Shown here: one piece after another, positions 1-64,000 of the stretch
How positions within the stretch are numbered: position 1 is the first letter of the stretch
Layout: each line of letters starts with the position of its first letter
Program-made: the position numbers and the translations under genes
Notes under the pieces: model-generated
Seen by the model: only the letters and a program-made list of their open reading frames with translations
Database searches by the model: none
What the model was told of the DNA's origin: nothing
Assembly (NCBI GenBank): GCA_019914995.1
Contig: CM034142.1
Location: 744,001-808,000 of the forward strand
Reading direction: 5' to 3'
DNA: 64,000 bases
DNA from: Acanthochlamys bracteata
Lineage: Eukaryota > Streptophyta > Magnoliopsida > Pandanales > Velloziaceae

Positions 1-1033
1 ACTGATGGAGCTCCATTTTGTTTACTTTTGCTGTATATTTAGAAATTCATGTTATCTATGAGTTTAAGTTTTTGATACGAGTCTTTGCTAAATTTGTATT
101 CTCTACTTATTGCCTTTATGTACTCGCTATGTTTTCTGAAATGTAGCTAAAGACATTTTCACATAGTTTTGAGCTATTGAACCAAACTAAAATATGGAAA
201 CTATGTTTCAAAGGAGCTGCTATTCACAAAATCTAGCAATGAACTAGTGGTTGGGATTGAATGGATTAAGTAGCAGGTTTTTCTGTTTGGCTTCATTATA
301 TCTTAATGGTTGAGAATAAGAAGATGGATGTTGTTGTGATGATCTGAGCTTAACACAGATGGTTCTAAGCCCTCTGATTTGACATGCGTTCTAAGCTCTC
401 ACTATAACTATATTTTACCAATTGCCTGCAGTTACGATTTCAAATGTGGTTTCTTCCTTGTCAGATCTAGATCCTAATTGATATACATGGAATAAATTAA
501 GATGCCCTGTCCTTCTGTAGGGATAATAGATGTTGATGTTGGTATTTGGCTCCTTTTACCATCACATTCTGGCATGTATTAACATTAGCGTCTTGCTTTC
601 GGTTTGCTTCTAGTTGCATTTCTTCAAATTAAATTTTATATCACTTTCCTATAAGTGTAATAGTATGGGTATTGCTTGCTGCTGGAAAGTTTAACAAGGA
701 CATCTTGTCTTCTGTTATATAATTCCTCAAGTAAATCTACTTTAACTTTCCTCCACTAGTTATTATATAGACACCACCTAGTTGGATAAGACCTAGTTGC
801 TGTATAAACGATAAGTTACAATGTTTTTAGGTCATTCTTGCTAGTGTTGCTTCTAGATGTGAAGCTGACTTATAAACTGTCTTAAGTTTCAGTAAGGCGG
901 ACATCATGAGATATATTGACTTTTTAACTTGTCTAGAAACCTTATCTTCTGACATTTAATATACATGTGTAGTTCAAATCCCTTGGATTTTTGGGATCAT
1001 CACTTGGTTTTTTTCCCTCAAAATTGTTGACAG
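1..1033 (+). other. Intron of the MUB gene; no exon recognised
   Basis: This stretch lies upstream of the first recognisable MUB exon and ends in a splice acceptor (ttgttgacag, to 1033). MUB proteins are about 118 residues and the exons seen here encode about 75, so roughly 43 N-terminal residues are missing. I found no ubiquitin-fold coding segment here in any + frame, so the first coding exon probably lies before the window. Confidence 0.6.
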
Positions 1034-3330
1034 ATAAAGGACTTACTCCTAAAACAATAAATGATGTGAAACTCATAAATGCTGGCAAGGTTTTGGAGAA
1101 CAATCGAACAATAGCAGAGTCCAGGATACCAGTAGGGGAGCTCCCTGGTGGTGTCATCACAATGCATGTTGTTGTACGAGCACCTTTACCTGATAAAAAC
1201 AGTGGTAATCATTTTCTCATGTGTAAATGTATTCTTTCTTATATATGCGTACTTTACTTTTGCTGTGTTACTCAAAGGAACCTGCTTTAATCACAGTATA
1301 GATTGTTACTGATATTTACGAGTTGGTGACTGTTAGCTTAGTGCCTCATGAAAGGACGTATATTCAAAGCACTTCATAATTTGGAATAGTCGTGTTAGGA
1401 TTTTTTAATTGAACAGTTACTCTTACATGTAGACTGTGCCTGCAATCTTTGACTTTTGACAGGGTTTACCCTATCTCGTATGACATTCACATGCTCCTAA
1501 AAGAGGCCATGTGAAGTTGTGAATCTGGAATTATTTTCTGGATGATCATGTAACATCTATTGAGTTCTGACAAACCATTTAGTTCGATAAGTAGATCAAT
1601 ATGGTCCTTTTCTCAGTTCTTGTCAACTCATAGGTAGGACCTTTTACATCTTTTTCAATTACTCTATAGATAATTAAACTAAGTTTCAGACAACTGTTTC
1701 TTGGTGCTGCTACACTTTTTATTACCTTGTCTGTTATCTGTTTTGGTGGTCAATATGCAACCAAACTCAAAGGAATAAAAATAGTTGTAACTTATGTGAT
1801 AATGTAACCACCTTTTTGTGCATAAGTACGCTTTTAATCGCCACATTGCTACAATTTCCCAGCCATTTTATTTATTAAGGAAGGTGGGATGTCTTACTTA
1901 AGAAGACATATACAATCCACCTGACAACTAAGTCTCATAAGGTTAATATCTTTTTATTATGAATAAAGGATAGGAAAAATCTAAGTATTACATGCAGTTT
2001 TGGAGTTTGTAATTTGCAGTGTTGCAGTTTTGAGTTCATCGTTAATTTTCTTTAGTGGTTTGAATGTATGCTGGCTAGTATGGGATGTTCAGATTGTAAT
2101 TGTTTCCTCCTTCAAGAAAAGCCTGATTGCTAGGTTTTCCAACCGCATACATGGAATATGGCAGATCCTATTTACTCATATAGGGGCACAAAGTCATTGT
2201 CTAGATAGTGGAAAAGTTGATAAACTGAGTCATCATGTCAGTTTCATCAATAGAACTTCCCAAACATGAGATTGAAATTACGGCGTCCTGTAGAAGATAA
2301 GTTAATCTTAAATTCTGTTGGATGAGCAATATCTATATCGTTTCCTGCTGTGATGTGATGGTTTTTTATCGGAAGTTAGCATGGTAGGTTTGAAATTGGA
2401 TTTCCGGAATTTATGCTAATGAATGTCTTAAATAAATAACATTTGATGAAATCTGTATATTGAACACTTCTGTCACTGTTGTCTTTTGCATCCAACAAAG
2501 CCTTTCTTCACATATAATTGGGATTAATCACAATGCGTACAATACAAAGGAGAAAATATCCCTATTTGGAAGTAGACTATGAAGGCCTATATTTGTGGTG
2601 GATTTACTTCCTCTTTACACCTTTAATGGAATTTTTTGCATGTATGACAGGCTAAAACAAAGAATTCGTCGAGCAATAAGCATTTTACTAGTCATTGTTG
2701 GCTCTTTTCGAGATGCTAACTGAGCTTGAACTTTGGATAGTACTGTTAATGTGTTTACTCTGTGCAGTAGTTACCTAAGTATATAAGTTAAGCTGAAGTA
2801 AATAGCTGATATAGGGGAAAGCCAAACAAACTGCAGCATTGAGTCGAGGATGAAATTTTGACCAATCCAGTCCTAGTTTCTAGTATTAAAATCCTCTCAC
2901 CCCTTGGGAGTTTTGAATGCCTGTAAGTTTGAACTGACGTTAATGACTGATCTAAGGAGAAGGCTGTTTCCAAACACATTTGAATTGGCAATAAAATTTT
3001 CATCAAATTGTAATTGTGGCAAAATTCTGGATGCTGCACCTGTGCTTTGGAGATTATAAATCACTCATGCATGATTGAACATTATGTTTAGAGTTGACGA
3101 TATATGTGCCATTGTCTATCCATAGAATTGGATGCATGCATGTCTAGATCAGTGATATATGACCCACTTTTAATGAATGCATGAGATGTTTTTAGTATTA
3201 CGGGAAGCTCATTTTCAGTGTTACATTCTCCTCCTCCTTCTATAGAATGCTAACTTGTATTCATCTGTTTACAGAAAAGCAACTTGCTCATTCTTCAAAG
3301 CAGAGTTTTTGTTCATGTACTATTCTTTGA
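1034..3330 (+). CDS. Membrane-anchored ubiquitin-fold protein (MUB), 3' part
   Basis: MUBs are small ubiquitin-like proteins anchored to the plasma membrane by C-terminal prenylation; there they bind group VI ubiquitin-conjugating (E2) enzymes. Two exons are seen: 1034-1204 and 3275-3330, joined at phase 1 across a 2.07-kb GT-AG intron. The first encodes the C-terminal half of the ubiquitin fold, with the family motifs NDVKLINAGKVLENN and GGVITMHVVVRAP. The second adds a short tail ending in SFCSCTIL and a stop at 3328. The final CTIL is a CAAX box, and Leu in the last position favours geranylgeranylation. The N-terminal ~43 residues are absent because the gene starts outside the window. Reading straight through the donor at 1205 gives a false end at 1290. 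Family assignment is firm; the particular paralogue is not determined. Confidence 0.92.
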
Positions 3331-3698
3331 TGTACACTGTGTAAAGGTTCTTGCTAGTCTTCATCACCACACAAGGGAGCTCGACAGGGATGTATACTAC
3401 GTTGTTACTGTTGAAGTTGCGGCTCCTCAGCTTTCGGTCTTCGGATACTTATTGTGCAGCAAAATTGAAAAAACAAAGTTCGAAATATACAATGATAGCT
3501 ATCTGACATTTCTTTTCCTTTTTCTTCGGTTGTGTTCGAATGACTGCTCACAAACTGGTTCTCATGGCGTTCTTATATGTGTATCACGTTAGTTCTCCAG
3601 TGCAATTTCTTCATTTGGTTCCAAAAACTAATATATACATATACTGTAGACAATTGTTCGTTCTCTGGAGAACAACAGATTTGCTGTTACATTTCATG
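3331..3698 (+). other. 3' flank and likely 3'UTR of the MUB gene
   Basis: Mixed-composition sequence follows the MUB stop and probably includes its 3'UTR. Two short open frames here (around 3284 and 3540) are out of frame with the MUB exon and have no recognisable domain. Confidence 0.5.
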
Positions 3699-3707
3699 AT
3701 TTATAGT

Positions 3708-4460
3708 CAAGGTTGTCAGGATCGGGATTTTATATAGGATCGTTTTACTTGTGTAGGATCGTAAAATCGAGATTTTAAATAAGATCGTAAGATCTTACTT
3801 ATTGATAATTTTTTTATAAAATTATTTAATATTTTTAAATATTTAGATAGTATTTATTAAAATTGTTAAAAATTAAAAATATAATTTTTTATATATTTTA
3901 TTTTAATGTAATAAATTAATAGTTTTCATATTTGTGGTTTAGATAAACCATATTTAAAATAATTTTTTAATTTATTTAGTTTATTATCATAATATTTTTA
4001 TAGATTATATTATTATTTTATAAATATATATTTATATAGTTATATTATATTTAGAAAATTTAATTTTTTATGTAATCAATTAATTAAGCGTCAAGCAATC
4101 GTTTTTATCGTCTTAAAGTAAAGAGCAAAAACATAATTTAAAATATACTACTCTCACAATAAATCTCTCATAAAATAAATCAAATATAACTGCATTCGCT
4201 ATAAACGAACCATTGATTTTTTTTAGCTATTCCAACTTCGCTCAAAATCTTCGAGAGCTTTCCTGATTCATGAAAATTTCTTATAAGTTGAAATCGTAAA
4301 ATCGTAAGTAAAATCGGAATCTTAAAAATTTTAGGATTAAAATTGGATTCTTACATATTAGAAGTAAAATCGAAATCTTGTATTAAGTAGAATTATTTTA
4401 TTGATGTAAAATCGCAAAATCGTAAAATTTTAAGATTTAAATCGAAATTTTAACAACCAT
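3708..4460. mobile_element. hAT-type non-autonomous element (MITE), 753 bp
   Basis: The ends are inverted versions of each other: CAAGGTTGTCA on the left, and TGGTTGTTA when the right end is read on the minus strand. Both subterminal regions carry many short motifs of the type gtaaaatcg / gatcgtaa. The element is flanked by the identical 9-bp direct repeat ATTTATAGT at 3699-3707 and 4461-4469. Target duplications of 8-9 bp plus CA-beginning ends point to the hAT superfamily. The interior is AT-rich with no coding potential. Confidence 0.75.
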
Positions 4461-4575
4461 ATTTATAGTAGTGAGTTACTCGGGAAACTACTTCAAGGTT
4501 TAATTAAATTATCAGTTCTTATTACCTCATGGTGAAAGAACATAGACAGGTACAAAGAAAACATTCCATTAATTA

Positions 4576-4872
4576 AGACGTATTTTAAATGTCCGTAATT
4601 CTACTTTCTCGTGTCAGATTTAGAGTTATGAACTGTTCATATATTTTATTTGCATAAAAAATTTAGAACTCTACTTCCATATGCAAAAACTTCAATTCTA
4701 ATTTTTTTACTTGCACACCTTCCAATGCAATTTTATCTTTTAATTTTCAACTACTATTAAAAATTATTGAAACACAAAAACTGAAATATATTTTTATCTC
4801 ATTTTAAAAAAAAATTTTACTTCCTACTTTTTACTTTCACGAAATTCGATTACGGGTATTTGAAACACGCCT
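4576..4872. mobile_element. Tourist-like (PIF/Harbinger) MITE, 297 bp
   Basis: The left end is AGACGTATTTTAAA and the right end read on the minus strand is AGGCGTGTTTCAAA. TTA target duplications lie at 4573-4575 and 4873-4875. It belongs to the same family, with nearly the same length, as the copy at 54125-54422. It sits just beyond the 3' end of the F-box/kelch pseudogene. Confidence 0.8.
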
Positions 4873-4952
4873 TTAGTGGACTAGGAGACTACTTCACATC
4901 GAGTATTTACACCAACCATGATTCTGCTAGCAAAAGTATATACAATAAGAAG

Positions 4953-6289
4953 TCAAGAAACAACTTGGTAGCCAACAAGTTCTGCCGAACCAAAGTTCTT
5001 GCCAGCAATGGTCTTCCTCAGACTTGTTGTTCCCTTCTCTGTGACAGTAGGAACTATAGTTGACTGTGACGATGAGTTCTTTGAAGAGTAAGACTATTAT
5101 GCATCCACTATTATGTCTTTACTGACGTCCTTCGTGATGACATTAAGCTTACTGACAAAACTGGCAAGCAAAAACAAAACTTACAGACTCTGCAAACCCG
5201 TGCAAAGGAACATTCTCTGTGACAAACTTCAGACTCTGAGTACCGCTATGCAAAGTTGATTCTGGGTCTAATGCGTATAGTTCCCCTTCAACAACAACAG
5301 CCAACTTGAATCCTGCTCGCCTTGCAGGCCACCCATCTCCCATACCAACAGGCATTTCCATCCATGAATTAGTTTCAGGGCCATATCTTCCTGCTCATAT
5401 CAACATTAAAAGACGCTATATAAGCTCTGCAGCAGACATGGTTTACCTCCATAGCTAGTCATTCCAGTTGCAATAAGCTTTAATAAGTCAGCTAAGAAAC
5501 CCGTAGGTAAGCCCCCAGCTTTGTAACAAGAAACGTCTGGCAACTCTGTCCAAACACCTTGATGTGAAATCATATACCTCAGCCAATCGAAGGGGTGTAA
5601 CACCTCTACTGACATGCACTCCACTCAAAACATTGAGCCTTTCTTTCAGTACTGATGTCTTACTTACAATATGCTCTCCCTGTGTTCATGGAATGACTTC
5701 TGTCCATGAATTAAGATGTAGATCATACTGCAAGACGTGTTTCAAATGAAGAAACATTTAAAAACCCTCCCAACACGAACAGGCAACCATCAACACATCC
5801 GATAGAGCAGCTGTAGAATGGTGTTTTATCTGGCACAGCTTCCGATCAAGCCATCCTCGTATCAATTCAGTTATCTTTGTTCCAGAATCCACCATATTTC
5901 AAATCAAAGATCCAGATGCATGTCTTTCAGATTCATCATCAGAAACCGGTTTTGGCATTAGCAGCAGTCTCTGCCATCTCCCACTGGCTGGGTCTAAGCC
6001 ATACCTTATAAGTCTATACTTATCAACTCTCCACCAATATATACAGCCATTCTTCAGTGGCGCCGAGTTCTTTGCGCAGCTGAAACATCTCACAGTCAGT
6101 TACAGCTGCTTTCCAGCTGTTTGAAACCAGTTTTAGATTCAAGTAGTCAATTCTAGGCACCTGAGCAAGAATTTGCAGGGAAACCTCGTCAGGCAAGGAT
6201 GGGGATAACCTAGAGGAGTCGCTGTAGCAGCTTGATGACATTTTAAAGCTTTTGTAAGATTCAACACAAGATACTTCGCACTGCTCCAC
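4953..6289 (-). pseudogene. F-box/kelch-repeat protein pseudogene (At1g22040-like)
   Basis: On the minus strand an N-terminal F-box is clear (LPDEVSLQILAQVPRIDY, then LKLVSNSWKAAV), followed by RKELGATEEWLYIL and pieces of a kelch propeller (LDPASGRWQRL, GFLADLLKLIATGMTS, GMGDGWPARRAGFKLAVVV, GELYALDPES). The C-terminus, GKNFGSAELVGYQVVS, ends at 4953. Intact relatives such as Arabidopsis At1g22040 are SCF-type F-box/kelch proteins of about 475 residues that select substrates for ubiquitination. Here the frame breaks after the TEEWLYIL segment (near 6055), in the mid-propeller near 5690-5800, again between 5530 and 5570, and after the LQSLYS segment near 5410. Several pieces are missing before the C-terminus. 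The gene cannot give a full-length product. Family identity is secure; the exact parent is not. Confidence 0.85.
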
Positions 6290-6860
6290 GATTGGACATG
6301 AAAATTCGTTGCATAGTCCTCAATATTTCTCAAGGTGATCTACAAAAACTAGATCTTCACATTTCCTAACATAAACAAACTTATATTAAACAATTTAAAA
6401 ATCGAAGAAAAAGTTGAGAATATAGCTAATAAAAACTTCTAATCGAAAGCTAAACTACTGAATCAAGTTCTCACAAAATAAAACCACTCCTTCCAATCAA
6501 AGTCATAAAACTGAATCAATACAAATCAGATCAAGCAACGACGCAAATTTCATTACTACCCAAATCAGTAAACTAAACGATCTAACAATCCCATTTCTAC
6601 AACTAATTCATGCAACCTCAATCAATCAAGCAAAAAAAATTCTCTTAAAGAAAGTACTAAAAGATCAATTTTACCCTTCGAAAGAACACAAGAGAAAGAG
6701 AAGTCCCGCTCGATTTCTTCGACAACGATGAGAGCAAAGAGAAAATTCGATTCTTTCTTCATTATAGACGATTGGAATCCAAAAGAAGGGAGAGATTTTG
6801 ATTTGAGAATTCCAGTAGTTTGCTGGAGATGGAATTCGAGAGAACACCTATCCATCACGA
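6290..6860 (-). pseudogene. 5' leader of the F-box/kelch pseudogene, with a retained 5'UTR intron
   Basis: Upstream of the F-box reading frame the minus strand keeps a consensus intron: donor GGGTAA at about 6674 and acceptor TTTTTGTAG at about 6340, bounding 335 bp of AT-rich sequence. A leader segment (about 6675-6860) follows. A processed retrocopy would lack this intron, so the locus is a decayed duplicate or ancestral gene. Confidence 0.5.
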
Positions 6861-6879
6861 TGTCAAACTACGAGGGTTA

Positions 6880-8115
6880 ATATGTAAAACTTATTGAGGT
6901 GGACTATTCAAATTACTCCAAGTTGTTGGACGTGAATGTAATAACTTAAAGTGACAACTAATTGAGGCCCAAACAGAGTCGATGGACCTTGGGCTAAAAT
7001 TCATTGATTTTTATTTACAAACATAATCTTTTAATATAGGTCAAACTATTTTCAGTAGCTTTCCTTTTTTTTTTGGCTAATTTTAGCCCTCTCTTTTGAA
7101 TTTTTTGGATAATTTTGTTCTTAACAATGGGTAAATATATACGCTCCTTTTGAACTCTAACAAAATTATGCATGATTTTTTAAAATATTTTAAAAAAATT
7201 TTTAAAATATAAATAAATATAGATTATAAAGTAATTATATAGATAATTTTAAGTATTTATAAAATAATATATTTAAGTGCTTTTTTTAGAAAAACTTTTT
7301 TAATAAGTATTTTCAAATATTTCCAAAATTCGCTTGATTTATTGAACATTTATAATTTGATTGGTGAACATATTTAATTTATGAAAAAATTGAATTTAAA
7401 AAACGTTAAAAGAGAGAACGAGTAAATTAAAAGCATGTTATTTGTTCGGAAGTATTCGAAAATAAATTTATTAACAATAAATTTCTAAAAAATGAACCGT
7501 AAAAAAAGGAGTTGTGTGAGTAAATGTGAAAAGTAACTATAGAAAATTATTTGAAAGTGGTCTTTTAATAAAAAATCACTCCGACTAAAGTAAAGTTTTA
7601 AAATTATAAATAATTTTGAAGTTAAGAAACGGTTATGAATAATGATCTCCTGTTTATCTAATTAATAATTTAATAATAAGCTGTATAATTTAGGGACCGT
7701 TTAACAACGCTTATTCAGTAAGCAATTTATTTTTTATTTTAAGTTTATAATAAAATTTTTATAATATTTTATAAATTTTATTTAAAAATTCAAGAACATA
7801 TAAAATATTATACGTAATGAAATCTTTTTATTATTTATTTTATTATTTTTTAAATCAAAATTATAAATTTATTTATCAAAATAAAATAAAAATATTTTTT
7901 AGTTTAGAAAAATTTATTTAATAAATACTTCGAACACTCTTTATCGTAGAAATTGAGTAATCAATCAATTTTTAAAAATGATTTATAAAGATAATATTTG
8001 ACATTATGTTACAAATATTTTTTATTTATATTTTAATTTTTTAGTATTTATAATTTTATTATAATATTTAAATTTTTAAAAATTTTAAATATATATAAAT
8101 TATCAATATATATAT
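6880..8115. other. AT-rich intergenic DNA with a degenerate MITE
   Basis: No gene is seen. A segment at about 7692-7942 begins gggaccgtttaacaacgctta and ends in a rough inverted counterpart (aatacttcgaacactctt). It resembles the GTTTGGGAGTGCTTA family seen intact at 45830-46084. The rest is poly-A/T-rich. Confidence 0.5.
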
Positions 8116-8541
8116 GAAGAGAATAGATGCACTCTCTCTTTAAGAGCATTATTGGAGATTTTCTTTCCGATTTATGGTCGGAGTGACCTTCAAATTCAAT
8201 CTTCACTGTTGGATATGAAGAATTATAAATTTGAAATCTATCCATAAAATTTCAGCTCAATCCGACCATTAATTCACCTCCATCCGATCACTTGATCAAG
8301 ATGACAGAAATGACACAATATATATATATATATTTAAATTTTCTTATTTTCTGTCATCTTAATCAAGTGACCGGATGGATATAAATTTGTATTCCGATTG
8401 AGCTGAAATTTTATTGATAGATTTCTAACTCATAATTCTTCATATTCAACAGTGAAAATTGAATTTGGAAATCACTCCGTCATAAATCGGGGAGGGAGTG
8501 TCCGAAAGTGCCCTTAATAAGAGAGTGATCATATCCCTCCC
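8116..8541. repeat. Long foldback (hairpin) element, copy 1
   Basis: Two arms of about 200 bp are imperfect inverted repeats separated by a short AT-rich loop around 8318-8335. The left arm contains ccgatttatggtcgg, aaaatttcagctcaatc and cacttgatcaagatgacag; the right arm carries their reverse complements. The whole unit lies between (TA)n tracts. It shares sequence and architecture with 22035-22454. There are no ORFs. It looks like a foldback MITE able to form a long hairpin transcript. Confidence 0.8.
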
Positions 8542-10140
8542 TATATGTATATATATATATATATATATTTATTTATTTTTTTTAAAAAAGTTTTAGAATA
8601 AAATCTTTTTTCTATAATTAGCGCAAAAACATTAAACATCGTTATATGGGCAATTTAGTCAATTAAATTATTAGTGAATTTTAATCACGTGCGAGCGCGG
8701 GAACTTTAAAGAAACCTTTTTATTTTCAACCTCTAACTTTTTGAATTTTGATGTGCTTGTAAAGTTTCGCTTCACTGTAAAATAAAAAACGAAGTGGAAA
8801 CTCTATGAAAAACCGTAATCATCTTACCAGAATTGGCTATGATTTCACATTACAGAAAATTTTGTTAAAATTCAGCATAAAATTTTTTTTTTGACATGCA
8901 AACTTTTTAGATGCAATTTTAGGTGACATCGTAATATTTCAACTTGATTAATATATCATTATATAATTAACTACTTGCAGCTTTTTTAATTGAACAAAAT
9001 TATCTATTATAATTTATCATATAATAATTTTTGATAAATTAAACTAATGATAAATTATAAGTTTTTATTAGAAAATTATGTCATTATTTTTATATTTCAA
9101 AGCATTTCAAAAGTAATTTTGAACTTCAAAACTTTTCATGCAAAAACAAATTAATTATGAAAAATTTTCTAAATTAATTATAATTTATTATATTATTAAT
9201 TAATAGGTCATATATAATACTCAGGCTCATAATAAATAATATAATTCTTAGCAAAATATAAATTGGGGATCTTTGAGAATGCATTCCCACTATCAAAGTT
9301 TAAAATATTTCTTTTTTATATTTTAATTTTTTTAAACAAATTAGACCATATAAATAAATTGAATGCCATAAAATCTTATATAAATATATTTTATATAATT
9401 CTTTTGAGATGAAAAATACCAGCTCATTTTTTAAAATTACCAACTTAATTTTTTTTTCAAAAACATTTTTTATTTAAAGTACTTATAAACGTTCGCATTA
9501 TTTTTATGCAACTCCTCATATACAAAATAATAATAAATGAGTAAAGTATAATAAAATTCTAGTAACTCTTATCTATCAACAATTAGAAATTGGATGCCTT
9601 TTTATAACTAATTGGTAACTTTGCTCTCTCTTTTTTTTATATGAAATAAAAACCAACTAGTCTCATAAAAATTTTGATATAAAATTTTAAAATTTTTGTT
9701 CTTTATATTAATCAATTGATTTTAGAGTTTGTTTTAATTACACTAATTTTTTATTTTTTCTTCAAATTTTGAGTTTTGTCATTTTAAGTGATTCAATTGA
9801 CATTCAGAACTTTATTTTTATTTTCACAACGAACTCTATTTGTATCAAATTTAATTTCACTTATTTTAACTAGCATTTTTTATTCTATTTTTATAGAACT
9901 TTACTTTCATAAAATTAAATTTTACAAAATTTAATTACGTGTTTTTAAAAAGACGCACTAGATTACAAACCCATTTTCTAACACCAGAAGAACATCTAAG
10001 TACACCTTATAACATGAAAACCACGCGCCGTTATTTATACCCTTCGATTCAAATCATAAAAAGCCCTCCTAGATCATGTGTTAATTGAAAGAGTTTTCCA
10101 GCTTGCCCTAATCCCTCTAATCACCAGTTAATCTCAATCA
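8542..10140. other. AT-rich intergenic DNA
   Basis: It starts with a (TA)n microsatellite (about 8543-8570). The rest is AT-rich with no recognised gene or well-bounded repeat. The last few hundred bases are the upstream region of the FANTASTIC FOUR-domain gene. Confidence 0.5.
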
Positions 10141-10148
10141 TGATTTCC

Positions 10149-10156
10149 CTATATAA
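10149..10156 (+). promoter_or_regulatory. Probable TATA box of the FAF-domain gene
   Basis: The sequence ctatataac lies about 50 bases upstream of a CA-rich leader (atcacacaccaaaacaagaaaacc) typical of plant 5'UTRs. It is the only good TATA element near this leader. The transcription start is inferred, not shown. Confidence 0.5.
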
Positions 10157-10423
10157 CTACTGCTAACCCTCTTCTATTGCTGTAGCTCTTCATCACACAC
10201 CAAAACAAGAAAACCTAGAGAACAACAACACCAGCACTGCTGCTACTTCTACGAAATCTACAACTCTAGATAGAGAAGTGATTGTTGAAGTAGAAGCAGT
10301 GAAAGATTTCAGTACTCTCTCGATTCTTCAAACTCACTCTGATCTTTTCTTTCTCTGATTTGTGCAATGTATTTCATGGGTGGTAGTGTTGTTGTTGTTG
10401 TTCTTCTTCTTCTTCACTAAAAG

Positions 10424-11289
10424 GTTAGTATGTACAGCGGTTGATTTAGTGTTTTTTTTTTATTTTTTTTTTTTTTTTTGAGAAATTGATTCGATTTTTT
10501 TGTTCTTCCTTCCTTTATTGGATTCTGTTATGTGTTCTTATTGATTTTGGTGAATTATTTTTTGTGTTTGAAACTGTTGTGCCTGTTCTTTTCGATCGTG
10601 AATGATTTGAATTACTTTGAAATTTTTTTATTGTGATCAGAACGATCATGAACAATTTTGATTTGGAATAAATAGATTTAATTGCATTTGGATTAATGAA
10701 TCGAAGGGATCAGAGTTTGGATAAATGTAATTATAAATCTGGATTCCTCACTTAATTTGTTATTATCATTGAAAATCTTTGCTACAATTGCTTGATTAGA
10801 AGTTTCTATTCACTCAAGAACAGCATGGGTTCAGAAATTTCATGTTATTTTATATACTTTTTAACTCTTTTTATACGTTTATTCTGTAGAAGAATTTCCA
10901 AATATTTATTATTTCTACCAAATTATTTCCTTTTGTCTTCTTTTTTTTTTAGATCACATATTTTAACCTGTTATTACCAATGATTTGATGATGCATTGAA
11001 GTTCTTCCAATGAAAAAAGTTTCAAAAAAACTTAAACTTTGTATTTTTCTTAACCTTGTAAGTGGTGATGAATTACTAGCTAATTATTAACTAATAGCCA
11101 ATCATTATAACTTTGTTTTTTTATGCATGTCATTAATTGCAAGTTAGTCCTCCACAGCTGGCATATTTGCTTCATGGACCAGTTGTACTTTAATTCAAAA
11201 CGTAGCGTTCGTTTTACATTAAACGCCCTCAATCTTTACAATTAACATTACACTACTCTCATTAGATCATCTTCCTTCTGTGCGTATAG
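10424..11289 (+). other. 5'UTR intron of the FAF-domain gene
   Basis: The donor AAAAG|GTTAGTATG follows a leader of purine/pyrimidine stretches (10190-10423). The acceptor gcgtatag at 11289 lies seven bases before the ATG. The intervening 866 bp are T-rich with a long T tract after the donor, as in plant leader introns. The short open frame at 10792 lies within it and is not a gene. Confidence 0.6.
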
Positions 11290-11296
11290 GAAGAAG

Positions 11297-12058
11297 ATGC
11301 AGTCTCTGAACTTCTATGGAAGAAGGTGGCATAACACTCATTACAACACAAACCCTATTCCCTTCGATCCTCTTGTTATCGATATCATCGGAGCAGAGAG
11401 CCAGAATCCTCTGTGCTCGATAGACAGCGTCGCAGAAGGTCTCATGTCTTCTCCTTCAGCTCAAGCTTTGCAAGAAACCCGACGAATGCTTGCAGAGATG
11501 AAACTTAACGATGACCACAAAGCTGAGAAGGAGGAGGAGGAGGAGGACGGCATCGTCGACGAAGAGGAAGAAGAAGCAGATGCTGGTAATGATGCCGACG
11601 ACGATAACGCATGCTATGGAAGATACAGTTCCAGGGGTCCTTGGATAAAGTTTCCACCGCCGGTAACATCACTCAGGACAACGGGGAATTATTCACGGTT
11701 CCAAAGAACGTATACTGAAGATGGTAGACTTGTGATAAAACAGGCCGGAGTGAAGCGTCGTGAGTACTTGAAAGCTCGTCGAGCTGACGGTAGGCTTACT
11801 CTGACGCTCATGCGCCAAGTTGAAGAGAATGACATTGTGATCAATGGAGGTCAAGATGAAGAGGAAGACGATGAAGAACAAGAAGAGTCTGAGACAGAGG
11901 ATGAGAGCTTTGAGATCAACGATGAGGTGGCAAATTCAAAGCCACCGGAGACGAGTTATGCAGCGGTGAAGATTGCTATCGGGTGCTTCTCACCGGAAGA
12001 AGGTGGGAGTCCAGTTCACCGGATGCCTGCCGCAATACTCCGAGCAGTGAAGAGCTAA
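11297..12058 (+). CDS. FANTASTIC FOUR (FAF) domain protein, 253 aa
   Basis: This is an intronless reading frame. The FAF domain lies at about residues 115-172: WIKFPPPVTSL, then RTYTEDGRLVIKQ, then KRREYLKARRADGRLTLTLM, matching the family pattern of a DGRL-x-I-K segment followed by RxxGRL. It is flanked by long acidic tracts (about 77-104 and 187-210). In Arabidopsis, FAF proteins modulate shoot meristem size through the WUSCHEL pathway. Whether this protein does the same, or belongs to the less studied FAF-like group, cannot be told from sequence. The ATG at 11297 is the first after the leader-intron acceptor. The protein has no signal peptide or membrane segment. Family assignment is good; paralogue is open. 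Confidence 0.85.
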   Translation: MQSLNFYGRRWHNTHYNTNPIPFDPLVIDIIGAESQNPLCSIDSVAEGLMSSPSAQALQETRRMLAEMKLNDDHKAEKEEEEEDGIVDEEEEEADAGNDADDDNACYGRYSSRGPWIKFPPPVTSLRTTGNYSRFQRTYTEDGRLVIKQAGVKRREYLKARRADGRLTLTLMRQVEENDIVINGGQDEEEDDEEQEESETEDESFEINDEVANSKPPETSYAAVKIAIGCFSPEEGGSPVHRMPAAILRAVKS

Positions 12059-14703
12059 TAATAAATTCGTTACCTTATTTACACCTTGGAGAGGGTTGTT
12101 CTTGGTTTGTACACTTTGTATCTTTGTTGTACAATTAGTTTCTTATAGAGTTATACATATATTTATGATATATTTTTTTCACCAAATTATGTTTTATTAA
12201 AAAAACACTCCATAAAAATTCTTCCTTTTCTAATTATATATGTAGTAGGAGTTTCATTTCAGAATTTCTTTATAGCTGGGGTTCAACCCGTTTGGCAAAA
12301 ATTCTAAAAAAGTTCATTATTACTTTTTTATTTATATTTCAAATAATTTTTAATTTTTATTATTTATTTTAATTATTTTTTAAAATTAAAATAGTAAAAT
12401 TTATTTATCAAAATAACATTTCAACAAATACTTGTTCTGCAAGTTGTTGATGGGTTCCAAGAACTGCAAAGCTAAACAATGTTTTGAGACCTTTTTTTTT
12501 TTCAATTTTTTATTTTATATTTTTCAATAGAGTTTCAAAAATATTTTATAAAATTTTTAAAAAATTTTTAAAATACAGAAAAATTTTACGTCGTAAATTA
12601 TTTTATTAATTATTATTATTACTTTTTTAAAAGTAAAAAAATTAACACTTATTTTAAAAAATTTTAAAATATTTTTTTATTTTTGAAATTTTTTTTTTAA
12701 AGGAGCACTCGCAAACGTGTTCAATATATGCATGCGTCTGCAAGGGATGCTTTCTTTCTATACAGCTGGTCTCCACTGTGCATGTTAAGAAACTGCTCTC
12801 ACCAACCATGCTTGCACAAAAACAAAAAGAAACTCTTTATAACCTTGTTTTCTTCCATGCATGCTTCCACTACTCAAACCTGGCCTATTTTAATTATATG
12901 AAATTTGAAATGATAATTTTTTTTAAATATATGATGTTAAATTTAGATTTAAAGTTTGATAATAATAGATAAAAATAAAAATAAAAATAAAATTCGGAGT
13001 AATATTGAAACATATAATGTGAAGAAATTCAAAAAATTTAGAAAAAATAGAATTTTTTGTAATTAAAATATTCTTTACATAAACTTGTATATGTGAAAGT
13101 GAACTTTTTAAAATAAATTTCAATAAAAAATAAAATTTGAAACAAATATAGTTCGAGTAATAACTAAAATACGTTAAATAAATTTAGAGTTCGATTTTGA
13201 TAAAAAATAAAATTCGATACAAAAGTAAAAATAAATTTGATAATAATAATAAAAATAAAAAAAAAATTTTAAAAGTCTGAATGAAAAAACTAAAATTTTT
13301 ATAATTAAAATATACTCTTATAGAAACTTTGGTTTTGTATACCTGCATTCATGTTGAAGATGACAAAAAACTTATTTGGTATGCGGCAAATTTTGGTTTT
13401 GTTTATGGAGCATAAAAGAGAGTTGTAGGGGTTCGCTAACACGTTGCAAGTACAACACAAAACTCCTGTTCAAATCATGAGCAGCAGTTATATTTTTGCA
13501 TGTAGCTATTAAATATAATATAATATAATATAATATTTTTTAATAAAATATTTTTTTATTTATATAATTTGAAGTAATTAATTCGTTAATATAATTTTAG
13601 AGCTAAAAATTGGATTTGAATCATATGCATTTTTGCATGTTGCTCAAAGTTGTTATGGAGTGTTTTTTAAATTTAAAATAATAGATATAAAATTTATCCT
13701 AAAATAAATCTTTTTGATAGAAAAAACTTACATTTGGATCACTTCCAATGAAATAAATAAAGCTTACATCATTTTGAAGTTGGTCATTTTGTCACATTAA
13801 TCCTATTTTAAATGATTATTAATAGCAATTATATTTTATTTTTTTGGTAAAAATAATGTTTCATTATCCAGCAGCTATTGCAATCGTTCGGATTCAGAAA
13901 CATTTGGGGCATATTTATCGATCCATCAAACTCGTTTTTAATACAAAATAAATATAAAATTTATTTTTTAAGATATAATTTAAAATTCACTTTTATACTA
14001 AATTCAGTTTATTTTGATTTCACTATTAAAATTGGCCCAAATATTAATTGGAAAATGTAAGCCCAGATCATTGTGGATTTTGATTTCACGATAGGCCCAA
14101 TAGGCCTTCAGTGAATAGTAGTTACATAGAATTTTCAATGAATAGCGTTTATTCTTTTTCACCTCATACTTTAACTTTTTTGAAAAATCATTTACAGCTC
14201 ACCTTAAACAATAAAAAATATAAACAACATAATTCATAATAATTTATATCATAATAGATTAATTTTTAGTAAGTCAGTTACTGATAAAGAAAAACACATC
14301 CTAAACTTTCTTCTTTTTGAAGAAGTTTTGTGTATTTAAACAATCCGTAACAGGGTGTTTCTATTAATTGACGATTTTAATCTTTCTATGATTTGGATTG
14401 GCTACAAACCAGACAAGGGTAGGGTTTAGTAAAAGTTTTCAAATTTGGTTATACAATTAGGTATGTAATGATGGTGATTTCGAATACACTACCTTAATCA
14501 TCAATTCCATCGAGGCATTCCAACTACTGGCTGTCATTGTTATACAATAGAAGAAAACTGGAGTTCACAAAAGTCTCCTACTACAAACAAGCTATGCCCA
14601 TAAGTTGTATTTCCAAGCCGATATTCTGGAAAAAAAACCCAACAATTCACATATAGAGTACATGTTATATCTACTTGTATCAGAACAATAATACCGGAGT
14701 CGA
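12059..14703. other. Intergenic DNA between the FAF-domain and CID genes
   Basis: The first ~150 bases are FAF-gene 3' flank and the last few hundred are 3' flank of the CID gene. Between them is AT-rich DNA. A segment at about 12280-12435 resembles the GTTTGG...CAAATACTT MITE group but lacks a clear target duplication. Open frames of 60-66 codons here are composition artefacts. Confidence 0.5.
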
Positions 14704-17519
14704 TCATTGCGGTTGCGGGTGGTAAAACGCCATCCCAGGCGGCTGAAGAGGTCTAAAACTGGGAGGTGCTGGTTGCTGCAAGGCCAAAGGTATAGGTGGT
14801 TGATTCAATTGCGGGATTTGTTGAGGCATTGCCATCGGTATGGGAGGAGGCAGCTGTTGTTGAACTAAAGCCATGGGAGCTGGTGCTGGCCTTGTTAAGT
14901 TTGCCATTTGCTGAGTTTGAGCTGGTGGAGGTGGTGGCATAGGGCCGTAAGGGTATGGCATACCAACAAGCACGCCACCTGCAGGTTGCAAGTACTGCTG
15001 ATTCGGTGGTGCTGCATAGAGATTATACTGTTGGGGAGTCGAGGGCTGATTCTGTACAGTTGATGCTTGCTGCACTAGCACAGTTTGTTGAGGCTGCTGT
15101 ATTGGTACAAATGCTGTGGTCACTGCCACAGAGACGGGTTTTTCAGGTTTTGATCTGTCTGAGTGAGCTTCTGTGAGGCCAATGGATTCTCTTGTGGTGG
15201 TGGAGGATACACCAGCATTCTTGGCCTCCTCTGCGGCAAAAGAAGTGAGTACCGAAGTCATGATCTGTTGAGAATGAGTAGAGGCTGCAAGTTTGTCAGC
15301 AACCTCTTTAGCAATGGCTGCAGCCGTCTTCTTTGATGACAGTTCAATTGCTGATGATCCATTTGAATCGGATGGGGCAGGCATAGCTGTGGTTGATGGT
15401 GGTACTATGATTGGCTCATTATTAAGCCTCCGCTTCATATTTGCTGCTTGGTCCACTTGCGCCTGGGCCAGCTGAAAGTAATTATCATGTGTAAGCTTTT
15501 AAAAATGAAATAGCAGAGTAACTGAGGACAAGGCAACTATACTGATCATTATAGTCAGAGATTGGCAGCACACCTGAAGCTGAGTGCGAACACTCTCCAG
15601 TTCGGATTCCTGAACAACTTCACTGAGTGAGTAAGTAGAACTCCATGCACATCCATAATCAAAATTCAAATTTGGTGATATGAAGCAGATCCATACTCAT
15701 CTGCATGCAAATAATGAAAAATATGAACATGCATTGAAGGAAGTAATACCAAACTGATATCATCAAACCTGTTCATGGAGAGCTTCTCTCAACTGAGTAA
15801 CAAGGATAGATCTGGTTGCTTCGGCTGATTTAAGCTTTTCAATGCACTGCTTTAAACCCTTCTCCTCTTCTTCAAGCTGCTCCACTAGTGTTGCTCTACG
15901 AGGGTCTCCCACTGTAAATAACTTATTATCTTAGCAAAATACAAAGAAGCAAAAGCCATCAATGCCATCACAATATCTTTTGATTCTTCAACCTGAACTA
16001 AAGCTACAAACTCATAATCACAATTTATTCATTTCAAACTGAACATAAAGTTCACCACCTAGCCACTAAAATGAAAGAAGACAGAAAACTATAGCATCCT
16101 ATGGTAAGAATGATGGTGACGTTTTCCAAATATACCTCGGGCACAAGCAAGGTCAACATCTTTCTCCATTTTCTCTAAATACCGAACAGCAGCCTTGCAT
16201 TTACTTAGATCTTCCTCTTCATTAGAATGATCACTAAGCACATTGTGAAATGCAGAAACTACCTTCTCCACTGTCCCACCGATAGACAATTTCTGAGTAC
16301 CAGAATTCAATCAGATCATGAAATTAAGTACATATTGATAGAGAGAAGCAAGAACACATGGCAATAACACGTACAACTCTTACTGAGCGTGAATCCCTTT
16401 TCACAATTTTCACTGAACGTGAGCGCTTTCTGTTGTTGGTCAGCTCCAAGGCAGGTGGCTGTTCACTTCCAAGCATCAACTCTTTCAGGTCCTGTGCACG
16501 TGATCCAAAAACTTTCCTTTCCTTCCATATTCCAACCTAAGTAAACAGTTATCTAAAGTTAGATAAGTCATGAATTCAATTTGATTCATTCTATCTTCTA
16601 TTCTAAAGGCCAAGATGCAAAAACTGACAGGCCATCATACATTCTAACATGTGTAGTAAAGCTGATGTGGAATACACACCAATCTGGAGACGACTTTCTT
16701 GCCATGCTCATCGCCATTGTCATGGACATCCTTGAGTGCTGCAGGAAGAACCTTCCAGAACTCGCCCACAAATTCAGTTCCATTACGTTTGCTGTTCTGT
16801 AGGATATCATTTGCGAGGTAGAGAAAAGAAACCTTTTGCTCCTTTTGCGAGCTATGAAATTGCTTCTCCCATGTTTGAACAACAACTTCTGCGTTCTTTC
16901 GGTGAAAGATACACCAATGCGACAGTGCTTTCACAAAAGATAGGTCAAGGCAAACAATTTAGACATTCTTAGTGCAATCGTCAACAGCAACTTTCTACCA
17001 TACATCAGCCAAAACCACAAAAGGAAAACATTGAGTAGCAAACTTTATATATTTAGAATACAATTCTGCTATGTATTTTGGTATGAAGTTATCGAATTTG
17101 CATGTACGGATTATACATACTAATGTAGAACTAAACTGCTTCTTTGAATGAAGACCACCCCTACAATAAATTAATAGAACATCAAGCAACTTCATACGTG
17201 AATAAATGCAAATGCTTTCGAAATTTAACAAGAAATAGAGAAGTAATTAAGCTGAACAGATTTAACTATGATCTCACAGATATCTTTCACAAAACTACCA
17301 TCAATCAGTCTAGAAACTCAAAACATTGAACAATAACTAGCATTTTCTTATACTTAGCTAAACAAAAGACAGAAAATCATAATGTAGCCACAACTCACAA
17401 AAAGATGTCCAAGAAAATGCTTGAATTAAAAGCATAAGGATACTTTCTATGCACTGCTGTGTGCTGTTGAGCTTTGAAAGCTTATCAGCCAATATCTGCT
17501 CACTGAAAATGCTATTCAT
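14704..17519 (-). CDS. CID-domain (ENTH/VHS-fold) RPRD-like RNA polymerase II CTD-binding protein, 526 aa
   Basis: Coding exons, all with GT-AG introns and compatible phases: 17444-17519, 16680-16927, 16384-16536, 16136-16292, 15769-15911, 15574-15609 and 14704-15471. Residues 1 to about 130 form a CID (SHWCIFHRKNAEVVVQTWEK, VSFLYLANDILQNSK, GEFWKVLPAALKDV, GIWKERKVFGSRAQDLKE), the domain that binds the phosphorylated C-terminal repeats of RNA polymerase II. A coiled coil follows (EQLEEEEKGLKQCIEKLKS...), as in human RPRD1/CREPT and yeast Rtt103 relatives. The C-terminal ~180 residues are rich in Pro and Gln. From memory, the closest Arabidopsis gene is At5g10060. A nuclear role in transcription or 3'-end processing is inferred from the family. 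A 5'UTR intron spans 17543-17871. It is divergent from the PPR gene. Confidence 0.92.
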
Positions 17520-17542
17520 TATTTCACGAGCCTGAAATTCTC

Positions 17543-17871
17543 CTGCAAACAAGAAGACCACCAAATCACATAAATTCCAACTCCCAAGTGAACAGTTTTT
17601 AGCAGAACCCGAATTCTCTTTACACCAATTCAACCACTTCCAACAAAACCCTTCCGAATTCAAGACAACTCCTAGCTGATTGACTTCAAAACCACCAAAA
17701 ATCACATAAACAATTCCCAGCAAATAAATCCAAGGCCCAAATAAAAAAACCAAGCTTTAGCAGAACCACAAATCCCTTTCCCCCAATTTAACCACCTCAA
17801 ACAAAAGTCTTCAGAATTAGATACAAGTGCTAGTTAATTGACTTCAAAACACTCGTGGGGATGATATAAAC
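17543..17871 (-). other. 5'UTR intron of the CID gene
   Basis: On the minus strand the donor CCAG|GTTTATATC and acceptor TTGTTTGCAG|GAGAATTTC bracket 329 bp. The acceptor lies 23 bases before the ATG at 17519. A 131-codon open frame across this intron is not a separate gene. Confidence 0.6.
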
Positions 17872-17872
17872 C

Positions 17873-18252
17873 TGGAAAAATTGATCCAGCATAGCAATTA
17901 GAGAAATTCGAAAAACTGACAAATTTTCACGAGAGCGGGATCTATAGATTTAGGGTTTTGTGTCTATGTTCTCGAAATTCTAATCTAGGGTTCCTTCACG
18001 ATTCCAATTTTTCTTCTACAACCACTAACTGGGTAAAGAAACATATAATTTAATTTGCAATAGAAATCACTAATAATAACGTTAAGCAAATATTTGCCTC
18101 TACTTATTGTATTAACCACATACAAGAGCCTATAAAATATATAACAATAATATTATGGACTGAAAATGCAAACTATTTTGATGGGCCTGGGCCTTGGTTC
18201 ACAAGTGTTTCTATAACCAGCAGTTAAAAGGTTCGGCAAACTCTTTGGGGAC
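17873..18252. promoter_or_regulatory. Divergent promoter region between the CID and PPR genes
   Basis: About 0.3-0.4 kb separates the CID transcript start (minus) from the PPR ATG (plus). On the minus strand there is a telo-box (AAACCCTA, at 17951-17958) and a second related motif (ACCCTAG, about 17985-17992). Both are typical of the start region of housekeeping and translation-related plant genes. No clear TATA box is seen for either side. Confidence 0.5.
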
Positions 18253-20070
18253 ATGGCTGCGAAAATCTTTGGAGCAATTCTTCAGCAATGTTCAAAATTC
18301 AAAGATTACAGACATGGAATTGCATTACACTCACATATAATCAAGATAGGATTTTGCAATGATCTGATTCTCTGCAACCATGTCCTCAACATGTACACCA
18401 GATGTTATGATTTTGATTCTGCTCATAAACTGTTTGATCATATGCCTAAAAGAAATATTGTTTCATGGTCAGTTATGGTGGCAGGCTATGATCAGGCTGG
18501 CATGCATTCCTCTGCTTTGGGAATATTTGCTCGTATGGATCTTCCAGGCAATGAATATGTGTATGCAAGTGCTATTAGTGCATGTGCGAGTCTGTTAGAG
18601 GTGGATATTGGCAGGCAGGTTCATGCATGTGCAATTAAAAATGGATGCGATTGTGTTTCGTTTGTGTATAACTCTCTTATGTCAATGTACATGAAGTGTC
18701 AGGGGTTTGACGATGCATGTGCTGTTTTTAATGGTGTTTCTGAACCGAATCTGGTGTCTTATAATGCAATGATCTCTGGTTTTGCAGAGAATTCGCAAGC
18801 GGAGAGAAGTCTGGAGCTGTTTAGAATCATGAAAAGAAAAGGGTTGTGTCCTGATCAATTTACTTTTGTTGCAGTGCTCGGGATTTGCTCGATGAAGCAG
18901 GATATTTGTTCAGGTGCTGGACTCTATTGTCAAACGATAAAACTGGGGCTTGCAAAAACAGCTTTTCTTGGTAATGTTATCTTGACCATGTACTCAAATT
19001 GCAATTTGATTATGGAGGTTGAGAAGGCTTTCCAAACCATAGAGGACAAAGATCTAATTTCATGGAACACATTTCTTGCCGCTTGTTGTCATTGCGGAGA
19101 AAATTACAAAGCTCTAATGGTGTATAAGGTTATGCAAGAAAATAACGAGATGAGACCTGATGACTATACAATAGCTACTTTACTGGCTGCTTGTGCGGAG
19201 CTTGGTTTGGTCAAGCATGGTGGGCAGATTCATGCTCATCTCATAAGAACCAAGGAGGATTTTGACATTGGAGTCAGCAATGCTATCATCAACATGTATT
19301 CAAAATGCGGATACATGCCTTATGCAAGCCATGTTTTCCATTGCATGCTTGAGAGAAATCCGGTCTCTTGGAACACTATGATAATGGCGCTTGCAAACCA
19401 TGGGCAAGGTAAAGCCGCAGTTGAATTGTTTGAGCAGATGAAGTCAACTGGAACACTTCCTGATTCAGTTACTCTTATTGGACTCTTAGCAGCTTGTAGT
19501 CATTCCGGGTTAGTGCATGAAGGCACAACATATTACAATCAGATGAAAGATGTTTACAATATAGTTCCGCAAGTGGAGCACTTATCTTGCTTCATAGACT
19601 TGTTAGGTCGAGCAGGGAGACTAACTGAAGCTGAAAAAGAAGCGACTACCTTACATTTTGGTAAAGATCCGGTTGTTCTGGGAAGTTTGCTTTCTTCATC
19701 TCGCCTCCATGGAGATGTTGCTGTTGGTGAGCGAGTTGCAAGAAGGCTTTTGGAGCTAGAACCAACCACAAGTTCACCGTACGTTCTCTTGTCGAGCGTT
19801 TATGCTTCAGATAGCAGATGGGAGCGTGTCTCAGTAATGAGAAATTTGTTGAAAGAGAGTGGTGTGAAGAAGCAACCAGGTCGGAGTTGGATTGAGCTGA
19901 ATGGAATTGTAGAGATGTTTACTGCTGGGAGTTTTGAACACCCAAGAATTGTTGAGATTGAAGAGACATTACGAGTCTTGTATTCAAAGACAGATTTTCT
20001 GCCTAACAATTTTCTTTCTTTCGCCAAGAACTTTACAGAAATTGCTAGTACTGAGGAAATCCTAACATGA
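18253..20070 (+). CDS. PLS-class (E subgroup) pentatricopeptide repeat protein, 605 aa
   Basis: This single-exon frame is filled with P, L and S-type PPR motifs, recognisable by recurrent pieces such as NHVLNMYTRCYDFDSAHKLF, KRNIVSWSVMVAGY, NSLMSMYMKCQGFDDA and NPVSWNTMIMALANHGQGKA. The C-terminus has the E-type extension (LLELEPTTSSPYVLLSSVYA, GVKKQPGRSWIEL) but stops without a DYW deaminase domain. Such proteins bind organellar RNA in a sequence-specific way and usually act in C-to-U editing in mitochondria or plastids, recruiting a deaminase in trans. No obvious targeting peptide can be called by eye. The ATG at 18253 is the first in frame and the family is mostly intronless, as here. The RNA target is unknown. 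It lies between the CID and TSR3 genes. Confidence 0.92.
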   Translation: MAAKIFGAILQQCSKFKDYRHGIALHSHIIKIGFCNDLILCNHVLNMYTRCYDFDSAHKLFDHMPKRNIVSWSVMVAGYDQAGMHSSALGIFARMDLPGNEYVYASAISACASLLEVDIGRQVHACAIKNGCDCVSFVYNSLMSMYMKCQGFDDACAVFNGVSEPNLVSYNAMISGFAENSQAERSLELFRIMKRKGLCPDQFTFVAVLGICSMKQDICSGAGLYCQTIKLGLAKTAFLGNVILTMYSNCNLIMEVEKAFQTIEDKDLISWNTFLAACCHCGENYKALMVYKVMQENNEMRPDDYTIATLLAACAELGLVKHGGQIHAHLIRTKEDFDIGVSNAIINMYSKCGYMPYASHVFHCMLERNPVSWNTMIMALANHGQGKAAVELFEQMKSTGTLPDSVTLIGLLAACSHSGLVHEGTTYYNQMKDVYNIVPQVEHLSCFIDLLGRAGRLTEAEKEATTLHFGKDPVVLGSLLSSSRLHGDVAVGERVARRLLELEPTTSSPYVLLSSVYASDSRWERVSVMRNLLKESGVKKQPGRSWIELNGIVEMFTAGSFEHPRIVEIEETLRVLYSKTDFLPNNFLSFAKNFTEIASTEEILT

Positions 20071-20317
20071 AAATATTACATGTGTTTTAACAGTACAACT
20101 CTTTTGCTTATACAGGAACTATAAAGGAAGAAGTACATACGATACAATGAGATATTGTCGTTACAGGAAATGCCAGAAACATCAACAGACAAGAAATCAC
20201 ATAAGGCTTCTTGAGATTTGAAGTCTTCAAAACAAATTTCAGCACAAGTCTCATACATCAGGGCTCGCTATACATCCTCTCAGAAACCAGTCATTGAGTT
20301 ACTATGAAATTCTGCCT
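20071..20317. other. Convergent 3' ends of the PPR and TSR3 genes
   Basis: Only 247 bp separate the PPR stop from the TSR3 stop on the opposite strand, so the two 3'UTRs probably abut or overlap. No other feature is seen. Confidence 0.6.
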
Positions 20318-22034
20318 TCATTCATCTTCTTCCTCACTTTCTTCCAAAAACAAGTGATTCATGTTTCTTTCCAATGGAGGAAGCCCGTCTTCTGAATCTG
20401 AATCAGTTTCACCGTCCTTTTTAAGCGGAACTTCATTGGATTCTGCAGTTCAAAAAGTTGAATCAAAACAATAAACCTTATACCAGCCACTTATACAAAT
20501 CAACTTATATTACGAATCAAAAGGTGTCAGAAGTACTTCCTTCAGAGTAAGGGAGCTTTGAAATCCTTGAATTGCTGGAGAGCCAGGAGTTTTGAACCAA
20601 TAGAATCTCTGTTCCATTCTTACACTCTGAATAAGCCTTGAGCAGTTCCCTTGTTGCATTAAAAAGGAAAAAGAGAAAATTGTCATAACCACTGGCATTA
20701 AGAATCACATAGTGTCAGACATATTTTAGTAATTTTGATGGATACAAAAACTTAACCCTTCTTCGGTGATACATTTGATCTTATTCTAGGCATCTTAGCG
20801 AACTTAAACAACAAACACCCACAATATGTGAATGTCACATTGCAAGCAAGCAAGTATACCTGTTCAAGGACAAGAAGGAATGGCCCCACTTAAATTTGCT
20901 TAAGAGAAGATTAGCTGTTGACTCCTCTCCACTGCAAAGAAGACAAACTTATGTCAAATACAGAAGTTTGAAGAATTTAGCACATAAACTATGCAGTTAT
21001 TTTTCAAATGACTGTTTAGAGAGTTTTTGGTAATTTGATGATCCACTCTGTGTCATTTCGTAATCCTATCAACAACCCACTCATAAAATAGTATAGGAAA
21101 AAATATATATATATTTCATATCTTAATATTTAGTGAAGTATCTGGAGCTCCAAGAAACTATTTCCATTAACATTAGGAACAGCTGAACAAGAACAGAAAG
21201 CAGCAAGAATGATACACTAAGGAACAGAGATGCTGATAAAGCTAAAAATTTAATCAATATACTTTATCCCTGTACATTCCGAATGAGGACCAAAAATGCT
21301 CTGAAATAATCTGACATGGTCAACATATAAATCATAAAGAATAGCAAATAAAACAAGAGAAAAATTCAATGACATACAAGGCAACTAGGAACACATTATA
21401 TGGATGTATTAATTTATTTTATGAGGATCCAAATTAGCATTTGAAAGAGAAGTGCTTCCTCTACAACTTAAGTTGTTCGGTGATCAATAGAAGAGCTAAA
21501 AGTGTCTAGCCATATAAATCATATCAATTCTGCTGAATTAGCGTATTAAAGGATAAGGTGAGGAGCTTTTAAGATGAAAATCTTGCATAAGAGATTTATT
21601 CCACTAACCATATTATTAAGGCAGCTGAAAGTGCTTCAACGCAGGACAATTCGCATGGTCTTCCATAATTCACCGGGTTTGCTGCAACCAGCCATGGCAC
21701 TACAGTTATACAAAGAAATCTGTTATGATTCCTATCCACCTTAAGAAACATAATTAGAAGTACCTCAATGATATAACACAACCGTCTACTTCAAGGTTGT
21801 GATTATTAAAGTCTCTTGAAATTGTGAGGTTATCTCATCTTGGTATTATCATCATAAAACAAAGAGCCACCACAAAAGCCTAATAACAGCTAAGAGAAAA
21901 CTGCACAATAGCTCCCTAAATCAGTACAAAACATATATAAACTACTCAAAATAACTACATCATAGCACCAAGTAAACATGCATATTTAAGGAAGACTTGG
22001 TTTACTAATATATATAGATATATATATATATATA

Positions 22035-22454
22035 TTGGGATAGAGGTACTCTATTTTTAGGGACACTTCCTGACACTTCCTTTCCGATTCATGGTTGATG
22101 TAACCTCCAAATCAAATCTCCATCGTTGGATATAAAGAACTATAAGTTAAAAACATACTGACAAAATTTCAGCTTAATCGAATTACGAATCGACCTCCAT
22201 CCAGTCACTTGATCAACATGACATAATAATGAAAACTTTAAACAATATATAGTTTTCTTTTTATCATCTTGATCAAGATATCGAATAGAGATCAATTCGT
22301 AATCCGATTGAGCTGAAATTTTATCAGTATGTTTCTACCTTATAGTACTTCATATTCAACGATAGAAGTTTGATTTGAAGATCACACTGACCATAAACCG
22401 AAAAAAAAGTGCGCGGAAGTGCCTCTAAAAATAGAGTGTCCCTATCCCACCCCA
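22035..22454. repeat. Long foldback (hairpin) element, copy 2, in a TSR3 intron
   Basis: It has the same architecture as 8116-8541: arms of about 190 bp, inverted with respect to each other, with a loop near 22240. Shared segments include ccgattgagctgaaatttta and cacttgatcaa. It is flanked on the left by (TA)n at about 22008-22034 and on the right by (TA)n at 22454-22471. The outer ends are inverted copies (gggatagaggtactctatttt against gggatagggacactctatttt). It lies between TSR3 exons 6 and 7. Confidence 0.8.
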
Positions 22455-24304
22455 TATATATATATATATATAGAAGATGACGGAAGCTAATAATAAGTAA
22501 TTGCGACAAAAGTAACTCAAGACATACAAAGGCAGGGTGCACCACAGCGAAGTTTCACGAAAGGAACATCCTTCAGGCGTGCCCATGAACAATCAACCAC
22601 AGCAAGACCTTTTTGTGTGATTAACTGATGATCTTCCTTGGAAACACACTGCATACCAACCGGACTGCTAGATAATTAGGAAAAAGTTGAAAGGAGATGT
22701 GGACAACGGTCAACTGAAAAGCTACTTGCATAGAATTCCTCCTAAATCTAGGAGATGTACATTAATTTAAATAAGAAATACTAGGCTCTAGCAAACGAAA
22801 ACCATGCATAAGCTAAGCACAAGAACTATAAACATCAATAACATGCCTGACAATCAACACAACGTGAGATCACCATTTATCTTTCCCAGACTTTCATATT
22901 ATATAAATCCATGAATTTAATGAATGATTTGTCATAGGAAAAGAAAAACAATTCTGCGCACGTCAGAATCAAATGATATATTAAAGTAGAGTATTGCTAA
23001 AAAGGGAAACTTCTTACCTCAAAACAATGCCTGGATATCCACTTGTCACTCTTAATTCCTGACCAAGGATAACATGATTCACAAATCCTCAAGAAAATTA
23101 CAAAAAGGATGCATGACATTATCTATAACTGAAGGTCTAATCCAAAGACACCATCCAGTGAATCACAGCAAAGACCGTATACTCCATGAGTATCTTTGTC
23201 AATCTTAAAGCAAGATGAAAAACACAGATGAAGGAAATGCAAATCAGCAATTTCAAGAAATAATGTCAAACTCTAGATAGAATGATAGATTAGCTCCATT
23301 TAGCACGATACTTCTTCACTAGGGTCCCCAAGTTACACAAAATGCACTAACCTTTAGTAGCCCAAATCTTGAAAGCTTGCGCCCTGTACATCTTTTGACA
23401 TCACATTGTCAAAAATCCTGAACAAAATGAACATCCATTAGTGAAAATGCAAGATTCTAAAAAATCTTCAAATCTATATACTACTTGAAATGGGTTCCAA
23501 GGAAGCCTAGGATGGTTCCATTTCAAATAGAGTTTTCTCCTTTTTTTGAATTTGTAGAATAAAAGCAATTTTAAATAATAAGTATGCATGCGTATATTGA
23601 ATAAAATATTTCATGCCTATGTATTAAGTAAAAAGCTAATGCATGCCTAAAAAATACAAAAGCAATTTACATCCACATGAAAATTTAATGGAGCATGCAA
23701 AAGTAATATGCAAAAACAGTATCAGCAGTCAATTTCTAGAGTCTAGCGAGAAAATTTAAGAAGTTTGTTGAAAATCCTTAAATTTAGGAATAACGATTCA
23801 CTTATATTACAAAATCTAAAGGGATCCTTACAAGAATAAATATATTATTATTAATCTAATACATACATGCATACATATGATAACTTTAAAGTAGACTTCA
23901 GAATCTAATTTTATGCCACATAGAAAAGCATTATATTTATCAGAATGGCTAAGTTTAAGTTAGTCATCCTTTTTTATTAAATGAAAGATGAAGAGCTTCC
24001 ATCGGATTAAATTAAACTCCATAATTACAATATCCCTATGCTTAATCAATTTAATGTGTTTTAAAGGAACCAACATTCAGGTTAGTATAATGCCAATTAA
24101 TAAGAATATAAAAGGACATAGTACACTCTTTTAACTTTGATTGACCTATAGATCTACCTTAAAATTTAATTACTTTAATTTAAGACAACTAAAAGATCAA
24201 ACAGACCAAAGAATGTAAACAGTGTATCCATTCTTTTACTATTGCCCATTACCTCAGGGCCCTATCAATTACTACCAATATTCATGTTAATAATTATATT
24301 CATT

Positions 24305-27300
24305 ACTAGTATTATGCACTGTGCGTTGCACTAGTGAACGTCTTTCCTAAATGCTATTACTAATTCAATATTTAGTAAGATTTTATAACTAAAGATTAGT
24401 TAGAAAATTGTTAGAAAGGATTAGTTAAATATGTTAATTGCATGAAGTTTATAAATTTAACATACTTGAATATATGAGTTGCTCATTTTTAAACCTTAAA
24501 TTAAACTTAACACTTTATCTAGCGAATTTTCAAAATACATATAGATGGAGTTTTAAATATATCATAAATAGATTTTTTAAAAGATAAATAAGCAGACATG
24601 TATGTCTGTTTGAGATGTAGAGGACCTAATAATATTTGTAATCTGAGTGTTCTATATTATATATGAGCTAAGAAATTTGTACAAGCGGTTATTTGTATTT
24701 ATACAGATTTATATGTCTAAGGTTTTTCTTTTTTCTCATACTTGATCATTAAGTATAGATTACTAATGGTTCCTGACTATTTAGAATAGATTATTATATA
24801 GATTTTTTTTTTCTGTAGTTTGTCTTTTCATGTTTTACTTGGTTATTGACTGTAGCAAAATAGAATATGATTTTCAGAATACAAATCGCTAGGCAATATT
24901 ATTTACTAAAGAAATCAATTACCAAAGAGAGAATTCAATTTAAAACTTTAGTATATAAATTAAATGTAAGTCAAGCAAAAAAAAAAGACAAGAAATATAA
25001 TTAAGTGCGGAAGTGTATCATGCATAATATATTTATGGGTGATTATCCCTTCCAATATAGTTATCTCTATCATCTGTTTATCAGAACTAAATTATCTTAT
25101 ACTCCTATTTAATTTTTCTTTATGTTCTTGTAGCTTTTTCAATTAAGGTCTTTAATTTAAATGTAGGATAATGAGTCAAAGAAATGGAGTTATTGATCTA
25201 AGGATTAAATTTGTCATTTTGACTAGAAAATGGAGTCAAAGAAACTTGCTTTTTACAAAATCACCCTTAAGCACTAATATGAAACTTGCCATCTAAAGGT
25301 TGGAGATTCCTATCAAAGATGAATCACCTTAAATTCTAAATCTAACAAAGGTTGCTACGAAACCTATCAACTTGTGTATGATATACAAAATCTAAAAGAA
25401 AGAGGAGACGATCAATATTAAATGTAGGAGAAAACTAACCAAAATGACACAAACATTAGGACATTGTAGAGATTCATAAAACAAAAATTGAGGAGTGAAA
25501 CGTCTATGTATAGATATGTAGATCACCACTTCATCTTAGCACAATCTTTGATACTAAATCCTTAAGGAAAAACCACAATATTTCAAAGTTGAAATAAATA
25601 ATGAAGAAGGATATGCAGTCTGAATATTGCAAATGAAATATGACACAAATAGCACTAAGATCTTTTTGCATCAAAGGATAGAAATAAGATAGAATTATCT
25701 GGACCTGCAATAGCCTATTTATCACAATCTGTTTCTTTCAACTCTCTAATCTCTCCATTCTAAGGAGCACAGCTTTAAGAATCCTGTCTTTACCTAACAA
25801 ATCATTGAACTAAGAATATGTGGAGACTATAGAATATACTTTAAAAATTACAATTAAGTTAAAATCCTATTATTTATTATGTAAATGTTATAAAAAAGTT
25901 AATGAATTTAGTACATTTAAATTAGAAATTAATACGTAAACTTAGACTGGCTGAACCAGATAGAGGCTTTTAGATGGAAATATTGTGCTTGAATTAATGC
26001 TTCTAATCACTCTTCTCCTCTCTTCTTCATGTTCCACTCTTCTTATTTTAATTCCATTATCTATTCTATTTACTAGATGAATACATGAATAGGAAGTAAA
26101 ACCAGAGAATATGACAGGACGTACATCAGCTTCATTCGTACTAAAAGTTAAACTGAATTAAAAGAACTTAATACATTTAAAATTTTGCTTACTTGGAATA
26201 ATAGTAGGCTTCCAACATCTGCTCTTAATATACTATTAGAATAGATTCCCTTACATTCTCAAACTTTTCGTCTTTAAATATTAATAGCATTCACCTATAT
26301 ATAACACTTTCGATCATGGAGACATTCTTTCAGGAAACAACACAGATAAGTATAAAATATTTCAACAAAGATGAGTGTTGTGGTGATGAGAAGGCTTATA
26401 TATATATAGGTGAAAGTTTCAGATAAATCGCAACATATTTTGACCACGAGCTTGCATCAATCGTTGTCACGCAAGTAAGAAGAAATGTACAGAGGGTGGT
26501 TGGAATGCTTCTTTTGGTCTCAAATCTTAAAGAATCAAGTCCATAACCTTTCCTTACAGGCATATGACAAGTTTTCATTTTTATTGGCATCATAGGAAGG
26601 TTTGCATATGATTTAGGCACTGCCATGCAGCAACAAGAGAAGTTGCACACCGACTATCTTTTATTTTGTCTTTTATTCTTTTCCGTTGCTTTTGAGTAAG
26701 AAATTATGCTTCAACAACTATGCTTCTGGAATTTTTACACCATATTCATAGAATGCACATGGTTGCCATTTGGATTTGTTTTTGTTGGAATTTAGTTGAA
26801 ATAATCATCTTACCACCTTCTATCTTAAATTTGCATATTTCATACAAAATATCAAAATCACATTTTTCTAGCTATTATAAGGGTATGAGGAACTTAAGAA
26901 AGTGATACCCATAAATAAAAAGACTTTATAATACTATTGAAAATTGAATATAAGAAATTCAGTGGAAAAGCCGGTTTAGAAAGAAATTATCTATACAACC
27001 AATTTCTGGAATATAAGTAATTACATAATATGCCGAAAATTCGATAAAAAATAGATCATATAACTTAATTAGAAAGACATACTTGATATAGAAGATAGCA
27101 TTATTTTCATTTATACAACATAAAACTCAGTACATACTATAAGCCAAATAAAAAACTTAAGTGACATAAATCTACAATATACCAAAACTACATGCAAATA
27201 TTTGGAGTTACAAGAAGGTATAATAAATGTAAAAAATAAAAATAAAAGAAAATTAGATAAATATCTAATTAACTAAGGCAAAACAAAAATTTTAGCATAA

Positions 27301-27602
27301 CTCATAAAAGTACTTCAACTTAACCCTGAACTCTAAGCTAAATAAAAACTTAAGTGACATAATTTACAATATACCAAAACTACAAGCAAATAAGTTGGAG
27401 TTAAAAAATGAAAAGAGAAGGATAAAGAAAATGAGATAAATACCAAATTAACTAAAAGCTAAACAAAAATTTTAGTCATAACTCATAAAGAGTACTTCAA
27501 CTTAACTTGAACTCGAGTGTAAATTCATTTTATGTCTTTAAAGCATGTATTTACATGAATATTTAGATATCCACCAGTGCAACATATGGGCAACCTACTA
27601 GT
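24305..27602. mobile_element. Repeat-bounded 3.3-kb insertion in TSR3 intron 3, class unknown
   Basis: The left boundary (ACTAGTATTATGCAC then GTTGCACTAGTG) and the right boundary read on the minus strand (ACTAGTAGGTTGCCC then GTTGCACTGGTGG) are clearly related inverted termini about 33 bases long. The interior is AT-rich, without a recognisable transposase. No convincing target duplication is seen. The right boundary ends 19 bases from TSR3 exon 3. It could be a TIR element or a Helitron-like derivative, since GTGCGTTGCAC-type motifs occur at several plant element ends. Classification is left open. Confidence 0.45.
27141..27520. repeat. Tandem duplication, two copies of about 190 bp
   Basis: The segment starting aagccaaataaaaaacttaa at 27141 is repeated from 27335 (aagctaaataaaaacttaa). 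Both copies run through gtgacata, acaatataccaaaactac, ggagtta, aaacaaaaattttag and cataactcataaa to acttcaacttaac. The copies differ by scattered substitutions and small indels. It lies inside the 3.3-kb insertion in TSR3 intron 3. Confidence 0.8.
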
Positions 27603-27809
27603 TTAAGAGATAGAAGCATACCCACATTGCAAGCCGAATTTTTGAAGCCCGAGTGTCCTGACAACTCTCATCTGCAAAAAAATTGAGAGTTCATCTTTTT
27701 AGAGAACAAAGTACAAATTCGTAACAAGTGTGACTATGATACGAGCAAGGAAGATGACGATGAAGGACAAAGAAATAAGGAAGAAACCACTAGATATGGT
27801 TTACAGCTC

Positions 27810-28280
27810 GCTGGAGGGGATGGCAGGAGACTGCCACGCCGGAGCCGCAGGCCAGCGAGCCCATGTCAGTGCTGCATAGGGTGCAGGACTTGAATATACC
27901 AAAGGGAGCTTCCAAGAGCACCCTGGCCAGCTGACTGGCCTGGGTGCAAAACAGAGCACTTTAAAAAGTGTCCTGGCGCCAAATAAAGTGCCCAGGCGCC
28001 AAATATTTTGCTTGGAAATTTTTGGGAAAATGCCCGAGCATGCCAGAAGGTTATCATGTGTTTAGATATTTGAGTCCAATAGGGGCTCTTAGGTGTTTCA
28101 AGTATTTTCAAGGTGTTGTTTGATTGAGGAGATGTCCCTCAAGTAGAATTCTAGTTATGTATAAACATTACAGTTATAAATAGGCGTGGAGGTAGGAGAG
28201 AAGGATTATGAATGAATAAAGTTATTTACTTAGTTTTATTAGATAGTCTTCCTAGATTCTCTTGTAGTTAATCTAAGTTG
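27810..28280 (+). mobile_element. LTR-like retrotransposon fragment in TSR3 intron 2
   Basis: Relatively GC-rich sequence (gctcgctggaggggatggc...) unlike its surroundings is followed by AGTAGAATTCTAG, then TTATAAATAGGCGTGGAGG, which is a TATA-box-like core, then gaatgaataaagttatttac. Just beyond the end is TTGTATCAGA, resembling the tRNA-Met primer-binding site TGGTATCAGA of Copia elements. No gag-pol is present, so this is a solo-LTR-like remnant. A related fragment in the opposite orientation lies at about 39770-39990. Edges are approximate. Confidence 0.5.
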
Positions 28281-29080
28281 TATCAGACTAGAATATATGC
28301 AAGACACTGAATAAATCCTGATCTATCTGTGCAGCAAGGAACACTCAAAGATATCAGGAGACAAATCATTCCTTTGCACCTTTGGCATGCCTTTACATGT
28401 CTATATGCACCAGCACAAGCTAATCCAATAGTATTTATCGACAGACTTCTCCTCATTCTTCCAGTGCGATCATGCATTCCCTATGTATCATCGTCTTAGC
28501 TAATAAACCAGAGGCTTCCTAGTTACCTAAGACACGCTATACTCTAGGAACCATGGGTTACATCTCACAATTAATTTCTGTACTTCTATGGTTGTGACAA
28601 TCAAGAAGTCTCTTGTTACCAACCTTAGTACATGAACCATAGCGTAGTCTCTTATATATTGTGAGATTTTCTATTTTTTGGATCTACATGGAAAGCAAGG
28701 AATAAATCACCTATTCAAAGTCCAGTTCAGCTGTTCAGCATGCTCCCCAAAACATAAAGGGAGTCAACTAAGAAATTATCCTGTATCCAGTTTGTCAAGG
28801 GATCACGTGCAGGAAGCAGTGCTTACGACACGCTTTTCTTTGTTGCATCACAATTTCGGTATTTAGTAGAGAACAGGATACAGCTCCTATGGACTACCAG
28901 AAAGCAGTTGGCACATGCTGGATTTCAAAGAAACCAAGCACTTCACTCTAAGGAACGATAAAAAAATCACAACAGGCATAAAAAGAACTTCAACTACAAG
29001 ACACTTTCGAAGAAGAAAGTAAAGTCACCAGAAAAGGCTATATGAAATTGATGTCTTTGATCAATCAAAGAGCTTCTTAC
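28281..29080. other. Remaining TSR3 intron 2 sequence
   Basis: Mixed-composition sequence with no recognised gene. Short open frames of 60-65 codons on either strand show no domain. It may be internal sequence from the retroelement whose LTR-like end precedes it, but I could not recognise gag or pol motifs. Confidence 0.35.
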
Positions 29081-29948
29081 CATCATTTGGTTTCTCTTGA
29101 TCATCAGCCCTGTACAACATAAGTTAATAGATACATTTAGTAATAAACAGTTAAATTGAATGGGTAAAGCAAAATCATTACTCCAAAAAAAGGGTTGAAA
29201 AGCCTTCATAAACACTAGCTCAGCAAAGTGTCATCTTCCTCAGATGAATGTGTATAAAAGCTTGTTTTTTACAGAATCACGGTGAAGAAACAAGTAACAG
29301 AAAGAGTAAGAAGCTAATATCGATTTGGGTATTCTCCTAATCAAAAGCACGAATAAACCAAAACAAAAAAAACACTCTTTATAAAAAAATTTCTCATTTC
29401 TGACTGGTTGGAACAGTTTCATCCAAATCGAAAACACGAAAAAAAAAAAAAAACAAAAACAAAATTTTCTCTTTCTTCTAAAGGCAAGCGTAGGTTCCAA
29501 ACTAAAACCATGAATAAAGCCCTTTTATCTAAAAATCCAAGATAAAAAACAGAGTATTTGCTTACCACTGCAGTTGTCGATTATTACTGGAATTCCCACG
29601 GCTTGAAGAACGACCACGAGACCATCTCGACTTGTTGTATCCCATCTACTCAAAACAACAACAAAATTTACACAGAACAAAATAAATTTACTGATTAAGT
29701 TTCTCAATTTATTCTCAAGAAATTTTTGTTTTTGCTTTCTAATCTCTCAACAAGATCAGAGGGTTTAAGGGCTTGATTTTTTTCCTAATTTTGCAGTGAT
29801 AGAACTTAATTTTATTATCTATTGCCAATATATTTTCTAATTACGGCCCATTTTAGTACATCCCGTTTGAGCCCATTAACATTTCATCTTCCTCGTTCAT
29901 TAAACAAGCCTTTAATCGAAATTTTTTTTTTTCCGAACAACACGAATT

Positions 29949-30463
29949 TAGGGGTGACAATTCAACTTTCTGAATCGATTTCGGATCGATTCATATAATA
30001 ATTGAGTCAAAATTATTCAACCCTAATCCAACTTATTTATAACCGGATCAAACTCGGATCGATCTAATTATAATTAAAATTATTAAAATAAAATAACAAA
30101 TATTAATTTTTAATAATAATATATATATAAATTATTAATTATGATATATTTAAAAAGAAAAATATTAATTTTGATAAATTTTATAAATTAAATAAAAATT
30201 AGTTAAATTAAGATAAATTAAAAAAATATATTATATACAAATTAAATTTAAATTTTTTGCTAATTTTTCTAATTATTAAATAATATATATTATATAAATA
30301 GTTAAACGAGTTAAACGGGTCAATTTCAGGTCAACCCGAATTCGACCCGAACCCGTTTAAAATTTCAAGTCATTTTCGGATCGACCTGAAATCGATCCAA
30401 ACCCGGCTATGGATTGATCCGAACTCGATTTTTTCGGGTCGGGTCAGAATTTGCCATCCCTTA
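29949..30463. mobile_element. hAT-like MITE, about 515 bp
   Basis: The left end TAGGGGTGACAATTC and the right end read on the minus strand, TAAGGGATGGCAAATTC, form an inverted repeat. Both subterminal regions are rich in GGATCGA / ACCCGA-type motifs; the interior is AT-rich. No exact target duplication is visible. The same terminal motif (TTGCCATCCCTA) recurs near 46750. Confidence 0.6.
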
Positions 30464-31011
30464 TTTAAAAGGAAAAAAGAGAGATGAATAAGAGGAGTGG
30501 AAGACATGTTTGGTTTTACTTTTGTAGTTCTTTTTATTTTAGTTTTTTATTTAAATAAAATTTTTATAATATAAAATTTAAAAATTATGAAAAATATAAA
30601 AAAATTTATGTTAAAAAATTTTGTAATTAATTATTTGTATTTTTTAAATAAAAATAAAATTTATTTTTAAAAATATTTTTTTTTAAATCAATATCAAATA
30701 TCTTATTATTGAACACATCAATATTACAGCAGTCAATGAGCGTGTTTACTAACACTCTAAATTTCACTTTTTTAAAACTTATTTTTAATATAAAAACATA
30801 CAAAAATTAAAATAATTTTTTTAAAAAAATTAATTTTAAAACTTACTATAAATATAAAATTAATATAAAATTTTATTTTTTAAATTTATTTTCTAAAAAT
30901 TCCACTTCACTCATTTTACTCACAAAGTAAACACGCCCTAAGTAAAAAAGGCAATTCATGTGAAGTATTTATGTGTATACTTGTCTGATTTTGAAGTTAT
31001 CAGCTTATATG
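30464..31011. mobile_element. AT-rich intergenic DNA with a Tourist-like MITE
   Basis: A MITE-like unit at about 30738-30938 has ends GAGCGTGTTTACT on the left and, read on the minus strand, GGGCGTGTTTACT on the right, followed by TAA at 30939. The left-hand TAA copy is not preserved. The preceding 30500-30730 segment is a degenerate member of the atgtttggtttt type. No gene is present. Confidence 0.5.
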
Positions 31012-31590
31012 CATAGTTGTAAAACCCGGACCGGCCCGTCCGGGTCGACCCGGGGCATAAATCGGTCCGAATTTGTAATAAAATTGTTTATACGTTCGAC
31101 CCGCTCTGACCCATTCGACCCGCTCGCTCGGGTCAAACCGGATTAAATTAAATTTTAAAATTTTAAATTTGTAATATATTGATGCAAAAATAATTATTAG
31201 TAGCCTTATATTGAAATATAATATGTAATTTAGATTTTACATTTGGATGTGATAATGTAAAAAATAAATTTGTTATATTTTATTTGTAAATATTTATTAT
31301 TAGTGATTTTTAAGTTCTTATATTACTAATTTTATTAAATTGTAAGAAAAATAATAAAATTATTTCAAAACAAAAAACCTCTTTTAAAATTTATTATTTA
31401 AAATATTTTTTTGTTAGTTTATTTTTTTAATGCTTTTTAACAAAAAATAATAATAAGAGTTCGTGCTACAGTCAATTATTTTAATATTTTTAATATAACG
31501 GTTCGACTCGTTGACCCGACGGGTCAACTCGTGATCCGTTGATCCGGACAGTTTTTGATTCAATATCCGATCTGGATTTTTACAACTATG
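31012..31590. mobile_element. hAT-type MITE, 579 bp, with exact 8-bp target duplication
   Basis: The terminal inverted repeats start CATAGTTGTAAAA at both ends (the right end read on the minus strand is CATAGTTGTAAAAATCC). The identical direct repeat CTTATATG occupies 31004-31011 and 31591-31598. Subterminal DNA is GC-rich with tandem ACCCG/CGGGT motifs, and the core is AT-rich. An 8-bp duplication and CA-type ends indicate hAT. It has no coding capacity. Confidence 0.85.
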
Positions 31591-33329
31591 CTTATATGCA
31601 ATTGTTGTTGAAAGTTGTAAATGATTGTTATTGACTCAATAATATGTAAGGTAACCATTGCCAAATAGGTTGGCCAATTCGAAGATTATGAGCTACCCTA
31701 AATTCTACCCTTTAAATTCATCATGTTCCTTTGACAAATATCTTTGACCATTTGCCATTACATTTTCAAAAATAATTATTTAATTTTTTAATTCATAGTA
31801 TTATTATTTATTATTATTATTTTAAAATAAAAATAAAATTTATTTTTGAATAAAATAAAAATATTTTTTAAAAGTACCGTCTTTAAAAGCCCCTCACTTC
31901 ATTATCAAGATTCTCTACAACCTTACTGCAACCGAAGCGCCGGTTATGGTCGAGCGCGAGACACAAAAGTGCATATTTCAAATATTTGTAATTAAATTTC
32001 ATAAAAAGAAATTTTAAAATATAAATGTTTTTGAAAAATAAAATAAAAATAGAGTTCAGTATTTATATTTTAATTTTTAAAAATATGCAATATAGTATTG
32101 AAAAATATATAAATAAAAAAATTAAAATTAAATTTTCGTATGTTAAAATAGAATTTTAAATTTTTTATATAATTAAAATATATAAAATATTTGAAACTTA
32201 AAATTTGATAAAAAAAATAAAATTACGTGCGATTTAAAACACGCACAAAGTGGACGGCTTGGAGATGCCTGCACTTGCAGTCTTGTCGACATCGTCTATC
32301 ACACAGTTGCCAAATCTTTGCACTTATAATTCTTTTGCAAAGTGACTTCGAGCAGTGCTGGATTGTTAGTTTTGATGCGTTCAAGCTGAAAAGTATATTT
32401 AAAAATAAATTTAAATAAAATTTAAATTTATTATATATATATATATATATATATTATAAATTTAAATTTATTTTATAGTAATTTAGTTTTGAAAACTAAC
32501 GTTCGAACAAGTAAACATGGGCGCAGTTTATTTCATTAGAATATGAATTTTTTAGAAAATATTAAAAGCGAGTAAATTTAATTTTTTAAAAAAATAAGTT
32601 TGTAAAAAAACTGTATACAATTAACATAAACAATCACTCGATTAAAATTTTTTTTTCAAAAAAAAAAACTTGTAAATACCTTCTTCTCTGTTCTACTTTG
32701 ACGCTTCATTCTAAAATCTCAAGTTTAAGTACTTTACCAAAATAATAAAAAAATATAACGTTAACAAAAATCAGTCCCGAAAGAGAAAAAATCAAAAAGT
32801 TTGGTTTTGTTTAATCTTGAGCTCTTTTTGAAACAAACTGGTTGAACTTCAGTTTAGATCGTGTTTCAATATAACATCGCATATTTTAATTATCATTCTG
32901 AATTTCAAATCTATTTATATATCGAATTCTATTGTTATCAAAACTTCATTCTAAATTTTATTTTATCAAACTCTAATTTCATAAAAGTCAATTTCGCACA
33001 ATTAAAAAACGACTTTAGTAGAACTGATCAATCCCGAAAAGATCTGGAAGTAAAAATTTTACAAGCTGTCTCAAGTACAATTGAGTTGCCTTATAAACTG
33101 CAGTTTCCATTCAGGTGTATCTATTTACCATCACAGCAGTCTACTACGTATTCACAGTATTCATCTAGCTAGGAGTATCTAATACAACCCAACTCAACAT
33201 ATGCATCAGCCACAAGGCTTGAAATGTTTGTAGAAATCTGTTGACAACAACATTTCAGATAGTGGCCAAAATGCTAATGGTTACAACTACCTAGCAGCGA
33301 GTATAATTCCTGTAATGAAGAGGCGAAAA
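31591..33329. other. Intergenic DNA and 3' flank of the DUF547 gene
   Basis: AT-rich DNA with a (TA)n microsatellite at about 32431-32455. A pocket of more balanced composition at 32222-32350 (cgcacaaagtggacggcttgg...) has no recognisable protein match. The 103-codon open frame at 32861 lacks any domain. From about 33100 the sequence is probably 3'UTR of the DUF547 gene. Confidence 0.45.
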
Positions 33330-36300
33330 CTAGCAGTTCATGCTCCAGTCGTAAGGTTGATAGACCACCTTCAATTGAGTGCTCGCAAGCAGCTCGAGCA
33401 ATTCTTCTGACTTTGGGGGATCAAGATAGTTCGCTGCATGCTTCATTACGTCAACTTCATTCTTCCCAAAATCAACACTATACCTGCAAGGAAGTACCAT
33501 CTTTCAGACAATATTTATATACGAAACCAAGTAATCATGGAACTGTTTCTCTTTGGATCTCCGTATTACAGAATGGGAGTTAAAAAACCAAATAGAGAGC
33601 ATACATATAGACACACAGGGTATGAGCTAATCTCTAAGAAAGAAAAAGACTTCATTCAAAGCCTTTGATCTCGATATATGGATTTGATTACGTCCAACAA
33701 AAGTCATGAGTATCATCTTACCACTGGAGGATTTTATTGGCATATATAACCTTGGCTTCAATGTCAACAACAAGCTCTCCACTCCTCATGAAATCACTTG
33801 CAGCATCCACAAGTTCCTTATCGATATTTCCAGGTGAATAACACCTAAGAGCAGGACTGGATCTTGCCCCACATACCAAGGCAAAGTGAATAAGCGGTTC
33901 TGGATATGGCAGAGCAACCTGATGCAGGAGAGTCGACATCCTCAGTATTAACCCAAACATACAATTTTGATTTAACTATGAAGCAACTAAGATAAGATAT
34001 GAACAGAATATGTCCAAGGACTGAAGCCAAAGTGCGAACATTCAGCATTGGCAAGTACATGTCAAAACCACATGTGCTCAACAGAAATGCATGACCACCA
34101 TAATGAAAATGTGAAAAAGATAGTGAAATCACCTTTGAACGTCTGTCTCTCGGACCGAAAGGCTTCATGAGATTGTAGGGAGGCCGTTGGTTGGCTCTTA
34201 AGACGCCATTCTGGATGGCTGATAGGGAATATGTGCTGCCGCCAATCACGTACTTAATGTCTCCAAAGAACTTTCTCCTTTCCAAGGGCCCAGCTGGAAA
34301 TCCAGTTGTTAATATAGCATGGATGGAAATCATATTGTACAAGTTGATGAAAAAAGCAAGTTTCTCTTCTCTTGATAAACCATCCATGTCAACTCTTTGC
34401 AGCTCCTCAACAGTTCTCAAATATCTGTACAAATTTAGCAATCAGAATTTCATAGAGCGAATTTGTTAATTCCTTAAAACCCAAGCTCAGTAGTAACAAT
34501 CACATAACTCCAGCAAAGGCCACAATATGTATAGCATCTGACCGTTGTATGCTCAGTTAATTTATGCAAAACCATTGCTGCTGCATACACTGCAGTGAGG
34601 GCATAGGCCATCCCAACATCTTCGAAACAACCTGTTCTTGAGCTATGCTTCTCTAAATAGGTGTTTGAGTTGATAAGTTGGAAAGAGATTTGAATAGGTG
34701 GCGATATAAATCATTTAATATGGTTTTCACTTTCATAAGTATGGATCATCATAGAAAGCATAACTTATCCTGACAAAAAGTTGGAACCTGTATTTCTGTG
34801 CATAATCCTATGCTGTCTACAACTTATTCCATCCATCATATTTTGACAAGACTAACTCATATTTACATCCAAATGTTTTTGATATTTGCAGCCAAGAATA
34901 TTTCATAGTTTATTCAAACGTATGTAGTTCTTTTTATCAAGACTAGCCCACAGCTCTACCCAAAATAGAGTTTGAATTCATTCTGAGAATGAAGTTCTAA
35001 AAGTTTCTTAACTTCTTCACAATTTAGGTACTTAGAAATTAAACACGAAAAAAGAAGATTACAACTTAGCAACGATCTGCATAAATAAAAGGTTCTTACA
35101 AGCATAGATTTCCTCCAGCAAAGCCTATAACATTGATATAAAACTACCATCAACAACAATAGGAAAGACAAACTTCAAAGCATCACAATTGCTTTTATGG
35201 AAACTAAATTGTAAATTTGTTCAGAAGTATATTGTCTTGAATCACTACAAAAGGGTGAGTAGTTTGTTCAGACATGCATATCATCTTGAATCACCAAAAA
35301 AAGGGTGAGTTTGTAGTAGTTTACAGAAAACCTTACAAATTTCCATATAGGGTACCATCAATTTTAGGAATCAACGGAGCTCACTCAAACTGAGATATGT
35401 TAATCTCCACTGGGCTTAGAAGAATGTTTCTGCAGTTTTAAAGATACAAAGTAACTCGTGATTAGATAATGTGGCTCACCTTTTGTACTCTTCACTATTC
35501 TTGATGTTTCCATAGTCAACATGCCTGCCATCTTCAGATACATAAGCCTCAAAAAGGGCAAATGATAGAAACCGCAATCTCGATGCTATTTCAGTAGCAG
35601 GCTTAGGTTTAACATCAAGAATTCCTCTAGGAATATTATAGCACTGGCTCATCACTAATGGATCATGTTCAAGGAAGCGATACAAGTGATTACCATCTTC
35701 AAATATATTCTCACTGCAGTCACAGGGCAAGTTCCAGAAACATATGTAACTAATCTCGAAAGGCATCGTACTGAAAGAAGGTTGTTCAAATTTAAAAACC
35801 ACCAAGAAGAAGTGTCAGTAACGTACTCTGAAACATGTCTGAAAAAATGATTGTTGGCAAGCTTTCTTCCAAATTCCACTGCCTGCAATGGGATGAAAAA
35901 ACTACTATTACAAGACATAGGCAAACCTAAGTTTCAGAAACTGTGCCAAGACAATTTGCTTTAGTCTTTGAAATAGAAAGACAGCGGGAGGACAAACCTC
36001 AGGCCTCTCCAAATACTGATCTTCAGCCAATAAATTAACAGCTTCAGAGCCAAGAAAGCAATTGTTGAACTTCCGCATTCTGTAGAACCTATCTTTGGGT
36101 AGAAGAGATTCTTTCATTTTCCTGACAACAGAAGCAAACTCATCGAGCTTACCACTACCAGACTCATCATCTTCACCTGGCAGTGGAGGTAAAGGAGATC
36201 CAGATGGGGGTTCCTGGTTTATAAGATCTTTAATTTTTTCATCAAGCTTGCCAGACTGATCCATATCTTTAAGTTCACTTAAGCCTCCAACAAGGGAGTC

Positions 36301-37434
36301 ATTCAGATACACTTTTGGAACAGCAGATGTCCCAGAGTTCTTCTCCAGCTCCAACTTCCTGCTAGGATAAATATCAATATTGATCTCGACAAATTTGAGT
36401 TGTTTCTGTTGCATAAACAATCTGACTTCCTTGCACTCCTGGCATCCTATCCTAGTGTATACTATGACTCTTCCCTTCATTCTTGGCTCATCCACCTTAT
36501 CATCCATTTGTTGTTTCTTGGGATTATTTTCAACATCTATCTTGGGTCCCATCTTGATAAGGTTTAACCCATTCCAGCCAAAACGCTCTCCTGCCCTAGT
36601 CAGAGCATCTTTAAGCTTAGAATCTGTTGCGGTGACTGCCTGCTCTTTTGATTCCTTCATAGAATCAACATTCTTCTCATCTTCTTTGGTTGTTTCATTC
36701 TTCTGAACTTCAACAAGAGAGTTCTCATCATCCTTTTCGCCTGAAAGGCGGCGCATAACTGTTGAGACAGCAACTGTTCCCCTTTCCTTGACAAAGTTTG
36801 TAAGGGCAGCTTTTAGGGGCCAAGCAGATGCCTGCTCACTAGAATCTTGATCAAGAGAATGATCCGATGAATTCCTTCTCATTTCAAGCTCAGGAGCTTC
36901 AATTCCATCAAAGACAGGATCACTTTTTTCCTCTTCAGCAAGGGCATTATCTGCATCCAGATTTTCTTCCTTCTCTGTTACCAAGTTGCTAAGTCCCTTG
37001 ATCTCCATATTTAAGTTTTCTTGATCATTATCACCACTATTAGTTACTTGAATAGATTTCAATTCATTTGATAATCTTTTCTCATCTCCATCAACTGTGT
37101 GTTTCAATGAGTTCTCTGAATCACCACTTTGTCCCTCGATCAGCTTTTTTGGTAGTGCTTCTTCATTCTGCAGTATAACAGTACCATCTCCTGTTACTTC
37201 AGAAGATTTCAGCTGATTGGGTAATCCTTCCTCGTCATCCTCATTAACAGTGTGATTAGGTAATCCTTTCCCATCTTCCCCCTCAAGAGTGTGCTTCAGT
37301 GAGTCCTTGGAAATACCTACTATTTCCTGAGTTACATTTTCCAGCTCATTTCCAATGTTTTTCTCACCAAGACGATTCTTAGGTGTATCCTCTGAGGAAC
37401 TAGATGAAGAGCTTCTATCATCATTGCTGCTCAT
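33330..37434 (-). CDS. Glutaredoxin-DEP-DUF547 multidomain protein, 789 aa (At4g08550-like)
   Basis: Exons 35998-37434, 35827-35882, 35480-35713, 34133-34424, 33722-33918 and 33330-33483 join with correct phases. Domains in order: a long acidic, Ser-rich N-terminus (about 1-315); a glutaredoxin fold (about 320-405: VIVYTRIGCQECKEVRLF, SAVPKVYLND, GGLSEL) with a C-Q-E-C site; a DEP domain (about 430-510: RMRKFNNCFLGSEAVNLL across to AVEFGRKLANNHFFRHVS); and DUF547 (LSREEKLAFFINLYNMISIH, FALVCGARSSPALRCYSP). The C-terminus is YQPYDWSMNC. Plant proteins with this order are annotated as electron carrier/disulfide oxidoreductases, but their function is not established. Redox activity is inferred from the CxxC only. 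Two related segments in the N-terminus (SLKHT...GLPN / SLKHT...RLSN) suggest an internal duplication. The start lies 12 bases past a leader-intron acceptor. Confidence 0.9.
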
Positions 37435-37445
37435 TTCCTTGTCAG

Positions 37446-38433
37446 CTACAGTAAAGCGAATGAGCTATATACGCACTCAACAGGAGAAGTACGGGTAGTC
37501 CAAGAATGGAGCTTCTGGAATAACATAAACCTCTTCTTTAAACCTATCAGGAGAACAAAATCAAACTACCATTGAAGAAGAAAGCAGCAACAGACAATTC
37601 AACAACTACTAATCAGTGGAAGTCCTCGAATACAAATATAAAATTTGTAGTGGTACAGGAAATGTATCACAAACGTAAGCCAGGCTGTGGCAACACAAGT
37701 TACAGAATACAAAATTTCACATAAACTAATATCACATTCACAAACTTTATCCCTAGGACATTAGGGCTATGAGACCAAAACCAAAAAGAATACTATTGAA
37801 AGATTATCCAGAATCCCATCTAAGCTGTAAATTTTACTTGTCTAAGGCTGGATCATAATTCCGATACTGCAGTTCTATATAATTTCTCCAGTGATCATAA
37901 TGACTAGAATCCAGAAAGATATGTCCAATAACCCACATTGCCAAATTTTCTCAAAAGAAAGGAAAAAACCTACATTCATAGAATTGCCAAAAGTCCCCAT
38001 TCTAAAATCAGTCACTTCTAAGTATAATAAGTTGACTTGAAAAGCGAATCTTTTCTGGTTTTAAGTTCCTGATTCATACGATTGTAAAATCCTAGGGGGG
38101 AACAAAACCACTTCACCACTAAGAAGATTATCAAACCAAGAAAACCAAAGTTGAGTCAATCCTAAGCGAAGTCTTACATAAAAAAGAAGTTCAAGATCAT
38201 CTATAACGCAAAATAAAATCTTTTCAATCATTAAAATTTCCTCACACAAAAAGCTTCAATCTTCCTAACCTGCTTAACTCAAACACATTTCTCAAAAAAC
38301 AAAAAAACAAAAAACAAAAAACAAAAGTTCCAGAAACAAATTTTAATCACACAAACACCAAGCAAAACGATTCTTAAAACTAATTGAAAACACAAAAAAC
38401 AAACAGATCAAATGAAATAGGTTTTCCCATTAC
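37446..38433 (-). other. 5'UTR intron of the DUF547 gene
   Basis: Read on the minus strand, the donor TTTACAG|GTAATGGG and acceptor TTTACTGTAG bracket about 988 bp just upstream of the ATG. The leader continues to about 38600. It contains a short tandem of aaaaacaaaaaac motifs near 38300-38330 and no ORF of interest. Confidence 0.55.
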
Positions 38434-38639
38434 CTGTAAACTCTAACAAATAAATGTTAGATCCAATTCTTTGAAAGAGAAAATCAAAAAAATTGGGCTG
38501 GTGAAAGCGGGAACAGGCTATCAAGAAAAGCGTGCAAAACTCGCGCTCCCCTAGATTTACCGTACAACACAGAAAACGATTCTTCACTGTCCGAAAATAT
38601 CCCCGATGCAGTGATTCGACAACCTGATAAATCGAAATA

Positions 38640-40630
38640 AGGCTTGATTTTTATATTATTTACATAAATGCCACTAGTAAGCTATCGTGATGTTTTCGGA
38701 GAGATTTACTCGGACAACGCAGTGCTGGTGCATGGAATGGGTTTTCTTTTCTGCGGTCAATATTTTGCACTTGGGTGCACGTCCTGTAATCCGGGTCGCA
38801 TTCGAAGAAAAATGTTTTCATTTTTTATTCTCAGTTCCTAAATAGTATAATTTTGCAAGTAGGTCATTGAAAATATTTTTTTTCTATTTTCTTAAAATAA
38901 AATATACTATGAGGGTCTTTTACTAGTCCGTAAGTGATCCAAAAATAAAATTTTAAAATAAATATTTAAAAAGTGAATTGTTAAAAGTGAATTTGTGAAA
39001 CATAATCATAAAAGTTCATCTCAAAAAATATTTTGGCAGAAAAATAAACACATCTAAAATCACTTACGGAGAAAACAATTTTGCACCTAAGATAAAAGGC
39101 ATAAAAAGATAAGATAGCATTTGCTTTTGAAATAATACATAAGCCTCCAAAGGCAGAATTTGTACTATGCAAACATGTATCCAGCATTGCGTTTCTCAAA
39201 CGATTATTTTTTATTTTTTATTTCACAATTTTTAATATATATTTATAAAAAATTTATTTAAAATTTTAAAAATTTTTAAAAAATTATACGTAATAAATTT
39301 TTTATTACATATTATGATTATTTTTTTAAAAGTATAAAAAATAGAGCTTATTTTAAAAAAATAAAAATATCTTTCATTTTAGAAAAACTTCATTTTATAA
39401 ACACTTCCAAACCCCACCAATTGTGTTCTTGTACTACGGTGCTTGAAAGAACAACCACATTTCACAAACAGACGTAAATTCAATCTGCACTGTGTACTCT
39501 AATTCCCATTGAATATCATGGCACGAAGTAAAGAACTGTGGATAGAACAAAGTCATCTATATGAACCCTTCTGCTTGCATTCGATAGATGAGCTGCAAAG
39601 CCTCGCCGCATCCACCACTTTTCAATATATAGCAAATCTCATATATAATTGTTCTGCATATAAACAAAGCATACAATCAAAAAACTCTGTGAATTTTGAT
39701 AATAAGAGATTTTGACATGGAGCATTGAATTGAGTATGCAAGTATCTAAGAATTAAAGCAAGCTAAGTAATTGTAAAAGAACTAAATTTTATTCTCCAAA
39801 ACATTCTATCATTGGTGGCTTATTCCCTTATTTATAATAGAGATTCCTACAACAATTAGAATTCTACTACAAGTCTATTTTTCTCATAATTAGGAAAACT
39901 AATTAAAACTAAATAAAAAGACCTTGAGTCCTACTCGGGCCAAATGCCCGAGTGTTTTGCATCACCTGGGCCAAAACCCACTGCAGACAAGAAAGTTGAC
40001 TCCCAAGAACATCAAACAAAAAGCAGTACACCATTCAGAAATTACTAACCTGGTTTGAAGCATTAGACTTCTCTTAATTCGACAATGGTGGCATTGATAC
40101 TTCATTAATTAAATGCATTTAACAAGTCAGCTTCTTAGAGTATAATTCCATGTATACAAAATGCATCCCAAGGTAGTCAACCATGTAAATGAGTGCTCCC
40201 AAATACATCACAAGGCAATAAGCATCTAACTTAGTATACATTAAGAAAGTGGCCTCACAAACAATAGTATCCTTATATATGCATAATGTTAGATTCCGAA
40301 GAAATTACACAGACATGCTTTGTATTCTCCTGTAGCCAAACCATGTAAAAGGCTAACCATAATTATTATAACGCAATAAGCAAGCAAGCTTGCATAAACT
40401 AAGAATGCGGAATAAACAAACATCAGCAGACATATACGTTCATAATACTACATTCTAAATTAACTGCAGACAAGTGTTTGTAAAAGAACTGTCATAGCTA
40501 CATCATGAAGACTAGGCATTGAAATTGGAAGCTAGAGCAACATTGATAACATGCATTTAACAAAAGGCTTGTATGGTTAGATTCATTTAAACAAAGTTGA
40601 GATCCTTACTACAGATGCAGGGGGATCCAG
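38640..40630. other. Intergenic DNA
   Basis: The segment at about 39195-39418 ends ataaacacttccaaaccccac and resembles the GTTTGGGAGTGCTTA MITE group, degenerate. Apart from the LTR-like fragment described separately, no gene is recognised. The open frame at 39509 has no domain. Confidence 0.45.
39770..39990 (-). mobile_element. LTR-like retrotransposon fragment
   Basis: Read on the minus strand it has a GC-rich start (cactcgggcatttggcccgag), then AGTAGAATTCTAATTGTTG, TTATAAATAAGGG and GGAGAATAAAATTTAG. This is the same order of motifs as the fragment at 27810-28280, so both appear to be LTRs of one family in opposite orientations. No coding region is attached. Confidence 0.45.
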
Positions 40631-40684
40631 TATGGATGAGGCATTTAAAATCTGGAGCCAAATTTTAGTGCCCTATGAGTTCTA

Positions 40685-41205
40685 TCACATGAGAGCCTTT
40701 AATCTCCGTCTCAATAAAGTAACCAGAGTTTGGCTTGTAAAATCTGCTACCACTAAGGAATGTGCAATCTTGCAAGTTCTCCATCTCCTCCAACCTTCTG
40801 GTTCACCAATGTCAACGTTCCTAATCTTATAAAAGCTAAATCCTACAATCCGAAAAAACATACCTCCTTTGATTCTCAGACACCATCCTTTAAGCAGTAG
40901 ACTATGGATTATGCCATTATATACCACCAGAACTTCCGCAATGCTTCTCTTAGATGGCAGCATGAACAAAGAAACCCTTTTCCATTCGACCTTGCAAGGT
41001 CAACCAGAAGGACTGTACCATCGATTAAAACTGTATAGAGTTTACCATGAAGGGCATTTTGACAGCGTAAAAATTCTCCAAGGGCGAAAATCGCCGAGAA
41101 ACGAAGGTAGTCGGCGAAGTTGTGAAGACAGTCGTCGACTTGGTTGTCGAATTCGGAGGGAATCTTCTTCTCCGGCGACTGTTCAGACCATGATGATGGC
41201 GTCAT
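40685..41205 (-). pseudogene. F-box/DUF295-type pseudogene fragment
   Basis: The minus strand starts MTPSSWSEQSPEKK and continues to a degraded F-box (NFADYLRFSAIF), closely similar to the start of the gene at 55758 (MPSSWSELPSD, LLDYLRFTAV). It is followed by KLYTVLIDGTVLLVDLA and, after a frame change near 40910-40969, FYKIRNVDIGEPEGWRR. The last segment is a propeller strand typical of DUF295 proteins. The middle of the protein is missing. It is a truncated, rearranged relative of the 55758 gene. Confidence 0.7.
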
Positions 41206-41868
41206 GGTCCTAACAAGATTTTTAACTTTTGAACGAGCTTTTTATTTTTTTGATTTATTAAAAGAACAATAGTAATAAAATCTGATGTTATAAAAAATTT
41301 ATAATTTTTAATTTCTAAATACATTTTAATAAAATAAAATTTGCCCTAAAGTCTAGTTGTAAATCATATAATAAGCAGTTTTGCAAAATCAAGCATATAA
41401 AATAGATATATTGAAAATAATGCCATAAATCAGTTTTTCCGTTAATAAAGCATACTACAAACTGTAGAATTGCAATTTTCCATTTATTATTTTAATAATC
41501 TTATATCGATGTCGGAGAAATTTGCATGCAATCAAAGTAAAAGAAACAAGTATTTAGCTCTTACTCCATAAATGAAACGCCAATACAATTACAATTGAGA
41601 ACGTCTGTACATACCAAAAAATTTTCTATCTTATTTCTACTGATATGGAAACGGAAATAATAAAGAATGAGGAAAAAAAGAAAACTAAACTGTGAAGAAC
41701 AAAATTGGTAAAACCTAAAAAGTTCACGCTCTTCTTGCTCTCTAATACATTTTTCTGCTTTCTGTTCTAACCATCAAGATGAATCTATGCAAACTCTCAG
41801 GGAACGCATGAAAAAAGACAGTAAGGACCTAACGTATGAAAACAGTGAGACATCCGCAGCTAAAGCTT
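41206..41868. other. Intergenic DNA and bZIP 3'UTR
   Basis: The stretch is AT-rich at first (to about 41500); the remainder is probably 3'UTR of the bZIP gene on the minus strand. No gene is seen. Confidence 0.5.
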
Positions 41869-43173
41869 TTAAAAATGTGCAGAGCTACTGCGTCGAAATT
41901 CATACCCTCTAACTGGAGCTGCCTTAGGTTGCAGTATCTTCTCTACCTCCTGCGGAAAGAGAAGACCTCTGTTTGGGTTAGTTACCACCATTTCGTTCTG
42001 GCAAAGAAGTTATCCAACAATCTGAAACACTACACTTACAAAAGCTACCAGTAGAAGCAAGACTAAGGCATTAGTAAAACTAGTATGCTGCTTATCAGAC
42101 AATAAAGCATGGAAGCAACAAATGCTAAATGTTAGACCTATTAAAATCAACTCATTCTAGTGCATGTGCAAGTAGTTATATGGTTTTCCATTTTCTATAT
42201 TTGTAAGTTAGAACATTCTTCAAAGTTTTACACAGATTAAAATAGAGTTTACAAATGAAAATGTATCTCTTACCAACTGCTTTTTAAGCTGCTTGTTCAC
42301 CTCACTTAATTTGAGGACGCTATCTTGCAAACTATTCATGTAAGCCTGATAACATCATCAAGAACAAAGGAACTTCAGTGTTAAGAAAGAAGCTTGCAAA
42401 AGAATTATTCAGTCACTGTTAGACAATATTATACATACTTGCTTCCTAGCTCTTGATCGAGCAGCCGACTCTCGATTCTTGATCATCCTCATCTGTTTTC
42501 TCTCATTGTTCTTATCCACATCTTCAGAAGCTCTCTTTCTCTCATTCACTGGCTGTAAATTTGAATTAGGCCTTGGCAAAGCCATTGATACAACTGCCAA
42601 TTCATTGCTTAGTCCTGTGTCCATGATTGCATTCCCCAATACTGGAAATCCAGAACCAATAAACCCCATATGCTGTTGCAGTTCTTGCTTTTCATGATCA
42701 GCCCCAAATTGATGGAGAAACCACTCTGCCTGACATGGATACTGGCTGGCTGCAAGCAAGGGCCCTAAATCTGGCTCCAGTTTGCAGCTTGCTTGCGTGC
42801 CAATACCAGCACCACCATGCAATGTGAAGTCCAGGTCTGCTGTTTCTGCTAGTCTAGTGTGTTTCTCTGCAATACCCTCCTGTTGGATTATATCAGACCA
42901 TATATCATCGCAATACTTGTGACTGATAGTAACATCTGCAGTCTTGTTATTTTGCAATACAGGATAAATGTTACTAGATGAGGAAGACGAGGAAGAATCC
43001 TGCATATGCTGCTGCATTGAGAATCCATCTATGAGCATAGGTGTAGCCTTTACATCATAGCAGAAATTGTGGTCCTCATCAAAAGTTAAGTTGAAGAGGG
43101 ATCCCTGCTTTAGCATAGGTAACAAAGGAGGCGGTTCACCTCGGTTTTGAGATACCATGCTTTTAGGCCCCAT
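41869..43173 (-). CDS. Group A bZIP transcription factor (ABI5/AREB/DPBF-like), 295 aa
   Basis: Exons 42439-43173, 42274-42345 and 41869-41949 join in phase 0. The N-terminal half has group A conserved pieces: QGSLFNLTFDE near residue 25, and DDIWSDIIQQE. The basic region RMIKNRESAARSRARKQ ends at the first splice site, as in related genes. The zipper (AYMNSLQDSVLKLSEVNKQL, then KKQLEVEKIL) is short. The C-terminus is RRSSSAHF, corresponding to the RRTSSAPF type of AREB3/DPBF proteins, a phosphorylation and 14-3-3 motif. Here Pro is replaced by His. Members bind ABRE/G-box DNA in ABA signalling, and FD-like members act in flowering. Which of these applies cannot be told here. The ATG at 43173 was chosen as first in the exon; the Met six codons into the frame is an alternative. 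Confidence 0.85.
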
Positions 43174-45290
43174 TCCAACCTAAAATCTAAGGTATCCAGT
43201 AACGAGGCTTGCCTGATCCACAGAACAAAAGGAAAGTCCACAATCAGTCAATTTCATAAGTCAAAAAACATAAATGATTAGCTTAAAAATGGCTATGCAG
43301 AACCACATCAAACTAACATTCAAGAAACGAACGATTTATACATTTTTACAAGGCAGTTGGCAGAAGCTTTAGTTGGTACTATTTTGCAATAGAAGTCAAC
43401 AAAGCAAAACTCTTCCTTCCATAAAAGACATTTTAATGTCAAAAAGCAGGAAGTGCATTCTCAAACAGCTTTTACAAAAGCACTTCCCTTAACAAACTCA
43501 ATTCAAATGCTACTATAGCAAATGAAGACGCTCAAACCATAATAGCGTGAAATTTTTCCAAGTGCATTCTCAAACTACTCACAATCAGCATGAATATCCT
43601 GAATTTAGGTAGACACTCTAGAATGAATGTCTATGTATTGACTAAGCCAGAAACGACTAAACGAGCACAACATCCATCATAAACACAAGAAAAAGTTTCA
43701 AACTAGTATAAAACTGCAATCATGAATTGGAGGATTGGACCTAAAGTGAAAATATTCATGCGCATCAGGAAATTTCACTGCCCTAAATTATTCAGTATTG
43801 AAGTGAAGATGTCATAGTAGTTTACACTAATTACAATTTGATAGTAAACATAAATTTTGATACGGCATATAAGATGTCTCTCTTGTTACAAAATGGAGAT
43901 ATACACCTCCTATCATCTAAGATTCAAAAATGTTTTCATGCCTCATCTGGATGCAACCTTACAAGCTACAACCTATAAGTGCTAGGAGGACCACAAGCTA
44001 GGAAATGGTGAGATCCAAGATATTTGTGAATAGGGGGGACAAAGTATTAATTGTTAAATCTCAAAAGGAAAGTATTCAGATTGCAACTTATTTTTGAACA
44101 TAATATATTGAACATCTCATAAACTATCAAGATTGTAAAAATTTCAGAAATTAATTGTACATTATACTTAAATAGCTCGGACAGAATTATATCCTTAATT
44201 TCAGGAATAATTGTACATTATACTCAAAATAGCTCGGACAGAATTATTATCCTTAACATGCGAGTAATATATGAATTTCATTTACCACAAAAAATTGAGC
44301 ATTGTTCGTTTAAAAAAAAAAAAAAAAGCTATAGATCCCATACCCACTTATAGGTAAGTCGCTCATCTATGATAGATTACCCGAATTGAGTCCATACTTG
44401 CATTTACCATCACTGAATTCTTCATGGGAAGAATCCACTTAAACGACCACCTTCACGTGTTTTAAGGAAATTCTTCACATGAATAATTCTCAGTAGATGT
44501 TGCAATTTAGACTAGATTCAAGGATTCTTACCTCTCTTTTCCTAAGCCCTTTCTCCTAACATCAAAGGGTATCATCCTTTATAGTTAAACCTGAAAATAT
44601 AAGAAGGAAACAGCACAATGAGCTATATGAAGCCCAATGAGGCAAGCCACAACATTGCAATCTCAAATTCAGAGCAATTCAACACAATCACAATTCTACA
44701 TCTCATACACCAAGAACAACAGGATCCAATACAAAATCCAACAAAAAAAATATATAAAATCAAAGCGGATTCCTTTCTTGAGCATAACAACCAGATTCTC
44801 CTTTTCTTGTTTTCCGTTAAATTCAATACAAATGATCCGTATTGCTCCTTCAAGCTCAACTCAACTTGGGGTTAGGGAGCTTTCATCTTTACTTAATGGC
44901 AACTCAAACAATTATTAAAAGAATGGAGGTTTCAATTGATCACAAATCTAAAAATCAAGTAATTTTCTCAATAGATGATGGCGACAACATTTCATCCTCA
45001 AGTTCAGCCCCAAAGAAACCTGAGCATTTTCGAAATTTCTCAAAACATTTCGAGATAGACACAAAATCAGATTCAGCATTTTCTCATTTGAGCATAGCAA
45101 CAAAATTTCACCATCAAATTCTCCCAGAAAAAAATTCTAAAAATAAACTTTCCAACATCAACACAAGTTCATATCAATCAATCCAATTCCAAATCACGTA
45201 GAAAGAAAAAGAAAGAATTGAACCTTTTGAGGCCGGCGATGAACGACAACGAGGTGCAACAGGAACTCGAGTGAAGATTTATAAGCAGTA
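43174..45290 (-). other. 5' leader and upstream introns of the bZIP gene
   Basis: On the minus strand an acceptor GTGGATCAG|GCAAGCC lies about 40 bases before the ATG (near 43213), and a leader-like CT-rich region lies at 45220-45290. The interval is therefore probably one or more 5'UTR introns. Overlapping open frames on both strands at 44618-45201 are low-complexity and lack domains. An (A)n run sits near 44312-44328. A direct duplication of about 45 bases (ggaataattgtacattatactc... and ttaattgtacattatactta...) lies at 44150-44245. Confidence 0.4.
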
Positions 45291-45829
45291 GTAACAACTG
45301 ATGTTATTTAAAAAAAAATCCATGATTAATCTCTACAGTCCCTAACTTTAAGTAAGAGTTCGTTCTGAAAACCCGGTAATCTCGTTCCCTTCAACAACGA
45401 CAACAGACTTAATCTCAGAACTATCTCCAAGTTTCTTGGATGTTACTCATCTAATTCTCAATAATTTTCGATTAATGTCGAACTAGTTTTGAGTAAACTA
45501 GAAAGATTTGTGTATCAACCATAATCACCAAAATCTAAAAAATAAAGTTTTCTTTTCTGTTTGCTTTTCGTTCGAATGTAACGTAGCAATTTAGATTGAT
45601 AAATAAATTTTAGATCGATTTATTTAATAATTAAATTAAATTTATTTAATAATAATTTAATTTATAATTTATATGTATTAAAGTTGTTAATTTTAATTTA
45701 ATTTATTTAATAATTGGATTGAATTTAAATCTATTTATTTAATAATTAAAATTATTACTTTTTTATTTAATATTTATAAATTTGAGTGAAATTATAAAAT
45801 CAGTGAAATGAATATGTATGAAGCTCTTA

Positions 45830-46084
45830 GGTTTCGTTTGGGAGTCCATTTCATAAGCTGTTTATCAGCTTTTCTCAACTTTTCTTTATTTCACGTTTTT
45901 TAATATATATTTTTAAAGTATATAAAAGATTTATTTAAAAATTTAGAAAGTGTAGAAAAATTCTACTGAGTGAGATCTTTTTATTGCATATTTTTATTAT
46001 TTTTTTAGAAGTAAAAAAAGTAGAGCTCGTTTTTAAAAAAAGATTAAAATACCCTCCATTTCATAAGCACTCCCAAACGCTTCC
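45830..46084. mobile_element. Tourist-like MITE, 255 bp, with TTA target duplication
   Basis: The left end is GGTTTCGTTTGGGAG and the right end read on the minus strand is GGAAGCGTTTGGGAG. TTA flanks both sides (45827-45829 and 46085-46087). The interior is AT-rich. Degenerate relatives with the CACTCCCAAACA end are at 52270-52577, 55066-55200, 58240-58465 and elsewhere in the window. Confidence 0.8.
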
Positions 46085-46087
46085 TTA

Positions 46088-47330
46088 GTGAGGAGATATT
46101 GTGACCGTTTTCATCTAAGATATTTCAAAAAATAATTTTATTTTTTATTTTTTAAAATTTTATAATTATAAATATATAGTAATATTTTTGATATATTATA
46201 ATTTTTATTTTGTACTTTTTTACTAAGACATAAAACTCAACGATTAATTATAAATAAAATATAATTTAATAATTTATAAATTATTTAATTGATTTTTTTG
46301 GCTAAATTTTATTGTACGGTAAAAAAATCAAAAAAGAATTGTTCTTTCAAAAGATGATAGTTTGGATTGATAGATCAATTTGAGATCGACCTATTTAATA
46401 ACCGAATTAAGAGAGCGTTTTTGGTGTGCTTTTGAAAAATAATTCTTTAAAATTGAGGAATTTTATTTTATTTTGAAAAATGAGTTTTATTTAAAAAAAA
46501 AAAAGAAAATCTTACTATGTAAAGTTTTTCTAGATATTTTGATTTTTAAATAAATTATGTAGAAAATTTATTAAAATGTGTGAAATAAAAAGTTAAAAAC
46601 TATTTTTTAGAATGGAATGTTAAATAATTTTCAATTTTGTTCAACTCTAATCTAAACTATATAATTATATGGGCCAAAATTTTTAACCATAATTTATATT
46701 AAATAGATCGATTTCAAATTGAATTTTTGGATCGAGCGATATATTGCCATCCCTATGTCACATTGAAATATTTTCGTTAATTTCAATTTCTTTTCTTTTG
46801 GCATAAATTAACCAGGGGTAGAAATATTTTCAGAAAAAATTCATTAGCGAAACAATGCCTACAATTTAGAATTTAGTAAGAGAAGGCATCCGGTAAGTGT
46901 TTAAGCCTCTTATAATTGCTTTTAGTAAATTGACGTCCTTTCCTATTTCAATCTGCGTTTTCGGATACTCTCTAGATTTTCTTCAATTATATTAAGGAAA
47001 TTTTTTTTACAAAAATATGAAAATTGTATTAAAAATTTTGAAATAAAAATTATAAAAATTTCTTCCATAAACATTTTATTATTAATATTTTATTATTTTT
47101 TAAAAATTTGTTAACGTTTATAACATTTTTAAAAAATATTCTTATTTTGGACAAATACTTTTTATTTAAAAAATATTATATATATTTTTTATTTTATATC
47201 AGAGTCTTGCTGATTTTGGTATGCTTTCAATAGTCTCGGAGCGGCCATTTGGTTCGAGTCCGATATTTGTCTCGCTCGAATCCAAACCCAAACCTCTCTC
47301 TTTCTTCTTCTTCAATCAATCTTCAGTCTT
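46088..47330. other. AT-rich intergenic DNA upstream of the UBA2 gene
   Basis: No gene. Segments resembling the TAGGGATGGCAA-type element end occur (ttgccatcccta at about 46745-46760), with possible mates at 46360-46410. The last ~130 bases are the proximal promoter of the UBA2 gene. Confidence 0.45.
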
Positions 47331-47335
47331 TCCCT

Positions 47336-47375
47336 AAACCCTAGCAGCAGCGGCTGAAAAAATTTCAAAACCCTA
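47336..47375 (+). promoter_or_regulatory. Telo-box motifs in the UBA2 leader
   Basis: AAACCCTAG at 47336-47344 and AAACCCTAA near 47368-47376 follow a CT-rich stretch (cctctctctttcttcttcttc). This arrangement is typical of start regions of plant genes for RNA and translation functions. The role here is inferred from that association. Confidence 0.6.
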
Positions 47376-47409
47376 AAATCCTTCAAACGCCTTAAATCTC
47401 ACTACACCA

Positions 47410-49412
47410 ATGCCTCCCAAGAAACGAAAAACCCTAAATTCCCATGAATCGATCCAAGAAAACAACAACAACAATCAAGAACAACCAGATCAACAACAAC
47501 AGCAACAACAATCAGAAGATATCGAACACGAATTCGAAGAAGAACTGGAAGAAGAAGAAGATGACATCGATATCGGGAAGCTTCTAGAACCATTAGACCG
47601 TGACCAGCTTGTGAACCTTCTCCGCACCGCTGCAGCAGCTCACCCTCCCACAGCCGCGGCTATTCGGCGTGTTGCTGATTCCGATCCAGCTAATCGAAAG
47701 CTTTTTGTTCATGGACTCGGGTGGGAAACAAGCACTGACACTCTCCGGAATTCGTTCCTTCCGTTTGGTCCTATCGATGAGTGCCGTGTTGTTTACGATC
47801 GGAATTCCGGGCGATCCAAGGTAAATCTCGAAATTCTTTTGAGTGATTGATGATTGTGGTTAGCTAGTTGTGTTATTTGATTGAGCCTTGTTTTTTATCT
47901 GTATGTCTACTTACTAGAATTGGTATGAAAATTTTCACCCTGATGAATATGGACAGATAAGATGTGCATATATAGTTGTTCGGTGTTATTCTATGCTTGT
48001 TTTGGTAGTGATTCAGTTTTGCAATGCTGTTGTGTTACTAGTTGTTTTGGATTTAAGTCTTAATCTGCATTAAATTGGATTGCATACATGCTATTATCAT
48101 ACAACCAGTGCAAATTAATTTTCTGCATTGTAATTATGGTGTATCAAGAAGTGCTATTTCCAGCACTGTACATTGAACCTTAGATGCATAGAGTGGTGTT
48201 TAGAAGATAGTATATGCGTAGATTGCTGTGTTACAAACTAGTGCTCTTGGGGTGGTGTATGAATGGTTCATTATACTTTTCTAGTCTATAGGAGTAGTTA
48301 TTGTCCAAGTTCTTAGTTTTAAAATTGGTGATGATAAGTCATAGACATAGGCTGCAAGTCCATTTTCTCTAACTAAAAGATGACATTTTAAATTTTATCT
48401 CATACAGGGTTATGGATTCATTCTCTTCAGCCGGGCCTCGTCATCTCGTCGAGCTCTTAAAGAGCCTCAAAAGCTTATTGATGGCCGTATGACAGCCTGC
48501 CAACTCGCCTCAGCTGGGCCTCCTCAAAATATTAACTCTCAGCCAACCCCCCATAACAATCAGAACTCCTATGAGAGCAATGTGGCCAGGAAGATATATG
48601 TTGGCAATGTGCATGCAGATATTGATCCTCAGAGGCTGCGAGAGTTCTTTGCTAAGTTTGGGGAGATTGAGGAGGGTCCTGTTGGGTTTGATCGTGTCAC
48701 TGGCAAGCCCAAGGGGTTTGCATTGTTTGTGTACAAGACGTTAGAAGGTGCTCTCCGTGCTCTTCAGGAGCCTAGCAAGAACTTTGAGGGGCATTTGCTT
48801 CATTGTCAGAGGGCTGCTGATAAGAAGGGTAGGGAGCCACCCAGTGCTGCTCCAGTTCTCTCAGTGGGTGGCAGCAATCTTCCAAATGCCCATCTGCAAG
48901 ACCATGGATTTATTGGGCCTGGAGGGTTTGGTGGGCCACCTCCGGATATGGGCATGTCTGCTGCTTCTATGGGTCAAGGAATGGCTGGCATGGGAGGGCC
49001 ACAGGCTATGGCACAAGGAATGCAGCCGAATGCAGCTTTCCTTGCAATGCTGGCTGCTGCTGGACAGAACCCTGCTACTTTTGGAATCAATCCTGCAATG
49101 CTTGCTTCAATGAATCCTGCTTTTGCTGCTGCTGCTTTTGGTGCTGGGACCGCACCTGCTATTCCTCATAGTGGAGTACCAACTTCAGGGCCTACTCAGG
49201 GATTTGGAGTTGCGAATACAGGGCTCCAGCAGAATCTAGGATTTCAAGGAGCTCCTCCAGGTTTTCAAGTCCCTCCTGGACTTCAGGGTCCTCAATCAGC
49301 TGTTCAGCCAGGTGGTGGGAATAGTGGAGCTTATCCGGGTGCTGCTGTAGGTCAAGGTCATATGCCAAGGCCTCCTATAGGATCCATGGGAGGAGCTTAT
49401 GGACCTCTTTAG
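47410..49412 (+). CDS. UBP1-associated protein 2 (UBA2A/B-type) with two RRMs, 471 aa
   Basis: Exons 47410-47820 and 48408-49412 join in phase 0, with the intron falling inside RRM1 just before its RNP1 motif. The N-terminus is basic (PPKKRKTL, a likely nuclear signal), then Gln-rich and acidic, with LLEPLDRDQLVNLL as in UBA2A. RRM1 (about 97-175) has RNP2 KLFVHGL and RNP1 KGYGFILF. RRM2 (about 198-275) has KIYVGNV and KGFALFVY. The C-terminal third is rich in Gly, Ala and Pro. Family proteins are nuclear, bind U-rich RNA, interact with UBP1 and take part in mRNA stabilisation and stress responses. The stop codon is followed at once by GTACGC, so TTTAG|GTACGC could act as a splice donor. Confidence 0.92.
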
Positions 49413-52206
49413 GTACGCGCCGTGGCCTGATACTGAAGCCTCTTGTTCGGTTCTTGTGTCAAGCTTTCTGTTTGCTTTGTGGTTATTTTTTCTTGATTGC
49501 CTTTTCTTCTCCTGTTTGACTGATTTTAATTTGCTCTGTTTTTAGTTTGATATCGCGATATTTCGCCTCGTGTGATTTATGGACCAGAAGGCTTTTGAAT
49601 CTGTCGTGGCGCTTCCGCTTCTTCCGGATCGTGTTCAAATGCAACTCTTGTTCAACTGGTTTTGCATTTGTTTTCTAGTTTTTGTTGTATGAGACAAGAA
49701 TGTGCTCCTTAAGAGTTTTCAACTAATATAATCTTTTGGACTCTCCCATCTGTACCCTGTAAGTTTTAATCCATATGAAGCTTCTTGGTATCTTTCTTTG
49801 ATTTATCAACCGACGCTGTTTTGGTTTCATTGTTTGGTGATGTGATGAGTATGTGATTATACTGGTTTCCATTTGATATACATTTGTTTCCTTGTCAACT
49901 CATGTTTCATTTTCTTTTGGGAAATGGCTACATGGAAAGTGGATATGGTGTGCACTTTGTAAATTGGAACAGGTATGCTTTGTGTTTGAGTTAGGGAACT
50001 TTGGTGTTTCTCTACTCTTTGGCAGAAGAAATTTTGATGTTTTATGGTTTTTCTTTGTAAGCTTTTGTTGAGTAAAGGCTTCACTTTTTCTGTCGTTTAG
50101 GAAGGCCATTTGGTGCTCACCAAATGATGACCATCTAATTTGTTTGGTTCCGTATGTTGGCTTTTTCTTTGTCCCAGCTGCTGTTTAAGAAACTTAGTAG
50201 GTTGCAGTTTTGCAAATGGCATGCCTATGCTATCTTCCAACCTGCTGGACTCTCAATTTTAGAATGAGTTGTCAAAGAGAGACATAAATGCTCCATCTTG
50301 CCAAAATATGGTGAGTTCCTTTGTTTTTCTATACTTTTGAGCCGTAAGATTGTGCTGCTCATAACATTTTTCTATGGCTATAGATAGTTGGGATGGCATG
50401 CTTTTTGTCAAATATACTTTTGAACATTTCATCCTCAGCATTTTTATGCTAGTTTTTTGTTCCTTTTTTGTACTTGTGGTGATGCGTGCAGCAGTAAATA
50501 TAATTGATTAAGCTAAAGTACTGTTAAAAGCAGATAGTTCGGCCTTACCATATATTCTAATTGTATGCATATTTGCGCACAGTAAAAATATTAGTAATAT
50601 ATATATATTAGTGCAATGGTCCAATAATCTCATGCAATTCTACTATGTTTACAATTATGTATAACTCAGTAGATATATATTAGTGTTATTTCAATTATAT
50701 AAAAAAAAAGTTTATGTACAGACTTCCTAAAATCAGATAAGGATTGCAAAGATATTGGGTTTACCGTTTATTAGTATTGCCCTGCTTCAGTTATAATCCT
50801 TAATGTTGGTACAGGAAGTTTGTTTTGCTAGTGACAGTGGATGATATTCAATAAATATGAAGTTCATTTTTATCGTACTGTTTCAAGAAGAATGTTCTTA
50901 TGGTTTTGTTTATGGTTAGGTTAAGTTAATTTACCTAAATTGTCAGACATGAATCTAAAGGCAGTGGCATTCTGTTCTTTGATTATGCCCATTTTTTTAA
51001 TTTCAAACAAATACAAAATAATCATGGGTGTTATGCAGGGCGTGCGGCAATCATGATTTGTGATTGCCTATGGACTTTTTAGCAAATGTACCATGTTTCA
51101 CTTGAAGAGACAATTATACAAGTGCTATGAGAATAAGAAAAAAATATCATGGTTGTTGTAATCTTGATGTGCGATAGGGTTGTTGTGTCAATAAATGATT
51201 GATTTGCTTTTGGAAAGAATTAATACTTTCCGAGGTTAATGATTTTTTGTTCAACTATATTATTGGCACATCAATCATGATGCATATTGGGAACGCAATG
51301 GCCCTGATAAGTAGAACTTCTTTCAAAATAGCTACTGAACATATTTAACTCATAGACTACAAAGGAAATACATATACTGCTTCATAATGTAGGCACATGC
51401 ATGATATAGTAATGATTGTAGATTTTTATGTTCGCAGAACGGAGATACAGAAAAGAGTTCTTTAGGCACAGAAGAAGCTTTGAGAACTTAAGAGCAGCAA
51501 TAGTAATGCCCAGTGGCAGCACTGCATGGCAGTCAACAGCAGCAGCAAGCTATTGTAACATCAACTTCATCGCTGTACTGACAAACAGCAGGCAAATCAT
51601 AGTGATAAAATGCATGTTTTCAAAGTACCTGTAAAACTTATTGAGAAGCAGAGGTGTTTCGTCTCATGTCTTACGGTGCTGGGTGCCATCTGATTCTTCT
51701 GGTTACTAGGTTGAAGTTCTGGTTGGCAAAGGCTCAGATGATCATCTTGGCCTCTAAACTTTTAGGAGAAGTACTTTATGACACATTAGCAAAAATTGTT
51801 CGATTAGTGGCAATACATGAAGCTTTATTGCATAAGCCATTACTTTTATAAGTGAGTGGAGAACATTTTGTAGCTTTTATGTAAAGAAACACCAATTATT
51901 GCCATGTCTTTATGTTCTCTTTGACTTTCTAAAGTGGTTAATATACAATTTCTTAGTTTCTTGTTCGCGTCTATCCAGATTAGAGATGATTTCTTATACC
52001 TAACGCACCCCTTTTTCTAACCGTTACTGTTATATTGGATGTGTTACTTCTCGAATTCATTAACGCGTGTATCAGTTCTCTCTAATTTTACTCTTATTTG
52101 GATAAAAAATTTACTTTCAGATAAATAAAAAAAAAAGATCGTATAGATGTTTCTTCCTGTAATGTTAGTAGATTAAGATCCTATAGATGTTTTCATGCAG
52201 TCTTAA
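49413..52206 (+). other. UBA2 3' flank, probably with alternatively spliced 3'UTR
   Basis: T-rich sequence with several intron-like features runs on from the stop codon. A strong acceptor (tttatgttcgcag, to about 51438) precedes a more exon-like stretch (51439-51640) rich in gcagcagcaagc. No protein domain is recognised in the open frames at 51428 or 51654. UBA2-family genes are known to have 3'UTR introns, so these pieces may be noncoding exons. That is inference only. Confidence 0.35.
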
Positions 52207-52269
52207 GTCCAACAACTTGAATCAAGCCGTCTGAAACTAACGCAGCTTGAAGAACTTGTGCAGCTTTGG

Positions 52270-52577
52270 AGGTAGCGTTTAGTAAGGGGTAGCTGGGTTG
52301 AGGACCAGAATTGGCAAATTTGGGACTAGGACATATTTGGAGGAGCTTTTCTCCTCCAATTTTTTATTTGATATTTTTTAATAAAAATTTTAGAATATTT
52401 TACAGATTTTTAAAAATTTTTTTCATAATACAAACAAATTTTATATCGTAAAATTTTTTTATTATCTATTTTTATTATTTTTTTTGAAGTAAAAAAAATA
52501 CAACTTATTTTTCAAAAATTTTTAAATATTTTTTCTTTTTAAAAATCTTCTTCTCAATAAGCACTCCCAAACATCCC
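52270..52577. mobile_element. Tourist-like MITE splitting the TGA pseudogene
   Basis: The left end is roughly GGTAGCGTTTAGTAAGG and the right end read on the minus strand is GGGATGTTTGGGAGTGCTTA, followed by TAA. It belongs to the family of 45830-46084. It sits exactly between the zipper and the DOG1-domain remnant of the TGA pseudogene. The left-hand TAA copy is not preserved, so the left edge is approximate. Confidence 0.6.
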
Positions 52578-53228
52578 TAAAAGCTGCTTTACTCTATGAT
52601 CCAGAGCTTCGCATTCTTATAGAAAGTGGATTAAGAGTGAATGATGATGAGGCTGTTTGGGGCTGCGTTTGAAAAACAACTTCATTTCATAAGCACTGTC
52701 AAACACCCTCGATATCTTTCGAATAAAAGCACTTGTTGCAAAATCTTGTCGGTATTCCAAATAAAGAATATGGGTAACGTTAGTTAGCGTGGGCACAAAA
52801 GTTACTTAAAAGAGATAGTAGATAGAGTTAATTAAAAGATTAGTAATAATTCTAAGTTTTATTTTGTTTTAATGATTTAGTTATTGTATAAGGATTTGTG
52901 TAGTATGATATTTTGCATTAAGTGAGAAAAATAAAAAGAGTTTCAAAGATCTGTAGTGAAAATTTTTTCTTAAAAAAAAGCTTCTAATTTCGCTAGAAAT
53001 ATATTTACAAGTTCGTAAACTTAGATCTAACTGACGTCTTCTATCTTAGGTCGGGCATGTGAAGATCATCTGCTGAAAGATTCTTCCAGTGGATTGGAGG
53101 ATTTCGGCCTTCAGAACTTCTAAAGGTAATTTAAGATGATTGCAACTTTGTTTGAAAAATTGCGATTATCCGCACTGATATTTGAATTACTATCTGAAAA
53201 GATATGAAGTAAAATGTATACCTACTAA

Positions 53229-53438
53229 AGGCGTATTTTAAATACACATAACTAAATTTTACGGTAGTGCAAAGTGAGAAATGAAGTTTTTTTAAAATGA
53301 GAATTGGAGTTTTGTTTTGCATTTCAATTACTTTTTTAATTAGATTGAAAGTGGAGTTTAATCATTGTTTTTCAATTTAATTTATAATTTTGTATATAGT
53401 GATGTTAAAGTGGAGTCCCTAATATTTGAAACAAACAC
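53229..53438. mobile_element. Tourist-like MITE, 210 bp, TAA target duplication
   Basis: Ends are AGGCGTATTTTAAATA on the left and GTGTTTGTTTCAAATA on the right read on the minus strand. TAA flanks both sides (53226-53228 and 53439-53441). It lies in an intron of the TGA pseudogene and is a shortened member of the AGGCGTGTTTCAAA family. Confidence 0.75.
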
Positions 53439-53710
53439 TAAATGAATGATTCAGATATACTGCATTACAGGTTCCATCTCCTCAACTGGAACCACTAACT
53501 AAGCAACAACTTACAGATGTATGTAATCTCTGTAAATTTCTCGGCAAGCTGAAGATGTCCTTTCACAGGGTTTGGATTCCTTCAGCAAACTCTTTCAGTG
53601 ACCTTAATGTGTGATCCTTTTAAGTACTCCTGTCTTCGCAAATAACACGGTACAAATGGCAGGGACAATCAGAGGCTCTTGTCGGTGTTCTTCATCAGGT
53701 ATTACTTTTA

Positions 53711-53963
53711 GAACGTATTTATTTTGATATTAAACTCATTTTTTAGAAATGAGTTTGGAGTTGAAAATAAGTTTGATAAAACCGTGAGCTTTCCTGTTTA
53801 GTTTGTATTAAAATAATGTTTAAAAGTGAACTTTTTTGTTTAAAAATAGAGTATTGAAAATCAATTTTTGGCCAAAAAATTTAGTTTTACAATTTGTGTT
53901 TATTTTAGTTCAAAATTAAAATTGAAAGTTAAAAATGAATTTAGAGTTTAAATAAACAAGCCT
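53711..53963. mobile_element. Tourist-like MITE, 253 bp, TTA target duplication
   Basis: Left end GAACGTATTTATTTTGATA and right end, read on the minus strand, AGGCTTGTTTATTTAAACTC are inverted relatives. TTA flanks both sides (53708-53710 and 53964-53966). It begins 12 bases after the last recognised exon of the TGA pseudogene. Confidence 0.7.
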
Positions 53964-54124
53964 TTATTCTCACACCAAATTCTTTCTCCTAGTCCTCACC
54001 GCTCATTCTTTGTCTCCAATATGCTCATGGAAATTATTTACTACGTGAAAATAAAGATACTTTACTTTAACATCGAAGCTTCTTAACAGCGTAAGAGCAT
54101 CTATATTACTAGGACATGCAATAA

Positions 54125-54422
54125 AGGCGTGTTTCAAACGCTCGTAATTTTTTTTTTTTTTATATCAAATTTTGAGTTTCAAACAGTTCACATATTTTAA
54201 TTACATAAAGAATTCAAAATTTTATTTCCACATGCGAAATTTCAGTTCTAACTTTCTTATTTACACATTTCTTAATATAATTATATTTTTTAATTTTTAA
54301 CACACCTCCAAGAACTATTGAAACACAAATACTGAACTCCACTTCTACTTTATATTTTAAAAAACTCTAATTTATATTTTTCAATTTCACGAAACTCAAT
54401 TACGGACATTTGAAACACGCCC
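54125..54422. mobile_element. Tourist-like MITE, 298 bp, TAA target duplication
   Basis: Ends are AGGCGTGTTTCAAA and, on the minus strand, GGGCGTGTTTCAAA. TAA lies at 54122-54124 and 54423-54425. Internal sequence matches the copy at 4576-4872 over its whole length (for example caattctaac/cagttctaac and ttattgaaacacaaa/tattgaaacacaaa). Confidence 0.85.
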
Positions 54423-54693
54423 TAAGCTTGCTATCACAGTTTTCTGGCAAACAATACGTCTTCTATTCTTGCTTGAGAGTATAAGAAACCTTAGCTTCAC
54501 ATCTCTTTCATAATGTCATGAACTCCCTTTGCTGGAGAAGTATATCTTTGAATTCAAGTGCTACGATTTCATTGATAGTAACTGAAACATACTATAATTT
54601 AGAAAATTTCTATCTAAGCTCTCTAAAAGATAGCATCTTTAAAAATTCTCTATAATCGAGCAATGGAAATGTCTTATTATCGGTGAATATTTT

Positions 54694-54928
54694 GGATGTG
54701 TTTCAAATGTCTGAAACTCTAATTTTTTTTATTATAATTAGAGTTTTAGACACTTTCCATGTTTCAAATTCATACTGAACTAAGAACTACACTTCAAATG
54801 TATTATATTTCACTTCCAACCACTTTAAATAATAATTGAAGCACAAAAGCTGAACTTTTTCGACAACACTTCAAGAAACTTCACTTTTATTTTTTACTTT
54901 CGTAAGACTCACCTACTGAAACACGCCC
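54694..54928. mobile_element. Tourist-like MITE, about 235 bp
   Basis: Left end GGATGTGTTTCAAATG; right end read on the minus strand GGGCGTGTTTCAGTAGG, followed by TTA at 54929-54931. The left flank is TTT, so the target duplication has probably mutated at one base. Same family as the neighbouring copy at 54125-54422. Confidence 0.7.
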
Positions 54929-54931
54929 TTA

Positions 54932-55757
54932 CTGAATTGTGAATAGAATTATGGATCATGCAAACCTCCTTCGACAACAAACATTACTGCAGATATTCAT
55001 AATTCTAACAGTACGCTAGCCAGTTCGAGGCTTACTTGCTCTGGGCATCATTTTTCAAGTTCGGTGATGTTTGAAAATATTTTTTTAAAAAAAAATTTTC
55101 GAAACAAAAAATATTTTAAAATTGTATAAGATTTATTAAAAAATATTTTTTAAAAATGGAATCAAAAGGAGTTAAAAAGTACTCCCAAACATCGTGCCTT
55201 AAGTCTATTATGGGCTACTCGTCATCAAGACCCTACTTAAAAATCTTCAACGTCATATGATTTGCGAGTTCAGCAAAGATTATCTCAGTTGCAAACCTGA
55301 AAAATACACACAAGTGAAGAGGCGAGTGCCGGGGAAGAAAGAATTTGTACATAGATCTACCGCAAAGATTCGTCATGCTTTGGAACGTTCCCTGTAGATT
55401 TGGAATCTTGTACATGTTTGTGTTTCGCCATTTTTTTCTTGCAATAAAGACAAAGAGAATCACCCTCAACTTGAGTGAATCGTATAGTTGAAGATCAGAC
55501 TTCGAAGTACTTTTCTTAAACGAAAATATTTTTTTTTATTTGATAAATAAATTTTACTATTTTGACTTCAAAAAAAAATAATAAGCAACAAAAAATTTAT
55601 TTTATAAAATTTTTTATATTTTTTAAATTTATAAATATATTTTATAAAACATCCTGGTATTGAAAATACATATACAGATTGCCTGATCTTGTAATAAATA
55701 TCTGTGTTTTGTTAAGATAGAAAAACAGAGCAGGATCTCTAGTCGCCGAAGGAGACG
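54932..55757. other. Intergenic DNA upstream of the DUF295 gene
   Basis: It contains a degenerate CACTCCCAAACA-type MITE (about 55066-55200), some mixed sequence at 55200-55500 without a recognised domain, and AT-rich DNA up to the F-box gene. No other gene is seen. Confidence 0.45.
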
Positions 55758-56979
55758 ATGCCGTCATCATGGTCCGAGCTCCCATCGGACATAGTCCGGA
55801 TAATCTCCGACCAACTCCACGACCTTCTCGACTACCTCCGTTTCACCGCGGTTTGTCGTTCCTGGAGACTCGCGACTAACGCCGTCAATCGCCGTCACCG
55901 TTCCTTCATTCCTTATCTCATCGTTCCCGACGAATCCAACGGTGCTCATTTCACTCTCCTCTTTCCTTCCGGCGATCGCCGCAGCCTTGCGGTTGCGATC
56001 AGCATTAGACACGTGGCGGTGCTTCGGATCATGCCACGGTTGGTTTGCCTTCACCGATCTCGAGGCAGGCGTTCATCTTCTCAATCCATTCACCGGAGCG
56101 AAACTTAAGCTCCCTTCAATTTCTCAAGAAATTATTCCTTCGTTTAAATCGGTCGGGAAGCAGAGAAGGAGAAGGATGAGTTTTGTGAACTACAAGAAAA
56201 CGGATCGGTCGCCGTTGTTCGTAACCGGTAGATTTCACGACGGCAGACCGATCTGTTACTCGCCGGAGGATATCAGAGATAAATACTTATCAGTTGTTTG
56301 TATTTCGTCTTCCGACCCAATCAACGATCCAGATTGCATCATCATGGTGGTATTTGATGATCAAACACGGTTGGCGTATACCCGCACGGGCGATACAAAT
56401 TGGACTGAATTTGGGAAGGATCCCCCTTGGGAGATCAATGGTGTTCCAATTTACTGGCAAATCATGTTCCATAATGGTAAATTCTTTGCTACTTCACTCA
56501 CCGGTAATCTTATCATTGCTGACTTCTGTAGTCAGAATCTGAGGGTCGATGGATTCGTACCACAGCCGAGTATTAGTTTCAAAACATTGTTGAGCTACAT
56601 TGTTGTTCATCCATCTTCCGGTGAGCTTGTTAAAGTTGATTGGGAAGTGAGGGAACTTGCAAATTCTTATAAGACAGGCATGTTTGTTTTTAGCAAGATT
56701 GATATGGATGGCGATGGGCAGGAGGGTTGGGAGGTGGTGGAGATGTTAACAGATTGGACGTTGTTTATCTGCAATGGCTCGATAGTTGCCCTTCCTCTTT
56801 CGGTAATAGCTGGTTCTTATCGACAGAATTCAATATACTTTCTGGAGAATGTTGGACAAGATAGTATGCAGTTTATGGAACACTATGATATTAAAGATAA
56901 GACCATCGAGTTTTACCGTCCAGATAAATGCAAGTTTGATCACTGGGCTAATCCATACTGGATCGTTCCGCATCTGTAG
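55758..56979 (+). pseudogene. F-box/DUF295 protein gene with a single frameshift
   Basis: The N-terminal F-box is intact (SSWSELPSDIVRIISDQLHD, YLRFTAVCRSWRLA). Downstream, the DUF295 propeller is intact (RCFGSCHGWFAFTDL, HLLNPFTGAKLKLPS, and the C-terminus FDHWANPYWIVPHL), ending at 56979. The two halves are in different frames. An extra base near 56016, in gtggcggtg, separates frame 1 (…SIRHV) from the frame that carries RCFGSCHGWF. With one base fewer the gene would encode about 407 residues, normal for the family. Relatives act as SCF substrate adaptors, but most are uncharacterised. It is a recent pseudogene, an allele-specific frameshift or an assembly error; no other lesion is seen. 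The degraded copy at 40685-41205 is its relative. Confidence 0.82.
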
Positions 56980-58649
56980 TAAGACCCTTCAACTCTGTTT
57001 ACATGAAGTTGTTTCTATAGGTGTTAAGATTGTGTTTTGGGGTTAGGAAGTGCTATTGCAGTTTCCTTGCTATAATGCCCAACTTTCTTGTGTACTTTTG
57101 TTATGCGACTTATTTCGTTGAATGATATGTTTCTGGTCTGCGGTTTTCCTTGATTTGTACATACCATAATCTTGCTGCTACTCTTATATTGGTATGAATT
57201 TATATAATTATTAAAAAAAATGTTGACTTGAGAAATTACCCAAGTTCAAAAAAAAATTGGGAGATGAATGATGTTTGTATGTGGTTCTCTCCCTTGCTCT
57301 TCTGCTTGGGAGCAACTTATGCTCATAATAATGTTTATGGGTTTCAAGCTGGTGTTTTAACTTGTGTTATGTTATATGTATATCGGTTATTGTGTTTCGT
57401 TTTTTATGGTAATTAGTGTGTTTTTGTTTTATATTCAGAATCAAGACAATCAGATTTCGGAGTATATATAGCTTTTGGTGTGTTCATAAGATTAGCTTCT
57501 GGTAAAGAATTAGTTTGAACTTAAGCTATGTTTGTATAGATGGATGGATAATAAGCTTTCTTTTTTCTTTCAATTTAAGCTATATTTTGATCGATGTAGA
57601 ATAAGATTGAAGAGTTCTGGAGACGCACAAAAAAATACTTTTAAAAAATTGTAGCTCTCCCTTTCTATCTCTCCCTTCTGAGTACTCCATTGTAGGCACT
57701 AAGAGCATGTTTGTTTTGCTTTTCGACTTACTTTTTATTTTAATTTTTTATTTATATTTTACAATAAGAATATTATCATAATTTTATAAATTTATTTAGA
57801 AATTTAAAATATATAATAAAAGTTTATATCATAAGATATTATTAATTTTTATTATTTTTGAGTTAAAAATATTATTTTTTATTTTTTATTTTTTTTTTTG
57901 CCACTGTCATAGGGCACCGCGCAGGTCCCATTGGGCGTTGGATGGCAGCGGTATTTTGATATACGACTACTTTTTGGTATCGACTGTGTTTGAGATTTCT
58001 TATGAAACAGAATTTTTTTAAAATAAAAAATATTTTTATTTTTTTTTAAAATTAGCTTTATTTTTTTATTTTTAAAAAAATAATAAAAATATGTAATTAA
58101 AAAAATTTTATTATATAAAAGTTTTTTACTATCTAAATTTTTAAATAAATTTTTTAAATAATTATAAAATATATATTAAAAAATATGAAATAAAGAAAAT
58201 TAAAAAAGTAGCGTTTGGAATGGAATTTCAAACTCATTCTTAGGGTATGTTTAGAAGTGCTTATTAAAAAAGAGCTTTTAAAAAAAAAAAAAATATTTTA
58301 GAATTTTTTCAAAAATAAATTCTATTTTATTTAAAAATAATAATAATATTTTAGAAATTTTATATTATTAAAATTTAAAAAAAAAAATTATAGAATATTT
58401 TAGAAATTTTGTTGAAAAATGTAAAATAAAAAGTTGTGGAAGTAAAGCTTCCCCAAATATTTCTTTATTTTTTTCGACAAAAAATAATGTAAGCTAAGTT
58501 CAAAATAAGCGTGTATTTTTTTAGGGTAGGTGGGAACTTATTTTTTCGACAAAATATAATTTCTAGATAAGTAGGTAAGTTCTATTATTTTTCTCTAACT
58601 AAATTTTTTTATAGGCAGTAAAAGTTGCGATGAAGCCGGTGTTGTATAT
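56980..58649. other. 3' flank of the DUF295 gene and AT-rich intergenic DNA
   Basis: The first ~200 bases are probably 3'UTR. A T-rich spacer follows, with degenerate MITE pieces at about 57705-57895 (gagcatgtttgttttgctttt) and 58240-58465 (gggtatgtttagaagtgctta). No gene is recognised. Confidence 0.45.
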
Positions 58650-58859
58650 GGCCCGGAAAAAGCACAGCAAAGTGTTATACGCGTTTGGCAACACACGCTT
58701 TAAGCTGCTTACAGCAGCTTTTAAAAGCCAAAAATAAAAAGCATCGATTCGGTGCTTTTCAAATAAAGCCGCACGCAGTTTTTCGCTTCGGGTACATGAA
58801 ATGATTATTTTATCCATATTAGTTTTACAAAATTACAAATTAATATATATTTTCTATCG

Positions 58860-59080
58860 CGTGTCCTAATCCCTATTTTTTCATTTCTTCCGCTGCCTCC
58901 TCTCCCGAGCTCCCGATCGCTTCGCTGCCTCCTCTTCCCGATCGTTTCTTCCGATCTCTCCGTCTCGAACGCCGATCAATTTTTCGTCCAATCTCTCCGT
59001 CCCTATAGATCGTTTCCATTTCGATCTCCGTCTCTGTCGGATTTTTATTTCGAAGCCAGCGGGATTGAAGCGCGGTTGAG
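58860..59080 (+). promoter_or_regulatory. Leader exon of the Harbinger transcript
   Basis: A strongly CT-rich stretch with repeated ccgatc / ctccgtct motifs ends in a clean donor TTGAG|GTAAAT at 59081. It looks like the first, noncoding exon and start region of the transposon's transcript, with the long repeat-bearing interval as its intron. There is no ORF. Confidence 0.45.
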
Positions 59081-59739
59081 GTAAATTTTTTTTTATTTAG
59101 ATTTAATTATTTGGTTGCTTATTTATGCGTTGATTTTGTGTAGATTAGTTTTTTTTGTTGATTTCGTTGGTGTGGATGGACGGATGAATTTGTGCGATTT
59201 AAAATTTTTTTTTAACTGTGTTAGTGACTGTGATTTTTCGATATTTGTGTTAGTGACTATAATTAGTGACTCTGATCGTTATTTATGTTTAATTTTCGTT
59301 GCATTGATTTTTTTTGACAAAGTCTATTGATTTATTCATTCCATAAATTTTTTTTCTTCTTTGTTTGCGTCCGAATCGATCAAAATGTGAATAAATTATA
59401 GTTTTCTTTCTTCAATCGATTGCTTATATAAGGATTTTTTGAAAGATCGTCAGTCTGATTGTTTTACATGCGGTATTAAAAATTAATTCGGATCTTTGCA
59501 GAACTAAATATGTTAAAATTTTGATAGGAATTAAGAATAATTGATCATTTAAAAGATTTTATGGTTATTTTATGTTGAAAAGAGTTGCTTGGTGAAGTTG
59601 TTTGTAAAATTTGGATTTACTTGTAGTTTTAAAACTGTGTGTGTATTGTTGTATGTATGTTTGAACTTATCGATGTTTATTTTTTTACTCAGTTTTGGCA
59701 TTTTGGTTGCTGATAGAATTGTTTGGTGCTTGTTGGCCC

Positions 59740-60800
59740 TTCGATGAATTTTGAGGGATTTTTGTGTATCCTTGCTGCTTGCCTTATTACCTTGCAGCTC
59801 CTTTTGGACGGCATGGCAGGGATTGTTATCTTGAATGAGAAGTTTGGCTAGATTGATGGTTATTGATATCATGATAGTAAAATAGATGCTACACTTATCT
59901 TAACCAAATATATATGGTTGCTGTCTATACTTACTCTAGCTGGCCCAATGATGAATTGGAGGGATTGTTGGTTATCCTTACTGGTAATTAATAAATTTTG
60001 AAGTATATTTGCTTATATTTGTCATTGCTGGCCTGTTGATGATTTTTGAGGGATTGTTGGCTATCGTTGCTGGTTTGGCTTTAATTTTTGAAGTGGTATT
60101 GTCTATAAACACCCTTGCTGGCCCTATGATGATTATTGAGGGATTGTCGGATATCTTTACTAGCAAGTAAATATTTTTTGAGATATATTGCCTATATTTT
60201 TTCCTTGCTGACATGTTGATGATGTTTGAGGGATTGTTGGCTATGCTTGCTGGTTTGGATTAGTTTTTGAAGTGGTGTTGTCTATAAACACCCTTGCTGG
60301 CCCTATGATGAATTTTGAGGGATTGTCGGTTATCTTTACTAGCAAATAAATATTTTTTGAGATATGTTGCCTGTATTTTTTTCTTGCTGGCCTGTTGATA
60401 ATTTTTGAGGGATTGTTGGCTATCCTTTGTTGGTAAGTAATGAATAATGATGTATAGCTGCCCTATCTGGATTTTTGAGGGATTATTGTCTAACCTTGCT
60501 GCCCCTATGATAATTTCTGAGGGTTTGTTGTCTTATAAAATACTCAAATGAGATATTTGGTTGCCTTATTACCTTGCAGCCCTTTTTGGACGGCATGGCA
60601 GGGATCTTTTCTTTAAATGATATGTTTGGCTAGCTTGATGGTTATTGATAATATGATAATAAACTAGATGCGACACTTATCTTAACCAAATATGTATGGT
60701 TGCTGTCTATACTTACCTTAACTGGCCCAATGATGAATTTTGAGGGATTGTTAGTTATTCTTACTGGCAATTATTGATTTTTGATGTATATTTGTCTATG
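59740..60800. repeat. Internal satellite of the Harbinger element
   Basis: A degenerate unit around ccctatgatgaattttgagggattgttggttatc is repeated about ten times. It is organised in a higher-order period of about 179 bp (tctataaacacccttgctgg at 60102 and again at 60281). Superimposed is a larger direct duplication: the block gccttattaccttgcagc...gacggcatggcaggga at about 59782-60000 recurs at about 60563-60790. Nothing in it is coding. Confidence 0.8.
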
Positions 60801-60815
60801 CTTGTCCTTACTGGT

Positions 60816-61102
60816 CTGTTGATGATAGAGATAATGCGTCAAAGACATACAATGACGTTATCGATACCAATCATTCGTCAATGTTTGCGATATTGGACAC
60901 TATTCCGGAGATACAAGCCAATAGCCCCCTAGCCCATTATGCAGCATGTGTTTTAACTAAGAAAGAAAATCGTGAAGTCTTCATGAGTTATTCTAATGCT
61001 GCAGCTCGCTATAGTTGGCTGATGTTTCACTTTAACTATTTTGGACCGGAAAATCTTAAACTAGTTGTTGTATGTTGTAATTTGAACATTGTCGAACATT
61101 AG
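60816..61102 (+). pseudogene. MYB/SANT-like DNA-binding protein remnant of the Harbinger element
   Basis: An open stretch encodes MFAILDTIPEIQANSPLAHY, then AACVLTKKENREVFM and ARYSWLMFHF. It matches the C-terminal portion of plant MYB/SANT-like proteins (L10-interacting MYB type), where a helix pair IPEI...SxL and KKENRE...FM...WL is conserved. PIF/Harbinger elements need such a second protein for transposase import and target recognition. The DNA-binding N-terminus is missing or replaced by the tandem repeats. The frame runs upstream to about 60816 without a stop. Confidence 0.6.
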
Positions 61103-61551
61103 TAGGCTATTCGTATTATAAAGTTAGTATGTTGTAAACATTATTGGAATGTTATTATGGTTGTAAAATGATATTATTATATGATATTGGTGATTTTTAT
61201 TGTATGTTATTATGGTTATTATGTAGTATTATTGTGAACATTATTAGAATATTATTATCGTGTTAATATGATGTTTGTTAAATAATAATATTATAAATAT
61301 TTTTGGAATAATTGTGGTGGGCATATGATGTTGTTATGTTATTATTGTGATTTAGTTGAACGTTTAAAATATTGTTTTGATAGTATTATGTTAGTATATT
61401 GTATCATGGTAGTAGTATATAATTTGTTCATATATTATTAGAAATTTTTTTTATATCAATTATAATATTATTGTTTTTTAGAATTGTGAGTTTATACGTA
61501 TGTTTTTAGTTAATATTGTCATTTAAAATTAATTTTTATATTTGCAGTTAA

Positions 61552-62685
61552 ATGGATCCGTGGGCTAGTGATAGTGAGAAAAATGATAGTGAAGAAGAAT
61601 AGACAGATTTATGGGAACAAGCAAATTATGCAGCAATTCAGTACTACAATCGACATTTATGTAAACGTCTGTGTCGTACATCTATACGCACGAGTAACGT
61701 TTTCATAAATGAGATACTGCAAGGAAACGAAGTTCGTTGCTATCAAATTTTTCGATTGAAGGTACCTATTTTTTTACAACTATGTGATGAGTTGACAATG
61801 TTGTACGAATTAGATGCAACACGTGGAATGTCTGTTCATGAAGAAGTTGCTATCTTTTTCGAAACGTGTGCACATGGTCTAGAAAATAGAATAAATCAGA
61901 AAATTTTTAGTCATTCGGGTGAGACGATTCATCGGCATTTTCATAGAGTGCTTCAGGCTGTGCTGAAATTGGCTGCAAATATTATAAAGCCTCATGATAG
62001 ATATAACGAAGGAGAAGCATTTCATAAACCACAGAACACACGGTCAGAAGTTGTAACACCTTACATTGGACGTAAAGGGTATGCTAATCAAAATATATTG
62101 GCGATATGTGATTTTAATATGTGTTTTACTTTTGCATGAGCCGGATGGAAAGGATCAGCTCACGATTTACGCATACTGAACGAAGCATTACGCAGGCCTG
62201 ATTTGAAATTTCCTCATCCTCGCGGAGATAAATATTATTTAGTGGATGCATGATATAAACATACCTATGGATATATGGATCCTTATAAAGGCCGGAACGT
62301 AAGATATCATCTGGAAGACTTTCGTCGTGCAAATACACCATAAATGTGGGCGCCTAGAGGGAGAAAAGAAAAGTTTAACTTTCTATATTCTTCATGCAGA
62401 ACTATAATTGAACGTACATTTGGCGTATAGAAGGCGCGCCTTACAATTTTAAGAGATATGCCGCCATACTCAATAGAGGTACAACGTAATATTATTATTG
62501 CGACAATGGCGATACATAACTATATCAGGATTAAATGAGCAGATGAAGTATTTACAGATGCTGAGCGTGAAACTTAACTACCGTCAGCATTTGAAGCATC
62601 TTCTAGTACATCAAACGTTTCACCCGAGGATGAATCCGATCGTAATGATAGGTGGGATGCATGTCGTGATGCTAATTGCAAGTGA
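61552..62685 (+). pseudogene. PIF/Harbinger (HARBI1-like) transposase, seven in-frame stops
   Basis: Reading one frame from the ATG at 61552 to a terminal TGA at 62683 gives a protein of family length (377 codons), interrupted by stops at 61600, 62137, 62251, 62341, 62428, 62536 and 62575 but with no frameshift. Family features: LQLCDELTMLYEL, SVHEEVAIFFETCAHG, SGETIHRHFHRVLQAVLKLA, AICDFNMCFTFA, GWKGSAHDLRIL, DKYYLVDA, GYMDPYKG, RTIIERTFGV and NIIIATMAIHNYI. The three catalytic acidic positions (D in ICDFN, D in YLVDA, E in IIERTFG) all remain. Most stops are one transition away from the expected codon, for example Trp TGG in TFGVW. An acceptor, tttgcag, lies 5 bases before the ATG. It is inactive as read. 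Confidence 0.88.
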
Positions 62686-63405
62686 AATATATAGTCATTT
62701 ATGAATGTTGTGTTTCTGTTTGAACTTATGATTGTATTTTATTTTGTTACAATATATATGACCGTATAATATTTATATTAAGGTTTGTAACAATTGACTT
62801 TATTAGTTGTTTAATATTTATTTAACATTTTTATACTATAAAAATAAAAAAATTAAATTTATACAGATTTAAATATATATCAAAATTATTTATTAATTTA
62901 TCATAATAATACTAAATTTACAAAATAATATAAATTTTTTTAAAGAACTATTAAATATATTTTTCAAATTTAATATTATAATAATTATTATATAATTAAT
63001 ATTATTTAATTTAATTATTGATTGATATTAATAATATAATTTGTTAATAAATTTATAAATATTGATATAAGTAATTATTTATATAATTTTTACATAATAA
63101 ATTTATTAAATTTTAAAAAAATAAATAATATATAAAAAATAATTAAAAATTTCATAATGTATCAATTACTATATACTTAGGGGCATTTCAGTCATTATAT
63201 ATCATATATAGAAATAAATTTTAAGTTTAATAAACAATTCATTCATTTTAAGTATTCAAAAAAGACGATGAAGAAAAATTTATCCAAACATTTTTCAAAG
63301 ATAAAGTTGCTTTTACAAAAAAATTCTCAAATTATTTACACAACACTCTAAAGCAGCTTTTATTTTAAAAGTACAAAAATTTCAGCACATCCAAACAGGG
63401 CCTAT

Positions 63406-64000
63406 GTCTCTCAAACCACTTAGTGATCATGATTAACAAATTTTGTTGATTAATAAATAATAACTGTGTATATATAGTTCTATATATTGTCAAGTGTTAA
63501 CTTCTAAGAAACAATTTCTATAGTTGATGAAATATTCTTGTCTAATTATAAATTAACAGTATTAATTTTTGAAAATTTTTGTATAATTAATTAAAATTTA
63601 TCAATTATAATTAGCTTTTACATGGATTAAATTAATAATGTCGTATTGTTTTATTTGTTTTATAATCAATAATTTTTTATATAAGTTCATAGAAATCATG
63701 AAGAAATGATATAGCAAGGAAAATTTATAGACAATTTTTTTGGTTGAGTAATTAAGAGATAAATTAAAGTTAATCTTGTTTCATAATAATATACAAACAG
63801 AATGTTTACGTAATAATAATTAATAAAGGTATTCATTCAAAATAGATATAATTTAAAAGTATTTCCCAAAAAAACTCATAAGGTAGAAGTCATTTTATGT
63901 GAACTTTTAGAAGTACTTTTCGAAAATAAATTTTCCAAAAAATATTTAATTAACAATTTTTTTAAAACTAAGTGAAGATAATACTATGATTTTATTATTA
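63406..64000. other. AT-rich flanking DNA
   Basis: AT-rich sequence to the end of the window. A short piece resembling the MITE group end (gaagtacttttcgaaaataaattttcc, about 63910-63940) is the only structure noticed. No gene. Confidence 0.5.

Follow-up and report, generated by a model that had tools for sequence, protein, structure and literature searches.

What does an in-frame stop codon in a plant TSR3 gene say about the fate of the enzyme and of its rRNA mark? TSR3, the 18S rRNA aminocarboxypropyl transferase of the TDD/DTW superfamily, moves an aminocarboxypropyl group onto small-subunit rRNA (PMC7026641), and has been described as occurring in all eukaryotes (PMC4275035). The stop lies in the window, the whole 64,000-nucleotide stretch of DNA under analysis (C17:744001-808000), which forms part of a 195.5-Mb assembly in 557 contigs; that the DNA is from a plant is read from the introns and from the PPR-E protein encoded next to TSR3. 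Here, TSR3 occupies positions 29645-20318 of the minus strand, with ten exons joining in phase and a terminal stop ending at 20318 (see table). Exon 4 reads GAT TTT TGA CAA TGT GAT on this strand, so that the in-frame TGA noted in the first-pass annotation is indeed there, as codon 56, and truncates the product at 55 residues as it had stated; no other in-frame stop occurs before the terminal one. The assignment to TSR3 is borne out by the spliced product: translated with X for the stop, it exceeds the curated cut-offs of both PF04034 (171.6 bits) and PF04068 (50.6 bits). The 55-residue stub, in contrast to a complete TSR3, breaks off at the third codon of exon 4, ahead of most of the domain, and matched no Pfam family at E 0.001. 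An internal restart was considered and rejected, as the frame next offers an ATG at codon 93 and then at codon 254, both 3' of exon 4.

Features of the window discussed in the text (positions counted from its first nucleotide)
Feature	Position	Strand	Remarks
TSR3 exon 1, window copy	29566..29645	-	ATG at 29645
TSR3 exon 2, window copy	29081..29109	-	29 nt vs 38 nt in C9 copy
TSR3 exon 3, window copy	27622..27671	-	3' end ...AMW
~4.1 kb insert, intron 3	23473..27601	.	termini TC...CTAG between A and T, Helitron-like
TSR3 exon 4, window copy	23352..23417	-	66 nt, phase 0/0, DF*QCDVKRCTGRKLSRFGLLK
Premature TGA, codon 56	23409..23411	-	GGA in C9 copy
TSR3 exon 5, window copy	23018..23058	-	
TSR3 exon 6, window copy	22528..22664	-	DTW-type motif DCSW; Cys133 for Arg near 3' end
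~0.45 kb element, terminal inverted repeats, intron 6	22018..22464	.	bounds approximate; absent from C9 gene
TSR3 exon 7, window copy	21609..21699	-	
TSR3 exon 8, window copy	20860..20931	-	
TSR3 exon 9, window copy	20537..20649	-	AAG acceptor, GAA|GTACTT donor
TSR3 exon 10, window copy	20318..20442	-	includes terminal stop
PPR-E open frame	18217..20070	+	617 codons stop to stop; relic on C9

Whether the species would be left without the enzyme depends on other copies, and the genome search suggested in the first-pass annotation found one. A PF04034 search of the assembly gave four matches at two loci only, the window on C17 and a second locus on C9, and a full-protein search (E up to 1) gave 15 matches at the same two loci; both returned the best-scoring candidates only, and among these matches there was neither a third TSR3 locus nor a second haplotype of the window locus. 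The second gene, C9:7772540-7777299, has the same ten exons and is open over 277 codons, through the catalytic domain in which the window frame is interrupted. Its counterpart of the TGA codon is GGA, and the window copy thus differs from it by the single G-to-T change that had been proposed. Its protein scores 174.3 bits with PF04034 and 51.7 bits with PF04068, again above the curated cut-offs. For comparison, it was aligned with 38 archaeal TSR3 sequences, comprising 36 loci obtained with one crenarchaeal query, a set weighted towards Bathyarchaeota and Methanobacteriales, as well as the solved chains 5ap8 and 5apg, with which it aligns over residues 55-200. At D62, T67, K70, D116, W119, R136 and P139 the C9 protein has the residue found in 37 or all 38 of these sequences. 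Since it keeps these conserved residues, the 18S aminocarboxypropyl mark should persist, with the C9 copy as the likely supplier of the enzyme. Loss of the mark had been foreseen unless another copy exists; the proviso is what holds, and with an intact second TSR3 in a collinear segment loss is not predicted and can be discarded as the expectation. That the species has lost TSR3 function altogether, to which only the TGA itself points, is next to inconceivable as judged from the intact C9 gene and its conserved residues.

How did the two copies arise? Positions 39-55494 of the window match C9 7801181-7718314 collinearly in inverted order, with dispersed repeats intermixed, while no collinear C9 match was seen for the final 8.5 kb of the window. 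The seven aligned introns of TSR3 (1 and 4-9) are 75-86% identical between the copies over aligned bases, and Ks is 0.40 for the whole gene and 0.30 for exons 4-8. A collinear coding-like stretch from window position 37386 (546 alignment columns) has a Ks of 0.33, a value from a table of six-frame, overlapping and unfiltered rows in which short rows scatter widely. Taken together, we infer that the two loci arose by segmental or whole-genome duplication. A shared promoter was ruled out, as collinear similarity extends to only about 27 bp before the ATG; beyond that point all matches are short, with 155 and 88 columns for the two longest.

The neighbouring gene is instructive in this respect. 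The open PPR-E frame of the window has its C9 partner at about 7777.6-7778.6 kb, a frameshifted and internally deleted relic in which counterparts of residues 6-211, 208-227 and 528-600 are still recognisable, each in a frame of its own; residues 241-514 gave a 24% match at this spot that seems to reflect one repeat aligning with another. With TSR3 broken in the window and PPR-E broken on C9, the two segments have therefore lost opposite genes. This is the picture of fractionation after a segmental or whole-genome duplication, with a collinear segment, one copy broken and a neighbour lost on the opposite side, and measured against fractionation nothing here is unusual; the recency of the TSR3 loss alone is notable. 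In our literature searches, no paper had a plant TSR3 pseudogene in its title and none was found on fractionation.

How recent the loss is can be estimated from exons 4-8, to which we confined the analysis, leaving out the faster-evolving ends of the gene (Ka/Ks 0.43 for exons 1-3, and 0.20 for exons 9-10 with a Ks of 0.68). These exons have a Ks of 0.299 and a Ka of 0.010, yielding a Ka/Ks of 0.033, with three replacements in addition to the stop. Had the window branch been neutral throughout, 45.6 replacements would be expected at a Ks of 0.299 and 61.2 at a Ks of 0.402; those seen number from two (the stop and Cys133) to four, if all differences are put on this branch. The neutral share of the history of the window copy then comes to 4-9% (Ks 0.299) or 3-7% (Ks 0.402), with 95% upper bounds of 14-20% and 10-15%, respectively, assuming equal branch rates and simple Nei-Gojobori/Jukes-Cantor counts. 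By this simple estimate, constraint on the window copy would have lapsed only in the final ~3-9% of the time since the copies separated, and the event looks as recent as had been surmised.

The same figures could be read as those of a working second copy with a wrong base in the assembly or consensus, as there is only one in-frame stop and a Ka/Ks of 0.033 over exons 4-8; the first-pass annotation had left the choice between a very recent event and such an error, citing a lack of other lesions. This lack does not hold, given Cys133, the odd splice sites of exon 9 and the 4.1-kb insert in intron 3. The three replacements that separate the copies in exons 4-8, besides the stop, are Tyr83 (Phe in C9), Met93 (Leu) and Cys133 (Arg). 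The Phe and Leu columns vary among the 38 archaeal sequences, whereas the column of Cys133, which lies three positions ahead of the Pro in PRLLP, is Arg in 38/38 and in the C9 copy. Cys133 is thus a departure of the window copy from all archaeal TSR3 compared, and, the stop aside, the sole replacement in exons 4-8 at a position conserved in this set. Basic residues are described as mattering for RNA binding by Tsr3, and the one matching this Arg is reportedly important for it in yeast and Sulfolobus. The codon of the stop itself does not encode an invariant Gly, as had been claimed: the column holds N 15, G 9, R 4, D 4, K 3, E 1, H 1 and P 1, and with Gly in 9/38 sequences the notion was dropped. 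As a change in its own right at a conserved position, Cys133 makes a base error less likely; both it and the exon 9 splice sites would need explanations of their own, and we consider the error distinctly unlikely. Of the two options offered, recency is therefore the one retained.

As to these splice sites, the acceptor of exon 9 is AAG in the window and CAG on C9, and is the only one among the 18 acceptors of both copies without a pyrimidine at -3. Its donor is GAA|GTACTT in the window vs AAG|GTGAGT on C9, and is alone among the 18 donors in lacking a G at both -1 and +5; a G at +5 is also absent from donor 8 of the window copy, where C9 has it, and from donor 1 of C9. The oddity is judged by simple criteria from these two copies, either of which may hold the derived state. 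AAG acceptors and weak donors can work. The description of ten exons in phase and an otherwise open frame is thus accurate for the joined frame, with the qualification that the phase of exon 9 requires both odd sites. Degenerative changes in the window copy number more than one, namely the TGA and Cys133, to which the exon 9 splice differences may add.

Could the window copy still make a full or near-full protein? The rest of the frame is open and exon 4 is symmetrical, so that skipping it would keep the frame on account of its 66 nt and phase 0/0; the alternative route is UGA read-through. The context of the window stop, UGA-CAA, differs from the UGA-CUA read-through motif. Skipping would remove 22 residues, including columns of Asp (D 37, E 1), Thr (T 37, S 1) and Lys (K 38) in the archaeal set (n=38), and would leave Cys133 in place. 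By the 5ap8/5apg alignment and count, the Thr corresponds to T19, which is stated to bind SAM (PMC7026641). No duplicate or mutually exclusive exon 4 was found in the window, where the best match was exon 4 itself (E 3e-10) and the next had an E of 1.5. In sum, we regard a full or near-full product by either route as very improbable. That the copy still acts through transcripts skipping exon 4, yielding an in-frame protein without the SAM-binding segment, seems extremely doubtful; if true, such a protein could interfere with or regulate the intact TSR3. As a side remark, T19, W73 and A76 are given in PMC7026641 as numbered after Vulcanisaeta distributa, and by count in the alignments they fit the other chain, 5apg.

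The introns of the window copy carry inserts as well. Intron 3, which precedes the exon with the TGA, measures 4204 bp vs 73 bp on C9 because of the 4.1-kb insert, whose inner bounds were counted by hand and whose longest open stretch is 85 codons. The insert begins with TC and ends with CTAG, between A and T, and is classed as Helitron-like by its ends only. Neither its body nor its 3' end, the latter allowing three mismatches, gave a second copy among the matches listed for the assembly, which does not prove it rare. Another short element lies at window 8017-8553, and stretches related to it and to that of intron 6 are at C9 7703012-7703381, 7708099-7708560 and 7865012-7865457.

The reading that best accommodates these observations, and that we hold to be very probable, is that the window TSR3 is one of two copies from a segmental or whole-genome duplication and was recently pseudogenised. 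In this scenario, duplication left two copies in collinear segments, of which that in the window would have remained under constraint for most of its history and would then have acquired the TGA and Cys133. Its transcripts, if any, would encode a stub ending before most of the catalytic domain, and would probably be removed by nonsense-mediated decay, as the stop lies in exon 4 of 10. The TGA may be present in one allele only. What the locus records is thus probably the ordinary loss of one duplicate, and loss of the enzyme in the species is improbable. This lays to rest a false alarm over the absence of an rRNA modification, and leaves a duplicated ribosome-biogenesis gene that selection seemingly maintained through most of its history, until one of the copies failed.
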